DNA from: Arthrobacter sp. zg-Y238
GTDB taxonomy: Bacteria; Actinomycetota; Actinomycetes; Actinomycetales; Micrococcaceae
Assembly (NCBI RefSeq): GCF_024385525.1
Contig: NZ_JANFLU010000010.1
Coordinates: forward strand, 186,001 to 250,000
Direction of reading: 5' to 3'
Length of the DNA: 64,000 nt
The number at the start of each line of letters is the position of its first letter. Within the stretch, counting starts at the first letter, position 1. A model generated the notes under the pieces. The model was not told where the DNA came from. It saw nothing but the letters and a program-made list of their open reading frames with translations, and searched no databases. Shown here piece after piece: positions 1-64,000 of the stretch. Made by a program: the position numbers and the translations under genes.

Positions 1-651
1 GCGGACGGCTTGGATGCCGTTTCCATGCGCAGGGTTGCGGCGGAGTTCGGGGTTTCAGCAATGGCACTTTACCGCCATGTGGCGGACCGCAGCGCACTGC
101 TGCTGCTGATGGCCGATGCCGCCACCAAGGACTACGCGCTCCTGCCTGCCCGGAACCTGTCGTGGCAGGAAACCCTGGGCCACCTGGCCGATGCCCAGTG
201 GCGGGCCTTCACCGCCCACCCGTGGCTGCTGCGCATTGTGCTGACTCCGCGCCGGCTCGTGAACATGGCCACCCCGGCCGAGGTGGAGCTGGTGCTCTCC
301 CGGCTGGTCTCGGCCGGCCTGACCGAGGACGAGGGCTTCGACTGCCTGCTGGGCATTTCCGCGGCCGTGATCGGCACTGCGTCCATCACGGCCGCTGCCC
401 ACTTCGGCCCCCCGGGGAAGGCAGACGGCCCCGGGCCGGACGGCCACCTCCGCTGGGCGCCGGACGCCGTCGCGCAGCACCCGCAGGCGGCCCGGTTCCA
501 GGCCCGGGGCATCAGCTATTCGGGCTCGCGCCGCTCACTGGACTTCTTCGTCGCCAGTTTCATTGCCGGCGTCGAACAGGACCTCAACAAAGCTCCGGGC
601 GGCCCTACCCGCCCGGTTTCATGGAAGGAAGAAAATGAAACTCAGCAATAA
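1..651 (+). CDS. TetR/AcrR-family transcriptional regulator, 5' end cut by window
   Basis: The open frame runs from the first base, so the true start lies outside the window. The first visible codons (A-D-G-L-D-A) read straight into a TetR recognition helix, with MRRVAAEFGVSAMALYRHV at about residues 9-27. This is the usual DNA-binding end of a one-component repressor; the rest (about 185 residues) is a variable ligand-binding domain of the TetR C-terminal type. The 3' end overlaps the start of the following SDR gene by 17 nt, so the two are probably co-transcribed and the regulator may control that SDR. The ligand cannot be told from sequence. Confidence 0.85.
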   Translation, partial: ADGLDAVSMRRVAAEFGVSAMALYRHVADRSALLLLMADAATKDYALLPARNLSWQETLGHLADAQWRAFTAHPWLLRIVLTPRRLVNMATPAEVELVLSRLVSAGLTEDEGFDCLLGISAAVIGTASITAAAHFGPPGKADGPGPDGHLRWAPDAVAQHPQAARFQARGISYSGSRRSLDFFVASFIAGVEQDLNKAPGGPTRPVSWKEENETQQ

Positions 652-1384
652 GACCGCCATCATCACCGGCGGGGCCGGCGGAATCGGCCAGGGCATTGTC
701 CGCCGTTTCCTTGCCGAAGGCGCCAAAGTCGCTGTGGTGGACATCGACCAGGCCCAGGGCGACAAGCTGCTGGCCGATCTTGAGGGCAAGGGCGAGGTCA
801 TTTTCATCGCCAAGGACATTTCCAAGCCCGAGAACGCCGCTGCCATCGTTGCCGAAACCGTCGAGCGTTTCGGGGGCCTGGACATCCTGGTCAACAACGC
901 GCACGCGTCCAAGCAGGCGCCCATCATGGAAACCACGCCGGAGATCTGGGACCTGTCCTTCAATACGGGCACCATGGCAACCTTCCACCTGATGCGTGCC
1001 GCATACCCGGAACTGAAGAAGACGCGGGGCAGCATCATCAACTTCGGCTCCGGCGCCGGCATCAAGGGCCTGCCGAACCAGGTGGCCTACGCCGCGGCAA
1101 AGGAAGCCATCCGCGCCATTTCCCGCACGGCCGCCAATGAATGGGCCGTGGACGGCATCCGCGTCAACGTGGTTTCCCCCGTCGCCCTGACCCCCGGCAT
1201 CGTCCAGTGGAGCCAGGCCTTCCCGGAGGCCTACCAGGAAGTCGTCGACGGCGTTCCCCTGGGCCGCCTGGGCGATCCCGAAACGGACATTGCCCCCATC
1301 GTGGTGTTCCTCGCCAGCGAGGATTCGCAGTACCTGACCGGCCAGACCCTCATGGCCGACGGCGGAACCATCAAGCTGTACTAG
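635..1384 (+). CDS. Short-chain dehydrogenase/reductase (SDR), classical type
   Basis: 249 residues, the normal length of a classical SDR. It has the nucleotide-binding glycine motif TGGAGGIG at residues 11-18, an NNAH motif (usually NNAG) at 87-90, and the catalytic set Ser139, Tyr152 and Lys156 (YAAAK). A cofactor of NAD type is suggested by the Asp at the end of beta-strand 2 (VVDID). The start at 635 is preceded by the purine-rich GGAAGGAAG. It follows a TetR gene with a 17-nt overlap. The 3' end overlaps the convergent glycosidase gene by 4 nt. The substrate is not recognisable. Confidence 0.9.
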   Translation: MKLSNKTAIITGGAGGIGQGIVRRFLAEGAKVAVVDIDQAQGDKLLADLEGKGEVIFIAKDISKPENAAAIVAETVERFGGLDILVNNAHASKQAPIMETTPEIWDLSFNTGTMATFHLMRAAYPELKKTRGSIINFGSGAGIKGLPNQVAYAAAKEAIRAISRTAANEWAVDGIRVNVVSPVALTPGIVQWSQAFPEAYQEVVDGVPLGRLGDPETDIAPIVVFLASEDSQYLTGQTLMADGGTIKLY

Positions 1385-2721
1385 CCGCCGGTCGGCGCCA
1401 GGATTGCCCAGCCTTTCGCCGGCAGGGCCAGCCGCCTGCCCGGAACGTCCAGCCCGCCCGCGCCGGCCAGGACGTCCCGGGCAGCTTCGGGCACCTGTAC
1501 GGTGACCGACGTGTCCTCAAGGTTCATGGCCACGAACAGGGAGTGGGCGGCGTCGAACACCTCGTAGACCAGCTGCTCGTTGGCCAGCGAATGCACCCGC
1601 GTGCGGGCGGCATGCACCCAGTGGTGCCGGCGGCGCAGGCCGATCAGTTCCTGGTGCAGGTGGTACAGCGGCTGCCCCACGGCCGAAAGCTCCCCGGGGG
1701 AAGCCGGGAAGGACGGACGGATGTCGTCGTCCCCTCCGGCACGGTCCTCCTTGTCGCCCCGGTAGCCCTGCTCGTCGCCGTAGTACACCGTCGGGGTGCC
1801 CGGCAGGGTGAACAGCAGCACCAGTGCGTGTGCGAGCCGGCCCGACGGCGCCAGGCGGCTGGCGATACGGGTGACGTCATGGTTGCCGACAAAGGTCAAC
1901 GGCACAAAGGTGTCCAGGAACGTGTTGTGCCGCTCCAGCGCCGCGGACAGTTCGTAGAAGTTCGCTTCCGCCAGCGAACTCCAGACGGCCTTCCACAGTT
2001 CGTACTGGGTCACCGAATCCAGGTGCCCGGCGCGTACCTCCGCCGGGTAGTCCCCGTGGATGTACTCCCCCACGAAGTAGGCGTCGGGGAACTCCGTGCG
2101 GACGTCATCCAGCACGGGCGCCCAGAACGACGACGGCACGGCGTAAGCAGCGTCCAGCCGCCAGCCGTCGGCACCTCGGCGCAGCCAGTGCTTCATCACG
2201 TCGGCCACGAAGTCCGCCACCGCCGGCTCGGCATGGTTCAGGGCCGCCAGGTGGTGATGGCCCTCGAAGTCTCGATACCCGGGCTCCGTGCCCGGCGTCC
2301 AGCCGTCCGGCCAGATGAAGCTGAACCAGTCCGCCGTCGTCGCCCCCGGGCCCTGCTCGAGCGCCTGGCGGAAGGGGGCGAAGGAGCGGCCGGTGTGGTT
2401 GAAGACGCCGTCAAGGAGCACCCTGATCCCGCGTGCGTGCGCCTGGGCCACCAGTTCGTCGAAGTCGGCATCGTCGCCGAGCCGGGAATCGATCCGGTAA
2501 TAGTCGGTGGTGTCGTACCCGTGGGTTTCGGAGGCAAACACGGGCCCGAGGGCAAGCCCGGAGGCCCCCATCTCCACGAGGTAATCGAGCCAAGGGACCA
2601 GCTGCGCCAGCCCGTGCCGCGCCGGGGCCTGCTCCGGGAGCGCAGACTTTTCCGCTCCGGCAAAGCCCAGCGGATAGACCTGCCACCACACCACGTGCTC
2701 CACCCAGTCCGGCGTCGTCAT
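1381..2721 (-). CDS. Alpha-amylase-family glycosidase (GH13)
   Basis: 446 residues with no signal peptide, so a cytoplasmic enzyme acting on alpha-glucosides or maltodextrins. The four GH13 regions are present in order: DGVFNH (104-109), GWRLDAAY with nucleophile Asp190, FVGEY with acid/base Glu219, and FVGNHD with Asp282. The barrel is compact and the C-terminal beta domain short. Exact specificity (amylase, neopullulanase, oligo-glucosidase or trehalose-type) cannot be fixed. The start is an ATG after AAGGGAA. It is convergent with the SDR upstream in the window and divergent from the small gene at 2852. Confidence 0.9.
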   Translation of the reverse strand: MTTPDWVEHVVWWQVYPLGFAGAEKSALPEQAPARHGLAQLVPWLDYLVEMGASGLALGPVFASETHGYDTTDYYRIDSRLGDDADFDELVAQAHARGIRVLLDGVFNHTGRSFAPFRQALEQGPGATTADWFSFIWPDGWTPGTEPGYRDFEGHHHLAALNHAEPAVADFVADVMKHWLRRGADGWRLDAAYAVPSSFWAPVLDDVRTEFPDAYFVGEYIHGDYPAEVRAGHLDSVTQYELWKAVWSSLAEANFYELSAALERHNTFLDTFVPLTFVGNHDVTRIASRLAPSGRLAHALVLLFTLPGTPTVYYGDEQGYRGDKEDRAGGDDDIRPSFPASPGELSAVGQPLYHLHQELIGLRRRHHWVHAARTRVHSLANEQLVYEVFDAAHSLFVAMNLEDTSVTVQVPEAARDVLAGAGGLDVPGRRLALPAKGWAILAPTGG

Positions 2722-2851
2722 GCGTTTAGTTCCCTTCGCGTGGTGGAGTAATGCCTCTTACAGTCTGCCATCAGCACGCTTACCTTCGGGAATTTCCTCC
2801 CGGCTCGCGGCGCTTAAAACAGGAGAACCAACCGGACAAGAGAAGGACACC

Positions 2852-3103
2852 ATGGCCTCAACAGCCGATTCCAAGCCCGAGCTTTCCACCCAGCAGCGCG
2901 TCATTGACTACGTCCGCCGCTACGGCAGGGTCCAGCCGCAGGACATCGCGGAGGAGTTTGACCTGGGCGGGGTTGAAACCCTCAACGTGCTGACCGCCCT
3001 CGAAGAGATGGGTGCGCTCCGGCTGGTCTCCGGCGGCGACGGCGTTGCCGCCGTCCCCACCGGCCAGTCCCTGTGTGATCCCTACACCGGCACCTGCATC
3101 TAG
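2852..3103 (+). CDS. Small winged-helix-like protein, function unknown
   Basis: 83 residues. The central part (about 13-62) reads as a small winged helix: QQRVIDYVRRYGRVQPQDIAEEF, then a helix with NVLTALEEMGALRLV and a GDG wing. The tail carries two cysteines in SLCDPYTGTCI, which could bind metal or form a disulfide. The layout resembles FeoC-type or MarR-like mini-regulators but no family match is certain. A purine-rich site (GAAGGA) precedes the ATG. It is divergent from the glycosidase and its stop lies 2 nt from the end of the convergent PBP gene. Confidence 0.65.
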   Translation: MASTADSKPELSTQQRVIDYVRRYGRVQPQDIAEEFDLGGVETLNVLTALEEMGALRLVSGGDGVAAVPTGQSLCDPYTGTCI

Positions 3104-3105
3104 CC

Positions 3106-5196
3106 CTAGAGCATGCTGTCCGGAACGGAGGGGAAGTCCTTCGCTTCGTAGAGCTTGGCAACGGCGCTCATGTAGTCGGTCCACTGGGCACCGGCAATGG
3201 CGGATCCGTCCACGTAGGAGCGGGTGACGCCGTTGATCTCCTGGTTGTTCAGGGAGGAGTAGGAGTTCCAGTTCCCCACCCAGGACGCCGTGGCAATGCC
3301 GGTGGTGTAGCCGACGGTCCAGGTCTGCTCGGACATGTCGGTGGTGCCGGTCTTGGCCGCGGCCGGTACGCCGATGGGGTGGATGCTGCCCGGTGACCCC
3401 TCGACCAGTTTCTGCAGCGGCTGCGTCACGGCGGCGGCCACATCCGCACTGATGGCGCGGGTGCATTCGCCTGAGTCGACGTCGTAGGCGTTGCCGGAAC
3501 CGTCGGTCACCTCGGTGAGGGCGGTGGGCTTGCAGTACTCGCCGCCGCTGGCGAAGGTGGCGTAGGCCGAAGCGATGGTCAGCGGGGAGACTTCCTGTCC
3601 GCCGAGGACAAAGGAGGGACTGGTGACTTCCAGGGGTTCCCCGTCCACTGCACGGTGGACACCCATGCTGGTGGCGGTATCCCGGATGTCGCACAGGTCG
3701 AGCTGGGCTGCCTGCGCCACCGTGGCGGTGTTGACGGACTGCCGCAGGCCCTCCGCAACGGTCATCTTCTTCTCAAAGCCCTCGGAGGCGTTCTTGAATT
3801 TCCATTCGTCGAACTCCGCATTCGGGCCGAGGCAGCTGGCCTTCCAGTCGAAGCCTGCCGGGTAGGACGTGCGCGTGGCGTCGATGGTGTCGTTGAGTCC
3901 GTGGCCGGCCGCCAGCCAGGCCGCGGTGGTGAAGGGCTTCATGGTGGAGCCGGGCTGGAAACCGTAGGGGGTGCCGCCCATGTCCGCGTCCACGTTGAAG
4001 TTGAGCTGGGTCTTACCGTTGCCAAGCTCCGGCGTGTACTCGGTGTTCTGGGCCATGGCAAGGATCTTGCCCGTACCCGGTTCCACGGAAACTATGGCAG
4101 AGCCGGCCCCGGAGGGATCCCCCACCGGAACCTGGGCTTCGATCTGCTTCTGTGCCTGCGACTGCAGCCTCGAGTCCAGGGTGGTCCTGATGGTCAGCCC
4201 GCCCCGTGCCAGGAGCTTGGCGCGCTCTTTGACGTCGGCGCCGAAGGCTTCCGACTGCAGGATGGTTTGTTCCACATAGCTGCAGAAGTACTGGGCCATC
4301 TCGGCTCCCGTGCATCCGGAGGTCACCGTCTGCGGGTTCAGGTCCAGTCCGCTTGCCACCGCTTCGTCATACTCGGCCTGGCTGATCTTGTCGTTTTTCA
4401 GCATGGCCGCAAGCACGGTGTCCCGGCGTGCCTGCGTCCCCTCGGGGTTGGTAAACGGGTTGTAATGGCTGGGCGACTGCACCATGCCGGCCAGCATGGC
4501 CGACTGTGCCGGATTGAGCTCCGAGGCGGAGATGCCGAAGTAGCTCTGAGCCGCAGCCTCCACACCGTAGGTCTGTCCCCCGAAGAGCACGATATTGAGG
4601 TAGCCCTCGAGGATCTCCTCCTTCGAGTACTCCTTTTCCACGGCGACGGCGAGCTTGGCTTCCCGGAGCTTGTCCCCCATGTCCTTGGTACCGCTGAGCG
4701 TAAGGTCGCTGCCGCCCTTGCCGGAGGCGATGTCACGGCTGATCAGCACGTTGTTCACGTACTGCATGGTCAGGGTCGAGGCGCCCTGCGTATTCGAGCC
4801 CGAGGCGTTGGAGGCCACGGCACGGGCAATCCCCATGAAGTCAATGCCGTTGTGCTCGTAGAAGCGCGCGTCCTCGATGGAGACTATGGCGTCCTGCATG
4901 CTCTGCGACATCTCGTCCAGCTCCACCGGAACCCGGTTCTGGGCATAGAAGGTGGCCAGCAGCACACCGTCGGCGCTGTAGATCTTCGATCCCTCGTCCA
5001 GGGGGCCGGTTTCCAGCTCGTCGGGCAGCTGGTCCAGCACTCCGACGGCCATGTCCGTGCCCGTGGCTGCGACTGCCGTCATGGGGATCAGGGTGCTGGC
5101 GGCCAACACGCCGGCCAGCAGGCTTACGAGGAGGAACGCGACTAACCGTCCGGGCACGGAAAGTCTCTCGAGGAATGAGGATTTGGGGGGACGCAT
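3106..5196 (-). CDS. Bifunctional class A penicillin-binding protein
   Basis: 696 residues. A signal anchor at about 17-45 places the rest outside the membrane. The glycosyltransferase (GT51) domain, about 65-250, has the EDARFYEHNG motif with catalytic Glu108. The transpeptidase domain, about 340-690, has the three active-site motifs STMK (417-420), SVN (487-489) and KTG (615-617). It polymerises lipid II glycan and cross-links the stem peptides in cell wall synthesis. The GT51 region and two Cys residues near 295-305 are typical of actinobacterial PonA-type enzymes. It is monocistronic by context, convergent with the small gene at 2852. Confidence 0.95.
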   Translation of the reverse strand: MRPPKSSFLERLSVPGRLVAFLLVSLLAGVLAASTLIPMTAVAATGTDMAVGVLDQLPDELETGPLDEGSKIYSADGVLLATFYAQNRVPVELDEMSQSMQDAIVSIEDARFYEHNGIDFMGIARAVASNASGSNTQGASTLTMQYVNNVLISRDIASGKGGSDLTLSGTKDMGDKLREAKLAVAVEKEYSKEEILEGYLNIVLFGGQTYGVEAAAQSYFGISASELNPAQSAMLAGMVQSPSHYNPFTNPEGTQARRDTVLAAMLKNDKISQAEYDEAVASGLDLNPQTVTSGCTGAEMAQYFCSYVEQTILQSEAFGADVKERAKLLARGGLTIRTTLDSRLQSQAQKQIEAQVPVGDPSGAGSAIVSVEPGTGKILAMAQNTEYTPELGNGKTQLNFNVDADMGGTPYGFQPGSTMKPFTTAAWLAAGHGLNDTIDATRTSYPAGFDWKASCLGPNAEFDEWKFKNASEGFEKKMTVAEGLRQSVNTATVAQAAQLDLCDIRDTATSMGVHRAVDGEPLEVTSPSFVLGGQEVSPLTIASAYATFASGGEYCKPTALTEVTDGSGNAYDVDSGECTRAISADVAAAVTQPLQKLVEGSPGSIHPIGVPAAAKTGTTDMSEQTWTVGYTTGIATASWVGNWNSYSSLNNQEINGVTRSYVDGSAIAGAQWTDYMSAVAKLYEAKDFPSVPDSML

Positions 5197-5412
5197 CCCT
5201 ACAAGTTATCGAGTTTGTCTGTGAAGGGTCTTGACCGAATGAGTCACATCGGGTAAAGGCGGGTGGATCCGGCGTCCCCGAAGCGGGCCGGAATCCCGCT
5301 CCAGCACTGGGATCGGGCCGGTGCCGCTCCGCGCTCCGGGCAACCCGCACCGGGGCCGACCCGGAAGCCCTGCGAGAACAAGATCACAGCAAACCCGCAC
5401 TTCGCGCAGTGC

Positions 5413-5459
5413 AAAAGGAGGGGCCGCAGGTCGCTGGTGCGACTTACGGCCCCTCCTTT
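5413..5459 (-). terminator. Intrinsic terminator downstream of RNase J
   Basis: A perfect 13-bp stem (AAAGGAGGGGCCG against its complement at 5447-5459) with a 20-nt loop that itself folds as GTCGC/GCGAC. Read on the minus strand it ends in CCTCCTTTT, about 35 nt after the RNase J stop codon. The rest of the 5197-5493 gap holds the promoter region of the PBP gene. Confidence 0.85.
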
Positions 5460-5493
5460 GGTGTGCTGGCTAAAGCCTCACAGCTGCGGCGAC

Positions 5494-7185
5494 TTAGGCG
5501 TCAACGACAATCGCGGTGATCGCCGGCGTGCGGTTGTAGAAGCGGCGCATCCAGTTGGCGACGGCGCGCTCGATGACGTCTTCGAGGTCCTCGCTCTTCG
5601 GTCCGCGGCGGCTGCCCGCGGCGGCGTTGGCCAGGGCCTTCTCCACGGCTTCCTCCGCCTTGCGCAGGTCCTCGGGCTTGCAGGTGAAGCCCTTGGTGAA
5701 GAACTCGGCGGGCTCGGCGATCGTGCCGGTGTCGGCGTCGACCAGGGCCAGGACGGTGACGGCGCCTTCCTCGGCCAGCTGCATGCGTTCCTTCAGGGTC
5801 TCCTCGGTGGTATGGCCGACGCTGTCGCCGTCCACGAAGACCAGGTCCACCTGGTGCTTGCCGGAAATCGTGGCACGGCCGCGGCGCAGGTCGACGGTCA
5901 TGCCGTTTTCCGCGATGACCACGTCGCGGGGATCCATTCCGGTCGCCTCTGCGATGGCTCCGTTGGCCTTGAGGTGGCGCCATTCGCCGTGCACCGGCAT
6001 CACGTTGCGCGGCTTGACGATGTTGTAGCAGTAGGCGAGTTCGCCGGCACTGGCGTGGCCGGAGACGTGCACCTTGGCATTGCCCTTGTGCACCACATTG
6101 GCGCCGATCTTGGTCAGGTTGTTGATGATGCCGTAGATGGCGTTCTCGTTACCCGGGATCAGCGAACTGGCCATCAACACCGTGTCACCCTCGTGGATGC
6201 GGATCTGGTGGTCCTTGTTGGCCATGCGGGACAGGGCAGCCATGGGCTCGCCCTGCGAACCGGTGCAGATCAGCACCACCTTGTGGTCATCGGTGCGCTG
6301 CAGCGACTTGAAGTCCACCAGGATGCCCTTGGGGATGTTCAGGTAGCCCAGTTCCTCGGCGATGGTCATGTTGCGGATCATCGAGCGGCCCACGAAGGAG
6401 ACCTTGCGGTTGTAGCGCGATGCCGCGTCGATGACCTGCTGGATGCGGTGGATGTGGCTGGCGAAGCTGGAAACGATGATCCGGCGCGGGGCGGTGCGGA
6501 ACACGGTGTCGATGGCCGGGGCCAGTTCCTTCTCCGAAGCCATGAAGCCGGGGACCTCGGCATTGGTGGAGTCGGTCAAGAACAGGTCCACGCCCTCCAC
6601 GCCCAGCCGGGCGAAGCCGGTGAGGTCGGTGATGCGGCGGTCCAGCGGGAACTGGTCCATCTTGAAGTCGCCGGTGTGCAGCGCCATGCCGGCCGCCGTG
6701 CGGATGGCGATGGCCAGGCCGTCGGGGATGGAGTGGTTCACGGCGAGGAACTCAAGGTCGAAGCCGCCGATGGTGCGGCGGTCGCCTTCCTTGACCTGGA
6801 TCAGCTTGGGCTTGATCCGGTGTTCCTTCAGCTTGGCCTCGATGAACGCCAGGGTCAGCTTGGAGCCGACAATGGGGATGTCGGAGCGCTCACGAAGCAG
6901 GTACGGCACGCCGCCGATGTGGTCTTCGTGGCCGTGCGTCAGGACCACGGCGACGACGTCGTTCAGGCGGTCGCGGATGGCGGTGAAGTCCGGCAGGATC
7001 AGGTTTACGCCCGGGTGTTCTTCTTCGGGGAAGAGCACGCCGCAGTCGACGATCAGCAGCTTGCCGTCGAATTCGAAAACGGTCATGTTCCTGCCGATTT
7101 CGCCAAGGCCGCCGAGGTTCATGACACGCATGGTTCCCTTGGCGAGTTCCCGGGGGGCTTTCAGGACGGCAGGTGTTCTATTCAC
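5494..7185 (-). CDS. rnj: Ribonuclease J
   Basis: 563 residues, the usual length for actinobacterial RNase J. The metallo-beta-lactamase core has LTHGHEDHIGG (HxHxDH at 84-89), a later HTGDF motif and the beta-CASP segment including SGHASAGE. The enzyme has 5'-3' exo- and endoribonuclease activity with two zinc ions, and takes part in mRNA turnover and rRNA maturation. The RNase J fingerprint (NLGGLGEIGRNM near the N terminus) makes the call secure. The gene ends in a strong terminator. The 222-nt gap upstream (7186-7407) shows nothing else I can name. Confidence 0.97.
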   Translation of the reverse strand: MNRTPAVLKAPRELAKGTMRVMNLGGLGEIGRNMTVFEFDGKLLIVDCGVLFPEEEHPGVNLILPDFTAIRDRLNDVVAVVLTHGHEDHIGGVPYLLRERSDIPIVGSKLTLAFIEAKLKEHRIKPKLIQVKEGDRRTIGGFDLEFLAVNHSIPDGLAIAIRTAAGMALHTGDFKMDQFPLDRRITDLTGFARLGVEGVDLFLTDSTNAEVPGFMASEKELAPAIDTVFRTAPRRIIVSSFASHIHRIQQVIDAASRYNRKVSFVGRSMIRNMTIAEELGYLNIPKGILVDFKSLQRTDDHKVVLICTGSQGEPMAALSRMANKDHQIRIHEGDTVLMASSLIPGNENAIYGIINNLTKIGANVVHKGNAKVHVSGHASAGELAYCYNIVKPRNVMPVHGEWRHLKANGAIAEATGMDPRDVVIAENGMTVDLRRGRATISGKHQVDLVFVDGDSVGHTTEETLKERMQLAEEGAVTVLALVDADTGTIAEPAEFFTKGFTCKPEDLRKAEEAVEKALANAAAGSRRGPKSEDLEDVIERAVANWMRRFYNRTPAITAIVVDA

Positions 7186-7407
7186 GGATGAGGGTTCTTT
7201 CGTTGGGGAGCGGATTGCAGGGTGGAACGGCAGCCGTACGGCGGCATTCCGGAAGTCTGTGGTGCGGCCAGAACAGGGCCGACAGCTGTTGTGCTTCTTT
7301 CATTCTATTGACTTTTCCGGCGCGCCGGGGACACCCGGCTCTCCCGGAGAGTCTCGGGCGGTTCCGGAGGGTGTTCGGCGGCCTGATTCCTTCGGTGCGG
7401 AAACGGC

Positions 7408-7641
7408 TCAGCCCCGTTGCAGGGCGTTCTTCTGCGACTTGTTGATCCCGGTGCTGCGGCCGCAGTTGGAGCAGGTAAAGGCGTAGCGGCGGCTGGTGGT
7501 GAGGACGGGGATGAAGAAAAGCGTCAACCGGTTGGCGCGCTCTTCCACATACTGCTCTGCGTAGACGCCGCAGTACTGGCAGGTGGCCGGCCGCGAAAAG
7601 AGTGATGAGAGCACGGTCTTGAATCCAATGAGCACGAACAT
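7408..7641 (-). CDS. Zinc-ribbon domain protein
   Basis: 77 residues. Two CxxC pairs (CQYC near residue 21 and CSNC near 57) can form one zinc ribbon. Between them lies a basic/hydrophobic stretch with RYAFTCSNCGRST. The N terminus (MFVLIGFKTVLSSLF) could be a membrane-associated helix. Proteins of this kind are widespread in Micrococcaceae next to housekeeping genes; no role is known to me. It is on the same strand as rnj but separated by 222 nt. Confidence 0.75.
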   Translation of the reverse strand: MFVLIGFKTVLSSLFSRPATCQYCGVYAEQYVEERANRLTLFFIPVLTTSRRYAFTCSNCGRSTGINKSQKNALQRG

Positions 7642-7737
7642 CAGACCACTCTACGTCGGGCAGGCGGGCCGGGGCATGCGGACACGCGGCTTTTACTAAG
7701 GTTGCTTACCAACCGGGGTGTTGGATATCTTTCGGGC

Positions 7738-8712
7738 ATGGAACGCCGCCTCCCCCAACTGGAGTACCTGCTGCCGCTGAAGTGGGCAGAGGACACCGGC
7801 CTGAACGAGCTGGTGGAATATCTGGAACTGCTGAGCAGGCACGTGCGGGTCCTGGTGGTGGACGGTTCCGGCGACGAGTTGTACTCCCGCCACGAGCGGG
7901 CCTTTCCTGCCGGGGTGCTCCACTGCCGGCCCAAGCACCCCGAGTGCCGGAACGGCAAAGTCGACGGCGTCCTCACCGGCGTCGACCTGGCCGAGGGGCA
8001 GCAGCTCATCATTGCCGACGACGACGTCCGCTACACGCCGCAGCAGCTGGAGCGGATCTGCGCACTATTGGAGGCGGCCGACGTCGTGCGTCCACAGAAC
8101 TACTTTTCCTCGTCCTCTCCCCTGCCGTGGCATGCCCGGTGGGATACCGGCCGCATCCTCCTGAACCGTGCGTTCGGTGCCGACTACCCGGGAACGCTCG
8201 CGGTGCGGACCGAGGTCCTTCGGCAGGCCGGCGGCTACAGCGGGGACGTGTTGTTCGAGAACCTCGAACTGTTGCGTACCGTCCGGGCGGCCGGCGGTCT
8301 GGAGGTGCGTGCCGATGACCTGTTTGTTGCCCGGCTCCCCTCCTCCACAGCGCTCTTCTTCCGGCAGCGCGTGCGTCAGGCCTACGACGATTTTGCCCAG
8401 CCGCTGCGGCTGGCTGCCGAGCTGTCGCTGCTTCCGGTGCTGTGCTGGAGTGCCCGGAAGCCTCTGCGCCTGGCGGCACTGGCCGTCTCCGCCACCGCAG
8501 CCGCGGAATACGGGCGACGTCGCGACGGCGGGTGGCAGGTGTTCGGCCCGGCGTCGGCGCTGTGGGCTCCACTGTGGCTGGTTGAGCGGGCCTTGTGTGT
8601 CTGGCTGGCCGTGTATTGGCGGCTGCGGGGCGGCATTCCCTACTCAGGTGCGCGGCTGAGGACGGCTGCGCACTCGGTGCGCCGGATCCGGGAGCTTCGG
8701 GGGTTGGGTTAG
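7738..8712 (+). CDS. Glycosyltransferase family 2-like protein with membrane C terminus
   Basis: 324 residues from the ATG at 7738. The N-terminal half shows a GT-A nucleotide-sugar fold: VRVLVVDGSGDELY near residue 35 and the metal-binding LIIADDDVRY (DxD type) near 98. The C-terminal third holds hydrophobic segments (about 225-245 and 265-295) consistent with membrane attachment. It probably transfers a sugar to a lipid or surface polymer. An upstream TTG (7702) would add 12 residues but has no better ribosome site. It stands alone between the divergent zinc-ribbon gene and the HNH gene. Confidence 0.75.
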   Translation: MERRLPQLEYLLPLKWAEDTGLNELVEYLELLSRHVRVLVVDGSGDELYSRHERAFPAGVLHCRPKHPECRNGKVDGVLTGVDLAEGQQLIIADDDVRYTPQQLERICALLEAADVVRPQNYFSSSSPLPWHARWDTGRILLNRAFGADYPGTLAVRTEVLRQAGGYSGDVLFENLELLRTVRAAGGLEVRADDLFVARLPSSTALFFRQRVRQAYDDFAQPLRLAAELSLLPVLCWSARKPLRLAALAVSATAAAEYGRRRDGGWQVFGPASALWAPLWLVERALCVWLAVYWRLRGGIPYSGARLRTAAHSVRRIRELRGLG

Positions 8713-8740
8713 GGGCTCTTCGGGGGCTGTCGGGCGGGAG

Positions 8741-8848
8741 TCCGCCTGCGAGCGCCGAAGGTCGGGGTAAGCCGGGAGGGTCTTCGTCTTGCGAGCGCTC
8801 AACTCCAGGGTGAGTCGGGAGCCCGCCTGCGAGTGCTGAACTCCGGGG
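8741..8848 (+). repeat. Three degenerate intergenic repeats upstream of the HNH gene
   Basis: The 316-nt gap 8713-9028 contains three related stretches beginning about 8745, 8787 and 8825, each built on CCTGCGAGCGCTGAACTCC with changes. Repeat 2 is the most diverged. They are direct repeats spaced about 40 nt apart. I see no gene in this gap; the last 30 nt hold the promoter/SOS box of the downstream gene. Confidence 0.5.
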
Positions 8849-9015
8849 CCTAACCTCAGGACAGGTTTCCGCCTATGAGCCCCCACCGGGGGGCGGCACC
8901 CACCCCCGGCACGAGCAATCAATCAGCCAGCCAGGCATTTGACCCCGGTTAGCGGACCGCAAAGACAGGTAGTAGTTCAGGTATTCCCCTCCTTCTCCTT
9001 GCCGCTTACCGTCGA

Positions 9016-9036
9016 TAGACTCGAACACATGTTCGA
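9016..9036 (+). promoter_or_regulatory. SOS box (LexA site) overlapping a -10 element and the start codon
   Basis: TCGAACACATGTTCGA at 9021-9036 is a perfect 16-bp palindrome matching the actinobacterial LexA consensus TCGAAC-N4-GTTCGA. A -10-like TAGACT lies at 9016-9021, and the ATG (9029) sits in the four-base spacer of the box. This spacing implies a leaderless mRNA and direct occlusion by LexA. Confidence 0.9.
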
Positions 9037-10615
9037 ATATCGTCCGGCGGAACACCACTTTAGAGCTGACCCCTCCCGTGTCAGCAGCGCCTCAGTGAAC
9101 GCATGGGTGGGCGTTTTGAGTGAGGATGGCGACGCTGAGCATGCCCCAGAGCCGGACACAGAGCTGATCGACCGGATTCGTGCCCTGGAAGAGCTGAAGG
9201 CAGCAGCATCGGCAGCGCAGGCCCGGGCCGCCGCGGCGTTTGACGCCTCCCAGCGCCGGAAGCAGGCGTTGGAGGGAGTACCTAGGGACAAGCAGGGATG
9301 GGGCGTTGCTTCGCAGATGGCTTTGGCCCGGAGGGAATCGGCGAACCGCGGCGGGCGCCTGCTGGGGTTCGCCAAGGCCCTTACACAGGACATGCCCTGC
9401 ACCCTTTACGCCCTGAGCCACGGAAAGATCAGCGAATGGCGGGCCACACTGCTGGTGCGTGAAACCGCGTGCCTAAGCAGAGAAGATCGGCAGCGCGTGG
9501 ATGCGGAAGTGGCCGGGGATCCGGAGCTGCTGGAAACCCTGGGAGATCGGCAGCTGATTTCCCGCACCAGGGGTGCCTCTTACCGGCTGGACCCGCAGGC
9601 TGCCGTGAACCGGGCGGCCAAGGCTGCATCCGAACGTTTCGTTTCCTGCCGTCCCGCGCCGGACACCATGACGTATCTGACGGGACTTCTGCCGGTCGCC
9701 CAGGGTGTAGGCGTTTACGCTGCCCTCTCCCGTGAGGCAGATCGGCTGACTGCCGCCGGGGACGGGCGTACCCGCGGCCAGATCATGGCGGACACACTTG
9801 TAGGCCGAATCACCGGTCAGACACAGGCGGACGCCATGAAGGTGGAGGTCCAGCTGGTGATGACGGACCGGACACTGCTGGCCGGAGAATCAGAACCGGC
9901 TTTCGTTCCTGGCTATGGTCCGGTTCCGGCGCAATGGGCCAGGGATCTGGTCCGCAACCGGGATGGGGCCAAGGCCGTTCGCGATGACCGTAACCGCAAG
10001 GGCAAGGGCGAGAGCCGGTTCAGGGAGAACGCCGGTCGTGACGTCGATGGCACCGGCGACGCCCCGCCCGGCGGCACGAACAGGGGCCGTCCTCGGGATC
10101 GGAGCGACAGACCCGCCAAGGATGTCCAGACCTTCATCCGCAGGCTGTACACGGCTCCGGAAACCGGCGAGCTGGTCGCTATGGACGCCCGGGCACGCTT
10201 GTTCCCCACCTCCCTGGCCCGGTTCATCGCTGCACGGGACGCCACCTGCCGGATGCCGTGGTGTGGTGCTCCAATCCGAGCGTTCGACCATGTCCGGCGG
10301 CACAGCGACGGAGGTCCCACCAGCCTCGTGAACGGACAAGGACTCTGCGAAGCGTGCAACCACGCCAAGGAAGCGCCGGGCTGGTCTGCAAAGGTAATCA
10401 AACCTCCCGGCGCAACATCTGCAACCGGTGCAGAAACCGGCGCGGCGGGCGTGGCCGGGCAAGGCTCACCCGCACTACCCGCCCACACGGTGGAGACCTC
10501 CACCCCAACCGGACACACATATCGTTCCACTGCGCCGCCATTGGCAGGTGCTCCTGTTGAGGCGGGCCTCTCTGCCGTCGAAAGGATAGTGGTGGATCTG
10601 ATCCGGGCTGCATAG
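9029..10615 (+). CDS. DUF222 / HNH endonuclease (13E12-repeat family)
   Basis: 528 residues. The N-terminal two thirds are DUF222 (starts MFEYRPAEHHF; alanine/arginine-rich helices with GWGVASQMALARRES). The C-terminal part is an HNH nuclease: CRMPWCGAPIRAFDHVRRHSDGGPTS, then N-GLCEACNHAKE, giving the two Cys pairs and the H-N-H catalytic core. Between them is a basic low-complexity linker (about 325-365). Family members are numerous in Actinobacteria, partly mobile, and several mycobacterial 13E12 copies are LexA-controlled. The start is fixed by the SOS box and -10 element around it. The biological target is unknown. Confidence 0.9.
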   Translation: MFEYRPAEHHFRADPSRVSSASVNAWVGVLSEDGDAEHAPEPDTELIDRIRALEELKAAASAAQARAAAAFDASQRRKQALEGVPRDKQGWGVASQMALARRESANRGGRLLGFAKALTQDMPCTLYALSHGKISEWRATLLVRETACLSREDRQRVDAEVAGDPELLETLGDRQLISRTRGASYRLDPQAAVNRAAKAASERFVSCRPAPDTMTYLTGLLPVAQGVGVYAALSREADRLTAAGDGRTRGQIMADTLVGRITGQTQADAMKVEVQLVMTDRTLLAGESEPAFVPGYGPVPAQWARDLVRNRDGAKAVRDDRNRKGKGESRFRENAGRDVDGTGDAPPGGTNRGRPRDRSDRPAKDVQTFIRRLYTAPETGELVAMDARARLFPTSLARFIAARDATCRMPWCGAPIRAFDHVRRHSDGGPTSLVNGQGLCEACNHAKEAPGWSAKVIKPPGATSATGAETGAAGVAGQGSPALPAHTVETSTPTGHTYRSTAPPLAGAPVEAGLSAVERIVVDLIRAA

Positions 10616-10698
10616 CCGGGCGGCGTCGTCGGACAGCGAGCGCTCGCCGGCAGTCCCCGTCAGTCCCGGTCAGCGGCCGCCACCGGTAGGCTGTGGAG

Positions 10699-11319
10699 AT
10701 GGCCAGATACTTTGACGTACACCCGGAAAACCCGCAGCCCAGGGCCATCGGCCAGATAGTGAACCTGCTCGAATCCGGCGGATTGATCGCCTACCCCACC
10801 GACTCCTGCTATGCGCTGGGAGTGCAGCTGGGCAACCGGGAGGGACTGGAACGCATCCGGCAGATCCGTCAGCTGGACGAGAAGCACCACTTCACCCTGG
10901 TCTGCCGCAACTTCGCGCAGCTGGGCCAGTTCGTGCAGCTGGACAACTCGGTGTTCCGCAGCATCAAGGCCGCCACCCCCGGAAGCTACACCTTCATCCT
11001 GCCGGCGGTGAAGGAAGTGCCCAAGTGGCTGCTCCAGCCCAAGAAGCGGACAGTCGGCGTGCGGATCCCGGACAACACGGTGGTGCAGTCGATCCTGGAC
11101 GGCCTCGGCGAACCGCTGCTCTCCAGCACACTGCTGCTGCCCGGCGACGAGGATCCCATGACCCAGGGCTGGGAAATCAAGGAGCGTCTGGACCACCAGG
11201 TGGATGCCGTCATCGATTCCGGGTTCTGCGGCCCCGAGCCCACAACAGTCATCGATTTCTCCGGCGACTCGCCGGAAATCGTGCGGCGCGGAACCGGAGA
11301 TCCGACGCCCTTCGAGTAA
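10699..11319 (+). CDS. YciO/Sua5/YrdC-family protein (threonylcarbamoyl-AMP synthase type)
   Basis: 206 residues. The YrdC fold is clear from GLIAYPTDSCYALG (about 30-43), the phosphate-binding EKHHFTLVC (about 66-74), AATPGSYTFILPA and KKRTVGVRIPDN. The KxHxFTL form is of the YciO branch rather than the KxRPxxxPL form of true TsaC/Sua5, so a role in tRNA t6A synthesis is possible but not certain. An in-frame GTG lies 6 nt upstream (10693); the ATG at 10699 is preferred. It is followed by the phosphatase gene 112 nt downstream. Confidence 0.85.
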   Translation: MARYFDVHPENPQPRAIGQIVNLLESGGLIAYPTDSCYALGVQLGNREGLERIRQIRQLDEKHHFTLVCRNFAQLGQFVQLDNSVFRSIKAATPGSYTFILPAVKEVPKWLLQPKKRTVGVRIPDNTVVQSILDGLGEPLLSSTLLLPGDEDPMTQGWEIKERLDHQVDAVIDSGFCGPEPTTVIDFSGDSPEIVRRGTGDPTPFE

Positions 11320-11431
11320 CCCCTGCGGCCCGGAACCTTTATCGGTTCCTGCGGTTGACTCTCCCTTGGCATGCACGAAGTCTGGCACGCGTCAGGGGGA
11401 ACCATCGCTAGGCACTCGCAGGGGAAACCAC

Positions 11432-13747
11432 ATGAAGAAGACGGCTAAAACACTATCAACGGCGATATTGGGTATCTGCGTCCTGGCGGGATGCGGCGTA
11501 GGTACCGGGCTTCCGGGCATAGGCGGCGGGAGCGGCCATCCCACCGGCTCCCCCGGACCCACCAAGACTTCCACAGCCACTCCCACCGCAACTTCCACAC
11601 CCACCTCGTCCCCTACCGGAACACCCACACCAACGAAGACCCCGACCCCCTCACCGACAGACGACGGCGGCGGGCACGGGAACGACGACGCCGTCAACGT
11701 GATCCTGATGGTCGGCGACGGGATGGGGACGGCTCAACGCGACGCCATCCGGCTGGCCTCGGTAGGCCTGAGCGGGGAACTGGCCATGGATTCGCTGCCC
11801 GCGGTGGGCCGGGTCCACACCAACTCCGCGGATCCCGGCACCTTCATCACCGACTCGGCCGCTGCGGCCACGTCCATGGCCACCGGGGTGAAAACCTACA
11901 ACGGCGCCATCGGTGTGGATCTGGAGCAGCAGCCCGTGACCTCGGCGCTGGAAATCGCCGAACGGCTCGGAAAGTCCTCCGGACTGGTTACGACCGCCCA
12001 GGTTACGGATGCAACCCCCGCCGCTTTCGGCTCGCATGTACTGGACCGGGATGAGCAGAGCGCCATCGCTGCCCAGTTCCTGCGCAGTTCCCACCCGGAA
12101 GTGATCCTGGGCGGCGGCGAGGACTACTGGTACCCGGCGGGCAATCCGGGCAGGTACCCCGACAATCCCGCAGAGGACGAATCCGAGGAAAGTGCCGGCA
12201 CCGAGGGCAACCTGGTGGAAGAGGCCCAAGACCTGGGGTATGAATACGTCTGGGATCTGCCCGGCCTGCAGGCGGCAGATAGCGACATGCTCCTGGGACT
12301 CTTCGCCAACGAGGAGATGTTCCAGTACGGGGACGACGTCGAAGAGGCTTATGAGCCCACGGTTCCGCTGACCGAAATGACCCGGAAAGCCATTGACGTC
12401 CTGAACAACAACCAGGATGACAACGGCTTCTTCCTCATGGTGGAGGAAGAAGGCATCGACGCCATGAGCCATGTCAATAACGGGGCGTTGACCATCGAGT
12501 CCGGCATTCAGTTCGACAACTCCGTCGCCCTGGCCAAGGAGTTCGCCGAGCAGGACGGCAATACCCTGCTGATCACGGTGGGCGACCACCAGACCGGCGG
12601 TATGACCATCGAACCGCTGGGGGATGCTTCCAACCCGGACAGCCCGGTGCAGGAAGGTCCGTTCGACGTCGCTGGTTCCGACCAGCAGTTCCAGATCGAT
12701 TGGACTACCGGCGGCCATACGGGCGACGACGTACCCCTGACCGCGATGGGACCCGGCGCAGAAATGCTGACGGGCGTCTACGAGAACACCAACATCTTCG
12801 ATGTCATGGTTTCGGTGATGCGCTCCGGCACGGAACGGGACTTTGACCTCCAGGCGCACCGCGGCGGACGCGGAGAAGTAACCGAAGAATCCCTGGCAGC
12901 CTTCGCACACGCATTGGAACTGGGCGTCACCACCCTGGAACTGGACACGCACCTGACCGAGGACGGCCGGGTGATCGTCTGGCACGACGACATCATCCTG
13001 ACCACAAAATGCGCTGATACGGCCCCTGCCACTTCCGGGGATCCGGAATTCCCCTACGTGGGCGACCGCGTAGCGGAATTGAGCCTTTTGCAGCTCCAGA
13101 CCCTGAACTGCGGCTACCAGCAGCTGCCGGGTTACCCGGAGCAGGATGTCGCGGAGGGCAACCGGATTGCTGAGCTGAGCGATGTCTACCGCCTCGCCCG
13201 CGAGTACGGTGCACGCAAAATCCACTTCAATGTCGAAACCAAGGTTGAGGAGGGCCAGGCCGGCGGGCCGGGCAGTGTGGCCCTGACCGAGGCGGTGGTG
13301 GACGTGGTCCGGGATGCGAACCGGGAACGCCGCACCACCATCCAGTCCTTTGACTGGTCCACCCTGAACCTGCTCGAGCGGATCGCCCCGGAATTGACGC
13401 GGGTGGCATTGGCCAGCACGCCAAAAGACCTCGGCGTAGGCCAGCCGGGCGCAGCGCCGCAGCTGGGCGGAATCGATATAGATGACTTCGGCGGGTCCGT
13501 GGCCCGTGCCGCCCATGCCCAGGGTTACGACGTGCTGTCCCCCATCTACACCACCGTCACAGCGGAGATGATCGCCGAGGCACACGAACTCGGCCTGCCG
13601 GTCATTCCCTGGACCGTCAATGAGCTGGCAGACATGCACCGGCTCATTGACCTGGGTGTCGACGGACTCATCACCGACTACCCCACCCGGCTGCGCGCGG
13701 TAATGGAGGAGCGGGGCTTCGACCTGCCCCGGGCCTACCGCCCCTGA
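11432..13747 (+). CDS. Lipoprotein fusing alkaline phosphatase and glycerophosphodiester phosphodiesterase
   Basis: 771 residues. A lipoprotein signal ends in LAG-Cys21, followed by a Ser/Thr/Pro linker (about 38-77), so it is anchored outside the membrane. Residues about 85-465 are a PhoA-type phosphatase: VGDGMG with Asp96, TDSAAAAT with nucleophile Ser142, ATGVKTYN, EEEGIDAMSH, DHQTGG and GGHTGDD. Residues about 468-765 are a GDPD domain: QAHRGG, then ELDTHLTEDG and WHDD, matching the HR/ExD/H set. Together they would cleave glycerophosphodiesters to glycerol phosphate and then release phosphate, a phosphate-scavenging unit. ATG 11432 follows CAGGGGAA. No Pho box could be assigned with confidence. 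Confidence 0.9.
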   Translation: MKKTAKTLSTAILGICVLAGCGVGTGLPGIGGGSGHPTGSPGPTKTSTATPTATSTPTSSPTGTPTPTKTPTPSPTDDGGGHGNDDAVNVILMVGDGMGTAQRDAIRLASVGLSGELAMDSLPAVGRVHTNSADPGTFITDSAAAATSMATGVKTYNGAIGVDLEQQPVTSALEIAERLGKSSGLVTTAQVTDATPAAFGSHVLDRDEQSAIAAQFLRSSHPEVILGGGEDYWYPAGNPGRYPDNPAEDESEESAGTEGNLVEEAQDLGYEYVWDLPGLQAADSDMLLGLFANEEMFQYGDDVEEAYEPTVPLTEMTRKAIDVLNNNQDDNGFFLMVEEEGIDAMSHVNNGALTIESGIQFDNSVALAKEFAEQDGNTLLITVGDHQTGGMTIEPLGDASNPDSPVQEGPFDVAGSDQQFQIDWTTGGHTGDDVPLTAMGPGAEMLTGVYENTNIFDVMVSVMRSGTERDFDLQAHRGGRGEVTEESLAAFAHALELGVTTLELDTHLTEDGRVIVWHDDIILTTKCADTAPATSGDPEFPYVGDRVAELSLLQLQTLNCGYQQLPGYPEQDVAEGNRIAELSDVYRLAREYGARKIHFNVETKVEEGQAGGPGSVALTEAVVDVVRDANRERRTTIQSFDWSTLNLLERIAPELTRVALASTPKDLGVGQPGAAPQLGGIDIDDFGGSVARAAHAQGYDVLSPIYTTVTAEMIAEAHELGLPVIPWTVNELADMHRLIDLGVDGLITDYPTRLRAVMEERGFDLPRAYRP

Positions 13748-13791
13748 GTTCCTTCAAGGACTCGGGCAGCAAAGAACGGCCAAACACCGGA

Positions 13792-13829
13792 CACCGTGCC
13801 GGGACCGAAGCATCGGTCCCGGCACGGTG
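13792..13829 (+). terminator. Terminator-like hairpin after the phosphatase fusion gene
   Basis: A perfect 17-bp stem (CACCGTGCCGGGACCGA with its complement at 13813-13829) and a 4-nt loop AGCA, 45 nt after the stop codon. There is no clear U run after it, so termination strength is uncertain. Confidence 0.6.
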
Positions 13830-13857
13830 CTGTCCAAGTACGGTGCTGTCCAAGTAC
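13826..13857 (+). repeat. Two tandem copies of a 16-bp unit
   Basis: GGTGCTGTCCAAGTAC occurs at 13826-13841 and again at 13842-13857, followed by a partial third GGTGCCGT. The first copy shares its first bases with the end of the hairpin. It lies 45 nt upstream of the SRPBCC gene start. Confidence 0.85.
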
Positions 13858-13901
13858 GGTGCCGTTTCGGCAGGACAGATTCCGGATGGCATGCTGAACT
13901 A

Positions 13902-14462
13902 ATGCCCGGTCTCTACATCCTCCCCTCCAGCTGGCTGCTCAATGCGACCCCCGAGACGGTGTGGGAGACCGTGGCCAGCCCGGAAATGAGCTGGCCGCGC
14001 TGGTGGCCCGGCTGCACGCTCCAGGACCTCGCCACCGACCCGGGGGCCGATACCGCAGACCCAACGTCACAACTGCTGGCCACTACCGTCCGTCTGCGCT
14101 TCCGTGCCGCTCTGGGCTACGACCTGTCCATCACCATCCAACCCACCGCCGCGGTCCGGCCACGGATCATAGAGTTCGACGCCGGCGGAGACCTGGCGGG
14201 CACCGGCAGGATCCGCCTGTTCCCCGTGGCGGCAGCCACCACCGGGAACGCCCCCGGTGGTGCGGCGCAGACCCGGATGGACATCGACTGGCGGGTACGG
14301 CCCACCCGGCGCTGGATGCGCCTGCTCACCCCCGTGGCACGGCCGGCCTTCACTGCCGCCCACTCGCTGCTGATGCGGCAGGGCGAACGCGGCCTGCGCC
14401 GGGAGCTGGCTCAGGCCACCCGTCGCGGACTGCCGAACAAGGTCCGCACCCCGGGCGAGTAA
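13902..14462 (+). CDS. SRPBCC-family (START-like) protein
   Basis: 186 residues. The opening SWLLNATPETVWETVASPEMSWPRWWPG is typical of SRPBCC/polyketide-cyclase-like folds, in which the first strand is followed by a helix pair over a hydrophobic ligand pocket. The C-terminal long helix (LMRQGERGLRRELAQ) also fits. Members bind small hydrophobic ligands; no substrate is evident. It is convergent with the DUF2071 gene, and the last 52 nt overlap that gene. Confidence 0.7.
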   Translation: MPGLYILPSSWLLNATPETVWETVASPEMSWPRWWPGCTLQDLATDPGADTADPTSQLLATTVRLRFRAALGYDLSITIQPTAAVRPRIIEFDAGGDLAGTGRIRLFPVAAATTGNAPGGAAQTRMDIDWRVRPTRRWMRLLTPVARPAFTAAHSLLMRQGERGLRRELAQATRRGLPNKVRTPGE

Positions 14463-15142
14463 TGCACCGTGTCCGGCGGCCCCTCGACGGGAAGTCCGGC
14501 CGCAGGCACCAGTTCATCGTGAAAGTGCGTCAGCCGTGCCGGATGCAGCGGCCACGGCCGGTGCGAGATGGGAATGAACGCTGTCCGGCCGGCGAAAGCC
14601 GCGTGCAGTCCGAAGCGTGCCGTGAGCAGGACGGACAGCTCATCATCAGCCTGCCGGGCATAGTCCGGCACCGCCGCGAAAGACGAGCGGGCCTGCCTCC
14701 CGAACCGCTCGACGTCGTACCCCACCCCCCACCCCGAACGGGTGGGACGGCAGCGGGACCAGACGTAGGGGATGCGCAGCGAACGGGCGGCCAGCACCGG
14801 GGCGAGCCTCGAGGCATCCAGGCTCAGGAACAGCACGCCCCGGCTGCCGTCCCTGCCGCGCGAATACAGGCGGACATTAACCTCGGTGAAGGATCCGAAA
14901 AACGGCACGGGGACCCTGCCGAGCTCGGTCTGCGACGCCCGGAAACCGATGAGCCCCACCCAGGTGGAACCGTGGAAGACATCCGGTTCGACGCCGGGCG
15001 GCATGTACGGGGCGGCAGCAGACGCGGGAATGCGCCAGTGGAGGAAAACCGTGCCGGCCCAGGTCTGGGCCATCAGTATCGGCGGCGTCACCCTTGGTCC
15101 CGCGGGCCAGGGATCCTCCGTGCCGTGGACGGGGGTACCCAT
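14411..15142 (-). CDS. DUF2071 (YqjF-like) family protein
   Basis: 243 residues. The family fingerprint is visible in the N-terminal half: MAQTWAGTVFLHWRIPASAAAPYMPPG, VGLIGFRA, FFGSFTEVNVRLYSR and GVLFLSLDASRL. These proteins are about 230-250 residues and of unknown function, often near stress or small-molecule genes. The C-terminal end overlaps the convergent SRPBCC gene by 52 nt, unusually long; a shorter protein is possible only if there is a sequencing error, as no earlier stop is seen. Confidence 0.8.
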   Translation of the reverse strand: MGTPVHGTEDPWPAGPRVTPPILMAQTWAGTVFLHWRIPASAAAPYMPPGVEPDVFHGSTWVGLIGFRASQTELGRVPVPFFGSFTEVNVRLYSRGRDGSRGVLFLSLDASRLAPVLAARSLRIPYVWSRCRPTRSGWGVGYDVERFGRQARSSFAAVPDYARQADDELSVLLTARFGLHAAFAGRTAFIPISHRPWPLHPARLTHFHDELVPAAGLPVEGPPDTVHYSPGVRTLFGSPRRVA

Positions 15143-15190
15143 GGCGCCAAGGTAACAGCGCGCCGGCCGGGCGGAAAGGGCAGGCTCGGG

Positions 15191-16495
15191 CTAGACCGCC
15201 GTATCCGGCCGTTCTTCGCCGAAGCGTTCCACGGCCGTCTTGCGGCGGATGCGGTCCAGCCGGTTGATCACCGGTGCTGCCGTGATCCCGTGCAGCACGA
15301 TGGATGAGGCCACCACCAGGCCAAGCAGGCCCCACAGCTGCTCAGCGTCGTCGAAGTTCCCCTTGCCCAACGCGTAACCGAGGTAATAGAGGGAGCCGAT
15401 GCCGCGGACTCCGAAGAAGGCGATAGCCATCCGCTCGCGGGGGCCGGGCCGGCCGCCCAGCAGACCCACCCATCCGGCGAGGGGCCGGACCAAGAGCAGG
15501 AATGCGGCGGCCACCGCCACCTCGCGCCAGCCGACGCCCGACAGCAGTCCGCGGGCAATGGCACCGCCGAGCAGCAGCAGCAGGACCACGGTCAGCAGCC
15601 GCTCCAGCTGCTCCACGTAGCTGTGCAGCACCCGGTGGTAGCCGTGGGTGCGTTCAGCGGCCCGGATGGTGACGGCACAGACGAAGACGGCAACAAAACC
15701 GTAGCCGTCCAGCATCTCGGTGATGCCGTAGGCCAGGAACGTGGCCGCCAGGGCCACAAAGCCTTCGGAGTGGTTGGAAAGGCGGATGCTTTCCAGCCGC
15801 GCGGAGAAGAAGAGGCGGCTCAGGACCTTGCCGGTGACGAGGCCGAGGAGGACGCCCATGCCGATCCGCCAGAAAACGTCCACGGCGATCCAGTGCGGGA
15901 ACCAGTCCGACGGCGCCGTCCCCACCAGGCTCATGCCGATGGCCAGGTAGACAAACGGGAAGGCCAGGCCGTCATTCAGCCCGGCTTCGGAAGTCAGGCC
16001 GAACCGGACCTCGTCCTCGGCTTCGTGCTCCGAGTCCTCTTCCTCGTCGTCGGCCGGTTCGCCCACCTGCACTTCGGAAGCCAGGACCGGATCGGTCGGG
16101 GCCAGCGCCGCGGCCAGCAGGACGGCCGCTGCCAGGCCCAGTCCGAGGATCCACAGGTTCAGCAGGGTCAGGCCCAGCAGGCTCAGCGGCATGGCAATGC
16201 CCAGCATCCGCCAGGTGGTGGACCACCGCCGCCAGCCGACCGGCCGGTCCAGTGCCAGTCCCGCGCCCATCAGGGAAATGATCACGCACACCTCGGTCAG
16301 GTGCGTGGTGAATTCTCCATAGCGCACCGGGTCCGGGTCCGGCAGGTCCTTCAGGAGGCTGAACGTCAGGATGCCCGCACCAAGGAACACCATGGGCATG
16401 GAAACCGGAACGTTGCGCAGCACCTTGGGCAGCACGGCTGCAAGGAAAACTGCTAGGCCGGCTGCAAGGAAGACAAGGCTGGGTCCGTCAAACAC
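15191..16495 (-). CDS. Cation/proton antiporter, CPA1 type
   Basis: 434 residues with about 12 hydrophobic segments. The motifs ALAPTDPVLASEVQVG and SEAGLNDGLAFPFVYLA carry the paired acidic residues of CPA Na+(K+)/H+ exchangers. An acidic cytoplasmic loop (DDEEEDSEHEAEDE, about 151-164) separates them. It exports Na+ or K+ in exchange for H+ and supports pH and salt tolerance. The start is GTG next to GGGGGG. It lies downstream of the ABC-F gene in the same direction with a 65-nt gap. Confidence 0.85.
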   Translation of the reverse strand: MFDGPSLVFLAAGLAVFLAAVLPKVLRNVPVSMPMVFLGAGILTFSLLKDLPDPDPVRYGEFTTHLTEVCVIISLMGAGLALDRPVGWRRWSTTWRMLGIAMPLSLLGLTLLNLWILGLGLAAAVLLAAALAPTDPVLASEVQVGEPADDEEEDSEHEAEDEVRFGLTSEAGLNDGLAFPFVYLAIGMSLVGTAPSDWFPHWIAVDVFWRIGMGVLLGLVTGKVLSRLFFSARLESIRLSNHSEGFVALAATFLAYGITEMLDGYGFVAVFVCAVTIRAAERTHGYHRVLHSYVEQLERLLTVVLLLLLGGAIARGLLSGVGWREVAVAAAFLLLVRPLAGWVGLLGGRPGPRERMAIAFFGVRGIGSLYYLGYALGKGNFDDAEQLWGLLGLVVASSIVLHGITAAPVINRLDRIRRKTAVERFGEERPDTAV

Positions 16496-16560
16496 CCCCC
16501 GACATTACCTTCGGCATCGGGCGCCCCGACAGGTGCCGCGCCGAACCGGCGTCGGCTCCC

Positions 16561-18150
16561 CTAGGCTTCGCGGATGGTGACCTGCCCGGGCTCCGCTCCC
16601 TCGGCACCGAAGACGAGCCAGCGGGTGGCGATTTTTTCGGTGAAGAACCGGTCGTGGCTGACCACTATGACGGCGCCGGGGAAATGCAGCAGGGCGCGTT
16701 CCATGACCTGCGTGCTGGACATGTCCAGGTGGTTGGTGGGTTCGTCCAGCAGCAGGACGGGAGCGCCCGAAAGCAGGCACTGGGCCATGGCGACGCGGGC
16801 GCGCTGCCCGCCGGAAAGGTTGCCGATCTTCTGTACCAGGTCCGCTTCGGAGAACTGGAACATCGTCAGGAAGCGGTTGACGGACTTTTTCGTGGCGCTG
16901 AAGGCGAGGGATCCCGGCAGCGAGTTCACCGCGTGGGTGACGGTGTCGGCGTCGTCGAGTTCCGCCAGCATCTTGTTGTAGGACACCATGGCCGGCCCCT
17001 TCGGCCAGGTGACGTCGCCGGCGTCGGGCTGTTCTTCGCCCGTGAGCACGCGCAGCAGCGTGGTCTTGCCGCTGCCGTTGGTTCCGGTGACGGCGATGCG
17101 GTCCCCCTTGTTCACCTCGAAGCTCAGGTCCTCGAAGAGCACCTTTTCCCCGTACGACTTGGACACACCGCGGACGCGGCCGAGTACGTCCTTGACGTGC
17201 AGGCCGTCGTAGATGCCGGTGATGATTTCATCCACGGGCCGGGGCGCGCGGGATTTCTTGATGCGGGCCAGCTGGGTGCTGAGCCGCCCGCCGGCTTTGG
17301 CCGCCTCGCGGCGGTCCGCAATGCCTTCGGCTTCAAAGGCCAGCAGTTCCGCCTCGTGGACGAACTGGGCCTGGAGGTTCTTCAAGCGGAACTGCTTCTG
17401 CACCACATACTCGGCGAAGTTCCCCGGGTATTCGTGCAGGTGGAAGTTCTCCACCTCGATGATGCGGGTTACGACGGCGTCGAGGAACTTCCGGTCGTGG
17501 GAGACGATGATGGCCGCTCCCCGGAAGTCGCGGAACCAGCCCTCAAGCCATTCGACGCCGGCCACGTCCAGGTAGTTGGTGGGTTCGTCGAGCAGCAGCA
17601 CATCGGGCTGCTCCAGCAGGATCTTCGCCAGTGCCGCACGGTTCCGCCAGCCGCCGGACAGGGCGTCGATGGGGCAGATCCGGTGCGCGGCGGTGAAGCC
17701 GAGGGTGGTGAGCACGCTGTCAATGCGGCGCGGATAGTCCCAGCCATCGAGCCGGTCCATGGTTTCGAACAGTTCCGACTGGCGGCGGATGAGCCGGTCC
17801 ATTTCCTTGCCGGAGGGATCTGCAGCAATAGCTTCATCGATGCCCGCCAGCTCAGCCTCGACGTCCTTGATTTCCGTGAAGACGGAGTCCAGGACCTCGG
17901 CAATGCTCGCCTGGCCGTCCAGTTCGGAGAACTGGGAGAAGTAGCCGATCTTCACGCCCGGTTCCACGGTCACGGTACCGGAGTCGGGCTGCACCTGGTC
18001 CAGGACCAGCTTCAGGATGGTGGATTTGCCGGAGCCGTTCCGGCCGATCAGGCCGATCCGGTCCTTGGGTTCGAGCCGCAGGAACGCTTCACGCAGCACC
18101 TGCTTGTTCTCGAAGGAAGTATTGACGTCCTGCAGCCGGATCAGGCTCAT
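16561..18150 (-). CDS. ABC-F family ATPase
   Basis: 529 residues with two ABC domains and no membrane segment. Domain 1 has GRNGSGKST and LSGGWRNR...LLDEPTNYLD; domain 2 has GTNGSGKTT and LSGGQRAR...LLDEPTNHLD. The interdomain linker (about 235-310) is charged. ABC-F proteins act on the ribosome (translation factors such as EttA and Uup, or antibiotic-target protection). The short linker favours a housekeeping Uup/EttA-like role over drug resistance, but subgroup needs phylogeny. The start is an ATG after GAGAGGACACC. Confidence 0.9.
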   Translation of the reverse strand: MSLIRLQDVNTSFENKQVLREAFLRLEPKDRIGLIGRNGSGKSTILKLVLDQVQPDSGTVTVEPGVKIGYFSQFSELDGQASIAEVLDSVFTEIKDVEAELAGIDEAIAADPSGKEMDRLIRRQSELFETMDRLDGWDYPRRIDSVLTTLGFTAAHRICPIDALSGGWRNRAALAKILLEQPDVLLLDEPTNYLDVAGVEWLEGWFRDFRGAAIIVSHDRKFLDAVVTRIIEVENFHLHEYPGNFAEYVVQKQFRLKNLQAQFVHEAELLAFEAEGIADRREAAKAGGRLSTQLARIKKSRAPRPVDEIITGIYDGLHVKDVLGRVRGVSKSYGEKVLFEDLSFEVNKGDRIAVTGTNGSGKTTLLRVLTGEEQPDAGDVTWPKGPAMVSYNKMLAELDDADTVTHAVNSLPGSLAFSATKKSVNRFLTMFQFSEADLVQKIGNLSGGQRARVAMAQCLLSGAPVLLLDEPTNHLDMSSTQVMERALLHFPGAVIVVSHDRFFTEKIATRWLVFGAEGAEPGQVTIREA

Positions 18151-18256
18151 GGTGTCCTCTCAAAGGGGTTGGTTTCCTCGCCCCGCGGGACAACGACCAT
18201 TCATCCTATCCGCTGCTGCCGGCCGCAGCGGCGGGAGGCCGGCCTGCCGGCCCGGA

Positions 18257-18565
18257 CTAGCCGCGCAGGGTGTAGCTGCCCTGGGGGCGGCGGTTGAGGT
18301 GTGTGGAGGTGTCCACGTAGCTGCCCAGGTTGCGGGGGCGGGTGAGCGCCCGGCGGCCGGTGGAGACGTAGGTCCCCTCGGCACGCGGGGTGCCCAGCGG
18401 GCAGTCGTAGCGGCTGGTGTAGGTGCCCACTCGACGGGGCTGGGTTGCCGAAGCGGCATGTTCGGCAGAAGCCGTGGGAGCCGGGGTGCTTTCGGCGGCG
18501 GCTGTGCGGGGGGCGGCGGTTTCGGTGGTGGCCGCGGCGGTGTTTCGGTTGAGCAAGGTAGTCAT
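18257..18565 (-). CDS. Small repeat-containing protein, unknown
   Basis: 102 residues. The first 45 are Ala/Thr-rich and probably disordered. The second half holds four short repeats of the form GTY/GSY followed by S/T/D: GTYTSRYD, GTYVSTG, GSYVDTS, GSYTLRG, with basic linkers in between. A good ribosome site (GAGGAG, 8 nt from the ATG) supports expression. No family is recognised and no catalytic motif is seen. It lies 125 nt from the FurA-like gene, same strand. Confidence 0.7.
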   Translation of the reverse strand: MTTLLNRNTAAATTETAAPRTAAAESTPAPTASAEHAASATQPRRVGTYTSRYDCPLGTPRAEGTYVSTGRRALTRPRNLGSYVDTSTHLNRRPQGSYTLRG

Positions 18566-18690
18566 GGGTGTCTCCTCAGTTGACGCTTGGGGTGAGACTC
18601 GGGCCGCGGCGGCAGGTTTTTGGGCAGCGTTCAGCCCGGGATGTGTCGCCGTTGATTGGTGCCCGCCGTAGGTATGGGCGGTGGTGCGCG

Positions 18691-19143
18691 TTAGCGGGCG
18701 GAGGAATCCGCCTGCTTGGCGCAGGTGCTGCAGATGCCGCTGAAGGTTACTTCGGCAGCCAGTACGGTAAAGCCGGAGTCGTCCGACGGGGTCAGGCAGG
18801 GTGCCTGGCCAATGACGCAGTCGACGTCCTTGATGGCTCCGCAGCGGATGCAGACCAGGTGGTGGTGGTTATCCCCCACCCGCGACTCGTACAGTGCCGG
18901 CGAACCGGCGGGCTCCACCCGCCTGGCCAGTCCGGCCTCGGTAAAGGCGGACAGGATGCCGTAGACGGCCTGCGCGGAAATGCCCGGCAGTTCCGCTCGG
19001 ACGGAAGCCAGGACCTTGTCGGCGCTGGAATGCGGTTCCCGCTGCAGTGCTCCCAGCACTGCAGCGCGCTGTGACGTGGCTTTCAGCCCCGCTGACCGGA
19101 TGTTTCCGGCCAGGGTTTCTGCTGTTTCCGCCGCGTTCTGCAT
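18691..19143 (-). CDS. furA: Fur-family regulator, FurA/CatR-like
   Basis: 150 residues from the ATG at 19143. The winged helix (about 10-75) has SAQAVYGILSAFTEAGLARRVEP. The dimerisation part has GDNHHHLVCIRCGAIKDVDCVIGQAPCL and a C-terminal CSTC pair for structural zinc. The spacing and wording match mycobacterial/Streptomyces FurA-CatR, which senses peroxide or iron and represses katG. Here the neighbour is not a catalase gene. The track-style longer frame upstream has no ribosome site. A 27-bp palindrome overlaps its promoter and suggests autoregulation. Confidence 0.85.
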   Translation of the reverse strand: MQNAAETAETLAGNIRSAGLKATSQRAAVLGALQREPHSSADKVLASVRAELPGISAQAVYGILSAFTEAGLARRVEPAGSPALYESRVGDNHHHLVCIRCGAIKDVDCVIGQAPCLTPSDDSGFTVLAAEVTFSGICSTCAKQADSSAR

Positions 19144-19150
19144 ACCTAAA

Positions 19151-19185
19151 ACACTAACAGTTGTTTTGATTGCCTCAAGACAACT
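19151..19185 (-). promoter_or_regulatory. Promoter and Fur-type operator of the FurA-like gene
   Basis: An inverted repeat with arms AGTTGTTTTGA (19159-19169) and TCAAGACAACT (19175-19185) and one mismatch. On the minus strand a -35-like TTGAGG (19173-19178) lies inside it, 16 bp from a -10-like TAGTGT (19151-19156). The start codon is only 7 nt after the -10, so the transcript is probably leaderless. Confidence 0.65.
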
Positions 19186-19303
19186 ATGGCCCTTTTGCGC
19201 TGTGATTCCGGACGCTGTGACCGCCGCCGCAAGAAGGCGTTGACGCTGGCGAAATGCTTTAGTTTCCTTGGGTACCGAGTGCTTATCAACCAAAGGAGCC
19301 GGC

Positions 19304-19756
19304 TTGCGGAAGTCCACGGCGGCAGTCTGGGAGGCCGTACACGCTGAGCGGCGGCGTCTCGCTGCGGACCTCTCCCCGCTGCGGGCCGAACAGTGGGAGG
19401 TGCCCTCGCTCTGTCCCGGGTGGAGCGTCCATGATGTCCTGGCCCATCTCGTTGACACGGCACGCACCGGCAGGGTTGGCTTCGTACGCGGAATGCTCGG
19501 CGCACGCCTGAATTTCGACCGCCTGCCCCTCGGCCTCGTCGGAAGCTATCCGGAACCCGCGGTTGTCCAGGCCCTTGCCTACCAGGTCCGGACCCCGGTT
19601 GCGTTCGGCGGAGGACGCGAGCGGGCTGCGGGCCTGCGGTTGGTCGACCGGCGCACCGGGACGGCGTGGGGCGCCGGCACCGAGATCGAAGCCGATGCCC
19701 TGGACCTGCTGCTCACCGTGTCCGGGCGCCCCGTGGAGCTCGACCCGCCCGGATAG
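19304..19756 (+). CDS. MDMPI/DinB-fold protein with internal deletion (mycothiol maleylpyruvate isomerase family)
   Basis: 150 residues from TTG 19304, chosen because AAAGGAG lies 6 nt upstream. The N-terminal part has WEVPSLCPGWSVHDVLAHL, the family's first metal-site helix. The C-terminal part has RTPVAFGGGRERAAGLRLV and LLLTVSGRP. Family proteins are normally about 200-210 residues; here NFDR runs directly into LPLGLVGSYPE, skipping about 55-60 residues that usually carry the E-x-x-x-H (VHGxDI) metal ligands. The frame is intact, so it may be a non-catalytic form or a decayed gene. Gene order gives no substrate. Confidence 0.75.
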   Translation: MRKSTAAVWEAVHAERRRLAADLSPLRAEQWEVPSLCPGWSVHDVLAHLVDTARTGRVGFVRGMLGARLNFDRLPLGLVGSYPEPAVVQALAYQVRTPVAFGGGRERAAGLRLVDRRTGTAWGAGTEIEADALDLLLTVSGRPVELDPPG

Positions 19757-19803
19757 GGGACGATGGAAAGGAAAGTAGTACATCACCGTAAGGACGAGGG
19801 ACC

Positions 19804-20268
19804 ATGGGCACTTTGAAAGAGCAGCTGCAGGCGGACATGAAGACGCACATGAAGTCGGGCAACCGTGTGGCCCTGACCACCGTGCGCAACGTACTGGGCG
19901 AAATCACTACCCGGGAGAAGTCGGGGAAGACGCCGGTGGAGCTCGACGACGTCCAGATCGTGTCCCTGCTGCAGAAGGAAGCAGCCAAGCGCCGCGATAC
20001 CGCCGGGATCTACACGGCGGCCGGTGAGACCGAGCGTGCTGCCGCCGAGGCGGCCGAGGCGGAAATCATCGAAGCCTACCTGCCCGCTCCCCTGACCCGG
20101 GCCGACGTGGAAGCCATTGTGGATGAAGCAATCGCGGATCTGCGTGCCGGCGGGGAAGAGCCGTCGATGCGGCAGATGGGACAGGTCATGAAGCCCGTCA
20201 CCGCGAAGGTGGCCGGACGGTTTGACGGCAAGACCGTGAGCGAGATCGTCCGTTCCCGACTCGCCTAG
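19804..20268 (+). CDS. GatB/YqeY-domain protein
   Basis: 154 residues, the full length of stand-alone YqeY proteins. It opens with MGTLKEQLQADMKTHMKSGNRVALTTVRNVLGEI and ends with RQMGQVMKPVTAKVAGRFDGKTVSEIV, the tRNA-binding tail domain also found at the end of GatB. It probably assists tRNA-dependent amidation or aminoacyl-tRNA handling, but its role is not proven in the family. It lies 47 nt after the MDMPI-like gene on the same strand. Confidence 0.93.
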   Translation: MGTLKEQLQADMKTHMKSGNRVALTTVRNVLGEITTREKSGKTPVELDDVQIVSLLQKEAAKRRDTAGIYTAAGETERAAAEAAEAEIIEAYLPAPLTRADVEAIVDEAIADLRAGGEEPSMRQMGQVMKPVTAKVAGRFDGKTVSEIVRSRLA

Positions 20269-20334
20269 CGGCAGCCGGTCCCACTGCTACTCTGGTTGCT
20301 GAACGCTCATTCCGCTGATCATCCGGAGGTACAG

Positions 20335-20925
20335 GTGCCCGCAACAGGTACGGGCCAGCGCCTGCTGGATTCCGCCACGGAGGCCTTCGCGGCGAAGGGT
20401 TTCCACGGCACCACCACCCGCGACATCGCCACGGCCGCCGGGGTCACCCCCGGCGCCGTCTATGTCCACCACCGTTCCAAGGAAGAGCTGCTCTACAGCA
20501 TTTCCCGCCTCGGACACGAGCGCACCCTGGAACTGGTCCGTTCCGGTGCCGCTTCAAGCAGCGATCCGGTGCAGCAGATCTCGACCATGGTGCGCGACTT
20601 CGTCCAGTGGCAGGCAGCCAACCGCACCAAGTCCAGCGTGGTGAACTTCGAGCTTGCCGCCCTCACGGAGGACCACCGGGCCGAGGTGCTGAAGATCCGC
20701 CGGTCCGTGGACGCGGAGTTCCGGACCGTCGTCGACCGCGGACGGCAGGAAGGCCTGTTCGATATCGAGGACACCGGCCTTGCCGTCCTGGCCCTGCTCT
20801 CCCTCTGCGTGGACGTGGCGCGTTGGTACCGCAGCGACGGACGGCAGACCGCGGCCGGCATCGGGGAACACCACAGCCGGTTGGCGCTGCGGATGCTGGG
20901 CGCCGCCGTACCCGCGGAGCCCTAG
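20335..20925 (+). CDS. TetR/AcrR-family regulator
   Basis: 196 residues from GTG 20335, which has GGAGG 5 nt upstream. The HTH is TTTRDIATAAGVTPGAVYVHHRSKEEL (about 24-50). The C-terminal domain resembles regulators of acyl-CoA metabolism (for example the KstR2/FadR-like groups). The position between YqeY and a group with an acyl-CoA dehydrogenase makes control of that gene plausible; a palindrome lies upstream of the dehydrogenase. Confidence 0.88.
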   Translation: MPATGTGQRLLDSATEAFAAKGFHGTTTRDIATAAGVTPGAVYVHHRSKEELLYSISRLGHERTLELVRSGAASSSDPVQQISTMVRDFVQWQAANRTKSSVVNFELAALTEDHRAEVLKIRRSVDAEFRTVVDRGRQEGLFDIEDTGLAVLALLSLCVDVARWYRSDGRQTAAGIGEHHSRLALRMLGAAVPAEP

Positions 20926-20990
20926 CCCTGTTATCCGCCTCGGGGTGCCCGGCATACTGGAAGCCCGAACCTCAACAAGCGAGGTGCAGC

Positions 20991-21812
20991 ATGGCTGAAC
21001 CGACAACGCTGGTCTCCGGGATCGGCATGGGTGAATCCGCCCGCTGGCACGCCGACGAACTTTGGTTCGCGGACTGGACGGCGGGGACCATCTCCGCACT
21101 GAGCCCGGACGGGGACGTGCGGCGGGTGACGGCGGTGCCGTCCTTCCCCATCAGCTTTGACTGGCTGCCGGACGGGCGGATGGCCGTGGTCTCCGGGACG
21201 GACCGAACCGTCTTCCTGGAAATTCCCAATGCAGGACTGGTCCCGCACGCGGATTTGAGCGGACTGTCGGACCACCCCTGGAACGAGATTGCCGTGCACC
21301 CTTCCGGCAACATCTATGTGAACGGCTTGGGCTACGACTATTCGGCCGACCCGCAGAGCAGCGGGATCGTCGCGCTCATCCGGCCGGACGGCTCAGTGGT
21401 GCAGGTGGCTGACGGCCTGGCATTCCCCAACGGCATGCTGGTCTCCGACGACGGCGCCAGCCTCGTGGTCGCCGAGTCCCACGCCGGCCGCCTGACGTCC
21501 TTCGCTATTGCCGACGACGGCGCCCTCACGCCTGCCGGGGAATGGGCAGCGGTCTCGGGCAGCGCCCCCGACGGCATCTGCTGGGACGGCACCGGAGGCA
21601 TCTGGTTCGCCGAAGTGCCCGGCGAACGCTGCGTCCGGGTCCGGGAGGGCGGGACCGTGCTGGAAACGGTGCAGCTGGACCAGGGCTGCTTCTCCTGCGC
21701 CATCGGAGGCAACGACGGCGGACTGCTGTTTATGCTGACCGCCCAGTGGCCGGCGGTGATGGATCCGGCCACCCCCGGCACCGGGCAGGTCCTGGGCCTG
21801 CGGGTCCGCTGA
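20991..21812 (+). CDS. SMP-30/gluconolactonase-family hydrolase
   Basis: 273 residues forming a six-bladed beta-propeller. Metal and active-site features are GESARW near residue 14, the central WNEIAVHPSGNIYVN, FPNGMLVSDDGASLVVAES and SAPDGICWDGTGGIWFAEV. The family hydrolyses lactones (gluconolactone and relatives) with a divalent metal. It follows the TetR gene by 65 nt. It is convergent with the acyl-CoA dehydrogenase (34 nt). Confidence 0.88.
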   Translation: MAEPTTLVSGIGMGESARWHADELWFADWTAGTISALSPDGDVRRVTAVPSFPISFDWLPDGRMAVVSGTDRTVFLEIPNAGLVPHADLSGLSDHPWNEIAVHPSGNIYVNGLGYDYSADPQSSGIVALIRPDGSVVQVADGLAFPNGMLVSDDGASLVVAESHAGRLTSFAIADDGALTPAGEWAAVSGSAPDGICWDGTGGIWFAEVPGERCVRVREGGTVLETVQLDQGCFSCAIGGNDGGLLFMLTAQWPAVMDPATPGTGQVLGLRVR

Positions 21813-21846
21813 CGCCGCTGACCCGAGAAGCAGCCGCCGAGCCGCC

Positions 21847-23076
21847 TTAAGCGAACGCGGACAGCCCGGTAATGTGCCGGCCCAGGATCAGTGACTGCAT
21901 GGAATCGGTGCCCTCATAGGTGAACACCACCTCCATATCGGTCAGGTGCCGGGCCACATGGTTCTCCAGGAGCAGGCCGTTGCCGCCCATGATGTCGCGG
22001 GCCTCCGAGCAGACCCAGCGGCCCTGCCGGGCGGCGAACATCTTGGCCATGGATGCCATGGGGCCGGTCATCTTTCCCTGGTCGCCAAGCTCGTTGAGGC
22101 GGAAACAGGTCAGCTTGATCGCGGTGACCTGGGCAAGCATGTTCGCAAGCTTGTTCTGCACCAGCTGGAACCCGGCAAGGGGCTGACCGAACTGCACCCG
22201 GTCCTTGGCATACGCCACGGCAATCTCGTAGGCGGCCACGGCGTGCCCCAGCGCTTCCCACGCGACTCCCCCGCGGGTGGCCGCCAGCACCTTGTTGACG
22301 TCCTTGAACGAGTTGCAGTTTGCCAGGCGGTTTTCCGCGGGAATGCGGAGGTCCTCAATGACGATGTCCGGCTGCAGCACGGCCCGCTTGCCGATCTTGC
22401 CGGTGATTACGGTCGCCTGGTAGCCGGCGGGGTGGTTGCCGTCGGCATCCTTTTCCATCACGAACGCCTTGACTGCACCGTCAGCTTCGTCGCGGGCATA
22501 AATGATCACGATGTCGGCAAAGCTGGCGTTGCCGATCCACCGCTTGTTGCCGTTCAGAATGTAGGAATCGCCCTCCCGGCGGGCGGTGGTTTCCAGCGAC
22601 ACCGAATCGGACCCGTGGGTGGGCTCGGTCAGGGCAAACGCGCCGATCTTCTCGAACCTGGCCATGGCGGGCAGCCAGCGCTGCTTCTGTTCCTCGCTGC
22701 CAAGCATGTCGATGCTGCCCATCGCCAGGCCGGAGTGCACGCCGAAGAACGTGTTGATGGAACCGTCGCCCCGGGCAAGCTCGGCCGCGGCGGTGGAGGC
22801 GGCCAGCCGGCTCATCCCCGGGCAGCCGTGCCCCTTGATGGTGCCGCCGGCGATGTTCAGCGCGGCCAGCTTGGGCACGAGCTCGTACGGGACCTCTGCC
22901 CGCTCCCAGTAGTCGTTGATGACCGGCAGCAGATCGTTGTCAACGAACGCCCGGACCCGGTCCCGCACGTCGCGGGCCTCGTCGTCCAGCAGTTCGTCGA
23001 GAAGGTAAAGGTCAGCGTCGACGTCGCCCACTGCGGTGGGGTCGAAGGCTGGGCGCGCGGTCTGCGTGACGGTCAT
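21847..23076 (-). CDS. Acyl-CoA dehydrogenase, glutaryl-CoA dehydrogenase-like
   Basis: 409 residues. FAD and substrate motifs include GAFALTEPTHGSDSVSLETTA, NGNKRWIGNASFADI and, near the C terminus, FTYEGTDSMQSLILGRHITG with the catalytic glutamate. This tail is most like the glutaryl-CoA dehydrogenase/ACOX4 branch. It catalyses alpha,beta-desaturation of an acyl-CoA; the acyl group is not fixed. The ATG follows AGGAG. A palindrome just upstream is a likely TetR-type operator. Confidence 0.9.
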   Translation of the reverse strand: MTVTQTARPAFDPTAVGDVDADLYLLDELLDDEARDVRDRVRAFVDNDLLPVINDYWERAEVPYELVPKLAALNIAGGTIKGHGCPGMSRLAASTAAAELARGDGSINTFFGVHSGLAMGSIDMLGSEEQKQRWLPAMARFEKIGAFALTEPTHGSDSVSLETTARREGDSYILNGNKRWIGNASFADIVIIYARDEADGAVKAFVMEKDADGNHPAGYQATVITGKIGKRAVLQPDIVIEDLRIPAENRLANCNSFKDVNKVLAATRGGVAWEALGHAVAAYEIAVAYAKDRVQFGQPLAGFQLVQNKLANMLAQVTAIKLTCFRLNELGDQGKMTGPMASMAKMFAARQGRWVCSEARDIMGGNGLLLENHVARHLTDMEVVFTYEGTDSMQSLILGRHITGLSAFA

Positions 23077-23096
23077 GGGGGCTCCTGACGGAAGGG

Positions 23097-23118
23097 CTAA
23101 CTAATCGTTCATTTAGTA
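23097..23118 (-). promoter_or_regulatory. Candidate operator upstream of the acyl-CoA dehydrogenase
   Basis: An AT-richer palindrome with arms ACTAA (23100-23104) and TTAGT (23113-23117) around TCGTTCAT, in the 20-40 nt before the dehydrogenase start. It resembles TetR-family sites of fatty-acid regulators (TAAnnGTTCAnTTA type). The TetR gene at 20335 is the nearest candidate. Confidence 0.45.
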
Positions 23119-23152
23119 TGGCGCGGATCACATTAGCGGTCAATGACGGTTT

Positions 23153-24763
23153 TTACCGGGTGGTGGGTTGGCCCGGTGCGCGGTCCGGGCGGCCGGATGC
23201 GCCGGTGCGCAGATGGCCGGCTACCAGTTCGCCGATCAGGACAGCTGTGGCAGCCGGTCCGCGCCGCGGTGCCGTAGGCAGGATCGAGGTATCCGCCACC
23301 CGGAGTCCGTGGATACCGTGGACGCGGCCGAAAGAGTCAACAACGGAATCCGGATCGTGCCGCGGTCCCATTCTGGCCGTTCCGCTCATGTGCAGGGCCG
23401 TACCCAGGTTTGACTCCATCCACTCATCAAGGAGGTGGTCATGAGCCAAGGCGGCCGGCAATGGTTCCGTGATCCGGGCGACCAGTGGCCGGAACGCGCG
23501 GGTCGAAAGGAGGGCTACGGCTGTCCGTACCGCGTAACGCATCCGCTGCCGGTCGGATTCCACGGCCAGGTAGTTGTACTCGAGCCGCGGCTGGACGTCC
23601 GGATTGGCGGACAAAATTGTGAGCCGGCCTCTGGCATGTTCCTCCTGGAGGGCAACCAGGAACTCCAGGTCCTCGCGGTGACCCGCCCGGCCCACCCGCG
23701 AGGTGCCGGCTGACAGCAGATAACTCATCGGCTTCAACATGGGCAGAATTTCCAGGTCACCCGCACCGCTCGCCTGCTGCCCGCCGGCATTGAAATTCAG
23801 GGAGCTTTCCATGATGCGCGGAACCGTGGTGTCCACCACGCCCCGCCGAGGGTTCCACCGGACCGCGACTTCCGGATGGTCGGTGAAACCTGCTCCCACG
23901 CCGGGTCTGTCGGCTGTGACAGGGATGCCTTGGGCCCGCAGGGCCGCTGCCGGCCCGATGCCCGAGAGCAGCAGCAGGTGCGCCGACTGGATGGCACCGG
24001 CGCAGAGCACTATCTCGTTGCCCCGGATTACCGATACTTTCCCCTCTGACTGCACCTCGACGCCCACTGCACGGGCGCCCTCGAAGAGGACCCGGCGGAC
24101 TCTGGTCTGCCCCAGAATGGTCAGGTTCGCGGGGACACCCCGGGACACCAGATAGGTGAGCGCCGTATTGCATCGGAGGCCTCCTGCCACGTTCATGGGT
24201 ACCGGCCCGACGCCGGGCTCACCGTCGGCGTTCTTATCCGGTTCCTCGGGGAACCCTAGTTCCCGGGCGGCCTGATGGAAGGCACGGGTGATGCTGTGGG
24301 ACTGCGGCGGCCGCTGCACCGGCACCGGGCCCGCCGACCCGTGTCCCGGCACGGCCCCGAAGTCCTGGTCCGCTTCGAGTGCCGAATACAGCCTCGTCGC
24401 CTCGGCAAAGGACCACGCCGGTCCTCCCACTCGGGCCCACTGGTCAAAATCCTCCTTGGGTGCACGGACAAAATAGCCCCCGTTCAGCGCCGTCGATCCT
24501 CCGAGGATCCTGCCCCGGGCAATCGAATACGGCCTGCCGGGAGTGAGCTCACCCAGGAAGGACCAGTTGTTGGGATGCCCGGGCATTGCGCCTTGCACAG
24601 TGCCCGCGTCCAGAAGTTCGGAAGGGTATCCGGCGCGGTCTTCCGGAGCCGGACCTGCCTCAATCAGCGCCACCCGGCGGTCCGGATCCTCAGCCACACG
24701 GGCAGCGAGGGGTGCTCCGCTGCCTCCGCCACCCACCACAATCACGTCGTAGTGCTCCGGCAT
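23153..24763 (-). CDS. mftG: Mycofactocin-associated GMC oxidoreductase MftG
   Basis: 536 residues from ATG 24763; an in-frame GTG at 24781, 3 nt after the mftR stop, would add six. The FAD motif is VIVVGGGGSGAPLAARVAEDP at the N terminus. GMC signatures include GRILGGSTALNGG and, at the C terminus, GTARMGPRHDPDSVVDSFGRVHGIHGLRVADTSILP. In mycobacteria MftG is needed for respiratory re-oxidation of reduced mycofactocin. Position next to mftR and the mft operon supports the name over choline dehydrogenase-like annotation. It is transcribed with mftR. Confidence 0.9.
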   Translation of the reverse strand: MPEHYDVIVVGGGGSGAPLAARVAEDPDRRVALIEAGPAPEDRAGYPSELLDAGTVQGAMPGHPNNWSFLGELTPGRPYSIARGRILGGSTALNGGYFVRAPKEDFDQWARVGGPAWSFAEATRLYSALEADQDFGAVPGHGSAGPVPVQRPPQSHSITRAFHQAARELGFPEEPDKNADGEPGVGPVPMNVAGGLRCNTALTYLVSRGVPANLTILGQTRVRRVLFEGARAVGVEVQSEGKVSVIRGNEIVLCAGAIQSAHLLLLSGIGPAAALRAQGIPVTADRPGVGAGFTDHPEVAVRWNPRRGVVDTTVPRIMESSLNFNAGGQQASGAGDLEILPMLKPMSYLLSAGTSRVGRAGHREDLEFLVALQEEHARGRLTILSANPDVQPRLEYNYLAVESDRQRMRYAVRTAVALLSTRAFRPLVARITEPLPAALAHDHLLDEWMESNLGTALHMSGTARMGPRHDPDSVVDSFGRVHGIHGLRVADTSILPTAPRRGPAATAVLIGELVAGHLRTGASGRPDRAPGQPTTR

Positions 24764-24784
24764 GTCCACCCCCATCCGCACCGG

Positions 24785-25402
24785 TTATTCTTCGGTCTGC
24801 CCCTCCAGAACATCCGGAAACAGCTTCAAAGACTCCTGCAGGATCCCGGTAAGTTCCGTGTCCGTTGTTTCCAGCCACTGCTCGTACGCAGCCAGGCACA
24901 AGCCCAGCAGCGCCCAGGCGATCGCCTGTGGCTTGAGGCTGCTCTCCGGCAGATCCAGCCGCTTGCCTGCAAACCTGGCCACCACCTGCCGCCAGGCAGC
25001 GTACCTCAGTGTGGAGTGTGCCAGCAGCGTAGGAACGCCCAGCAGGAGTTCCATCCGCTGCCGGTGATACGGAACCTCCTCGGGCGGCAGCCGGTTGAAC
25101 TCAATGACCGCGTTGCAGAGTGCGCTGGCCAGCGGCACGGTTTCCGGCAGCGAATCCAGGTACCCGTCCATCCGGGCCAGGAGCTCCTCGAAGTCTCCCC
25201 ACGGCAAATCGTTCTTCGACGGAAAGTACCGGAAAAAGGTCCGCCTGCCTATCCCCGCTGCGGCAGCGATCTCATCCACGGTGACCTGGTCAAAACCCTT
25301 CCGGTCAAAGAGGACCAGCGCCGTATGGCTGAGCTCTGCCTTGGAAGTGACCGGTTTCCTGCCGGCTCGTTCCGATTTCCCCAACGCCGCTGCAGTTGCC
25401 AC
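24785..25402 (-). CDS. mftR: Mycofactocin system TetR regulator MftR
   Basis: 205 residues from GTG 25402, preferred because GAAGAGG lies 7 nt upstream; a GTG at 25426 is also in frame. The HTH is FDQVTVDEIAAAAGIGRRTFFRYFPSKND, in the RRTFFRYFPSK form typical of MftR. MftR of mycobacteria represses the mft genes and responds to long-chain acyl-CoA. It is divergent from mftA and followed by mftG after 3-20 nt. A 19-bp palindrome lies between mftR and mftA. Confidence 0.9.
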   Translation of the reverse strand: MATAAALGKSERAGRKPVTSKAELSHTALVLFDRKGFDQVTVDEIAAAAGIGRRTFFRYFPSKNDLPWGDFEELLARMDGYLDSLPETVPLASALCNAVIEFNRLPPEEVPYHRQRMELLLGVPTLLAHSTLRYAAWRQVVARFAGKRLDLPESSLKPQAIAWALLGLCLAAYEQWLETTDTELTGILQESLKLFPDVLEGQTEE

Positions 25403-25418
25403 GAAATTACCTCTTCCC

Positions 25419-25437
25419 AATGGCACTCGGTGCCGTT
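25419..25437. promoter_or_regulatory. Candidate MftR operator between mftR and mftA
   Basis: AATGGCACTCGGTGCCGTT is a palindrome with GGCAC/GTGCC arms, a TCG spacer and matching AA/TT ends. It lies 17 nt upstream of the chosen mftR start and 60 nt upstream of mftA, so one bound dimer could repress both directions. Confidence 0.5.
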
Positions 25438-25496
25438 ACTCTCGCCGGCACACAGAGTATCGCCGCCGAAGCCGGATTCTGCCAGAAGGAGCACCA

Positions 25497-25640
25497 ATGC
25501 GAGCTGCACAAGACCCGATTGCAACCCCGCTCACCGGTTCCGTCCCCGAAGGACCCTTACGCACCGGCGCGGAACCGGAAGCCACGGAGGACCTGCTGCT
25601 GGAGGAAGTCTCCATCGACGGTATGTGCGGCGTTTACTAG
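25497..25640 (+). CDS. mftA: Mycofactocin precursor peptide MftA
   Basis: 47 residues. The C terminus IDGMCGVY is the hallmark of MftA: the terminal Val-Tyr is decarboxylated and cross-linked by MftC, then cut off and turned into the redox cofactor. The acidic leader EATEDLLLEEVS before it is the usual recognition region. A strong ribosome site (AGAAGGAG, 5 nt) precedes the ATG. It begins the plus-strand operon, with mftB starting 12 nt after its stop. Confidence 0.95.
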   Translation: MRAAQDPIATPLTGSVPEGPLRTGAEPEATEDLLLEEVSIDGMCGVY

Positions 25641-25652
25641 GACCGGCGCGGA

Positions 25653-25928
25653 ATGCAGACGTTTGATCTCAACCTCCCCTGGCGGCTGCACCCCCAGGTC
25701 TCGGTCCGTCCGGAACCTTTCGGCGCGCTGCTGTACCACTTCGGCACCCGCCGGCTGTCCTTTCTCAAGGACACGACCCTCCTGGCAATCGTGCAGCAGC
25801 TGCGTACCGAGCCGAGTGCCGGCGCGGCCTGTGCATCCGCCGGCGTCGACCTCGCGGACCTGCCCCGCTACCAGCGGGCCCTGGGCGCACTGGCCTCCTC
25901 AAATATGGTGATCGAGAGGACGCCATGA
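25653..25928 (+). CDS. mftB: Mycofactocin chaperone MftB
   Basis: 91 residues, a RiPP recognition element that binds MftA and presents it to MftC. The sequence reads WRLHPQVSVRPEPFGALLYHFGTRRLSFLKD, the usual MftB opening with the GALLYH...LSFL beta-hairpin of PqqD-like folds. Its stop overlaps the mftC start by 4 nt (ATGA), implying coupled translation. Confidence 0.93.
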   Translation: MQTFDLNLPWRLHPQVSVRPEPFGALLYHFGTRRLSFLKDTTLLAIVQQLRTEPSAGAACASAGVDLADLPRYQRALGALASSNMVIERTP

Positions 25929-27190
25929 CGGTGCTCTCCACTCCCCGGCCGGGGACCCTGGTCGATCTGTTCGAGACCGGCCTCGACGCTCCGATCTGCC
26001 TCACCTGGGAACTGACCTACGCCTGCAACCTCTCCTGCGTCCACTGTCTCTCCAGCTCCGGCCGGCGGGATCCCCGGGAACTGACCACGCTGGAGTGCAA
26101 GGCAGTGATCGACGAACTCGAAAGAATGCAGGTGTTCTATGTGAACATCGGCGGCGGGGAGCCCACGGTCCGCCCGGACTTCTGGGAGCTCGTCGACTAC
26201 GCCACCGCCCACCACGTGGGCGTGAAGTTCTCCACCAACGGCGTGAAGATCACTCCCGACGTGGCAGCCCGGCTCGCGGCGAGCGATTACGTCGACGTGC
26301 AGATTTCCCTTGACGGGGCCACCGCGGACGTCAATGACGCCGTCCGCGGTCCCGGTTCGTTCGACACCGCGCTGCGCGCCATGCAGAACATGGCCGACGC
26401 AGGGTTCACCGGTTTCAAGATCTCCGTGGTCTGTACCCGGCAGAACATTCCCCAGCTGGACCGGTTCAAGGCCATTGCGGACAAGTACCAGGCCCAGCTG
26501 CGCCTGACCCGGCTGCGGCCCTCCGGCCGCGGCGCCGATGTTTGGGACGACCTGCACCCTACAGCCGCGCAGCAGCGGGAGCTCTACGACTGGCTGGTGG
26601 AACACGGCGAGGACGTGCTCACCGGCGATTCCTTCTTCCACCTGTCCGCGTACGGCGGATCCCTGCCGGGGCTGAATATGTGCGGTGCCGGCCGGGTGGT
26701 CTGCCTGATCGATCCGGTGGGCGACGTTTACGCCTGTCCCTTTGCCATCCACGACGAGTTCCTGGCCGGCAGCATCCGCAATCCCGGCGGGTTCTCCGAG
26801 GTATGGCGGCACTCGGAGCTTTTTACCCGGCTGCGTTCCCCGCAGACCGGCGGGGCCTGCTCCGGCTGCCCGTTCTTCGACACCTGCCGCGGCGGGTGCA
26901 TGGCGGCCAAGTTCTTCACGGGGCTGCCGCTGGACGGACCGGACCCGGAGTGCGTCCGGGGACTGGGCGAGGCAGCCCTCGAGGCGCGGGCCGGGGAAGC
27001 CCTGCCCCGCCCCGACGGAGACCATTCCCACCGCACCTCTCCCCCGCGTCCTCGGACCGGGCCCGTGCCGGTCACCATCTCCCGGCGCCGGCCCGATGCC
27101 GCGCCGGTCAGTGCCTGTGCTGAAGATCCGCTCGCGGGCTTCAACCCTGCACCTGTTCCATCCGGCTGCGGCGGGAGCTGCGGCACCTAA
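25925..27190 (+). CDS. mftC: Mycofactocin radical SAM maturase MftC
   Basis: 421 residues. The radical SAM cluster motif is CNLSCVHC (Cys34, Cys38, Cys41). SPASM cysteines appear in CGAGRVVCLIDPVGDVYACPF and CSGCPFFDTCRGGC for auxiliary Fe-S clusters. MftC decarboxylates the C-terminal Tyr of MftA and forms the Val-Tyr link. After the SPASM region there is a Pro/Arg-rich tail of about 60 residues ending CGGSCGT, an extra cysteine pair I do not recall as a family core feature. A small hairpin (27195-27215) follows the stop. Confidence 0.95.
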   Translation: MTVLSTPRPGTLVDLFETGLDAPICLTWELTYACNLSCVHCLSSSGRRDPRELTTLECKAVIDELERMQVFYVNIGGGEPTVRPDFWELVDYATAHHVGVKFSTNGVKITPDVAARLAASDYVDVQISLDGATADVNDAVRGPGSFDTALRAMQNMADAGFTGFKISVVCTRQNIPQLDRFKAIADKYQAQLRLTRLRPSGRGADVWDDLHPTAAQQRELYDWLVEHGEDVLTGDSFFHLSAYGGSLPGLNMCGAGRVVCLIDPVGDVYACPFAIHDEFLAGSIRNPGGFSEVWRHSELFTRLRSPQTGGACSGCPFFDTCRGGCMAAKFFTGLPLDGPDPECVRGLGEAALEARAGEALPRPDGDHSHRTSPPRPRTGPVPVTISRRRPDAAPVSACAEDPLAGFNPAPVPSGCGGSCGT

Positions 27191-27194
27191 GGTC

Positions 27195-27215
27195 CGGGCC
27201 GCAGCCGGCGGCCCG
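27195..27215 (+). other. Small hairpin between mftC and the first SDR
   Basis: CGGGCCGC/GCGGCCCG, an 8-bp stem with a 5-nt loop, directly before an A-rich ribosome site. There is no U run, so it is not a good terminator; it may stabilise or separate mRNA ends within the operon. Confidence 0.4.
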
Positions 27216-27241
27216 TCAAAAAAAGAAAGAAGGTACACGCA

Positions 27242-28072
27242 ATGGGGCGTGTTGAAGGCAAAGTCGCATTCATTACCGGAGCCGCCCGCGGGCAAGGACG
27301 CAGCCACGCGCTGCGGCTGGCGCAGGAAGGGGCGGACATCATCGCCGTCGACCTCTGCGGCCAGGTGGGCACCGTCCACTATCCCATGGCTACTCCTGAG
27401 GATCTGGCGCAGACCGTCAAGGATGTGGAGGCGCTGGACCGCCGCATCGTGGCGCTCGAAGCCGACGTCAGGGATTACGGCGCGCTCAAGGCCGCGGTCG
27501 ACGACGGCGTGGCCCAGTTGGGGCGACTGGACATCGTCAGTGCCAACGCAGGGATTGCGGGATTCGGTGCCGTCGATGAGCTGACTGATGAGGAATGGGG
27601 GGACATGCTGGACATCAACCTGACCGGTGTCTGGCACACGGCCAAGGCCGCCATCCCCCATCTGCGCGCCGGCGGGAACGGCGGATCCATCATCCTGACC
27701 AGCTCCACCGCCGGATTGATGGGCATCGCAAACCTTGCGCACTACGTGTCTGCGAAGCACGGTGTCGTCGGGTTGATGCGCGCCCTGGCGCTCGAGCTCG
27801 CGCCGGACATGATCCGGGTCAATTCCGTGCACCCCACAAGCGTGGATACGGACATGATCCACAACAGTGCCACCTACAACCTCTTCGCACCCGATCTGGA
27901 CAATCCGACGCGCGAGCAGATCGGGGAACGGTTCCAAGCCTTGAATGTGCTGCCCATCAAGTGGGTGGACGCGGTGGACATTTCCAACGCCGTCCTGTTC
28001 CTCGCTTCCGATGAGGCCCGGTACATCACGGGCGTGACCCTTCCCATCGACGCCGGATCAACCGCGAAATAA
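27242..28072 (+). CDS. Mycofactocin-coupled SDR oxidoreductase, copy 1
   Basis: 276 residues. It opens MGRVEGKVAFITGAARGQGRSHALRLAQ, the signature of the mycofactocin-dependent SDR family, which keeps a tightly bound NAD and passes electrons to mycofactocin. The longer segment after DLCGQ (about 40-65) is characteristic. Catalytic Ser is in LTSSTAG, Tyr and Lys in YVSAKHG. The C-terminal part (MIHNSATYNLFAPDLDNPT) differs from copies 2 and 3 and resembles carveol-dehydrogenase-like members, as does copy 4. Ribosome site AAAGAAGG. It is the first of four paralogues. Confidence 0.9.
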   Translation: MGRVEGKVAFITGAARGQGRSHALRLAQEGADIIAVDLCGQVGTVHYPMATPEDLAQTVKDVEALDRRIVALEADVRDYGALKAAVDDGVAQLGRLDIVSANAGIAGFGAVDELTDEEWGDMLDINLTGVWHTAKAAIPHLRAGGNGGSIILTSSTAGLMGIANLAHYVSAKHGVVGLMRALALELAPDMIRVNSVHPTSVDTDMIHNSATYNLFAPDLDNPTREQIGERFQALNVLPIKWVDAVDISNAVLFLASDEARYITGVTLPIDAGSTAK

Positions 28073-28098
28073 CCCTTTCGAGAATCAGGAGGCATGCC

Positions 28099-28911
28099 AT
28101 GGGGCGTGTAGAAGGAAAAGTCGCTTTTATTACCGGAGCTGCCCGGGGGCAGGGCCGCAGCCATGCAGTCCGGCTGGCACAGGAGGGCGCGGACATCATC
28201 GCCGTGGACCTCTGCGACACCCTGCCGGGGGTCGGCTACCCGTCCGCCACGGAGGAAGATCTGGCCCAGACCGTCAAGGAAGTTGAGGCACTCGACCGGC
28301 GCATCATCGCCACCAAAGCCGACGTCCGGGACCGAGGCGCCCTGCAGAAAGCCATCGACACCGGCGTCGCGGAGCTCGGCCGGCTGGACATCGTGGTGGC
28401 CAACGCCGGCATCTGCATCATGAAGCCGTGGAACGAGGTCACCCCGGAGATCTGGAACGACACCGTGGGCACCAACCTGACCGGGGTGTGGAACACGGTA
28501 CAGCTCGCGGCCCCGCATCTGGTGGAAGCGGGCGGCGGCTCCATCATTCTCACCAGCTCCGCCGCGGGGCTGAAGGGACTGCCGTTCCTGACCCCCTATG
28601 TCGCAGCCAAGCACGGCGTGGTGGGAATTATGCGTGCTTTCGCCACGGAACTGGCCGAGCACAACATCCGGGTCAACACGGTGCATCCCACCGGTGTCGA
28701 TACGGCGATGGCTTCCGGTGACGGGATGGCGGCCATGGGCTCAATGCTGGAAGCCCACCCCCGGATCGGCGGCATGATGACCAACCTGCTGCCGGTGGAC
28801 ATTACGCAGCCGGTGGACATATCCAACGCCGTGCTTTTCCTTGCCTCGGATGAGGCACGTTACGTCACCTCGCTCGCGATGGCCGTCGACGCCGGCAACA
28901 CCCAGTACTAA
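28099..28911 (+). CDS. Mycofactocin-coupled SDR oxidoreductase, copy 2
   Basis: 270 residues. Same opening as copy 1, with catalytic LTSSAAG and YVAAKHG. It is very similar to copy 3 along its whole length and shares with it the segment MKPWNE/D and a C-terminal VTSLAMAVDAG. The region 210-245 (DTAMASGDGMAAMGSMLEAHP) is shorter than in copies 1 and 4. The substrate is probably an alcohol, not defined by sequence. Twenty-six nt separate it from copy 1. Confidence 0.9.
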   Translation: MGRVEGKVAFITGAARGQGRSHAVRLAQEGADIIAVDLCDTLPGVGYPSATEEDLAQTVKEVEALDRRIIATKADVRDRGALQKAIDTGVAELGRLDIVVANAGICIMKPWNEVTPEIWNDTVGTNLTGVWNTVQLAAPHLVEAGGGSIILTSSAAGLKGLPFLTPYVAAKHGVVGIMRAFATELAEHNIRVNTVHPTGVDTAMASGDGMAAMGSMLEAHPRIGGMMTNLLPVDITQPVDISNAVLFLASDEARYVTSLAMAVDAGNTQY

Positions 28912-28933
28912 AACCAATCGAAGGGAGCACGCA

Positions 28934-29746
28934 ATGGGGCGTGTCGAAGGAAAAGTAGCGTTCATCACCGGTGCCGCCCGCGGTCAGGGCCGGAGCCACG
29001 CCATCCGGCTGGCACAGGAGGGCGCGGACATCATCGCGGTCGATCTCTGCGACTCCGTCCCGGGTGTGAATTACCCGGCCGCCACGGAAGAGGACCTGGC
29101 GCAGACGGTCAAGGAGGTGGAGGCCCTGGACCGGCGGATCGTCGCCGCGAAAGCCGACGTCCGGGACCGGGCCGCCATGCAGCGGGTGCTCGACGCCGGC
29201 GTGGCCGAGCTGGGCAGACTGGACATCGTTGTCGCGAACGCCGGAATCATGATCATGAAGCCCTGGGATGAAACCACCCCGGACATGTGGGAGGAAACCG
29301 TCGGCATCAATCTCACCGGGGTCTGGAACACCGTCCAGCTGGCGGCCCCGCATCTGGTCGAGTCCGGCGGCGGCTCCATCATTCTCACCAGCTCCGCCGC
29401 CGGGCTGAAGGGACTGCCGTTCCTGGCCCCCTATGTGGCCGCCAAGCACGGCGTGGTGGGACTGATGCGGGCCTTTGCCACGGAGCTGGCCGAACACCAT
29501 ATCCGGGTCAATTCCATCCATCCCACCGGGGTGATGACCACCATGATCAGCGGCGAGGACATGCAGTCCTTTCCCGTCTGGCTGGAGGAGCACGCCCGGC
29601 TGGCCGGCATGTCAACCAACCTGCTGGACGTCCAGGCCGTACAGCCGGCGGATATTTCCAATGCGGTGCTGTTCCTCGCCTCCGACGAGGCCCGCTACGT
29701 GACATCCCTGGCCATGACCGTGGATGCAGGGGTTACCCAGTACTAA
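28934..29746 (+). CDS. Mycofactocin-coupled SDR oxidoreductase, copy 3
   Basis: 270 residues, the close twin of copy 2, most likely from a recent tandem duplication. It keeps the glycine motif TGAARGQG, Ser of LTSSAAG and YVAAKHG. Differences cluster around residues 200-240 (MMTTMISGEDMQSFPVWLEEHARLAG), the substrate-binding lid, so specificity may differ from copy 2. The gap to copy 2 is 22 nt with a ribosome site AAGGGAG. Confidence 0.9.
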   Translation: MGRVEGKVAFITGAARGQGRSHAIRLAQEGADIIAVDLCDSVPGVNYPAATEEDLAQTVKEVEALDRRIVAAKADVRDRAAMQRVLDAGVAELGRLDIVVANAGIMIMKPWDETTPDMWEETVGINLTGVWNTVQLAAPHLVESGGGSIILTSSAAGLKGLPFLAPYVAAKHGVVGLMRAFATELAEHHIRVNSIHPTGVMTTMISGEDMQSFPVWLEEHARLAGMSTNLLDVQAVQPADISNAVLFLASDEARYVTSLAMTVDAGVTQY

Positions 29747-29783
29747 ACCGACCGGCAACACACTCCCAGAAAAGGAAAGCACC

Positions 29784-30623
29784 ATGGGAAACCTAGAAGG
29801 AAAAGTAGCGTTTATCACCGGTGCGGCCCGCGGCCAGGGACGGGCACACGCGCTGCGTCTGGCCCGGGAGGGGGCGGACATCATCGCCGTCGATCTCTGC
29901 GGGCCGGTGGACACCGTGACGGACTTCTATCCCCCGGCAACCCCGGAGGATCTCAAGGAAACAACGCAGCAGGTCGAAGCCCTGGACCGGCGCATTGTTG
30001 CGGTGGAGGCCGACGTCCGCGACATTGAGGCGCTCACTGCGGCCGTGAACGAGGGGGTGGCGCAGCTGGGCAGGCTGGACATCGTGGTGGCCAACGCCGG
30101 GATCTTCACCTTCGGTTCTGCCACGCACAAGGTTGACGAGCAGTCCTGGCAGGACCTGATGGACATCAATGTCACCGGTGTCTGGCATACCTATAAGGCG
30201 GCCGCCGAGCACCTGATCGCGTCCGGCCCCGGCGGCTCAGTGGTCATCATTTCCTCGCTGGCCGGGTTCAAGGGGCTGGCAAACGTCGCGGCGTACACCA
30301 CCACCAAGCATGCAGTTGTGGGCCTGATGAAGGTGCTTGCCAACGAGCTCGGCCCGTTCGGGATCCGGGTCAACACCATCCATCCGAACTCCGTGGACAC
30401 CCCGATGGTGAAGAACCGGAAGACCTATCAGTTGTTCCGGCCCGAACTGGACGATCCGCAGGCCGAGGACGCCGAAGCGGCGTTCGCGGGCACCAATCCC
30501 ATGGGCAAGGCGTGGATCGAGCCCGAGCATGTGTCCAACGCCGTGGCATGGCTGGCCTCCGACCAGTCCTACTACGTTTCCGGCGGCCAGATCCCGGTCG
30601 ACGCCGGCGGCGCCGTTCACTGA
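29784..30623 (+). CDS. Mycofactocin-coupled SDR oxidoreductase, copy 4
   Basis: 279 residues, opening MGNLEGKVAFITGAARGQGRAHAL. Catalytic Ser is in ISSLAG and Tyr/Lys in YTTTKHA. The lid region NSVDTPMVKNRKTYQLFRPELDDPQAEDA is like copy 1 and carveol-dehydrogenase-type members. Thus the array holds two subtypes, 1/4 and 2/3. The ribosome site is AAAAGGAAAG. The MoxR gene begins 20 nt after its stop. Confidence 0.9.
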   Translation: MGNLEGKVAFITGAARGQGRAHALRLAREGADIIAVDLCGPVDTVTDFYPPATPEDLKETTQQVEALDRRIVAVEADVRDIEALTAAVNEGVAQLGRLDIVVANAGIFTFGSATHKVDEQSWQDLMDINVTGVWHTYKAAAEHLIASGPGGSVVIISSLAGFKGLANVAAYTTTKHAVVGLMKVLANELGPFGIRVNTIHPNSVDTPMVKNRKTYQLFRPELDDPQAEDAEAAFAGTNPMGKAWIEPEHVSNAVAWLASDQSYYVSGGQIPVDAGGAVH

Positions 30624-30643
30624 CCGGCCGGGAAAGGAACCCT

Positions 30644-31555
30644 GTGCAGACCACGGATATCGGGGCCACCCGGGACCGCATCGCCGCGCACCTCGTCGGC
30701 CGTGAGCGTGAGCTGGAACTTACGCTCGCGGCCGTCGCCGCCGGCCGCGACATTGTCCTGGAGGGCCCTCCGGGCACCAGCAAAACCACCATGCTCAAGG
30801 CCATCACTGCCGAATGGGGCATTCCGCTGCTCTTCGTCGAGGGGAACGCGGATCTGACCCCGTCCAAACTCGTAGGACACCACAACCCGGCACGGGTACT
30901 GCGCGAGGACTACAGTGCGGACAACTTCGTTGCCGGTCCCCTGGTGGAAGCCATGCAGACCGGCGGATTCCTTTACATCGAAGAATTCAACCGGGCTCCG
31001 GAGGACACGCTCAACACGCTGCTGGCTGCCATGGCGGACCGTTCCATCACGGTCCCCCGTGTCGGCAACATACCGGCCCTGGACACATTCCGGGTGATCG
31101 CGTCCATGAATCCCTACGACAACCAAGGCACCACCCGGCTTTCCACTTCCGTGCATGACCGTTTGAACCGGCTCGCCGTCGGCTATCAGGACGACGACGC
31201 CGAGCGCGGCATCGTGGCACTGCGCACCAGCGCGCCGGGGGTACTCGGAGAAGCCCTCATCGCCGACGCCGTGGCACTGACGCGCGCCACCCGGAACCAT
31301 CCGGATATCCGCCAAGGCTCCAGCGTCCGCGGCGCCATTGACTGCGTGCTGGTGTCCGGCCAGCTCGCCGGACTCCGCAGGATCTCGGATCCGGGTGGCG
31401 CCGGCTACCGCGAGTTGGTCTATGACGCGATGGCGGTTTCCCTCTCGGGACGGATCCACCTGGACGAAGCGGCCGAGACGACTCCTGAACGGGTGCTGCG
31501 GGAGATCTGGGAAGACCACTTCATCCTTAATCCTGCCGCGGCGGCACCGGGTTGA
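30644..31555 (+). CDS. MoxR-type AAA+ ATPase within the mycofactocin operon
   Basis: 303 residues from GTG 30644 with GGAAAGGA 5 nt upstream. Walker A is GPPGTSKTT (about 40-48); Walker B is FLYIEEFNRAPED (about 104-116); the sensor region has VIASMNPYDNQGT. The Ser in place of Gly in GxPGTSKT is normal for this branch. MoxR ATPases work with vWA proteins as chaperones for enzyme maturation or metal insertion (for example in methanol dehydrogenase and CO dehydrogenase systems). The next gene encodes such a vWA partner. The client is unknown; the neighbouring SDRs or MftD are candidates. Confidence 0.88.
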   Translation: MQTTDIGATRDRIAAHLVGRERELELTLAAVAAGRDIVLEGPPGTSKTTMLKAITAEWGIPLLFVEGNADLTPSKLVGHHNPARVLREDYSADNFVAGPLVEAMQTGGFLYIEEFNRAPEDTLNTLLAAMADRSITVPRVGNIPALDTFRVIASMNPYDNQGTTRLSTSVHDRLNRLAVGYQDDDAERGIVALRTSAPGVLGEALIADAVALTRATRNHPDIRQGSSVRGAIDCVLVSGQLAGLRRISDPGGAGYRELVYDAMAVSLSGRIHLDEAAETTPERVLREIWEDHFILNPAAAAPG

Positions 31556-31579
31556 AGAGAGGTTTCCGCCGATTCACCG

Positions 31580-32545
31580 GTGTCGCGACGCACCGGACGC
31601 AGGCCGGACCGGCGCCCGCCGCTGCGCCGCGTCCCGAAACAGCTGACCGAGGATCCCTCCGTGTTTGAGCCGGTGCCCGGCGGTGGGCCGGGCGCGGTGA
31701 TCCAGCCCGCCGGGGCACGCCGCCGCAGTCGGGGCGGCGCGGCCCCTCCCGGGGTGTCCCGCCCGGGATTCACCGATGATGTCGCTGCATCGGCCGCTGC
31801 CGAGGTAACCCCGGTGCCTGTGGACCCGGCGGTCCGCGCACGGGTGCGGCATATCGCCGCCCTGCTGTCCGTGCCCCGACCGCGGGCGGACGCGGTGCCG
31901 CGCCGCGGCAGCGGATCGCTCGCCAGTCTGCCCTACCGGGGCGGCAGCGATGACATCGATCTGGACCGGACACTGGAAGTGCTGGCCGAACGGCCGGTCC
32001 CCGAAGATGAAGACATCGTGGTCCGGGACCGGGTGCGCACCCGCCGGTCCGTGGTGCTCGCGGTGGACGTTTCGGGGTCGATGAAGGGCGAACGCCTGCA
32101 GACGGCCGCCGCCACTGTGGGGGCGTTGGCCGCCGAACTGCACCGCGACGCGCTGGCAGTTATTGCCTTCTGGTCCGATGCCGCCCTGCTGCTGCCGCTG
32201 GGCTCCGAGCTGAAGCCGATGGAGCTGTTGGACACGCTGCTGCGCATCCCGGCCCGGGGGCTCACCAACATCAGCTTTCCGCTGGAGCTCGCCCACCGTG
32301 AACTGCTGCGGATCCCGGTGAGGGACGCAAGGGTGCTGCTGCTCTCGGACTGCGTCCACAACGCCGGCCCGGATCCCCGGATTGCCGCTGCACGCCTGCC
32401 TCGGCTGGACGTCCTGATCGACACCAGTGCCGAAACCGACGTCGAACTGGGCCGTGAGCTCGCCCGGGAAGGACGCGGTACCGCCCGAACCATCCATACC
32501 TACCGGGACGTTGCACCTGCCGTAAGCGCAGTGTTCGCCACCTGA
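31580..32545 (+). CDS. vWA-domain protein, partner of the MoxR ATPase
   Basis: 321 residues from GTG 31580. The N-terminal 100 residues are basic and Pro/Arg-rich, probably flexible. The C-terminal vWA domain has the MIDAS motif DVSGSMKG (about 162-169), the threonine loop in RGLTNIS and the later LLLSDCVHN. It would bind a divalent metal and an acidic residue of its partner. It follows the MoxR gene by 24 nt, the standard MoxR-vWA pairing, and precedes mftD by 31 nt, so it is in the same transcript. Confidence 0.85.
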   Translation: MSRRTGRRPDRRPPLRRVPKQLTEDPSVFEPVPGGGPGAVIQPAGARRRSRGGAAPPGVSRPGFTDDVAASAAAEVTPVPVDPAVRARVRHIAALLSVPRPRADAVPRRGSGSLASLPYRGGSDDIDLDRTLEVLAERPVPEDEDIVVRDRVRTRRSVVLAVDVSGSMKGERLQTAAATVGALAAELHRDALAVIAFWSDAALLLPLGSELKPMELLDTLLRIPARGLTNISFPLELAHRELLRIPVRDARVLLLSDCVHNAGPDPRIAAARLPRLDVLIDTSAETDVELGRELAREGRGTARTIHTYRDVAPAVSAVFAT

Positions 32546-32576
32546 AGATCCAGTCTCAACCATGAAAGGCAGTGCC

Positions 32577-33773
32577 ATGTTCACCAATCCCTGGTTCGAA
32601 ACCGTTGCCGAGGCCCAGCGCCGCGCCAAGAGAAACCTGCCGAAGTCCGTCTACGGGGCCCTGGTCGCCGGGTCGGAGCGCGGCGTCACCGTGGAGGACA
32701 ACATTGCCGCGTTTTCGGAGCTGGGCTTCGCCCCGCACGTGGTCGGACAGTCCGCAAAGCGCGACCTGACCACCACGGTCATGGGGCAGCAAATCGCGCT
32801 GCCGGTGATCATCTCCCCCACCGGCGTGCAGGCCGTGCACCCCGAGGGCGAGGTAGCAGTGGCACGTGCGGCCGCAAACCGCGGCACCGTGATGAGCCTG
32901 AGTTCGTTCGCCAGTAAACCCGTGGAACAGGTAGGAGCGGCTGCTCCCCAGCTGTTCTTCCAGATGTACTGGAGCGGAACGCGGGAGGCGATGGTCCAGC
33001 GGATGGAGCGTGCCCGGGCCGCCGGTGCCACGGGACTGATCTCCACTCTGGACTGGTCCTTCTCCAACGGCCGGGACTGGGGCAGTCCGGTGATCCCGGA
33101 AAAGATGACCCTGAAGGCCATGACCCGACTGGCTCCGGAAGTCATTCCGCATCCCCGCTGGCTGTTGGCTTTTGCCCGGTCCGGCCGGGTACCGGACCTG
33201 ACGGTGCCGAACCTGGTCCCGCCGGGAGGTGAAGCCCCCACCTTCTTCGGGGCGTACGGCGAGTGGATGCAGACCCCGCCGCCTACCTGGGAGGACGTGG
33301 CCTGGCTGCGCGAGACGTGGGGAGGGCCGTTTATGCTCAAGGGCGTCACCCGCGTGGATGATGCCCGCCGGGCGGTCGACGCCGGCGTCACCGCACTGTC
33401 TGTCTCCAACCACGGCGGCAACAACCTCGACGGCACCCCGGCCACCATCCGGCTCCTCCCCGCCGTCGCCCAGGCCGTCGGCGGCCAGGTTGAGGTGCTG
33501 CTCGACGGGGGTATCCGGCGCGGCAGCGACGTGGCCAAGGCGTTGGCCCTGGGTGCCCGGGCCGTGATGATCGGCCGGGCCTACCTCTGGGGCCTGGCCG
33601 CGAACGGCCAGGCAGGGGTGGAGAACGTCCTGGACATTCTCCAGGGCGGCTTGGACTCCGCCCTGCGGGGGCTGGGGAAGACCTCCATCCATGAACTGCG
33701 TCCCGAGGACCTGGTCATTCCGCCCGGGTTCACCAGGTCAGTGGGAGACCCGCCCAAGGACAGGGAAAGCTGA
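32577..33773 (+). CDS. mftD: Pre-mycofactocin synthase MftD
   Basis: 398 residues from ATG 32577; an ATG five codons upstream is also possible. It is an FMN-dependent enzyme of the lactate/2-hydroxyacid oxidase fold: TGVQAVHPEGEVAVARAAANRGTV, WSGTREAM and the active-site SNHGGNNLDG, where the NN replaces RQ of ordinary lactate oxidases as in MftD. C-terminal DGGIRRGSDVAKALALGARAVMIGRAYLWGL binds FMN phosphate. MftD deaminates the intermediate AHDP to give pre-mycofactocin. The stop is followed immediately by mftE. Confidence 0.95.
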   Translation: MFTNPWFETVAEAQRRAKRNLPKSVYGALVAGSERGVTVEDNIAAFSELGFAPHVVGQSAKRDLTTTVMGQQIALPVIISPTGVQAVHPEGEVAVARAAANRGTVMSLSSFASKPVEQVGAAAPQLFFQMYWSGTREAMVQRMERARAAGATGLISTLDWSFSNGRDWGSPVIPEKMTLKAMTRLAPEVIPHPRWLLAFARSGRVPDLTVPNLVPPGGEAPTFFGAYGEWMQTPPPTWEDVAWLRETWGGPFMLKGVTRVDDARRAVDAGVTALSVSNHGGNNLDGTPATIRLLPAVAQAVGGQVEVLLDGGIRRGSDVAKALALGARAVMIGRAYLWGLAANGQAGVENVLDILQGGLDSALRGLGKTSIHELRPEDLVIPPGFTRSVGDPPKDRES

Positions 33774-34520
33774 GTGGCACCGTCCACGCCCTTGCCGCCG
33801 ACGTCGTGGAGCCTGGCTGCACGCACCTGGCCGGAGGTCCGCAGGGGGGCCACGGTCCTGGTGCCCACCGGCTCCACCGAACAGCACGGCCCGCACCTGC
33901 CGCTGGACACGGATACCGTGATTGCGGCGGCGGTCGCGGCGGAGGCTGCCGCGATAACCGGGCGGGCCGACGTCGTCGTCGCCCCGGCGCTGGCCTACGG
34001 TGCCAGTGGGGAGCATCAGGACTTTCCCGGCACGGTGTCGCTGGGACATGAGGCACTGAACCTGATGCTGGTGGAGCTGGTCCGCTCGCTTTCGACCTGG
34101 GCGCGCCGGATTGTCTTCGTCAACGCGCACGGAGGAAACGCTGCGGGACTGGTCCGGGCGGTGGGGCAGCTGCTTGCCGAGAACCACTCGGTCGGATGGG
34201 TGCCCTGTACCTTCGGACCCGGGGATGCCCATGCGGGCCGGACGGAAACGTCGCTGATGCTGTATCTATCGCCCGGGAACGTCCACCTGGACCGGGCAGT
34301 CTGCGGCAACATACGCCCGCTTCCCGAGCTGATGCCGGTGCTGCGGTCCCGCGGCGTGAAGGCCGTCTCCCCGCTCGGCGTCCTGGGCGATCCGGCCGGG
34401 GCCTCCGCGGCGGAAGGGCAGGAGCTCCTCACGGGGGCCGCCGGGGCCGTGGCCGCCCGTTTGGCCGGCGCTCCGGATCGGTACGGGTGCCTCCAGCCCC
34501 TGCCGGCGGCAGTTCCGTGA
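33774..34520 (+). CDS. mftE: Mycofactocin peptidase MftE
   Basis: 248 residues, creatininase family. Metal ligands are seen in STEQHGPHLPLDTD (Glu, His, Asp), NAHGGN and RTETSLML. MftE cleaves the modified MftA to release the Val-Tyr-derived heterocycle. The GTG start comes directly after the mftD stop (TGAGTG), and its own stop overlaps mftF by 4 nt, so translation of D, E and F is coupled. Confidence 0.93.
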   Translation: MAPSTPLPPTSWSLAARTWPEVRRGATVLVPTGSTEQHGPHLPLDTDTVIAAAVAAEAAAITGRADVVVAPALAYGASGEHQDFPGTVSLGHEALNLMLVELVRSLSTWARRIVFVNAHGGNAAGLVRAVGQLLAENHSVGWVPCTFGPGDAHAGRTETSLMLYLSPGNVHLDRAVCGNIRPLPELMPVLRSRGVKAVSPLGVLGDPAGASAAEGQELLTGAAGAVAARLAGAPDRYGCLQPLPAAVP

Positions 34521-35938
34521 CCGGCCTTCCCGTCGGCTTCGGCATCCGGCTCTCCGACAGCGTGCGGGTGGGCGGCAGGGCGCAGGTGCTCACCGGCGGT
34601 TCTCCCCTGCGCGTACTGTTCCCGGGCGCGGCGGCACGGGATCTGCTCGCAACAGGCGGCTTCTCGGTCAGCGACGGTCCTTCCGCAGAGCTGGCGGAGA
34701 AACTGCTTGCCTTCGGGATGGCCGACCCCGCGGCCGCCAGCCTTGCGGCACCGGCCGACCAGGCAGTGACGTTCGTGGTGCCCGTGCGGGACCGCCCGGA
34801 CCACCTGCGCCGGCTGCTGCAGAGTATCGGTCCGGGACAGCGCGTGGTGGTGGTGGATGACGCTTCCCTGTCCCCGCAGCCGATCGCCGACGCCGCGTCC
34901 GCCTACGCTGCCGAGTATGTTCCCCTGGCGGTGAACGCGGGGCCCGCGGCTGCCCGCAATGCCGGGCTGGCACGGGTCCGGACACCCTACGTGGCGTTTG
35001 TGGATTCCGACATGGTGCTGGATCCCGGGACCGTTCCTGCACTGCTGCGGCATTTCGCCGATCCCGGCGTAGCGCTTGTTGCGCCGCGGATCCTGGGCTG
35101 GAATCCGGGCAATGACGCCGGGTGGATCTGCCGTTATGAGGATTCCCGGTCCTCCCTCGATCTCGGCAGGCGCCCGGCACTGGTGCATCCACGCGGGACC
35201 GTGTCATGGCTCCCCGCGGCGTGTCTGGTGGGACGCGTGGAGGCGCTTGGAGGCGGATTCAGCGCCGAACTGCGGGTCGCGGAAGACGTGGATCTGGTCT
35301 GGAACCTGGTCCGTGAAGGCAAGCGCGTGCGTTACGACGCGTCGGTGGCTGCCCGGCACGAGCACCGGCGGGAGCTTGTACCGTGGCTTGCACGCAAGAT
35401 GTTCTACGGGACCGGGGCGCACGAGCTTTCCCGGCGGCACGGCAGCAACGTGGCCCCTGCGGTGCTGGCACCGTGGAGCGTCGTGTTCCTTCTCGCCCTT
35501 TTGGCCCAGCGCCGCTGGTCACTGCCGGTGGCCGCCGCGCGGGCGGCGGCCACCCCGCTTCGCCGGGGCCGCCCCCACCGGCGCCGCCCAAAGCCCCTGC
35601 GGCTGGCATCTGTCCTCGTGGGACAGGGCGTCCTGGCTGCACTGGGGCAGGGATCAGCGCTGCTGCTGCGGCACTGGTGGCCGCTGACGGCCGTGGGCTG
35701 CCTGTTTTCCGGTCGCCTGCGCCGGGCAGCGCTTCTCGCCGGAGTGGTGGACGCTGCCGTGGAGTACCGACGCACCGGGGCCGAGCTGGATCCCGTCCGG
35801 TTCGCTGTGGCCCGCCGCCTGGACGATCTGGCCTACGGCGCCGGAGTGTGGTTGGGGGCGGTCCGGGGACACTCGGCGGGAGCGCTGCTGCCGGAAATCA
35901 CCGGCCTCCGTACTACCCGACGGCGCCGACGGCGTTAG
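34517..35938 (+). CDS. mftF: Mycofactocin glycosyltransferase MftF
   Basis: 473 residues from GTG 34517. The GT2 core has VTFVVPVRDRPDHLRRLLQS, VVVVDDAS, RNAGLARVRTPYVAFVDSDMV (DxD), and the acceptor loop VAEDVDLVWNLVREGKRVRY. The N-terminal domain of about 85 residues is family-typical. The last 170 residues contain a few hydrophobic segments. MftF adds beta-1,4-glucose units to pre-mycofactocin. It ends the operon and overlaps the convergent MFS gene by 4 nt. Confidence 0.93.
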   Translation: MTGLPVGFGIRLSDSVRVGGRAQVLTGGSPLRVLFPGAAARDLLATGGFSVSDGPSAELAEKLLAFGMADPAAASLAAPADQAVTFVVPVRDRPDHLRRLLQSIGPGQRVVVVDDASLSPQPIADAASAYAAEYVPLAVNAGPAAARNAGLARVRTPYVAFVDSDMVLDPGTVPALLRHFADPGVALVAPRILGWNPGNDAGWICRYEDSRSSLDLGRRPALVHPRGTVSWLPAACLVGRVEALGGGFSAELRVAEDVDLVWNLVREGKRVRYDASVAARHEHRRELVPWLARKMFYGTGAHELSRRHGSNVAPAVLAPWSVVFLLALLAQRRWSLPVAAARAAATPLRRGRPHRRRPKPLRLASVLVGQGVLAALGQGSALLLRHWWPLTAVGCLFSGRLRRAALLAGVVDAAVEYRRTGAELDPVRFAVARRLDDLAYGAGVWLGAVRGHSAGALLPEITGLRTTRRRRRR

Positions 35939-37437
35939 TGGATAGCCACACCCTCGGGCAGTTCGTTGGTGGGCCGGCGGACCAGGAACGACGCCGCGAC
36001 GGCCACCAGCGAAACAACGGCTCCCCAGAAGAACGCCGTGTGCACGCCCGAGGCGGCAGCGGAGACCGGTGACGCGCCGTCGGCCAGGGCCGCCGTCGTG
36101 CCCGTGGTCATCAGGGTGATGAAGACTGCCGTTCCCGCTGCACCGGCAAGCTGCTGCAGCGTGTTGATGATGGCGCTGCCGTGGGAGTACAGGGACTTGT
36201 CCAACGAACCCAGGGCCGAGGTGAACAGCGGAGTGAAGATGAACCCCAGCCCGGCGTTCAGGAAGCAGTGCAGCAGGATCACGAGGCCCACGGGGGTTTC
36301 TTCCGTCAGCAGGGTCATCCCCCACAGGGCACCGCTGAGCACCAAGGCGCCCGGAACCACCAGCGGGCGGGGACCGAAACGGTCAAACAGGTTGCCGACT
36401 ATCGGCGAGAGAACGGCCATCACGGCGCCGCCGGGGAGCAGCAGCAGGCCGGTGCGAAGCGTGTCCAGGCCCAGGACGTTCTGCAGGTACAGGGGCAGCA
36501 CGATCAGGCAGCCGAACAGCGCCATCATGGACACCAGGACCATGATGATCGCCACCACGAAGGGCTTGCTGGTGAAGGTGCGCAGGTCCATCAGGGCGCG
36601 GTCGGTACGCTGGAGCACCAGCTGGCGCAGCACAAAGCCGGCCATGGCCAGGACGCCGACGGTCAGCGGGATCCACAGCGGCATCAGTTCCTTGCCCTGA
36701 GCGGCCTCGCCGATGCTGCTGAGGCCGAAGATGAGCCCGCCGAACGCGAAGGTGGACAACACGATCGACAGCACGTCGAACGGCAGGCGCTTGGTTTCAG
36801 TAAGATTCTGGATCTTCAACGCGCCAAGGCCCAGCGACAGCAGGGCAATGGGCAGGACCAGCCAGAACATCCAGCGCCAGTCCAGCGCGTTGAGGATGAT
36901 GCCGGAGACCGTCGGGCCGATGGCCGGTGCAACTGCGATGACGATGGAAATGGTGCCCATCATCTGTCCGCGCTTATGGGCCGGAACAGCGTTCAGGACG
37001 GTGGTCATCAGCAGCGGCAGCATGATGGCGGTGCCGCCGGCCTGGATGATCCGGCCGCCCAGCAGGGTGCCGAACCCGGGGGCCAGGGCTGCGAGCAGCG
37101 TCCCGGCGCTGAAGAGGGACATGGCGGTCAGGAACAGGCCGCGCATGGAAAAACGCTGCAGCAGGAAGCCGGTGGCCGGAATGACCACGGCCATCGTCAG
37201 CATAAAGCCCGTGGTCAGCCACTGGGCGGTTCCGGCAGTGATGTCCAGGTCAGCCATGAGCCGGGGCAGGGCCACGCTCATGATTGTTTCGTTCAGGATG
37301 ACCACGAACGAGGAGACCAGCAGCAGGCCGATCACGGTCTTGGTGCGGGGATCCAGGGTGGACGGAGCCCGCGTCGTTGCCGCGCGCCCGGAGGTTCCGG
37401 CAGCAGGCACGGGTTTTGCGGAGGGATCGATACTCAA
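35935..37437 (-). CDS. MFS transporter, DHA2 (EmrB/QacA) type
   Basis: 500 residues with about 14 predicted transmembrane segments. Motif A/C-like elements include NETIMSVALPRLMADLDITAGTAQWLTTGF and GGRIIQAGGTAIMLPLLMTTV, with TVSGIILNALDWRWMFWLVLPI, the DHA2 antiporter motif. It would export drugs or small hydrophobic compounds using protons. The apparent start is TTG 37437, overlapping the stop of a tiny upstream frame; a 17-bp palindrome lies just upstream. Start is uncertain by a few codons. Confidence 0.88.
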   Translation of the reverse strand: MSIDPSAKPVPAAGTSGRAATTRAPSTLDPRTKTVIGLLLVSSFVVILNETIMSVALPRLMADLDITAGTAQWLTTGFMLTMAVVIPATGFLLQRFSMRGLFLTAMSLFSAGTLLAALAPGFGTLLGGRIIQAGGTAIMLPLLMTTVLNAVPAHKRGQMMGTISIVIAVAPAIGPTVSGIILNALDWRWMFWLVLPIALLSLGLGALKIQNLTETKRLPFDVLSIVLSTFAFGGLIFGLSSIGEAAQGKELMPLWIPLTVGVLAMAGFVLRQLVLQRTDRALMDLRTFTSKPFVVAIIMVLVSMMALFGCLIVLPLYLQNVLGLDTLRTGLLLLPGGAVMAVLSPIVGNLFDRFGPRPLVVPGALVLSGALWGMTLLTEETPVGLVILLHCFLNAGLGFIFTPLFTSALGSLDKSLYSHGSAIINTLQQLAGAAGTAVFITLMTTGTTAALADGASPVSAAASGVHTAFFWGAVVSLVAVAASFLVRRPTNELPEGVAIH

Positions 37438-37458
37438 AGAGGGAGGGTCCTATTCATG

Positions 37459-37475
37459 ATGCGGATGCGCCGCAT
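37459..37475 (-). promoter_or_regulatory. Palindrome upstream of the MFS transporter gene
   Basis: ATGCGG-ATGCG-CCGCAT, perfect 6-bp arms around 5 nt, 22 nt upstream of the MFS start. It could be a repressor operator. No regulator gene is adjacent. Confidence 0.35.
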
Positions 37476-37636
37476 GCGTTCGGCGCGCGGAAACGGACGG
37501 CACTTCAGCGGGCCCGGCCTGCCATCCTATGCGGCGGCAGCTGCCTGCCCCGACGCCGGTACCCGTCCACCCGGCGTGTTCCACCGGATATTCGCCCAGC
37601 GCTGAACCGGGCACCCGGGCCGGAGGCCGGAACCGG

Positions 37637-37963
37637 CTAGAACCCGGTGACCAGCAGTCCGAAGCCGAGCACAAACAGCACCACCATCCAGCACCCGCCC
37701 ACAATCGCGGCAGCTGCCGTGAGTACCAGCACCACCCAGCTGCGCTGGAACCGGTTGCGGATCCACTCGAAGACCAACGGCGCGGAGAGCAGCAGCATTA
37801 CCGCCGAGGCCAGGATCAGGGCCAGCAGCACTATCGCCTGGACGGTTTCGGGAAAGACCCAGAGCTGCAGCACGACGACGGTGACGGCCAGCACCGCGGC
37901 CGCAGCCGACTGCACCAGCCAGGCAACGCCGAGATGCGGCCACGATTCCACGTTCTTGCTCAT
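37637..37963 (-). CDS. Small four-helix membrane protein, unknown
   Basis: 108 residues with hydrophobic spans at about 13-32, 40-62, 72-88 and 89-107. A single RNRF stretch between helices 2 and 3 would face the cytoplasm. No conserved motif is recognised; the size and layout resemble DUF-type integral membrane proteins common in Micrococcaceae. It lies 11 nt downstream of the antiporter gene on the same strand, so it is probably in the same transcript. Confidence 0.7.
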   Translation of the reverse strand: MSKNVESWPHLGVAWLVQSAAAAVLAVTVVVLQLWVFPETVQAIVLLALILASAVMLLLSAPLVFEWIRNRFQRSWVVLVLTAAAAIVGGCWMVVLFVLGFGLLVTGF

Positions 37964-37974
37964 GTACGGGAAGT

Positions 37975-39618
37975 CTAGTGGCGTTCCGGACGGTCCATGG
38001 TGACGGTGCGCAGATCCAGGCGGCGCAGTACACGGTCCACGGCCTCCGGATCCATGCCGCGCTGCCGGCGGGCCTCGAGTACTTCCCGGCGTGCGGCGTC
38101 CATGGCTTCACGCTGGACCACGTCCATGATCTCCAGGGTGGCCTTTCGGTCCAGCATCTTCTGCGATTCATCCTCTTCGTCGCTCTCCAGCATGGAATGC
38201 AGCGAGGCCATCCGCTTGGCCAGTGCGGCGCGGCGGTCCGGCGGCAGCTGCTGGATCGCCGCAGAGCGCTTCATGGTCTCGACGGCGACCCGTTCGGCCC
38301 GGAGCGCGAGCTCGCGTTCCATCCGGTCCGCTTCCTTGTGGTCGTTAGGCAGCTTCAGGGCCCGCATCAGCCAAGGGAGGGTCAATCCCGGCAGCACCAG
38401 GGTCACCACCAGGACGGCGCACGCGCAGGCCACAACGAAGTTGCGTCCGGGCAGCGGGTCGCCGGCAAGCGTGGTGCCCGGCAGGGCGAGGGCAAGAGCC
38501 AGGGTTGCCAGACCGCGCATCCCGCACCAGGAAAGGACCAGGACCTCTTTCAGCGAACCCGGGACATGGTTCTTTTCGGTCCCGCCCATCCGGTAGATCG
38601 CCATCATCCACAGGAACCGGACAATGAGCACAGCTGCGCACACTGCCACGATCCCGGGGATGAAACTCAGGAGCTGGGCTCCCTCGTCCTCGATGATGTA
38701 CCGCATCTCGATTCCCACCAGGCCAAACGCGGCACCGGTGGTCAGCAGTTCCACCACATCCCAGAAAGCGGTGCGGGTCAGCCGCTCCTCCGAGTCCTGG
38801 GGGCGGGCGCGCCGGCCGAGTTCCAATGCGGTGACGACGACGGCGACCACTCCGGAGAAGTGCACTTCTTCGGCGAGCAGGTAAACGGCGAACGGCGCAA
38901 CCAGGGTGGATGCCGAACGTGCCACCAGGTTCGGTACGAACCGGTTCAGGCTGCCGACGATCCACGCCATCGCCAGGCCCAGCACCACGGCGCCGGCTGC
39001 GGCAATAAGGAATTCCGGCACAACCTCCCAGCCCACGTGCCCGCCGCTGGTGCTCGCCGCGACGGCTGCCTGGAAGATGACGATGGCGATGGCGTCGTTG
39101 AAGAGGCCCTCGGTCTGCAGCACCGTGATGAGCCGCCGCGGCATCCGGACCTTACCGGCGACCGCTTCCACGGCCACCGGATCGGGCGGAGCAACGATGG
39201 CTCCGAGTGCAATCGCGGCCGGCAGCCCGAGCGCCGGCACCATAATCCAGGACACACCGGCCACCACGGCCACAGTGACTGCCACCAATGCCACCGCCAG
39301 CAGCACCAGGGAGCGCCAGCGCAGCCGGAAAACGGACCAGGAGCTGCGCTGTGCGGCCGCAAAGAGCAGCGGGGGAAGGAACAGCGGGAGGATCAGTTCA
39401 GGGTTGATGTGCACTTCGGGGATGATCGGCAGGAACGCGATCAGGGCCGATGAGATCAGCATCAGTACGGGGTACGGCAGCCGGATGCGTTCGCCGATCC
39501 CTGCGGCCAGCACGGTTCCGAAAAGCAGCCCGACCAGGAGTATCAGGAAATCCACCGGCTCAGCCGTCCACTCGGAAGGTGCCTCGGACCGACCGCGCCG
39601 CGTATTCCATCCCCGCAC
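37975..39618 (-). CDS. Na+/H+ antiporter, CPA1 (NhaP-like)
   Basis: 547 residues from GTG 39618. About 12 membrane segments; core motifs are LGAIVAPPDPVAVEAVAGKV, LQTEGLFNDAIAIVIF and the later SWCGMRGLATLALALALP. A C-terminal cytoplasmic tail of about 120 residues (RMERELALRAERVAVETMKRS... with acidic ESDEEDES) is typical of regulated exchangers. It exports Na+ for H+. It is the second CPA1 antiporter in the window; the two are not close relatives. Confidence 0.9.
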   Translation of the reverse strand: MRGWNTRRGRSEAPSEWTAEPVDFLILLVGLLFGTVLAAGIGERIRLPYPVLMLISSALIAFLPIIPEVHINPELILPLFLPPLLFAAAQRSSWSVFRLRWRSLVLLAVALVAVTVAVVAGVSWIMVPALGLPAAIALGAIVAPPDPVAVEAVAGKVRMPRRLITVLQTEGLFNDAIAIVIFQAAVAASTSGGHVGWEVVPEFLIAAAGAVVLGLAMAWIVGSLNRFVPNLVARSASTLVAPFAVYLLAEEVHFSGVVAVVVTALELGRRARPQDSEERLTRTAFWDVVELLTTGAAFGLVGIEMRYIIEDEGAQLLSFIPGIVAVCAAVLIVRFLWMMAIYRMGGTEKNHVPGSLKEVLVLSWCGMRGLATLALALALPGTTLAGDPLPGRNFVVACACAVLVVTLVLPGLTLPWLMRALKLPNDHKEADRMERELALRAERVAVETMKRSAAIQQLPPDRRAALAKRMASLHSMLESDEEDESQKMLDRKATLEIMDVVQREAMDAARREVLEARRQRGMDPEAVDRVLRRLDLRTVTMDRPERH

Positions 39619-39963
39619 CTGCTTCTTTCGGATTTGTAAGTATTTCGTTAATTATTGCATCGAGTGCATCTAACCACGGAGAGGTTTCAACTGTGTGTCC
39701 GGCGGCACGCCGCAGGAGGGTGGGTGGAGTAGTAGGTCATACGGGCCGGTAACTGAGATCACGGAAAACCGGGAGCCCGGGAACCTCCGCACGGCGCCGG
39801 AAACCCGGTAAACTTGAACGGAAATCTTTCCGTGTGTCCAAGGAAGCCGTCCTGGTGTCCATGAGCGACATCGGGCAAGGTCCCGGTGAATTGAGTTGAA
39901 GGTAGCCTGCTCCCGCCTTGTTGTATTGACCCCGCCTGCCATCCGTAAGGAGGCGTTGCACTC
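39619..39963. other. Intergenic region between antiporter and manA
   Basis: 345 nt without a gene. The first 45 nt are AT-rich and probably contain the minus-strand promoter of the antiporter. ACGGAAATCTTTCCGT at 39818-39833 is a perfect palindrome (7-bp arms), a possible operator for the divergent manA. An AAGGAGG at 39948-39954 serves as the manA ribosome site. No ORF of coding character is seen. Confidence 0.6.
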
Positions 39964-41124
39964 GTGACTGCCGTCTACGGTCTGGTAAGGGAAACCCGCA
40001 ACCCCGCAGCTGCAATGAATGCACTGAGGGACAAGGCCTCCGGGCAGCCCGGCCAGGGCAGCCGGGAAAATTCTCCTTCCGCCACAGGTGCCGTCATTAC
40101 CTGGGATCCCGATGACCTCCCCGGTGCCCTCAATCGGCTTCTTACGGCCCACCCCCGCCATTTCTCCAATCCGGAGGAAGTACCGGCTCGCCCTATCCCT
40201 TTCCGGATGCACCTCCTGGACGCGGATGTGCCCAAGCCGATCCAGCTGCACCCGCGGCCGGACCAGGCGTTGGCCGGTTATGTCCGTGAACAGACCCGCG
40301 GGGTCCCCTTGAACGCCGGAAACCGGAACTATAAGGACAGGTACGCCAAGTTTGAAGTAGCGGTAGCGCTCACTCCCCTTCGCGTGCTGTCAGGAGAGCG
40401 CAGCAGGGAAGAACTGCGTGCCATTGCCGACGGAGTGGACCTTCCATGGCTTCGCGCCTTATTGACGTTCCGGCATGAGATGCCGGTGCACGCCCTCCTC
40501 CGCATGGAGCCTTCCGAGACTGCGCGTGCACTCAGGGAAACCAGGGCCGCCATGGCCGGAGTGGCGGAAACGGACGGTCCCGCCGCAGACGCTGCTGCCG
40601 TTTTCCGCCGGCTTGAGCCGCTTTTCCCGGGCGACCGCGGGATTCTCATAGCCATCTGCATGAACCTCCTCAAGCTGGACCCCGGACAGGCCATGGTTAC
40701 GCCCGCGGGGTGCCTCCACTCTTATCTATCCGGGCAGGCGCTGGTGGTTATGGGCCTGTCCGACAATGCCCTGAAGGCCGGGTTAACCACGGACTACGTG
40801 GACGTTGCCGAGCTGCAGCAGGTCCTGGACAACGGCCAGCCCGGCCCGGCACCTCTTAAGGTGGAGCGTATTGATGAGTGCCAGGAACATATTCCGCTCT
40901 GGAGCGAAGATCTCGACCTGCGCCGGACGGTGATCCACGGCGGCACCGCATCCATCCCGCTGGAACGGTTCACCGTTGTGCTCGCCGCACTGGGAGAAGC
41001 GATGGTTTCGGTGGGCGACGTGAGCACCTACTTGGAACAGGGTGCCAGCATGCTCTATCTGGGTGACCCGACGACGGCCGACGTCGAGGGCTCGGCACAG
41101 CTCTTCAGCGCGTCGAGGGAGTAG
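39964..41124 (+). CDS. manA: Mannose-6-phosphate isomerase, class I
   Basis: 386 residues from GTG 39964, which has AAGGAGG 9 nt upstream. Zinc ligands fit IQLHPRPDQA (Gln and His), the KFE of NYKDRYAKFEVAVALTP (family KPE) and PAGCLHSYLSGQ (His). It interconverts mannose-6-phosphate and fructose-6-phosphate for GDP-mannose and glycan synthesis. The segment after NYKD departs from the common form (YAKFE instead of HKPE), so it is a diverged member. It is convergent with and overlaps the FUSC gene by 20 nt. Confidence 0.85.
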   Translation: MTAVYGLVRETRNPAAAMNALRDKASGQPGQGSRENSPSATGAVITWDPDDLPGALNRLLTAHPRHFSNPEEVPARPIPFRMHLLDADVPKPIQLHPRPDQALAGYVREQTRGVPLNAGNRNYKDRYAKFEVAVALTPLRVLSGERSREELRAIADGVDLPWLRALLTFRHEMPVHALLRMEPSETARALRETRAAMAGVAETDGPAADAAAVFRRLEPLFPGDRGILIAICMNLLKLDPGQAMVTPAGCLHSYLSGQALVVMGLSDNALKAGLTTDYVDVAELQQVLDNGQPGPAPLKVERIDECQEHIPLWSEDLDLRRTVIHGGTASIPLERFTVVLAALGEAMVSVGDVSTYLEQGASMLYLGDPTTADVEGSAQLFSASRE

Positions 41125-42175
41125 CAGCCGTCGGGCCCCTGCGGGTAGTGGCGGCAATGACCGCCACGGCCACGAGCGCCCCGATGGTCGTTTGGACGGC
41201 CCGGTCCAAGGTCACCGCCAGCACCGGCTGGCTAGCGACAAACCCCGTCATCAGCAGGGCCACCGGCGTCAGGAACACCATGGCCAGGCCGTAGTGCCGC
41301 ACCACGTAGATTTCCCCGCATAACTGCAGCATGGCCAACAGCACCGCCAGCTCGACCGGCGACCACTGAACCTGGAGCAGCACTGCAGAGACCAGCACAC
41401 CGGCGTAGGTGCCCAGGATGAAGTGCACGGCGCGGATCGCTCCCCCGGCTGCATCCACCGCCGCGATCGGAGCACAGGCGGCGAGCATCGCCCAGTATCC
41501 GTGCCCCAGTCCAAGCCCGGCCGAGACCGATCCGGCGGCGGCCACGGCAACGGCGTAGCGGCCCGAGTGACGCAGGATCCGCCCCCACGACGGCGGCCGG
41601 TACGGCGGCAGCGGGCGCGGAGTATGCCGGCGCGCGTGCAGCCGGCCGGCAAAACCCAGCACTACGGCGAGCAGTACGCTGCCCGTCACGGTCAGCGCCG
41701 CTTCCCACAACCGGCCCGGGAACGGCGCCGCGGACGTGGCGGTGAACGCGAAGATGTAGGTAAACGGACCGGCGGGCCGGACCCTGAGATAACTGGCCGC
41801 CACCGCAATGAGGCCGGCGATCAGGGTTCCGGCGCCCACGACAGTCCAGGAATCCGCGCCGGAAAGGGACAGGAACACACCGGCCACCACGGTCAGGACC
41901 ATCAGCAGGCCCGACAGGGACTGGTGCTGCAGGCGCCGCCAGTGCAGTTCCGCACGACCGAAAATACCGGTCAGCGAACCGAAGATGGCGCACATCGTGA
42001 GATCGGTCCGTCCCAGCAGGATCAGGACCAGCAGCGGCAGGAACACCCCGAGCGCCACGCGGACGGCAGGCACCCGGTGCCCGCGCCCTGGAGGCACGGT
42101 GAGGAAGCTGCTGAGATGCTGCTGCACGGGGAACTGCACGGGGAACAAAGAACCTTTCACTGCGGCCGGAGGCAC
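41105..42175 (-). CDS. FUSC-family inner-membrane protein (aromatic acid exporter-like)
   Basis: 356 residues with two sets of hydrophobic helices (about 35-165 and 205-345) that are internal repeats of the FUSC domain, with the signatures LGVFLPLLVLILLG and AVDAAGGAIRAVHFILGTYAGVLVSAVLLQ. The N-terminal start is GTG 42175; a second GTG at 42160 is possible. Relatives export aromatic acids or other organic anions. No partner (membrane fusion protein) is nearby, so its substrate is open. Confidence 0.75.
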   Translation of the reverse strand: MPPAAVKGSLFPVQFPVQQHLSSFLTVPPGRGHRVPAVRVALGVFLPLLVLILLGRTDLTMCAIFGSLTGIFGRAELHWRRLQHQSLSGLLMVLTVVAGVFLSLSGADSWTVVGAGTLIAGLIAVAASYLRVRPAGPFTYIFAFTATSAAPFPGRLWEAALTVTGSVLLAVVLGFAGRLHARRHTPRPLPPYRPPSWGRILRHSGRYAVAVAAAGSVSAGLGLGHGYWAMLAACAPIAAVDAAGGAIRAVHFILGTYAGVLVSAVLLQVQWSPVELAVLLAMLQLCGEIYVVRHYGLAMVFLTPVALLMTGFVASQPVLAVTLDRAVQTTIGALVAVAVIAATTRRGPTAATPSTR

Positions 42176-42253
42176 ATGAGCCGCAGTTCAAGCCTAAAAC
42201 CCTGGGACGACGGCGCCCGGCAGCTTCCCGTGTGACGGTCCTCGCACCCGCTG

Positions 42254-44908
42254 TTACATCCGGGCTTTTGTCCTTGCAGTGGCCTTGGCAGACCAGGGGT
42301 CCTCCGGCCACGGGTGCCTGGGGTACCGGCCGCGCATCTCGGACCGGACCTGTGCATAGGGGCCGGACCAGAAGGACGCCAGGTCGTCGGTGACGGCAAG
42401 CGGCCTGCCTGCCGGGGACAGCAGGTGGAAGAGCACCGGGACGCGTCCCTCCACGAGCCGCGGGGTTTCGGACCATCCGAAGCACTCCTGGAGCTTGACC
42501 GCCACCACGGGCCGGCCGTCGTCGTGCTCCGGATCCGGATAGTCGATCCGGACCCGTGAACCGCTGGGCACCTGGAGCCGTTCCGGTACGAGGTCGCCCA
42601 GCCGGGAAGCGTCCGGCCAGGGCAGCAGCCGCCGGAGCGCATCGGTGAGGTCGATGCTGTTGGCGGATGCCCCGCGGGCCAGTGCGTCCAGTTCCGGGCC
42701 GAGCCAGTCCTGGAGCCGGTCCAGCAGCGCCGGCTCACTGACGTCCGGCCACGGCTCCCCCAGCTCACGGTGGAGCAGGGCCAGTCGACGGCGCAGCGCG
42801 TCGGCTGCCGCGGAGAAACCAATCAGGCCCAGCCCCTGTACCGTCAGGGCGCGGGCGACGGCGGCGCGTCCCTCTTCGGCGGACGGGCGTACCGGGGTGG
42901 AGCCCAGCAGGATCGCGCCGAGCCGGCGTTCCCGGCGCGCGGTGACCCGGCCGCCGGCGAACTCCGCTTCAACGGTGTCCGTGACGAGGTGTTCGGCGGC
43001 TGCTTCGGCGGTGTCCAGGGTCAGCGGTGCTGCGGACCGGATCACCGCACCGGTGCCCGCGGCGTCGCGCCCCTCGGCCCGGGCGACATCGGCGACGGCC
43101 AGCCAGTCCTGTCCCGTGAGGGAGCTGCCCGCCGGCAACCCGGCACGGGTTCCGGAGGCGAGCAGGTAACGCTCCGGGCCCGCGCCGGGAACGCGCCGCG
43201 CAATCCGGTCCGGGAAGGCCAGGGCAATCACGTAGCCCGGCGCTTCGACGCCCGCGATCTCCCGTGCGCCCGGGGCTCCCCTTTCGGCAGGGCCGGCAGA
43301 CTTTTCCCGGCGGGCCAGCTGCTCCAGCCGCCTTACGTCTTCGGACCACCGGCGGTCACCGGGCTCGCGTCCGGTCCGCATGCCGGCCAGCAAGCGGGGA
43401 AGGTCCGCTCCGGGTGCACGGTTGTCCCCCGAAAGCAGGGCAACAACCTCGGCAGCGGTCCGGGCACCCACCGCACCGGCGCCGTCGAGCAGTGCCCGTG
43501 CGAGCCGGGGATCGGCGGGCACGCGCGCGAGTGTTTTGCCCCGGGCCGTGGCCAGCCCCTCGGCGTCCACGGCACCGATCCCGCGCAGCACCTGGAGGGC
43601 GTCGCGCATGGCGGCCGGCGGCGGTGCGTCGGGAAGGGACAGGCCCTCGCCTCCGGGAGCACCCCAGCACGCCAGCACCAGGGCCGCGGCCGTGAGGTCC
43701 GCGACGGCGATTTCCGGGGTCTGGTGTGCGGGCGCGGCTCCGTAAGCCTTGTCGTCATAGCAGCGCACCACTGTACCCGGCCCCAGCCGGGCGGCGCGGC
43801 CGGCCCGCTGCTCCGCGGAGGCACGGGAGCAGGAGACGGTGACGAGGCCGGACATCCCGCGCATCGCATCCCGGCGCGGTTCGCGGGCGAGCCCCGAGTC
43901 AACCACCAGCCGGACGCCGGGAACGGTCAGCGAGGATTCAGCCAGCGACGTGGACACAATGATCCGGGCCGGCTCGCCCGGGGCGCGGCCGGAAACGGCC
44001 CGGTCCTGCTCCGCCGGACTGATCTGCCCATGCAGTTCCAAGACGTCTGTTCCCGCCGGGACCCGCGAACGCAGCCGGCCGGCCACCGTGGACACCTCGC
44101 GTGCGCCGGGCACAAACACCAAGGCATCGATGTCCGGATCCAGGGCCGCGGCACGGGAGTGGGCCTGCAGTGCGGTGTCGGCCACATGGTCCAGGAATCC
44201 GCGTGTCACGCCGCGTTCGTCGAAGCGGGGAACCGGCGCGGGAGCCCAGACCGTCCGGAGCGGGTGCAGCGCTGCCGGGCAGCCGACCACGGGTGCCGGC
44301 CCGGCGCCGTCGGGCGAACCGATCAGCACAGCGAACCGCGGCGCGTCCAGGGTTGCGGACATAGCCACGAGGGTCAGGTCTTCGCGCAGCTGGCGGACCT
44401 CGGTGAGCATGCCGAGCAGCAGGTCCGTTTCCAGCCCGCGTTCGTGGACTTCGTCCAGGATGACCGCGGCTGTTCCTTCCAGGCCGGGGTCGGCCAGCAG
44501 GCGGCGCAGCAGGATGCCCGGCGTCACGAATTCCACCAGCGTGGACGGGCCCGTGCGGCTTTCGCCCCGGACCGTGTAGCCAACCCGCCCGCCGAGGGCG
44601 GTGCCGTCCAGCGCTGCCAGCCGACGCGCTGCCGAGCGGACGGCCACGCGGCGGGGCTGGGTGACCACAACCCGGGGCTGGGTCCCGCCGCGGGCCAGAA
44701 CGTTCGCGACGAGCGGCGGCACCAGGGTTGTCTTGCCGGTTCCCGGGGGTGCCTGGACGACGGCGGTGCCGGCTCCGTGGATTTCACCGGAACCGCCGTC
44801 GAGCACCGCCGCGAGCTGCGGGACCGACTCGGCAAAAACCAATCCCCCGCCGATGGCCGCAAGGTTGAAGGGCGGGTCGGTTGGATGCGGGGAGGCCGGA
44901 GAAGTCAC
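42254..44908 (-). CDS. hrpB: ATP-dependent RNA helicase HrpB-like
   Basis: 884 residues. DEAH-family motifs: APPGTGKTT (motif I), TQPRRVAVRS (Ia), ILDEVHERGLETD (II, DEVH form), VAMSATLD (III), then IIVSTSLAESSLTVPGVRLVVDSGLAREPR (V) and SRASAEQRAGRAARLGPG (VI). The C-terminal half has the HrpB-type domain ending with PSGSRVRIDYPDPEHDDGRPVVAVKLQECFGW. It unwinds RNA or RNP using ATP; its cellular role in Actinobacteria is not defined. The GTG start lies directly after TAGGA; the divergent CarD gene starts 87 nt away. Confidence 0.9.
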   Translation of the reverse strand: MTSPASPHPTDPPFNLAAIGGGLVFAESVPQLAAVLDGGSGEIHGAGTAVVQAPPGTGKTTLVPPLVANVLARGGTQPRVVVTQPRRVAVRSAARRLAALDGTALGGRVGYTVRGESRTGPSTLVEFVTPGILLRRLLADPGLEGTAAVILDEVHERGLETDLLLGMLTEVRQLREDLTLVAMSATLDAPRFAVLIGSPDGAGPAPVVGCPAALHPLRTVWAPAPVPRFDERGVTRGFLDHVADTALQAHSRAAALDPDIDALVFVPGAREVSTVAGRLRSRVPAGTDVLELHGQISPAEQDRAVSGRAPGEPARIIVSTSLAESSLTVPGVRLVVDSGLAREPRRDAMRGMSGLVTVSCSRASAEQRAGRAARLGPGTVVRCYDDKAYGAAPAHQTPEIAVADLTAAALVLACWGAPGGEGLSLPDAPPPAAMRDALQVLRGIGAVDAEGLATARGKTLARVPADPRLARALLDGAGAVGARTAAEVVALLSGDNRAPGADLPRLLAGMRTGREPGDRRWSEDVRRLEQLARREKSAGPAERGAPGAREIAGVEAPGYVIALAFPDRIARRVPGAGPERYLLASGTRAGLPAGSSLTGQDWLAVADVARAEGRDAAGTGAVIRSAAPLTLDTAEAAAEHLVTDTVEAEFAGGRVTARRERRLGAILLGSTPVRPSAEEGRAAVARALTVQGLGLIGFSAAADALRRRLALLHRELGEPWPDVSEPALLDRLQDWLGPELDALARGASANSIDLTDALRRLLPWPDASRLGDLVPERLQVPSGSRVRIDYPDPEHDDGRPVVAVKLQECFGWSETPRLVEGRVPVLFHLLSPAGRPLAVTDDLASFWSGPYAQVRSEMRGRYPRHPWPEDPWSAKATARTKARM

Positions 44909-44995
44909 TCCTACAGTCTGCCTCGTGCGGGAAGCGGTAAAATGTAAAGAGTCTCATCACTCGCCCCTGCCCTTCCTCTTCCTTGGAGGTAGCAG

Positions 44996-45487
44996 TTGCC
45001 ATTTTCCAAAGGCCAGATCCTGGTCCATCCCCATCACGGCCCCGCCGTTGTCAGCTCCTTCCAAACGCATCCGCGCATGCAGAAGGACTGCATTGTCCTG
45101 GAGGTCCAGTCCTCCCACCTGATGGTCTGGGTGCCCGTTGACCAAGTGGACCACGTCGGCCTCCGTCCCGTCCTGGACCGGGCTGGACTCGACGCACTGT
45201 TTGGCGTCCTTCGCGCCCCCGCCGATAACGAAGACCCCCAGTGGTCGCGCCGGTACAAGGACAACACGGAGAAGATTGCCACCGGTGATCCGATGGTGAT
45301 TGCCGCCGTGGTCCGCAACCTCATGCTGCGCGAGGCGGACCGCGGCCTCTCGCAGGCCGAACGGGAAATGCTCCGGCATGCCCGGCGGCCGCTGCTGACG
45401 GAGATTTCCCTGTCGCTCGGGCTCTCTGAAGGAGAAGCCGGGGAGAAACTGGACGCTGTGTGGCGTCCGTCCACCGCAGTCGCCTAG
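44996..45487 (+). CDS. CarD-family transcriptional regulator
   Basis: 163 residues from TTG 44996 with GGAGGT 5 nt upstream. The N-terminal Tudor-like RNA polymerase interaction domain starts PFSKGQILVHPHHGPAVVSS; the C-terminal helical domain keeps the WSRRYKDNTEKIATGD motif, including the DNA-wedging Trp of mycobacterial CarD. CarD stabilises the open complex at promoters. The RID and tail are less like the canonical essential CarD than I expect, so this may be a second paralogue. Terminator hairpin follows. Confidence 0.85.
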   Translation: MPFSKGQILVHPHHGPAVVSSFQTHPRMQKDCIVLEVQSSHLMVWVPVDQVDHVGLRPVLDRAGLDALFGVLRAPADNEDPQWSRRYKDNTEKIATGDPMVIAAVVRNLMLREADRGLSQAEREMLRHARRPLLTEISLSLGLSEGEAGEKLDAVWRPSTAVA

Positions 45488-45506
45488 GCGTACAGGTCCG
45501 TTACCG

Positions 45507-45533
45507 AACGGCATGCCCTGCGGGCGTGCCGTT
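45507..45533 (+). terminator. Terminator of the CarD-like gene
   Basis: A 12-bp stem AACGGCATGCCC paired with GGGCGTGCCGTT (one G-T pair) and a 3-nt loop, ending in a short T run, 19 nt after the stop. Confidence 0.7.
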
Positions 45534-45610
45534 TCTGCTGCCTCCGCACAACCATGGGTGTGACGGACATCACCATGGCGCAGCCCTCGTTCTGCACTCC
45601 TCCGGGGTTT

Positions 45611-45638
45611 ACTTGAAGCGTCAAGTGTCTGGAGACAC
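45611..45638 (+). promoter_or_regulatory. Two adjacent palindromes upstream of the nitroreductase gene
   Basis: ACTTGA-AGCG-TCAAGT (45611-45626) and GTGTCT-GG-AGACAC (45625-45638) share two bases at the junction. Both lie 30-60 nt before the start codon and could be regulator sites. No matching regulator is adjacent except the TetR gene downstream. Confidence 0.4.
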
Positions 45639-45668
45639 GAACCGTTACCCCAAGGAGGTGTGCTGCGT

Positions 45669-46283
45669 ATGAACGACGGCACTCTGGAGTCCATCCCCGC
45701 CATCGATGCCGCAGCCCTCGGCCTCCTCTTCCGTGACGCGCGCACGGTCTCGGAATTCACTACGGCCGCTGTCACAGACGAGCAGCTTCAAGCCATCTAC
45801 GACTTGACCAAGATGGGTCCGACGGCGATGAACATCCAGCCGCTGCGGATCACCTGGGTGCGTTCCGCCGCGGCTCGGCAGCGGCTGGTGCAGCACATGG
45901 CAGAAGGCAACAAGGCCAAGACAGCCGAGGCTCCCATGGTTGCCGTGCTGAGCTTCGACCGCGACTGGCCGGAGCATTTCCCCACCGTTTTCCCGCCGGC
46001 TCCGCAGCAGGGTGCAGTCTTTGCCGCCAACCCGGAACTGAGTGCCGTGATGGGCAATGACAATGCGCATCTGCAGGCCGGCTACTTCCTCTTGGCAGTC
46101 CGCGCACTGGGCCTGGCCGCGGGGCCGATGGGCGGTTTCGACGCCGCCGGGCTGGATGCCGACCTGCACGCAGGCCTGAACCTGCAGTCCTTCCTCGTCG
46201 TCAACATCGGTGTGCCTGCCGGCGGGCCACGCCACCCGCGGCTGCCTCGACTGGATTACGCGACGGCGACCGCCGAACTCTAG
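45669..46283 (+). CDS. Nitroreductase-family protein, malonic semialdehyde reductase (RutE)-like
   Basis: 204 residues from ATG 45669 (AAGGAGGT 9 nt upstream). Nitroreductase FMN-binding features: FRDARTVSEFTTAAVTDEQLQAIYDLTKMGPTAMNIQPLRI, and NAHLQAGYFLLAVRALGLAAGPMGGFD near residue 120-150. The wording matches RutE/malonic semialdehyde reductase proteins, which reduce 3-oxopropanoate with NAD(P)H. No other rut gene is nearby, so it may serve another aldehyde or quinone. It is convergent with the TetR gene. Confidence 0.85.
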   Translation: MNDGTLESIPAIDAAALGLLFRDARTVSEFTTAAVTDEQLQAIYDLTKMGPTAMNIQPLRITWVRSAAARQRLVQHMAEGNKAKTAEAPMVAVLSFDRDWPEHFPTVFPPAPQQGAVFAANPELSAVMGNDNAHLQAGYFLLAVRALGLAAGPMGGFDAAGLDADLHAGLNLQSFLVVNIGVPAGGPRHPRLPRLDYATATAEL

Positions 46284-46296
46284 GCCGCAGACAGTA

Positions 46297-46328
46297 GACC
46301 GCCGCCCTGGCTACCAGTGGCGGCGGTC
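46297..46328. terminator. Bidirectional terminator between the nitroreductase and TetR genes
   Basis: GACCGCCGCC paired with GGCGGCGGTC, with an inner CTGG/CCAG stem and a TA-rich loop. It lies in the 50-nt gap between the convergent stops. Confidence 0.7.
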
Positions 46329-46333
46329 GCTGG

Positions 46334-46948
46334 TTAAGCCTCGCCGCAGAGCAGGTGGTGCCAGCTGTCGGCAAGCACCTCCAGGGCGTGCTCACGGTTC
46401 GGTTCGAACTTCCGGCGCGTCCAGAGCGTTGCCACATAGTCCAGCTGCGTAAAGGCAAGGGTTCCGCGGATGTGACGGGTCTCTTCTGTGTAGCGTCCGG
46501 CCAGCTGCAGTCCGGTGACTATGTCGGAGATGACTTCCTCATGCCACGCGTCCATGATTTTCCGGATTTCCGGATCTGAGGCTGCCGCCTCATCCAGCAC
46601 ATCGAGGTAAGGCCGGAACACCGGCCACAGGGCTGCCCGCGATTCGAGCCAGGCGAGGATGCCGGGCAGCTCCCCGACCCGGACGACGGCGACCAGGTCC
46701 ACGGCGGTGGAGGTGCTGCCCGGCCCCGCGGCACGCTCCAGGACGGAGTTCACGCGGCTCATGAAATCCTTCATGAGGTCAGTGCGCGAAGGGTAATACG
46801 CGTAGAAAGTCACACGCGTGGTCCCGGCAGCTGAGGCAATCTCGTCAATCGTCGTCGACGCGTACCCCTTGGCTGTGAAAAGCTCCAAGGCGCAGTCGAC
46901 AATCCGGTCCCGCGTCAATTGTTTCTGGGCTTCACGGAGCGACGACAT
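46334..46948 (-). CDS. TetR/AcrR-family regulator of the P450 operon (predicted)
   Basis: 204 residues from ATG 46948. The HTH is YASTTIDEIASAAGTTRVTFYAYYPSRTDLMKDFM (about 28-62). It is the last gene of the minus-strand operon P450-ferredoxin-reductase-TetR, 20 nt after the reductase stop, so it is likely autoregulated with that operon. The two 17-bp palindromes between the P450 gene and the divergent PTE-like genes are the best candidate sites for it. The inducing ligand is unknown. Confidence 0.88.
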   Translation of the reverse strand: MSSLREAQKQLTRDRIVDCALELFTAKGYASTTIDEIASAAGTTRVTFYAYYPSRTDLMKDFMSRVNSVLERAAGPGSTSTAVDLVAVVRVGELPGILAWLESRAALWPVFRPYLDVLDEAAASDPEIRKIMDAWHEEVISDIVTGLQLAGRYTEETRHIRGTLAFTQLDYVATLWTRRKFEPNREHALEVLADSWHHLLCGEA

Positions 46949-46968
46949 GAATCCCACCCTAACAGCGG

Positions 46969-48153
46969 TTATCGCCCCGCCGGCACCGGGGACCGAAGCG
47001 CGTCCGGGCCGATATTGGCCAGCCGCCGAAGCTTCGGAATCGGGATGCGGTAATTGACCGCAACGGACGTCCCCGAGCCGCCCGGGTGGGCCCACCGCAG
47101 GAGCATTGAGTTTTCCGCTCCGCCTGCTTCACGGAATTCGGGCGGGCCGGTCAGGGGTGTAAAGCCGACTGATTTCAGTGCCAGGCCGAACCCTTCCGTC
47201 CAGAAGTAGGGCTGGAAGTCATGTTCGGGAGCCTCGTCTCCGCGGAGCAATCCCAACGCCGCGGTTTTCGCCTGGTCGATAGCGCTGGTCCAGAGAGGAA
47301 CCCTCTCTGTGCCCCGACGGGTCGGGAAGACGGCCACGTCCCCGGCAGCCACAATGGACGGCCCCACCCGTCCCCGTGAATCCGTGTGCAGCACGCCGTT
47401 CGCCAGGAGTCCGGATCCGGTGAGCCAGCCGGTGTTCGGCTCATCTCCGATGGCCGTAACCACCAGTTGGGCTTCCAGGACCGTGCCGTCGGCCAGGACT
47501 ACCCGCGTCCCCTCGCCGGCGGACAGCAAAGATGCCCTGCCGCCCGCCACTATCCGCAGTCCGCGGCCAACGGCGGCGGATACAAAGAGCTCGGACAGAT
47601 ACCCGCCGAGTTGCCGGATAAGGGGCGGGCCGTCCGAAACCAGGGTGACCTCACAGCCGGCCTGCACGCAGCCCGAGGCCACTTCCATCCCGAGCGCACC
47701 GCCGCCGATGACGATGACCGACGGACGCGCTGCCACGCGCTGTTTCAAGGCAACGGCGTCTTCCAAGGTGCGCAGGGTCAGCTCCTGCGCGGGCATACCC
47801 GCCTCGGCCTCCGGAGAAAGCCGCCTTGCCCGGGAGCCGGACGCAATCACCAGCCCGTCGTAAGGCAGTGTTTCTCCCCCGGCCAGCCGGACGACCTGCG
47901 CCTCCGGATCCAGTCCCGCCGCGCTGACCCCTCTCAGTTCGGTGGCCCCATGCGTAGGGTGCGGCAGCTCGTGGGCAGTGCTTCCACCCTCACCGTGCAG
48001 CAGGGCCTTAGACAGCGCGGGGCGGCTGTAGGGACGGTGCACCTCGGAGCCCACCACCGTCAACTCGCCGTCGAATCCCGCCGAACGCAGGGAATCACAG
48101 GCAGTCAGCCCGGCGATGCCGTTGCCGACGACGACGACGCGGCGCATCCTCAC
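46969..48153 (-). CDS. FAD-dependent ferredoxin reductase (P450 electron transfer)
   Basis: 394 residues. FAD motif VVVVGNGIAGLTACDSLR at the N terminus, NAD motif VIGGGALGMEVASG (about 145-158) and the second FAD motif VAAGDVAVFP. It passes electrons from NAD(P)H to the adjacent ferredoxin for the P450. Unlike typical rubredoxin/ferredoxin reductases, its tail (about 340-394) is basic and short. Its start overlaps the ferredoxin stop by 4 nt. Confidence 0.9.
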   Translation of the reverse strand: MRMRRVVVVGNGIAGLTACDSLRSAGFDGELTVVGSEVHRPYSRPALSKALLHGEGGSTAHELPHPTHGATELRGVSAAGLDPEAQVVRLAGGETLPYDGLVIASGSRARRLSPEAEAGMPAQELTLRTLEDAVALKQRVAARPSVIVIGGGALGMEVASGCVQAGCEVTLVSDGPPLIRQLGGYLSELFVSAAVGRGLRIVAGGRASLLSAGEGTRVVLADGTVLEAQLVVTAIGDEPNTGWLTGSGLLANGVLHTDSRGRVGPSIVAAGDVAVFPTRRGTERVPLWTSAIDQAKTAALGLLRGDEAPEHDFQPYFWTEGFGLALKSVGFTPLTGPPEFREAGGAENSMLLRWAHPGGSGTSVAVNYRIPIPKLRRLANIGPDALRSPVPAGR

Positions 48154-48341
48154 GAAGCCAGCTTCAGGGCGGCAACCGGGCAGATCCGAACGGCCGCCTG
48201 CGCGGCTCCCATGTCCCCCTCGTCCACCTCAGGGACATCGATAATGAGCTCGCCGTCGTCGTCGAGATGCATCAGGTCGGGGGCGACCTCTTCGCACAGT
48301 CCATGGCCTTCACAGCGCGGCCGGTCCAGTTCGATCTTCAT
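48150..48341 (-). CDS. [3Fe-4S]-type ferredoxin
   Basis: 63 residues. Cysteines at 10, 16 and 54 (CEGHGLC ... ICP) give three ligands, consistent with a [3Fe-4S] ferredoxin of the P450-partner type. Acidic surface (EVDEGDMG) suits docking to redox partners. It overlaps the P450 gene and the reductase gene by 4 nt each. Confidence 0.95.
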   Translation of the reverse strand: MKIELDRPRCEGHGLCEEVAPDLMHLDDDGELIIDVPEVDEGDMGAAQAAVRICPVAALKLAS

Positions 48342-49510
48342 GCTGCCTCCACAATCGTCACCTGCAGCTTTTCCAGGCTGCGCGTCATGTTGCTTGGTAT
48401 CCGGGCCTCGCCGTTCACGGTCAGGACCTCCGCCCGGCGGGCCAGGGCCGCAACGATGGCGTGTCCTTCGAGGCGGGCCAGGCCTTGTCCAGCGCAGCCG
48501 TGGGGGCCGTACCCGAAGGACAGGTGGTCCACCGGATTACGGGTCACGTCAAAGGAGTCCGGGTTTTCATAATGCCGCGGATCGCGGTTGCCGGCGCCGA
48601 ACAAAATGCCGACCTGGGCACCTTCGGGAATAGTGACGCCGTCAACTTGCACGTCCCGCGTTGCCCGGCGCCCCCAGACGTGGATGGGAACCCAGTACCG
48701 AAGCACTTCGGCAAAGGCAGACGGTACCAGTTCCGGATTCTCGCGCACGAGGGCGAACTGTTCCGGATGCCGTCCGAACAGCGCCACTATGTTGCCGATG
48801 GATGCGATGGTCGTATCCACGCCGGCGCCAAGGTACTGGTGGATGATGTTTCCGGCGTATCCCTCGGGAATATCCCCGCGGGTTTCCGCATCGAAGATAC
48901 CGCGGCCTATCGAACCGGGCGTCAGGTCTTCCGCTGTCACCGAAGAGCACCAGCCGTAAAGCTCACCGGCAATGGGAAAGCTCTCCTGCGTACGCTGGTT
49001 CAACGGTCCCAGCACCTGCATCGCGGCTTGTCCCCAGCGAAGCATGTTGTCCTTGACCTGCCCGTTGAAACCAATCAGGTCCGCAACGATCTCCAGCGGG
49101 AACGCCCGGGCCAGGGAATCCACGGCCTCAAAGCTTCCGGCGGCGGCCAGCTCGGCTACCAGCTTGTCCGCCTTTTCATCAATAACCACTTTGAGGCCGC
49201 GCAGCGCGCGGGGCGTGAGGTTCTGCGAGAGCGTTGCCCTGAGCTGCGTGTGCAGCGGGGGGTCGGACGCCAGGGACGTGCCCTGCAGCGCCTCGTTGAC
49301 CATGGGGTTGAAGCCGATGGAGGTCGAGGAAAAGGCCTCCGGATCCCCGAGTGCGTCACGGATCAGGTCATACCTGGTCAGGGCGTAGACGTCGTTCCTG
49401 GGCAGATAAACCACCCCTGCCTGTTCGCGCAGTGCGGAGTAGGTGGGATAGGGATCGGCAAGGACGGCATCGTCCCAGAGGTCGATGTCTGATTCGGCGG
49501 GTGTCGTCAT
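48338..49510 (-). CDS. Cytochrome P450
   Basis: 390 residues, soluble bacterial P450 length. The I-helix oxygen-binding motif is GAGVDTTIA (near 234), the ExxR pair lies in EVLRY, and the heme-binding loop is FGYGPHGCAGQGLAR with the Cys ligand near residue 345. Inserts a hydroxyl into an unknown substrate with electrons from the downstream ferredoxin and reductase. It begins the minus-strand operon; its start faces the plus-strand PTE-like operon across 232 nt. Confidence 0.93.
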   Translation of the reverse strand: MTTPAESDIDLWDDAVLADPYPTYSALREQAGVVYLPRNDVYALTRYDLIRDALGDPEAFSSTSIGFNPMVNEALQGTSLASDPPLHTQLRATLSQNLTPRALRGLKVVIDEKADKLVAELAAAGSFEAVDSLARAFPLEIVADLIGFNGQVKDNMLRWGQAAMQVLGPLNQRTQESFPIAGELYGWCSSVTAEDLTPGSIGRGIFDAETRGDIPEGYAGNIIHQYLGAGVDTTIASIGNIVALFGRHPEQFALVRENPELVPSAFAEVLRYWVPIHVWGRRATRDVQVDGVTIPEGAQVGILFGAGNRDPRHYENPDSFDVTRNPVDHLSFGYGPHGCAGQGLARLEGHAIVAALARRAEVLTVNGEARIPSNMTRSLEKLQVTIVEAA

Positions 49511-49582
49511 AACACTCTCCTGTCGGTGGATGCGTAGCGGCTGTCTTACAACCGTGCGTTCCCGAGACAGTGTGACTGGAAG

Positions 49583-49662
49583 CTTTACAATGTGTCAAGG
49601 ATCACACTTGGACGCCGCGGCACATCTGGTCACCGAGACAAATTACTTGACATCGTGTAAAG
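49583..49662. promoter_or_regulatory. Two 17-bp palindromes in the divergent P450/PTE promoter region
   Basis: Site 1 at 49583-49599 is CTTTACA-ATG-TGTCAAG; site 2 at 49646-49662 is CTTGACA-TCG-TGTAAAG. Both fit CTTKACANNNTGTMAAG, and their centres are 63 bp apart, about six helical turns. They would let one repressor control both directions, possibly by looping. Confidence 0.75.
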
Positions 49663-49742
49663 AAAAGTGGAAAGCTGGCCACTCCGCATCATCCGCAGTG
49701 ACGTCAGTCACGCAAATCCCCCTAGCTTCAAAGGAGAGGCAA

Positions 49743-50777
49743 GTGAGCCACTTCGCAGGCGCCGACGCCGCGTCCACATCCACCGGTACCCTGGGCGTCA
49801 ACGGCCCAGGTAATATTCCGGGGGCTCTGGCCAACACCGTCCTGGGTCCCGTACCCGCCGCAGACCTGGGTGTTGTCGCCGTTCACGAAGCACTCCTCTC
49901 GGTGGTTCCGGGAGCGGAGCATGCCCCGGATATCAGCATGGACCGGGCCGAAATCTTCGAAACCCTTGCCGGGAAGCTGACGGACTTCCGGAAACACGGC
50001 GGCGGCGCCGTCGTCGACAGCACCGGCATGTTCCACGGCCGGGATCTTCCGCTGTATGAGGCCCTGTCCCGGGCAACCGGCGTGCATATCATCGCCTCCA
50101 CCGGCATGGGGCCTGAGGAAATGCTCGGCGGCTACTTCCTGACCCCGCAGACCAACCCGCCCACGCCGTGGCCGGCGGACAAGTTCGCGGATCTCTTCTC
50201 CAAGGAGGTCACCGAGGGCATGGTGGTCCCCCGGGTTGAGCGCCGGGGCGCCGCCGGTCTCGTAACCACGGCCGCGGCCCGTTCCGGCATCACCCCCACC
50301 GAGGAAAGCCTGTTCCGCGGCGCCGCCAAGACTTCTCTGGCCACCGGTGTTCCGGTGTCGATCCGCTTCGGCACCGACGCGGTTGGCGAACTGGACCTGG
50401 TCCTGGCGGAGAACCTTCCGGCGGACCGCGTGCTGGTCGGCGGTCTGGACCGCAAGGACGCCGCCGGTGCCGCCCTCGAGGTGGCGCGCCGCGGCGCCTT
50501 CGTCGGCATCGACCATGTGGGTTCCACCGGCGGGGACGTCATCGACGACGAGTCACGGGCCGCCCTGGTCCTGGAACTGGTGCAGGCCGGCCATGCGGAC
50601 CGGATCATTCTCTCCGCCAACGCCGTCGGCGTCGCCAAGGGCCAGCCGGACTACGACGTGCCGTACAGCTATGTCCTGTCCACGTTTATGCCGCTCCTCT
50701 CGGCCAGGGGCCTCAGCGATGAAGATGCCCGGCGCATTCTCACTGATAATCCGCACGCCCTGCTAACGGTGCGCTAA
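49743..50777 (+). CDS. Phosphotriesterase-like protein lacking its metal ligands (pseudoenzyme)
   Basis: 344 residues from GTG 49743 with AAGGAGAG 4 nt upstream. The barrel aligns along its length with the intact homologue at 50832. Of the six metal ligands only the first is left: VHEA (His48; second His is Ala50), T175 for the bridging Lys, R208 and G234 for the two middle His, N293 for the final Asp. An N-terminal extension of about 30 residues precedes the barrel. It may regulate or form a heteromer with the next protein, or bind a ligand without catalysis. Confidence 0.85.
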   Translation: MSHFAGADAASTSTGTLGVNGPGNIPGALANTVLGPVPAADLGVVAVHEALLSVVPGAEHAPDISMDRAEIFETLAGKLTDFRKHGGGAVVDSTGMFHGRDLPLYEALSRATGVHIIASTGMGPEEMLGGYFLTPQTNPPTPWPADKFADLFSKEVTEGMVVPRVERRGAAGLVTTAAARSGITPTEESLFRGAAKTSLATGVPVSIRFGTDAVGELDLVLAENLPADRVLVGGLDRKDAAGAALEVARRGAFVGIDHVGSTGGDVIDDESRAALVLELVQAGHADRIILSANAVGVAKGQPDYDVPYSYVLSTFMPLLSARGLSDEDARRILTDNPHALLTVR

Positions 50778-50831
50778 AAGCCGTGCGGCAGCGATGACCA
50801 TAAAAGCTTTCTATTCTTTGAGGTGTAGGCA

Positions 50832-51785
50832 TTGGCAAAGGTAAACACGGTACTAGGCACCATCCCGGCCGAAGAGCTGGGCATAGTGGCAGTCCACGAG
50901 CACATCGGCTACGGCATGCCCGGCAGCGAACTGGACTCCACCTGGTGGAAGACGCCGGAGCAGCGGTACGCGGAAACCGTGCCGAAGCTGCGGCAGTTCC
51001 ATGAATACGGCGGCGGCACCTTCGTGGATGCGACCGGCATCTGCAACGGCCGCGACGTCGACTATTACAAGTCCCTCTCCGCCAAGACAGGTGTCCACAT
51101 CGTGGCCTGCACCGGCTTCGTCGGCGGGGACACCGCGCTGCCGCACTTCGCCCGGGCCAGCGTGGAATACCTGGCCGAGGTGTTCATTCATGAAATCACC
51201 GTGGGCATCGGCACCACCGGCAGCAAGGCCGGCGTGATCAAAGTGGGCGTCAGTCGCGGCGGGCGCATGACCGAACTGGACAAGCGCATCTACCGCGCCG
51301 CCGCCCGCGCCTCAGTGGCCACCGGTGTACCGATCCTCACCCACCTGGCCATCGACCCGCAGCCGGCCATCGACATCTTCGCCGAAGAGTCCCTGCCGCT
51401 GGACCGTGTCCTCTTCGGGCACGCCGACGACGGCCTCAACGCAGAGAACACCCCCAGCGAATGGATCATGGGGCAGGGCGGGCGCATCGGCTTCGACACC
51501 TTCGGCTACGAGACCGAGCTCCCGGACCCGCCCTTCTGGGCCCGCCCCCGCAAGGAGCGGCTGGACCACTTTATGTCCTTGGTGGAGAAGGGGCACCTGA
51601 ACCAGCTCCTGGTTTCCGCCGACGCCAACTGCAGCCCGCTTGGCTGGCCCGGAGTGAAGGGCCACACCGTGAACTACATCTTCGAGGACCTGATCCCCGA
51701 CCTGCGCGGTGCCGGTCTCGATGAAGCAGCCATCAAAACCCTCTTCATCGACAACCCCGCCGGATTCCTTTCCATCTCCTCCTGA
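50832..51785 (+). CDS. Phosphotriesterase-family metal-dependent hydrolase (lactonase-like)
   Basis: 317 residues from TTG 50832. All binuclear site residues are present: His22 and His24 (VHEH), Lys137, His171 (LTH), His197 (FGHADD) and Asp264 (SAD). This family contains phosphotriesterases, lactonases and aryl-dialkylphosphatases; many native substrates are lactones. The pocket segment after Asp264 (ANCSPLGWPGVKGH) differs from classical phosphotriesterases. It follows its degenerate homologue by 54 nt and precedes the monooxygenase by 53 nt in one operon. Confidence 0.88.
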   Translation: MAKVNTVLGTIPAEELGIVAVHEHIGYGMPGSELDSTWWKTPEQRYAETVPKLRQFHEYGGGTFVDATGICNGRDVDYYKSLSAKTGVHIVACTGFVGGDTALPHFARASVEYLAEVFIHEITVGIGTTGSKAGVIKVGVSRGGRMTELDKRIYRAAARASVATGVPILTHLAIDPQPAIDIFAEESLPLDRVLFGHADDGLNAENTPSEWIMGQGGRIGFDTFGYETELPDPPFWARPRKERLDHFMSLVEKGHLNQLLVSADANCSPLGWPGVKGHTVNYIFEDLIPDLRGAGLDEAAIKTLFIDNPAGFLSISS

Positions 51786-51838
51786 CCCAGCCATATCCCG
51801 GCGCATAGGCGCGCCGGACACGAGAAAGCGAAGCAACC

Positions 51839-52960
51839 ATGAAGACTTCCGAACTCAAAGACCTGAAGATCGCCATTGTCGGCGGCGGCTACGGCGGCGC
51901 GGCCGCAGCCATTGCCCTGCGGAACATCGGTGCCGGCAACGTCCACGTATACGAGCAGGCTCCCGCACTGGGCCAAGTGGGCGCCGGCATCGGCCTGCGC
52001 CCGATCACGGTTGAACTCTTCCGCCGGTGGGGCATCTTCGAGGAAATCGCTGCCGTGAGCTCGCCGAGCGACTACCTGGAAATCCTCAGCGCCGACGGAC
52101 AGCAGGTCTATGCGCAGGAAGTCTGGCCCCAGCTCAACGACTTCGACCAGCCGAACCACACCCGCATCATCCACCGGGGCGATTTCATTGACGCGCTCCT
52201 GGGCGTCCTGCCGGCCGAGATGGTGCACATGGGCCACAAGCTCACCGGCATCAAGGACGACGGCGATGCGGCGACCCTCACCTTCGAAAACGGAAACACA
52301 GTCACGGCCGATCTGGTGATCGGCGCCGACGGCATCCGTTCCTTGATCCGCAAGGAACTGTTCTCCGACAATGAACCGATCTTCGCGGGGGAACACGCTT
52401 ACCGGGCGGTCATCTCCGCAGACAATGCCTTCGGACTGGGAGTCGAGGACGACAACCCCCGCTTCTACATGGGTGACAACGGCACCATCGCCTACAACCT
52501 TCCGCTGCGCCACCGCAACCAGCTTTCCTACGACATCACCACCCGCTCCGAGGACGGCTCCTGGGCACCGGTTATCACCAATGACTACCTCGTCTCCCTG
52601 CTCGACGGCTTTGACGAACGCATTGTGGACATTGCCCGGAACCTGGACATCAGCCAGGTCACCAGCCGCTCCGTGTTCGACATCGATCCGGTGGATAACT
52701 GGCACACCGACAGCGTCGCCCTGCTCGGCGACTCGGCGCACGCCATGCTGCACCACCAGGGCCAGGGTGCGAACTCAGCCATCCAGGACGCCGCCGGGCT
52801 CGCGGATGCCCTGCTGCAGGCGGATTCCGTGAAGGAAGCCCTCACCCAGTACCAGGCCATCCGGAAACCGGTTACGGACGAACTGCAGCGCCTGTCACGC
52901 CTTGGCTGGAACCCCGGATCGGTGGAAACCGCCTTCCCCGAGCAGACCCCGGCGAAGTAG
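51839..52960 (+). CDS. FAD-dependent monooxygenase (salicylate hydroxylase-like)
   Basis: 373 residues. FAD-binding motif VGGGYGGAAAAIALRN near residue 14; DG motif VIGADGIRSLIRKEL (about 160-174); GD motif ALLGDSAHAMLHHQGQGANSAIQDA (about 295-320). Group A flavoprotein hydroxylase using NAD(P)H and oxygen on an aromatic or related ring. The substrate is not determined. It starts 53 nt after the hydrolase, with GCGAAGCA before the ATG. Confidence 0.88.
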   Translation: MKTSELKDLKIAIVGGGYGGAAAAIALRNIGAGNVHVYEQAPALGQVGAGIGLRPITVELFRRWGIFEEIAAVSSPSDYLEILSADGQQVYAQEVWPQLNDFDQPNHTRIIHRGDFIDALLGVLPAEMVHMGHKLTGIKDDGDAATLTFENGNTVTADLVIGADGIRSLIRKELFSDNEPIFAGEHAYRAVISADNAFGLGVEDDNPRFYMGDNGTIAYNLPLRHRNQLSYDITTRSEDGSWAPVITNDYLVSLLDGFDERIVDIARNLDISQVTSRSVFDIDPVDNWHTDSVALLGDSAHAMLHHQGQGANSAIQDAAGLADALLQADSVKEALTQYQAIRKPVTDELQRLSRLGWNPGSVETAFPEQTPAK

Positions 52961-53007
52961 CCAGGCACTTCCGCTTCCCCCGCCCCGCAATACAGCAAGG
53001 ACAAGCA

Positions 53008-53949
53008 ATGACCATTCATCCCGAAATCGCCAAGGTACTCCGCAGCATCCCGGCCCCTGACGGTTCGCCGCTGGATCCGGCGGCGATGCGGGCCGGCGAG
53101 GCCGCGCAGGTTCCGCCGCTCGAGGACCGGATTCCGCTGCACGCGGTTGAGGACACCATCGCCTCCACCGACGCCGGGGAGGTCCCGGTACGCATTTACA
53201 CACCCGTCGACGCCGACTCCTACGGGCTGATCGTGTACCTCCACGGCGGTGCCTTCTTCCTGGGCAGCCTGGACACCCACGACCACGTGGCACGCTCGCT
53301 GGCGAAGGAATCGGGCCACAAGGTCATCTCCGTCGGCTACCGGCTGGCACCGGAAGCCGCGTTCCCGGCTGGCCTGGCGGACAGCTACGGCGTGGTCCGC
53401 TGGGCCGCCGAGCAGGGCCAGGCCCTGAAGTGGAACGGCGGAACCCTTGCCGTCGCCGGTGACAGCTCGGGCGGGAACTTCGCCGCGGCTGTAACCGCCA
53501 TGGCCCGCGAGGACGGCTTCAGCGGAATCACGCACCAGATCCTGTTCTACCCGTCGCTGGACCTGGACTTCGACGTCGACCGTTATGCCTCAATGCGGGA
53601 GAACGCCGAGGGTTACGGCTTGGAGACCGCAGGGCTGAAGCCCTTCAACGCGTTTTACCTCGAGAACGGTGCTGACCCGGCGGACCCGCTCGTCTCCCCC
53701 ATCAAGCGTGTTGACCTCAGCGGCCTGCCGCAGGCACTCATCCTCACAGCGGAACACGATCCCCTGCGCGATGAGGGCGAACTGTACGGGCAGCGGCTCA
53801 AAGAAGCCGGCGTTGACGCAACCGTCCACCGCTACGCAGGGGCGAACCACGGCTTTGTTGCCAATTTCTCCTGGCTTCCGGAGTTCTACCGGGCCTTCCG
53901 GGAAGCCGGGGATTTCCTGAACGGCACCCCCTCCGACCGTCCCGCCTGA
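53008..53949 (+). CDS. Alpha/beta hydrolase, HSL-like esterase
   Basis: 313 residues. Oxyanion hole YLHGGAFFLG (near 78), nucleophile GDSSGG (about 150-157), Asp in AEHDPLRDEG and His in GANHGF near the C terminus. These mark the hormone-sensitive-lipase esterase family, which hydrolyses short carboxyl esters or lactones. No signal peptide. It follows the monooxygenase by 47 nt and precedes the MBL protein by 11 nt. Confidence 0.92.
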   Translation: MTIHPEIAKVLRSIPAPDGSPLDPAAMRAGEAAQVPPLEDRIPLHAVEDTIASTDAGEVPVRIYTPVDADSYGLIVYLHGGAFFLGSLDTHDHVARSLAKESGHKVISVGYRLAPEAAFPAGLADSYGVVRWAAEQGQALKWNGGTLAVAGDSSGGNFAAAVTAMAREDGFSGITHQILFYPSLDLDFDVDRYASMRENAEGYGLETAGLKPFNAFYLENGADPADPLVSPIKRVDLSGLPQALILTAEHDPLRDEGELYGQRLKEAGVDATVHRYAGANHGFVANFSWLPEFYRAFREAGDFLNGTPSDRPA

Positions 53950-53960
53950 GAGAGGCACCC

Positions 53961-54890
53961 ATGAGCAAAGGTACGGTTCACCCGCTGGTGTCCCCCTGGG
54001 GACGGTTTGGCCTCTACAGCTACTTCATCGATGCACCGGAGCCGGCGATCGTGGACACCGGCATAGGCTCCTCGCCGGCGGAGGGCATGATCCCCGCACT
54101 GGAGAAGCTGGGCCGGAGCATCGACGAGGTCCGCTGGATCCTGCTGACCCACGGCCACATCGATCACCTGGGCGGAGCGAAGGCCCTGTGGGAACTGACC
54201 GGTGGCAAAGCGAAGGTGGTAATCCACGAAGCCGACGCCCACCTGCTGCGGTCCCGCAAAGCGCACGTCGAAGAGTACGTGAACGGGCGCAGCAGGTACC
54301 TGAACGCGCCGGACGGCGCAGCAGCGCAGACCCGGACCACGCAGGCGGTCATTTCAGGCGAAATGGAACCGTCCGTGCTGGTGCGGGGAGGCGAAAAGCT
54401 GTCGCTGGGCGGGGACGTCACGGTCTCCGTGCACCATGTTCCGGGCCACACGGCCGGGTCCGTTGCCTACGAACTGGAGGGGGCCGCCTTTGTCGGCGAT
54501 GCCGTGCAGATCCACGGCGCGGCCAACCGGTTCCCCGGCTACGAGGATCCGGATGCCTACCGCTCCAGCCTGGAGTATCTGCGCGACGTCCTCCGTCCGG
54601 AGCGGCTTTACCTCGGCCACCCGTACCGTCGGACCGACGGCCGGGAGTACGGCGTCGAACTTGATCACCGGCAGGCACGCGAGGCGCTCCAGGAGAGCCT
54701 GGACATCGAAGGCCGGGTCCGTGCCGCCGTCGCCGGCTATCTGCGGGACGGCCTCCGGGAAACCGATTCGGTGTACTCCCCGTTCGAACGGGTGGCCGAA
54801 GAGCTCGCCTACCAGGGCGATCCCACGCTGGACCCGTCCCCCTTCTTCACTACGCTGCACGGGTACCGCACCCGCTTCGGCAATGCCTAA
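53961..54890 (+). CDS. Metallo-beta-lactamase-fold hydrolase
   Basis: 309 residues. The HxHxDH motif is THGHIDHLGG (near residues 54-63); further ligands are His in GHTAG, Asp in GDAVQ and His in LGHPY. Members include lactonases and thioesterases, and some hydrolyse acyl-homoserine lactones, but here no motif fixes the substrate. It is the fifth gene of the operon, 11 nt after the esterase gene, and 19 nt before the CocE-like gene. Confidence 0.88.
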   Translation: MSKGTVHPLVSPWGRFGLYSYFIDAPEPAIVDTGIGSSPAEGMIPALEKLGRSIDEVRWILLTHGHIDHLGGAKALWELTGGKAKVVIHEADAHLLRSRKAHVEEYVNGRSRYLNAPDGAAAQTRTTQAVISGEMEPSVLVRGGEKLSLGGDVTVSVHHVPGHTAGSVAYELEGAAFVGDAVQIHGAANRFPGYEDPDAYRSSLEYLRDVLRPERLYLGHPYRRTDGREYGVELDHRQAREALQESLDIEGRVRAAVAGYLRDGLRETDSVYSPFERVAEELAYQGDPTLDPSPFFTTLHGYRTRFGNA

Positions 54891-54909
54891 CGCAAGGAGC
54901 TACGCACTA

Positions 54910-56634
54910 ATGGCTACTACCCACCACATCGACGCGGGCGGACAGGCGATTCGGGTCGCCAAGGACCTCCGCGTGCCGATGCGCGACGGCGTCGAGCTGG
55001 CCGCGGACGTCTATTCCGGCACCGAAGACCGGCCCCGGCCCGCACTGGTCGCGCTGAGCCCCTACGGCAAGGAGCTGCAGGCCCTGGCCCTGACCATGCC
55101 CCCGCAGCGGCGGCCCAGCCCGATGTGGGACGGCTGCATCGAAGCGGGCGATATTGCCCGGATCGTGAAGGAGGACTATGCACACGTCATCGGCGACCTG
55201 CGTGGTTCCGGCGCCTCCGGCGGCGAACACATCGGCAACTACAACGCTGGCGGGGTTTCCCTGGGCCAGGACGCCTACGACTTCATCGAATGGGTTGCCG
55301 AACAGCCGTGGTGCGACGGCAACGTGGGCATGGTCGGCATCTCCTACTTCGGTTCCATGCAGGTCCTGGCCGCCGCCGAACGGCCCCCGCATCTGAAGGC
55401 GATCTTCGTTTCCGGCGGGCACTACGACTTCTACGAGACCACCTACCACGGCGGAGTCATGTGGTTCATGCCGCGCGCCGCCCGCGAGGGCCGCGGCGGG
55501 GATTCCGGCTGGGCGTTCACCGACCAGACCAAGTCCCGCATGCTTGAGACCTATTCCCCGGGCGAGCTGCAGAAACTCGTTGCAGCACGCCTGGCGGACC
55601 CGGACGTCGCAGCATGGCCCAACCTCGTGCACGTACTGAACTACCCCAAGCACCACGAGGCATGGTTCGACATTGTGATGAACGAGCTCGACGGCGACTG
55701 GTACGAGGAACGCAATCCCATCACCCTGGCCCCGAACATCGACATCCCGGTCTACCTGCAGATCGACCAGGGCCGCGGCTGGACCATGGACGGGACCATC
55801 GAGCTGTTCGACGCCCTGAAGGGCCCGAAAAAGCTGGACATCGGCCCCTACCCGCCGATGCAGTCCCGGCCCTTCATCGAGGAACACGACAAGATGTTCC
55901 GGTGGTACGACTACTGGATCAAGGGCATCGACAACGGCATCATGGACGAGCCCGAAGTCAGCGTTTTCGTGGAAGGTTCCCGCGAGCACGTCACCGGCAG
56001 CGCCTGGCCGCCGAAGGACGTTGAGTACCGGCCGCTGTACCTGCGCCCCCGGCGCAAGCTGTCTCCCGAACCGGAACCGATGGGTGCTGAGTACGCTGCA
56101 CCGGACGGCTTCTACCAGGCGCCGCTGACCGTGACGGACAAGGTGGAGATCCTGGACTGGAGCACGGATGCCTTCACCGAACCCACCGAGCTGATCGGCA
56201 CCGGCGCCGCGCACATTTTCGCCGAGATCGACCAGGAGGACACCAACTTCATCCTCCGGCTCTGGGACAACGCCCCCAACGGGAAACGCCAGCTCGTCAC
56301 CACCGGGTACCTGAAGGCCTCCCACCGCGAACTCGATGACCGGACCACGGAGGGCAACCCGCACCACCCGCACACGCGGGCCGTTCCCGTGGAGCCGGGC
56401 AGGATTGAGGAGTATGTGGTGCGGCTCTACCCGTTTGCCACGACGTTCCTCCCGGGCCACCGGCTGACCGTGGAACTGTCCAACGACGAACCGCTGGCGG
56501 ATGAGCACAATGCGCTGCTACCGCCGGATTCGTTCCACCTGCCGGTCGGCCGTCCGGTCACGCACAAGATCTACCGCGACGCAGCGCACCCCTCGCGGCT
56601 GGTGCTGCCGTTCACCCGGCGGTCGGCAGGGTAA
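54910..56634 (+). CDS. CocE/NonD-family hydrolase (X-Pro dipeptidyl-peptidase S15 type)
   Basis: 574 residues from ATG 54910. N-terminal alpha/beta hydrolase with the nucleophile elbow VGMVGISYFGSMQ; C-terminal jelly-roll domain (about 385-570) typical of CocE and glutaryl-7-ACA acylases. The usual GPW-x-H segment with the catalytic His is replaced by IGPYPPMQSRPFIEEHDK, so the His residue is not evident, although this wording may be common in an actinobacterial subgroup. It probably cleaves an ester or amide. Last gene of the operon before a strong terminator. Confidence 0.88.
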   Translation: MATTHHIDAGGQAIRVAKDLRVPMRDGVELAADVYSGTEDRPRPALVALSPYGKELQALALTMPPQRRPSPMWDGCIEAGDIARIVKEDYAHVIGDLRGSGASGGEHIGNYNAGGVSLGQDAYDFIEWVAEQPWCDGNVGMVGISYFGSMQVLAAAERPPHLKAIFVSGGHYDFYETTYHGGVMWFMPRAAREGRGGDSGWAFTDQTKSRMLETYSPGELQKLVAARLADPDVAAWPNLVHVLNYPKHHEAWFDIVMNELDGDWYEERNPITLAPNIDIPVYLQIDQGRGWTMDGTIELFDALKGPKKLDIGPYPPMQSRPFIEEHDKMFRWYDYWIKGIDNGIMDEPEVSVFVEGSREHVTGSAWPPKDVEYRPLYLRPRRKLSPEPEPMGAEYAAPDGFYQAPLTVTDKVEILDWSTDAFTEPTELIGTGAAHIFAEIDQEDTNFILRLWDNAPNGKRQLVTTGYLKASHRELDDRTTEGNPHHPHTRAVPVEPGRIEEYVVRLYPFATTFLPGHRLTVELSNDEPLADEHNALLPPDSFHLPVGRPVTHKIYRDAAHPSRLVLPFTRRSAG

Positions 56635-56646
56635 ACGGATACGAAA

Positions 56647-56691
56647 AACAGCAGAGGGCGGACACCGTATCGGTGTCCGCCCTCTGCTGTT
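56647..56691. terminator. Strong bidirectional terminator between the CocE-like gene and glpD
   Basis: A perfect 21-bp stem (arms 56647-56667 and 56671-56691) with a 3-nt loop, flanked by A-rich sequence on the left and T-rich sequence on the right. It separates the convergent genes. Confidence 0.93.
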
Positions 56692-56720
56692 GTTGCTTTG
56701 TCTCTTTGCTTTACTCCGGG

Positions 56721-58502
56721 TTAGGAAGCCAGCGCCGGGATCTTCATGCCGTGCATGGTGACCAGCAGCTCGCGGGCGAACTCAGCCTGGCGGCGCTTTT
56801 CGGCGTCGTCCCAGCCCAGCTGCGGGGCCAGCAGGTCCGCCAGCTCGGTCAGCATGGCTTCGGACACCAGGCCGCGGAAGGCCAGTGAGGTGCGGCGGAT
56901 CAGGATGTCGGCGAGCTGCGTGATCTGCTCGTTTTCCACCATGTAGGTCAGCTCGCGGGTGCTGAGCTCGTTGGTGGAGGCCAGCAGCTGGTCGCCGCCC
57001 TGGGACAGGAACTCCAGGACGTCGACGGCGCGCGTGCCGTAGCGGGTCAGCAGGACGCGGACGCGGTCACGGTCGGCCACGTCGGAGGCCATGCGGTTGA
57101 CCCACAGGCGTTCCTCGGCCTCGGTGCGCGGGAAGTCCTTGCCGCCGCCGATCTGCAGTTCCGCCGTCGTCGTCTTCCGCGGCATGCCCAGAGCGGTCAT
57201 CGCCTCGGTGGCCAGCGTCTCGGACAGCGCACGGAAGGTGGTCCACTTGCCGCCGACCAGGGACAGGCTCGTGACGTTCTTGCCGGCGCGGTTGTCCGTG
57301 CGCTTTTCCACGCGGTAGTCGCGGGACACGAAGCCGGGCTGCGTGTCGTCGTGCTTGGGCAGCGGGCGGACGCCGGAGAAGGTGTAGACGATGTGGTCGC
57401 GGCGCACGTCAACCGTGGGGAAGACGTGGGCGATCAGTTCGAAGAAGTACTCGATCTCTTCGTCGGTGCAGACCGATGCCTCGTTGATGTCCGCGTCGAT
57501 GTCCGTGGTGCCCACCAGGACGCGGTCGCCCATCGGGTAGATCAGGACGATGCGGCCGTCGGTGTGCTCGAAGAACATTTCGCGGCCGGAGCAGGCTTCC
57601 AGCAGTTCCGGGTGGTCCAGGACGATGTGCGAGCCCTTGGTGCCGCCCATGAAGCTGGTGCGCTTGCCGAAGGAGTCGTTGGTCTCGTCAACCCAGGCGC
57701 CGGTGGCGTTGATGACGACGTCGGCGTCGAAGACGAACTCTTCGCCGGTGACCTCGTCGCGCAGCACGGTGCCGGCGTCGGTGGTGCCGACGGCGCTGAC
57801 GTAGTTGCTGGCGCGGGACTGCGGGTTCGCCTCGAGGCCGTCGCGCAGCACGTCGAGGGTGAGGCGCTCGGGGTTGTGTACCGAGGCGTCAAAGTACGTA
57901 GCCGTGTACTTTACGTCCGGGCGCAGCTTCGGCAGTTCCTGCAGGGACTTCTTCTTGCCGACGAAGTTGTGCTTGGGGGCCACGCGGCCGCCGCGGGAGA
58001 AGAAGTCATACATCAGCAGGCCGGCCTTGATCAGCACGGCGCCGCGCTCGGTGTGCTTGCCCTGCTTGTGCGTCAGGAAACGCAGCGGAGCAGCAGTGAT
58101 GCCCGAGAAGGTGGTGGTGATGGGGATGGTGGTCTGCAGCGGCTTGACGTAGTGCGGGGCCAGCCGGAGCAGGGCGTTGCGCTCGACGACGGACTCGTGC
58201 ACGAGGCGGAACTCGCCGTTCTCCAGGTAGCGGATGCCGCCGTGGATCATGTGGGAAGACGCACCCGAAGCGCCCTGGCAGTAATCACCGCGCTCCACGA
58301 GGGCTACGTCCACGCCCTGCAGCGACAGGTCACGGAAGGTGCCGACGCCGTTGATGCCGCCGCCGATGATCAGCACCGAGGCCTTGGGCCGGTCCTTCAG
58401 CTGCTGTACCACCGGACGGGTCCGGGCGGCGGTCTTTGCCTTGCTGGGGTTCACGGAATTGTCCACGTATATCTCCAAACGCTTCTGTGGCTGCATTGCC
58501 AT
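56721..58502 (-). CDS. glpD: Glycerol-3-phosphate dehydrogenase (aerobic, FAD)
   Basis: 593 residues. FAD motif VLIIGGGINGVGTFRDLSLQG near residue 43, then GASGASSHMIHGGIRYLENGEFRLVHESVVERNALL. Catalytic domain ends with FSGVRPLPKHDDTQPGFVSRDYRV; the C-terminal domain (about 430-593) is the usual helical GlpD tail. It oxidises glycerol-3-phosphate to dihydroxyacetone phosphate and feeds electrons to quinone. The N-terminal 35 residues are an extra segment. Divergent from the SorC-family gene. Confidence 0.96.
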   Translation of the reverse strand: MAMQPQKRLEIYVDNSVNPSKAKTAARTRPVVQQLKDRPKASVLIIGGGINGVGTFRDLSLQGVDVALVERGDYCQGASGASSHMIHGGIRYLENGEFRLVHESVVERNALLRLAPHYVKPLQTTIPITTTFSGITAAPLRFLTHKQGKHTERGAVLIKAGLLMYDFFSRGGRVAPKHNFVGKKKSLQELPKLRPDVKYTATYFDASVHNPERLTLDVLRDGLEANPQSRASNYVSAVGTTDAGTVLRDEVTGEEFVFDADVVINATGAWVDETNDSFGKRTSFMGGTKGSHIVLDHPELLEACSGREMFFEHTDGRIVLIYPMGDRVLVGTTDIDADINEASVCTDEEIEYFFELIAHVFPTVDVRRDHIVYTFSGVRPLPKHDDTQPGFVSRDYRVEKRTDNRAGKNVTSLSLVGGKWTTFRALSETLATEAMTALGMPRKTTTAELQIGGGKDFPRTEAEERLWVNRMASDVADRDRVRVLLTRYGTRAVDVLEFLSQGGDQLLASTNELSTRELTYMVENEQITQLADILIRRTSLAFRGLVSEAMLTELADLLAPQLGWDDAEKRRQAEFARELLVTMHGMKIPALAS

Positions 58503-58546
58503 ATCTACTCAATGGTCGAAGCCCGCGGCTCCCGGGACCCAACCAA

Positions 58547-58572
58547 TGCACATACGTGCACCCTGCGATAAT
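58547..58572 (+). promoter_or_regulatory. Operator and -10 element in front of the SorC-family gene
   Basis: TGCAC-ATAC-GTGCA (58547-58560), a palindrome with 5-bp arms, lies just upstream of an extended -10 TGCGATAAT (58564-58572) reading right, about 40 nt before the regulator's ATG. It is 45 nt from the glpD start on the left, so both could be controlled from it. Confidence 0.5.
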
Positions 58573-58610
58573 GGATTCATGGAGTACGCAACCGTGTCGA
58601 TGGACGGCAA

Positions 58611-59621
58611 ATGAACATTGGTGTCAGTGGCCGCTTCCCGGACGCCTCCGGGGCCGGACCTGCGGCGAACGAAAAGGAAAGCCGAGACCGGGATGCCCTC
58701 CGGGCCGCGCAGATGTACTACCTGCAGAGCCTGACCATGGAGGCCATCGCCCGGGAGCTCCGGATTTCGCGTTCCACCGTTTCCCGCCTGCTCTCCTACG
58801 CGCGCAGCACCGGGCTGGTCCGGATCGAAATCCGCAACCCGTCGGACCGTGCTCCGGCACTGGAACAGGAGATTGCCTCCCGCTTCCGGATCCAGGCCCA
58901 CGTGGTTCCGGTCGCCGAAACCGTCTCCCCTGCCCAGGCACTGCAGCGGGTCGCCGTGCAGGCGGCACACCTGATCGGTCCGCTCATCGATTCGGATGCG
59001 ATTATCGGCGTCGCGTGGGGTTCAACCCTGACGGCCGTGAGCCAGCACCTGCCGATCAAGAACACCCATGACAGCACAATCGTGCAGATGAACGGGGCAG
59101 GCAACTTCCGCACGTCGGGCATCACCTACGCCAGCGAAATCCTGCAGCGTTTCGGCCACGCCTACGGTGCGCGGGTGGTCCAGTTCCCGGTTCCGGCGTT
59201 CTTCGACCACGCCGAAACCAAGGAAGCGATGTGGCGGGAACGTCCGGTCCGCCGGGTGCTCGATCTGCAGGCGCGGATGAACACGGCGATTTTCGGCGTC
59301 GGTTCCATGGAGGCGGGGGTACCCAGCCATGTCTACAACGGCGCCTACCTCGACGAGGAAGACCTCCATGAGCTCATGGCCGAGGGGGTAGTGGGCGACG
59401 TCGCCACCATGTTCTACCGGGCGGACGGCACCTGGGACGGGATCAAGCTGAATTACCGCAGCACCGGCCCCGATCTGTCCACGCTGCGGCAGGTTCCGCG
59501 CCGGATCTGCGTGGTGGCCGGCGAAACCAAGACCACCAGCCTGCTCGGCGCCCTGCGTGCCGGCCTGGTCACGGACCTGATTCTGGACGAGAATTCGGCC
59601 CGGCGGCTGGCCGCGTCCTAG
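58611..59621 (+). CDS. SorC/DeoR-type sugar-binding transcriptional regulator
   Basis: 336 residues. N-terminal HTH (about 35-70): MYYLQSLTMEAIARELRISRSTVSRLLSYARSTGLVRIEI. The remainder is the SorC effector domain with VAVQAAHLIGPLIDSDAIIGVAWGSTL, GVGSMEAGVPSHV and the final VVAGETKTTSLLGALRAGLVTDLILDE. These sense phosphorylated sugars. Divergence from glpD suggests control of glycerol-3-phosphate use, as inference. An N-terminal Gly/Ala/Glu-rich 25 residues come before the HTH. Confidence 0.92.
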   Translation: MNIGVSGRFPDASGAGPAANEKESRDRDALRAAQMYYLQSLTMEAIARELRISRSTVSRLLSYARSTGLVRIEIRNPSDRAPALEQEIASRFRIQAHVVPVAETVSPAQALQRVAVQAAHLIGPLIDSDAIIGVAWGSTLTAVSQHLPIKNTHDSTIVQMNGAGNFRTSGITYASEILQRFGHAYGARVVQFPVPAFFDHAETKEAMWRERPVRRVLDLQARMNTAIFGVGSMEAGVPSHVYNGAYLDEEDLHELMAEGVVGDVATMFYRADGTWDGIKLNYRSTGPDLSTLRQVPRRICVVAGETKTTSLLGALRAGLVTDLILDENSARRLAAS

Positions 59622-59670
59622 CCCTTGTATCCTGCAAGGGCTAGGTAAAGCCCGACCAGGAGGCCTCCGC

Positions 59671-60216
59671 ATGGACAACAACGAACCAGCCCTCCGGCTG
59701 CAGTCGCTGCAGGCCGGTACCGACGCCGGGACCGCCTTGGAGTACTTTGATTCCCTGCCGCCGGTGCAGGTGCCGGAGCTGTACGGCTCCTGGCGGGGTA
59801 CCGAAATACCTACTGGTCACCGTCTCGATGGGCTCCTCGAACCGCTGGGCTGGTACGGGAAACGGTTCGACGGCGCCGAGGACGTGTTTCCGCTGGTGTT
59901 TTCCGGAGCCGGCGGCGGTGTGTTCAACGTGAATCCGGGGTTGGTCCCGCTTTCGGCCGTGCTGCGTTTCGGCCCCTTGCTGCGGAAGCCTGGGCTGCTT
60001 TCGCAGGTCCGTCCGGCTCTGCGGTTGGCGAGGACGCGGCGCGTCGGCGCCCGGCTGCGGATGACCGAGTACCGCGGGGTATTGAGCGCGGCCATGATCT
60101 ATGACGCCCTGCCTGTCGTGGATGTTTTCCGCCGGGTCGACGCCGGAACAGTGCTGGGTGCGATGGACCTCCGTGGTCCCGGGGCGCCGTTCTTTTTCGC
60201 CCTGCAGCGGGACTAG
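59671..60216 (+). CDS. DUF4334 / GXWXG-domain protein
   Basis: 181 residues. The N-terminal GXWXG domain is visible as LYGSWRGTEIPTGHRLDGLLEPLGWYGKRFDG (about 38-70); the C-terminal DUF4334 has RMTEYRGVLSAAMIYDALPVVDVFRRVDAGTVLGAMDLRG. The family is of unknown function, with an enzyme-like compact fold. AGGAGG lies before the ATG. It stands between the SorC-type gene and a lipoprotein gene on the other strand. Confidence 0.88.
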   Translation: MDNNEPALRLQSLQAGTDAGTALEYFDSLPPVQVPELYGSWRGTEIPTGHRLDGLLEPLGWYGKRFDGAEDVFPLVFSGAGGGVFNVNPGLVPLSAVLRFGPLLRKPGLLSQVRPALRLARTRRVGARLRMTEYRGVLSAAMIYDALPVVDVFRRVDAGTVLGAMDLRGPGAPFFFALQRD

Positions 60217-60341
60217 CTGTTCGGTATGTTTCTCTGCCGCAAAGCGTCCCGGCCTTTGGGGTAGAAGTAACCTCCAGCTATTTCATCAGCAACAGCAGCA
60301 CCACTTAGTGGGATGCTGTGCTTGCTGGACCGGCAGAGCAG

Positions 60342-60731
60342 CTATTGGCAGAGCTGCGTGCCCGGATCGACCGAGATGGTTTCAATGACCTTGCCGGTGG
60401 AGGTGTCGATCACTACGGCTGAATCTTTGGGCCAGGTTTCGTCGGGGACGGGCTGGTAGCTGACATCGGACACGGCGGTGGGCTTGCCGGCGTCGTTCCG
60501 GCTGCGGTTGAAGGCGTCGATGGTCTTCCCGGTGTTGGTGTCAACAGTCACGGTTTCCTCCGGCAGATCGGTCGTATTCCCGGACACCGGCGTCGAATTC
60601 CACCAACCCTCGAAGCCGCCCACGCAAGCGGGCTCTTCGTTTGCGTCTTCCGCGCTGCTGGGCCCGTTGCTGCCGCAGCCGGATAGCACGGCGCCCAGTA
60701 CCAGCAGGCCCGCAACCGCCATCTTCTTCAT
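60342..60731 (-). CDS. Small secreted lipoprotein, unknown
   Basis: 129 residues from ATG 60731. The signal peptide ends in LSG-Cys (near residue 19), so it is lipid-anchored. The mature part has two repeats of the form VDTNTGKTID and IDTSTGKVIE, suggesting a small beta-hairpin repeat, plus a C-terminal Cys that may pair with the Cys in EPACVGG. No known family recognised. The downstream side lies near the 41-bp repeat array. Confidence 0.75.
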   Translation of the reverse strand: MKKMAVAGLLVLGAVLSGCGSNGPSSAEDANEEPACVGGFEGWWNSTPVSGNTTDLPEETVTVDTNTGKTIDAFNRSRNDAGKPTAVSDVSYQPVPDETWPKDSAVVIDTSTGKVIETISVDPGTQLCQ

Positions 60732-60817
60732 ACCCCAGCCTCTCCCCCGATGATCCGGGGGAAGCCTAGCAGGCCTCGTCGGTTGTCCTGGCTTATTCGG
60801 CCATGCTCCGCACCGGT

Positions 60818-61278
60818 TGTACACATAACGGGCCTATGCGGCCAGCCCCCCGCACCCGATGTACAGATAACGGGCTTATCTGGCCGGCCCCCGCACCGGA
60901 TGTACACATAACGGGCTTATCCGCTGCTCAGAGGGCCGTTATCTGTACTAGCGATGCGGTGGGCCCACTATCCAGCCGCTCCCGCACCCGTTGTACACAT
61001 AACGGGCTTATCCGGCCAGACCCCGCACCCGATGTACAGATAACGGGCTTATCCGGCCGGCCCCCGCACCGGATGTACACATAACGGGCTTATCCGCTGC
61101 TCAGAGGGCCGTTATCTGTACTAGCGATGCGGTGGGCCCACTATCCGGCCAGACCCCGCACCGGTTGTACACATAACGGGCCTATGCGGCCAGACCCCGC
61201 ACCGGATGTACACATAACGGGCTTATCCGCTGCTCAGAGGGCCGTTATCTGTACTAGCGATGCTGTGGGCCCACTATC
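60818..61278. repeat. Array of 41-bp direct units with inverted partners
   Basis: The core TGTACASATAACGGGC occurs on the plus strand at 60818, 60860, 60901, 60992, 61033, 61074, 61166 and 61207; adjacent units lie 41-42 bp apart. Reverse copies of the core occur at 60933, 61106 and 61239. Each forward-reverse pair (from 60901, 61074, 61207) is part of a nearly identical segment of about 80 bp that can fold into a stem of about 15 bp with a loop near 17 nt. No coding content is credible. This occupies most of the 608-nt gap 60732-61339. Confidence 0.93.
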
Positions 61279-61339
61279 CAGCCAGACCACCCCGCAGCGC
61301 CACGGCCGGAGTCGCCAGCTAATTCCGACCAGCCCCGCG

Positions 61340-62167
61340 TCACTTCGCGAGCATCGCCACCGAGCGGTTCCAGAGGCCCAAAGCCAGAGCGGCGTCCCCG
61401 GCCTGCTTGTTGGGCTTGGCCACCTTGCTCCGGACAAAGTACTTGCCGGTGGGATAGTCCGTTCCCGGCGTCCCCTCCGCCAGGAACACCAGCGTCCGGG
61501 CACCCTTTTCGGGCGTCGGAAGGAACCTGCGCAGGAGCGGCGACTGATAGACCGCACGCATTGCCGAACCCTCGGCGCTGGAGAAGCTCGACCCGATTAC
61601 GCCCGGGTGGAAGGCTGTGGAAGTTGCACCATGCGAACGGTAGCGCCGGTCGAACTCCTCCGTGAACAGGATCTGCTCCAGCTTGGCGTTCCCATACGCC
61701 TTGCTGGGGTTGTACCCGTTTTCATTCTCGAGATCGTCCAGGTCCACGTTGCCAAACAACCGGTTTGCCAGGCTGGAAGTGTTGATGACCGTGCCCTTGG
61801 ACTCAAGAAGCCGGTCGGTCAGCAGCTGGGTGAGCAGGAACGGCGCCAGATAGTTCACCTGGAACGTCATCTCGTGTCCGTCCGAGGTGACCTGCCGCTC
61901 ATTGCCGAAAACCGCCCCCGCGTTGTTGGCCAGGACGTCGATGCGCGGGTAGCGCTGGAGCAGTTCCGAAGCCAGGGTACGCACGCTGCCCAGGTCCGCG
62001 AAGTCGGCCAGGAAGTACTCGCCGCCCGTGTCCTTTGCGACGGCGGCGGTCTTCTCGGGCGACCGTCCCACCACCACTACGTGATGCCCGTTTTCAGTGA
62101 GCTGCCTTGCTGCGGCGGCACCGATTCCGTCACTGGCGCCGGTGATCACGATGGTTTTGGGAGACAC
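61340..62167 (-). CDS. SDR-family oxidoreductase (retinol-dehydrogenase-like)
   Basis: 275 residues. TGASDGIGAAAARQL (residues 9-23), DVLANNAGAVFG, and the active-site Ser in INTSSLANRLFG with YGNAK as the Tyr-x3-Lys. Length and the long C-terminal region are of the WWOX/RDH-like SDR group acting on alcohols or ketones. It is the nearest gene downstream of the ECF41 sigma factor gene on the same strand, across 611 nt, and may be one of its targets. Confidence 0.9.
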   Translation of the reverse strand: MSPKTIVITGASDGIGAAAARQLTENGHHVVVVGRSPEKTAAVAKDTGGEYFLADFADLGSVRTLASELLQRYPRIDVLANNAGAVFGNERQVTSDGHEMTFQVNYLAPFLLTQLLTDRLLESKGTVINTSSLANRLFGNVDLDDLENENGYNPSKAYGNAKLEQILFTEEFDRRYRSHGATSTAFHPGVIGSSFSSAEGSAMRAVYQSPLLRRFLPTPEKGARTLVFLAEGTPGTDYPTGKYFVRSKVAKPNKQAGDAALALGLWNRSVAMLAK

Positions 62168-62643
62168 GAAGGCCTGCTTTCTTCAGAGCGCGGCCGTGGC
62201 GGCAGCACCCTGTCCACCTTAGCGGCGCGTGCCGCGGACACGGTAGGCGGTTTTCTTCCGCGGCATCAAAGAGCGCCGCATCAAAAAGCGCAGCGGAGTC
62301 GCCATGCAGCTGGGACCTGCTGTACCGGCTCAGCCGGGCTGGCCGCCTAGGAGATTTCTAGAACTTCCCGCGCTTATACTCAGCAAATAGACCCCTTCAT
62401 CTGCTCACTAGATGCCGCTCCGGACGTTCATAGTGCAGTAAATGTTGCATGCTGACCGGCCAGGGGCATCTACCGCACTATGACTCGGCATGAGACTCCC
62501 ATCGACGGCACAGCGTCCCACCGGGTGGTGTGAGTGTTCCTGATGTGACAGCCACGCCTGTCACAGCGACTGGGAAACCGTACCGGGTAGTCCACGTTCC
62601 AGCCGGCACCGCACCTGTCGCAGCCGCTGCCCCATTTCTTTTC
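62168..62643. other. Non-coding region with interleaved inverted repeats
   Basis: 476 nt with no gene. It contains the start-side leader of the SDR gene on the left and two inverted repeats that interlock: TAGATGCC (62409-62416) with GGCATCTA (62465-62472), and CATAGTGCAGTA (62429-62440) with TACCGCACTATG (62471-62482). A 15-nt direct repeat (GCATCAAARAGCGC) lies around 62262-62293. The nature of the element is unknown; it is not an ORF. Confidence 0.55.
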
Positions 62644-62757
62644 CCGGCCACCGCACGCACCTATGTGTCCAGGCTGCTCGCGAAGCTGGGCGCCCGGGAC
62701 CGGGCCCAGCTGGTGGGGATTGCGTACGAAACCGGGCTGGTGGTCCCGGGCGGCTGA
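62644..62757 (+). pseudogene. C-terminal fragment of a LuxR-type response regulator
   Basis: Thirty-seven codons ending in a stop that read TARTYVSRLLAKLGARDRAQLVGIAYETGLV, the last two helices of a NarL/FixJ HTH. The receiver domain and the start of the HTH are missing, and the upstream frame is low-complexity. It is a decayed remnant; it cannot bind DNA as a complete domain. Confidence 0.8.
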
Positions 62758-62778
62758 GCACGTGCGCGGACCCAAACC

Positions 62779-63762
62779 CTAACCCTGCAGCCGCACCAGC
62801 TTGTCCGGATTGCGCATCGCGTACACCGCCTGCACCCGGCCATCCACCAGTTCCAGCTGAAACACGGTAGTGACCGCTCCTTCTTCCCGGAACGCCACCG
62901 CGGGCAGCCCGTTGAGCTCGACGAATTCGGGGACGGCCCCGGCGCCGTACTTGTCCGCCAGACCGATCATCAACCGTGCCACCTTCTCCGGACCGTAGAC
63001 CGGCCGAAGCGCGGCGCTGACCTTGCCTCCGCCGTCGGATACCAAGACCACGTCCGGAGCCAGCACGTCCAGCAGGGCCTGGATCTGCCCGGTCATAGTG
63101 GCGGCCAGAAAACGTTCGACGGCGGCACGGTGCTCACCTGAGTCCGGCACAGTCCGGGACGTGCCGGATCTCAGGCGGGTCCGTGCCCGGTGAACGGTCT
63201 GCCGCACCGCGGGCACGCCCATCTCGAGGGTCGCCGCAATTTCGGGATAACCGAAGCCGAAAACCTCGTGCAGGATGAACGCCGCGCGCTCCGGACCGCT
63301 CAGGGTCTGCAGCAGTACCAGCATGGCCGTTGACACCTCGCTGGCGGTGAGTACCGCCGCCTCCGGATCCGCCGGCAGCCGTGCAGCGCCGGTAGGCAGC
63401 GGTTCGGGCAGCCACTCACCCGGATAATCCTCCCGCCGCCGGGACGCTGAGCGGAGGGAATTCAGCGCCTGTCGCGAGGCAATCCGGGCCAGGTAGGCCC
63501 GCGGGTTCTCCACCCGCTCCGCTACCTCCCGCCATCGCAGATAGGTTTCCTGCACAACGTCCTCGGCATCGGATACGGTGCCGAGGACGTCGTAGGCAAT
63601 GGTGAAGAGCATCCCGCGGTGCTTCAGGAACTCGGAGTCACGGCAGGTCCGGACTCCGGTCAGCTCCGTGTCGTCGGTGCGGGAGCCGCCGTCGGCGCGG
63701 GCGCCGTCGTCCGCGCGGGAGCCGCCGTCGTCGCCTTGCCGGCCTGCGGACCTGTTGGCCAT
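62779..63762 (-). CDS. sigJ: ECF41-family sigma factor (SigJ-like)
   Basis: 327 residues. Region 2 has FLKHRGMLFTIAYDVLGTVSDAEDVVQETYLRW; region 4 has GPERAAFILHEVFGFGYPEIAATLEMGVPAVRQTVHRARTRL. Between and after them are the ECF41 hallmarks WLPEPL in the linker, DGGGK in the SnoaL-like C-terminal domain and a terminal NPDKL. The C-terminal domain modulates activity in place of an anti-sigma factor. Family members usually control nearby oxidoreductase, carboxymuconolactone decarboxylase or epimerase genes. The N-terminal 35 residues are a low-complexity GSRADDGARAD repeat. Confidence 0.93.
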   Translation of the reverse strand: MANRSAGRQGDDGGSRADDGARADGGSRTDDTELTGVRTCRDSEFLKHRGMLFTIAYDVLGTVSDAEDVVQETYLRWREVAERVENPRAYLARIASRQALNSLRSASRRREDYPGEWLPEPLPTGAARLPADPEAAVLTASEVSTAMLVLLQTLSGPERAAFILHEVFGFGYPEIAATLEMGVPAVRQTVHRARTRLRSGTSRTVPDSGEHRAAVERFLAATMTGQIQALLDVLAPDVVLVSDGGGKVSAALRPVYGPEKVARLMIGLADKYGAGAVPEFVELNGLPAVAFREEGAVTTVFQLELVDGRVQAVYAMRNPDKLVRLQG

Positions 63763-64000
63763 GTGTACGCTCCGCTTCGTTTCGCTTCACCGCGGATCCA
63801 CCGCAGTGTCATCCGGCAGATTATTTCCTTTTGGACGGCTGCCGTCCTGCCGTGCAGGTGGAAGCGGATCGGAGAATCGTCGGCAGACAGGAACTGAACC
63901 GCTCCGTCACTGCGGCCCAGACTAATGCACAGGCCGCGGAATCCGCTGTCGTGCCGAACTTCGGCCTTTCCGTCCAGGGCCCGGAGGATGTTTCCCGCCG
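63660..64000 (-). CDS. Possible partial gene entering from the right edge
   Basis: On the minus strand a stop-free frame runs from base 63998 to a TGA at 63660, overlapping the start of the sigma factor gene by about 100 nt. The first 55 codons (GNILRALDGKAEVRHDSG, FRGLCISLGRSDGAVQFLS, ADDSPIRFHLH) look protein-like with beta-strand patterns; the last part becomes low-complexity over the sigma gene. It may be a real gene ending upstream or chance. No family recognised. Confidence 0.3.
   Translation of the reverse strand, partial: AGNILRALDGKAEVRHDSGFRGLCISLGRSDGAVQFLSADDSPIRFHLHGRTAAVQKEIICRMTLRWIRGEAKRSGAYTWPTGPQAGKATTAAPARTTAPAPTAAPAPTTRS

Follow-up and report, generated by a model that had tools for sequence, protein, structure and literature searches.

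Introduction

The phosphotriesterase (PTE) family serves as a standard model in the study of how enzymes evolve. Elsewhere in the amidohydrolase superfamily, some bacterial aspartate transcarbamylases contain an inactive dihydroorotase-like structural subunit that lacks a working metal site. These subunits share their superfamily with the degenerate protein described here, but their partner is an unrelated enzyme rather than a sister paralogue. The Rhodococcus 2-aminoisobutyrate hydroxylase, AibH1H2, is likewise an amidohydrolase-superfamily heterodimer, and the available part of its description gives it one catalytic and one structural subunit, with a loop of the catalytic subunit near the interface (PMC12141560). 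In these respects it is like the arrangement that we propose below. On the other hand, AibH1 keeps its metal, and the active subunit, an oxygenase, comes from a different family (PF4909 in the same text). Dead paralogues that activate a live subunit by forming a heteromer with it have been described for AdoMetDC and its prozyme in trypanosomes (PMC5201418) and for deoxyhypusine synthase (PMC3663545). As far as the available parts of these accounts go, both are other enzymes with other reactions and were demonstrated biochemically, whereas the heteromer discussed here is one that we infer.

Within the PTE family itself, the PTE-like lactonases SsoPox, SisLac and VmoLac are described as homodimers with the dimer interface beside the active sites (PMC3468530, PMC7084321), and the interface affects activity. 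The portions of these papers that are available mention no dead partner, which sets the lactonases apart from the arrangement proposed here. Enzyme–pseudoenzyme pairs are known, as is a superfamily heterodimer with a structural subunit, but in the open-licence PMC literature we found none for the PTE family. The same literature, searched mostly without full texts, gave no description of the gene pair or of the operon treated below; a paper on piperine catabolism has, in its available part, nothing on this cluster, and the word "phosphotriesterase" occurs there in the reference list only.

Here we describe a tandem of PTE-family genes in a 64,000-nucleotide stretch of an Arthrobacter sp. zg-Y238 contig (the window). 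We refer to the upstream gene, which has lost most of the metal site, as pse, and to its intact-looking downstream neighbor as cat. A pair that is widespread and has a metal site in only one protomer is a natural experiment on the role of the second protomer. If our reading of the pair is true, a hydrolase of this kind assayed alone may seem weak or dead, its partner being absent.

Two PTE-family genes at the head of an operon

The two genes lie on the same strand, 54 bases apart, and the GTG start of pse is closely preceded by aaaggagag (Table 1). Their products are 30% identical over 329 alignment columns, and both score well above the curated cut-off of the Pfam PTE model (PF02126; 126.3 bits for pse and 175.8 bits for cat as whole proteins, cut-off 22.4); Pfam reports no second domain in pse. 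Both fall below the cut-offs of the NCBIfam equivalogs OPH (cat 104.3, pse 57.1, cut-off 500), PRK09875 (cat 104.7, pse 85.4, cut-off 486) and phospho-furanose lactonase (cat 59.3, pse 56.2, cut-off 630). The best profile matches of cat are parathion hydrolases and phosphotriesterases. Its ligands are, in almost the same numbering, the set given for SisLac in the available text (His22, His24, Lys137, His170, His199, Asp256), and all three lactonases named above belong to the same family as pse and cat. In the whole genome (3.5 Mb in 20 contigs), the PTE model matches two places, which are pse and cat.

When 83 PTE-family proteins are aligned, cat has HHKHHD and pse has HATRGN at the six ligand columns. 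By the criterion that a catalytic member has H, H, K (or E), H, H and D at these columns, cat is a catalytic member and pse, with five of the six lost, is not. Every entry in the residue table of the initial annotation is correct when checked against the alignment columns, and its central observation, that five of six metal ligands have gone while the frame is kept, holds for reading frames that run as listed in Table 1. Could the loss be a general trait of the family? This was ruled out by 39 other PTE-family proteins from the fetched genomes, 36 of which have HHKHHD; the remaining three deviate at the Lys column only, with Glu there or one residue away. Glu for Lys at this column is a known variant.

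The pair opens a conserved six-gene operon of hydrolases and a monooxygenase. The nearest solved structures to the FAD monooxygenase are 6-hydroxynicotinate 3-monooxygenase and tropone 2-monooxygenase, and the start of the CocE/NonD-type gene is uncertain, as the frame stays open farther 5'. Upstream and divergent lie a P450, whose nearest solved relatives are CYP199, and its neighbors; the TetR frame overlaps the reductase gene, and its true start is probably internal to the frame. The matches in Table 1 are tblastn matches anywhere in the sequence stretch of each locus, and the counts for the TetR, P450 and reductase genes are approximate, because some loci end at contig ends and because, for TetR and the reductase, a number of the matches are weak and may be to other genes.

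Table 1. Features of the pse–cat locus (positions in the window). Match counts refer to the best 80 of 132 loci.
Feature	Coordinates	Strand	Remarks
TetR-family regulator	46334..47095	-	match in 64 of 80 loci
Ferredoxin reductase, pyridine nucleotide-disulphide type	46969..48153	-	match in 56 of 80 loci
Small ferredoxin-like ORF (by eye)	48150..48341	-	63 aa; overlaps ends of P450 and reductase genes; tblastn match in 60 of 81 sequences (window and best 80 of 132)
Cytochrome P450	48338..49510	-	divergent from operon; match in 57 of 80 loci
pse, phosphotriesterase-family pseudoenzyme	49743..50777	+	344 aa; GTG start; H48/A50/T175/R208/G234/N293
pse loop 3 codons (residues 123-144)	50109..50174	+	GPEEMLGGYFLTPQTNPPTPWP; 16 of 22 positions invariant in 81 proteins
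pse alpha3-beta4 turn codons (residues 159-172)	50217..50258	+	GMVVPRVERRGAAG; second conservation peak
cat, predicted intact phosphotriesterase-family hydrolase	50832..51785	+	317 aa; TTG start; H22/H24/K137/H171/H197/D264
FAD monooxygenase	51839..52960	+	373 aa; match in 80 of 80 loci
Alpha/beta hydrolase, hormone-sensitive-lipase type	53008..53949	+	match in 80 of 80 loci
Metallo-beta-lactamase-fold hydrolase	53961..54890	+	match in 79 of 80 loci
CocE/NonD-type hydrolase	54880..56634	+	match in 79 of 80 loci
20-bp stem	56647..56691		terminator-like on both strands; 3' of last operon gene

What does the operon do? With a P450, a flavin monooxygenase, four hydrolases including cat, and aromatic-ring genes nearby in some hosts, it probably encodes a catabolic pathway, presumably a route for an aromatic or heteroaromatic compound. 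Gentisate-type genes are found within 10 kb in 25 of the best 80 of 132 loci and beta-ketoadipate-type genes in 17–18, the loci with such aromatic catabolism genes including L092, L098, L112 and L067, L078, L111; a transporter-like gene, recognized by eye, is present in 45. These recurrent neighbors come from a coding-score gene call and were named by eye from their first residues. An actinobacterial pathway seems to lie behind the conserved operon. We found no description of it in the open-licence PMC literature, and its substrate can be sought.

Several other features of the neighborhood may be recorded. The metallo-beta-lactamase-fold match is on the strand opposite to the operon in ten of the best 80 of 132 loci (L036, L037, L041, L049, L058, L062, L068, L074, L077 and L085). 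Beyond the stem in the window is a convergent gene (56721-58502) that appears by eye to be glycerol-3-phosphate dehydrogenase-like. At the other end, a nitroreductase-family gene (45660-46283) scores above the NCBIfam cut-off for malonic semialdehyde reductase and was matched near the pair in only one of the best 80 loci.

Occurrence and retention of the pair

How constant is the pair? The initial annotation would have been refuted by relatives that carry the first gene only as a broken frame, or by two proteins that never occur together; neither result appeared in the genomes searched. A scan of one genome per species with two pse peptides (residues 90-97 and 120-127) gave 132 confirmed pse relatives, of which the best 80 were read. 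By their record labels these 80 fall into 17 genera, Arthrobacter (31) and Streptomyces (21) being the commonest. (The record of L090 is titled as a Rhodococcus MAG and filed under a cyanobacterial genus in the taxonomy table, probably by a labelling slip.) In all 80, cat is directly downstream of pse on the same strand. Three of them have cat in pieces, with short frames (<280 residues) in L059 and L107 and an apparent insertion in L069, and pse is open in all three. When nine pairs were aligned, the eight others from the genus or family were 73–77% identical to the window in pse and 81–92% in cat.

Profile searches of 395 family genomes gave 44 with a pse-grade match (E below 1e-100) and, in a separate search with a cat profile, 44 with cat; the handles of the positives are the same, and the identity of the two 395-genome samples is taken from their equal size and handles. 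Both genes are present in these 44 genomes and neither in the other 351, and in none does one occur alone. The sole split pse among the 44 pairs is that of G149, which falls into two overlapping frames (L174:508-1673) next to an open cat. In a class-wide sample, cat was found in 5 of 394 genomes, that of the window and four others, each time with pse upstream, and in a phylum-wide sample of 396 genomes the only pse-grade match besides the window's own was in G465.

The state of the genes is as uniform as their order. In the window and the best 80 of 132 relatives, all 81 pse frames are open and all 81 proteins have the ligand pattern H-A-[AT]-R-[GDEA]-[NGSR], with H48, A50 and R208 invariant; invariant positions number 96 out of 344. 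The cat proteins of at least 280 residues from the same set, which leaves out L059 and L107, have HHKHHD without exception (79/79). The degenerate copy is under purifying selection by its dN/dS, a check that the initial annotation had suggested: the median is 0.27 (range 0.08–0.58) for pse and 0.22 (range 0.01–0.39) for cat, over the 2996 of 3081 locus pairs with dS of 0.1–1.2 in both genes. By these medians pse evolves somewhat faster than cat. The values come from the simple Nei–Gojobori method, in which the codon bias of GC-rich genomes would be expected to raise dN/dS. Since 81 frames are open and dN/dS is low, random decay and sequencing error are rejected. Open frames, uniform ligand losses, dN/dS well below 1 and strict co-occurrence together bear out the earlier view of pse as a retained non-catalytic paralogue, and they indicate that pse and cat have been kept together under purifying selection since the sampled copies diverged.

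The upstream copy had already lost its metal site when the sampled copies began to diverge. A quick maximum-likelihood tree, built from 22 of the 81 pse, 22 of the 79 cat and 39 other PTE-family proteins (83 rows), has pse as one clade (SH-aLRT 100) and cat as another (99), and the two are sisters (92). Because the stems are long (1.73 and 1.44) and long branches were flagged, the sister relation is likely, not certain; there is moderate support for pse and cat being sister lineages of the phosphotriesterase family. The simplest history would be a tandem duplication, after which one copy lost its metal site.

Where the constraint lies

If pse has no metal site to protect, which parts of the barrel are held constant? 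Conservation was averaged per structural element, with the secondary structure taken from a predicted AlphaFold2 model. The extreme values in pse are 0.987 for loop 2, 0.966 for loop 3 and 0.953 for the alpha3-beta4 turn; loop 1 has 0.883. Loops L4–L8 are relaxed, with a mean of 0.794 (L7 0.675, L8 0.807) that is lower than for the other loops of the catalytic face. In cat, by contrast, conservation extends across all of the catalytic-face loops, with a mean of 0.944 for L4–L8 and 70 of 104 positions invariant. The contrast between the two proteins is reached in 2 of 313 circular shifts, counting the unshifted one, for a contrast that was defined after the conservation of the elements had been seen. 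Because the scan peptides covered residues 90-97 and 120-127, conservation is overstated in loop 2 and where loop 3 begins; outside of these peptides, residues 128-144 are invariant at 14 of 17 positions in the 81 proteins (window and best 80 of 132). The loop 3/alpha3 stretch is eight residues longer in pse than in cat (35 vs 27), which is not an unusual length in the family: 39 other members have a median of 33 and a range of 27–38.

In the SisLac profile alignment, with numbering matched by hand, S53, H98, G123 and P124 of pse align to V27, L72, Y97 and I98 of SsoPox. According to the available text of PMC7084321, these SsoPox residues line an inter-monomer groove that joins the active sites. 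In the related lactonases this dimer groove is bordered by loops 2 and 3.

The most divergent pair is L194 (genome G927). Its pse frame is open over 321 codons and lacks stretches of L6, beta7, L7, alpha7 and L8, and its ligand columns read HVSRNG, with H48 and R208 retained. Compared with the pse of the window, loop 3 is identical at 19 of 22 positions and the alpha3-beta4 turn at 13 of 14. Loop 2 is identical at only 6 of 9, with H98, G123 and P124 changed and the GRD motif kept. An intact cat adjoins this eroded copy, and there are matches to all of the operon and to the P450 set as well. L194 is one genome in about 850 contigs, and no second eroded pair was found in 58 genomes around G927 (G927 included). 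It nevertheless makes the strongest case that pse may work through its loop 3/alpha3 region, not through the former active site.

A proposed heteromer of dead and live subunits

Because many other actinobacteria keep both genes adjacent, pse probably works as a partner of the live enzyme and is not a gene in decay. We consider the chances somewhat better than even that the two proteins make up a single hydrolase, an enzyme–pseudoenzyme heteromer with pse as its dead and cat as its live subunit. In such an assembly, pse would bind cat through the face formed by loops 1–3, which PTE-like lactonases use to form their dimers, and the invariant loop 3 would sit at or over the mouth of the cat active site, where pse could stabilize cat or set its substrate range. 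As the sole holder of a metal site, cat would hydrolyze an ester or lactone intermediate of the operon pathway. The alpha3-beta4 turn is on the opposite barrel rim from loops 1–3, so that an interface through these loops leaves the conservation of the turn unexplained. Against a groove interface, too, are the changes at H98, G123 and P124 in L194, where loop 2 keeps only 6 of 9 residues; the ordinary length of the loop 3/alpha3 stretch also counts against the heteromer reading; and a pure scaffold role for pse is strained by the invariance of H48 and R208, which even L194 has retained.

Co-divergence offers moderate support for the pairing. Over the 73 of 80 loci in which all six operon genes were called, pse–cat is the pair whose distances correlate best among the 15 possible pairs of operon genes, with r 0.86 and a partial r of 0.75 once the other four genes are accounted for (next pair 0.35). 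When one locus was drawn per genus (16 genera), pse–cat ranked first in 134 of 200 draws; it falls outside the top three when Micrococcaceae are removed, and likewise within Streptomyces. AlphaFold2 models of the pair as one chain have well-predicted barrel cores, with pTM 0.52 for the window (72 rows) and 0.53 for L087 (106 rows), values at which the relative placement of pse and cat is not predicted. Parts of pse loops 1, 2 and 3, including much of loop 3, and parts of the alpha3-beta4 turn are of low confidence in the window model. Foldseek matched the joined model to phosphotriesterases, the best being 9ti1 (dPTE2; TM 0.83 by target length), and the bacterial phosphotriesterases among the fold matches are about 30% identical.

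What else could pse be? The fact that H48 and R208 are invariant (81/81 in the window and best 80 of 132), and are kept with GRD in L194, could mean that these residues and the GRD motif of loop 2 do work of their own, either in a metal-independent activity or in binding an intermediate in a remodelled pocket, in which case pse would be a neighbor of cat in the pathway rather than its subunit. Loop 2 is near-invariant as well, in part via the choice of search peptides. However, the pocket-shaping loops L4–L8 are on average the least conserved of the catalytic face, L194 does without pieces of L6–L8 and beta7 beside an intact cat, and an independent enzyme should sometimes occur without cat, which it does in none of the 395 family genomes; we regard this explanation as unlikely. 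Relaxed pocket loops also weigh against a sensor or regulator that would, for example, relay an inducer signal to the TetR protein. A TetR match in 64 of the best 80 loci is what such a role would lead one to expect, but some of these matches are weak and maybe not orthologues, and in the other 16 locus stretches TetR is unmatched whereas cat is never missing. As Pfam finds no second domain in pse either, a sensor is improbable. The initial annotation had offered both a heteromer partner and a ligand sensor as guesses; loop conservation, L194 and co-divergence make the partner the better supported of the two and the sensor the less likely.

Another enzyme of the operon might instead be the one that needs pse as a subunit, for example the flavin monooxygenase or a hydrolase other than cat. 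Every one of the best 80 loci has matches to the monooxygenase and to the lipase-like hydrolase, and without Micrococcaceae the pse–monooxygenase pair (partial r 0.29) is in the top three of 15 and pse–cat is not. Over all 73 loci, however, no other operon gene comes near cat in its co-variation with pse, and cat is a sister paralogue from a family whose PTE-like lactonases, in the accounts available, are dimers, so that we give this proposal little chance. Least of all do we expect pse to be a relic on its way out that is kept for its position between promoter and operon. Its evolution is faster than that of cat, its frame is split in G149 and pieces of its barrel have gone in L194, yet 81 of 81 frames are open with 96 of 344 positions invariant and dN/dS well below 1, and at the same loci where two cat frames are short no pse frame is; decay of this kind is very improbable.

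The heteromer reading can be extended to a PTE-family enzyme that works only as a dead/live heteromer and is kept in many actinobacteria, with a dead barrel that is shrinking to an interface module, an invariant loop 3 that completes the active site of the partner, and a tandem that has arisen at least twice. For this whole combination the odds appear to us to be rather worse than even, and it is offered as tentative.

Other tandems in the family

The order of a dead first and a live second gene seems to have arisen more than once in the PTE family. An unrelated tandem in G017 (L171:1566-3706) has a first PTE-family member with R/H/P/D/R/S at or near the ligand columns, the degenerate N-termini of such members aligning poorly, and a second member that is intact in its Glu variant (HHEHHD). 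A similar tandem with a degenerate first member is present in G111 and G133 (L177, L178, L187, L188). The first member was matched in 10 of 295 family genomes, and the tandem in the three just named (3/295). In addition, G386 has two tandem PTE-family genes on the minus strand (L172:1663-4340), one reading HHEHHD and the other with Asn in place of an expected metal-binding His.
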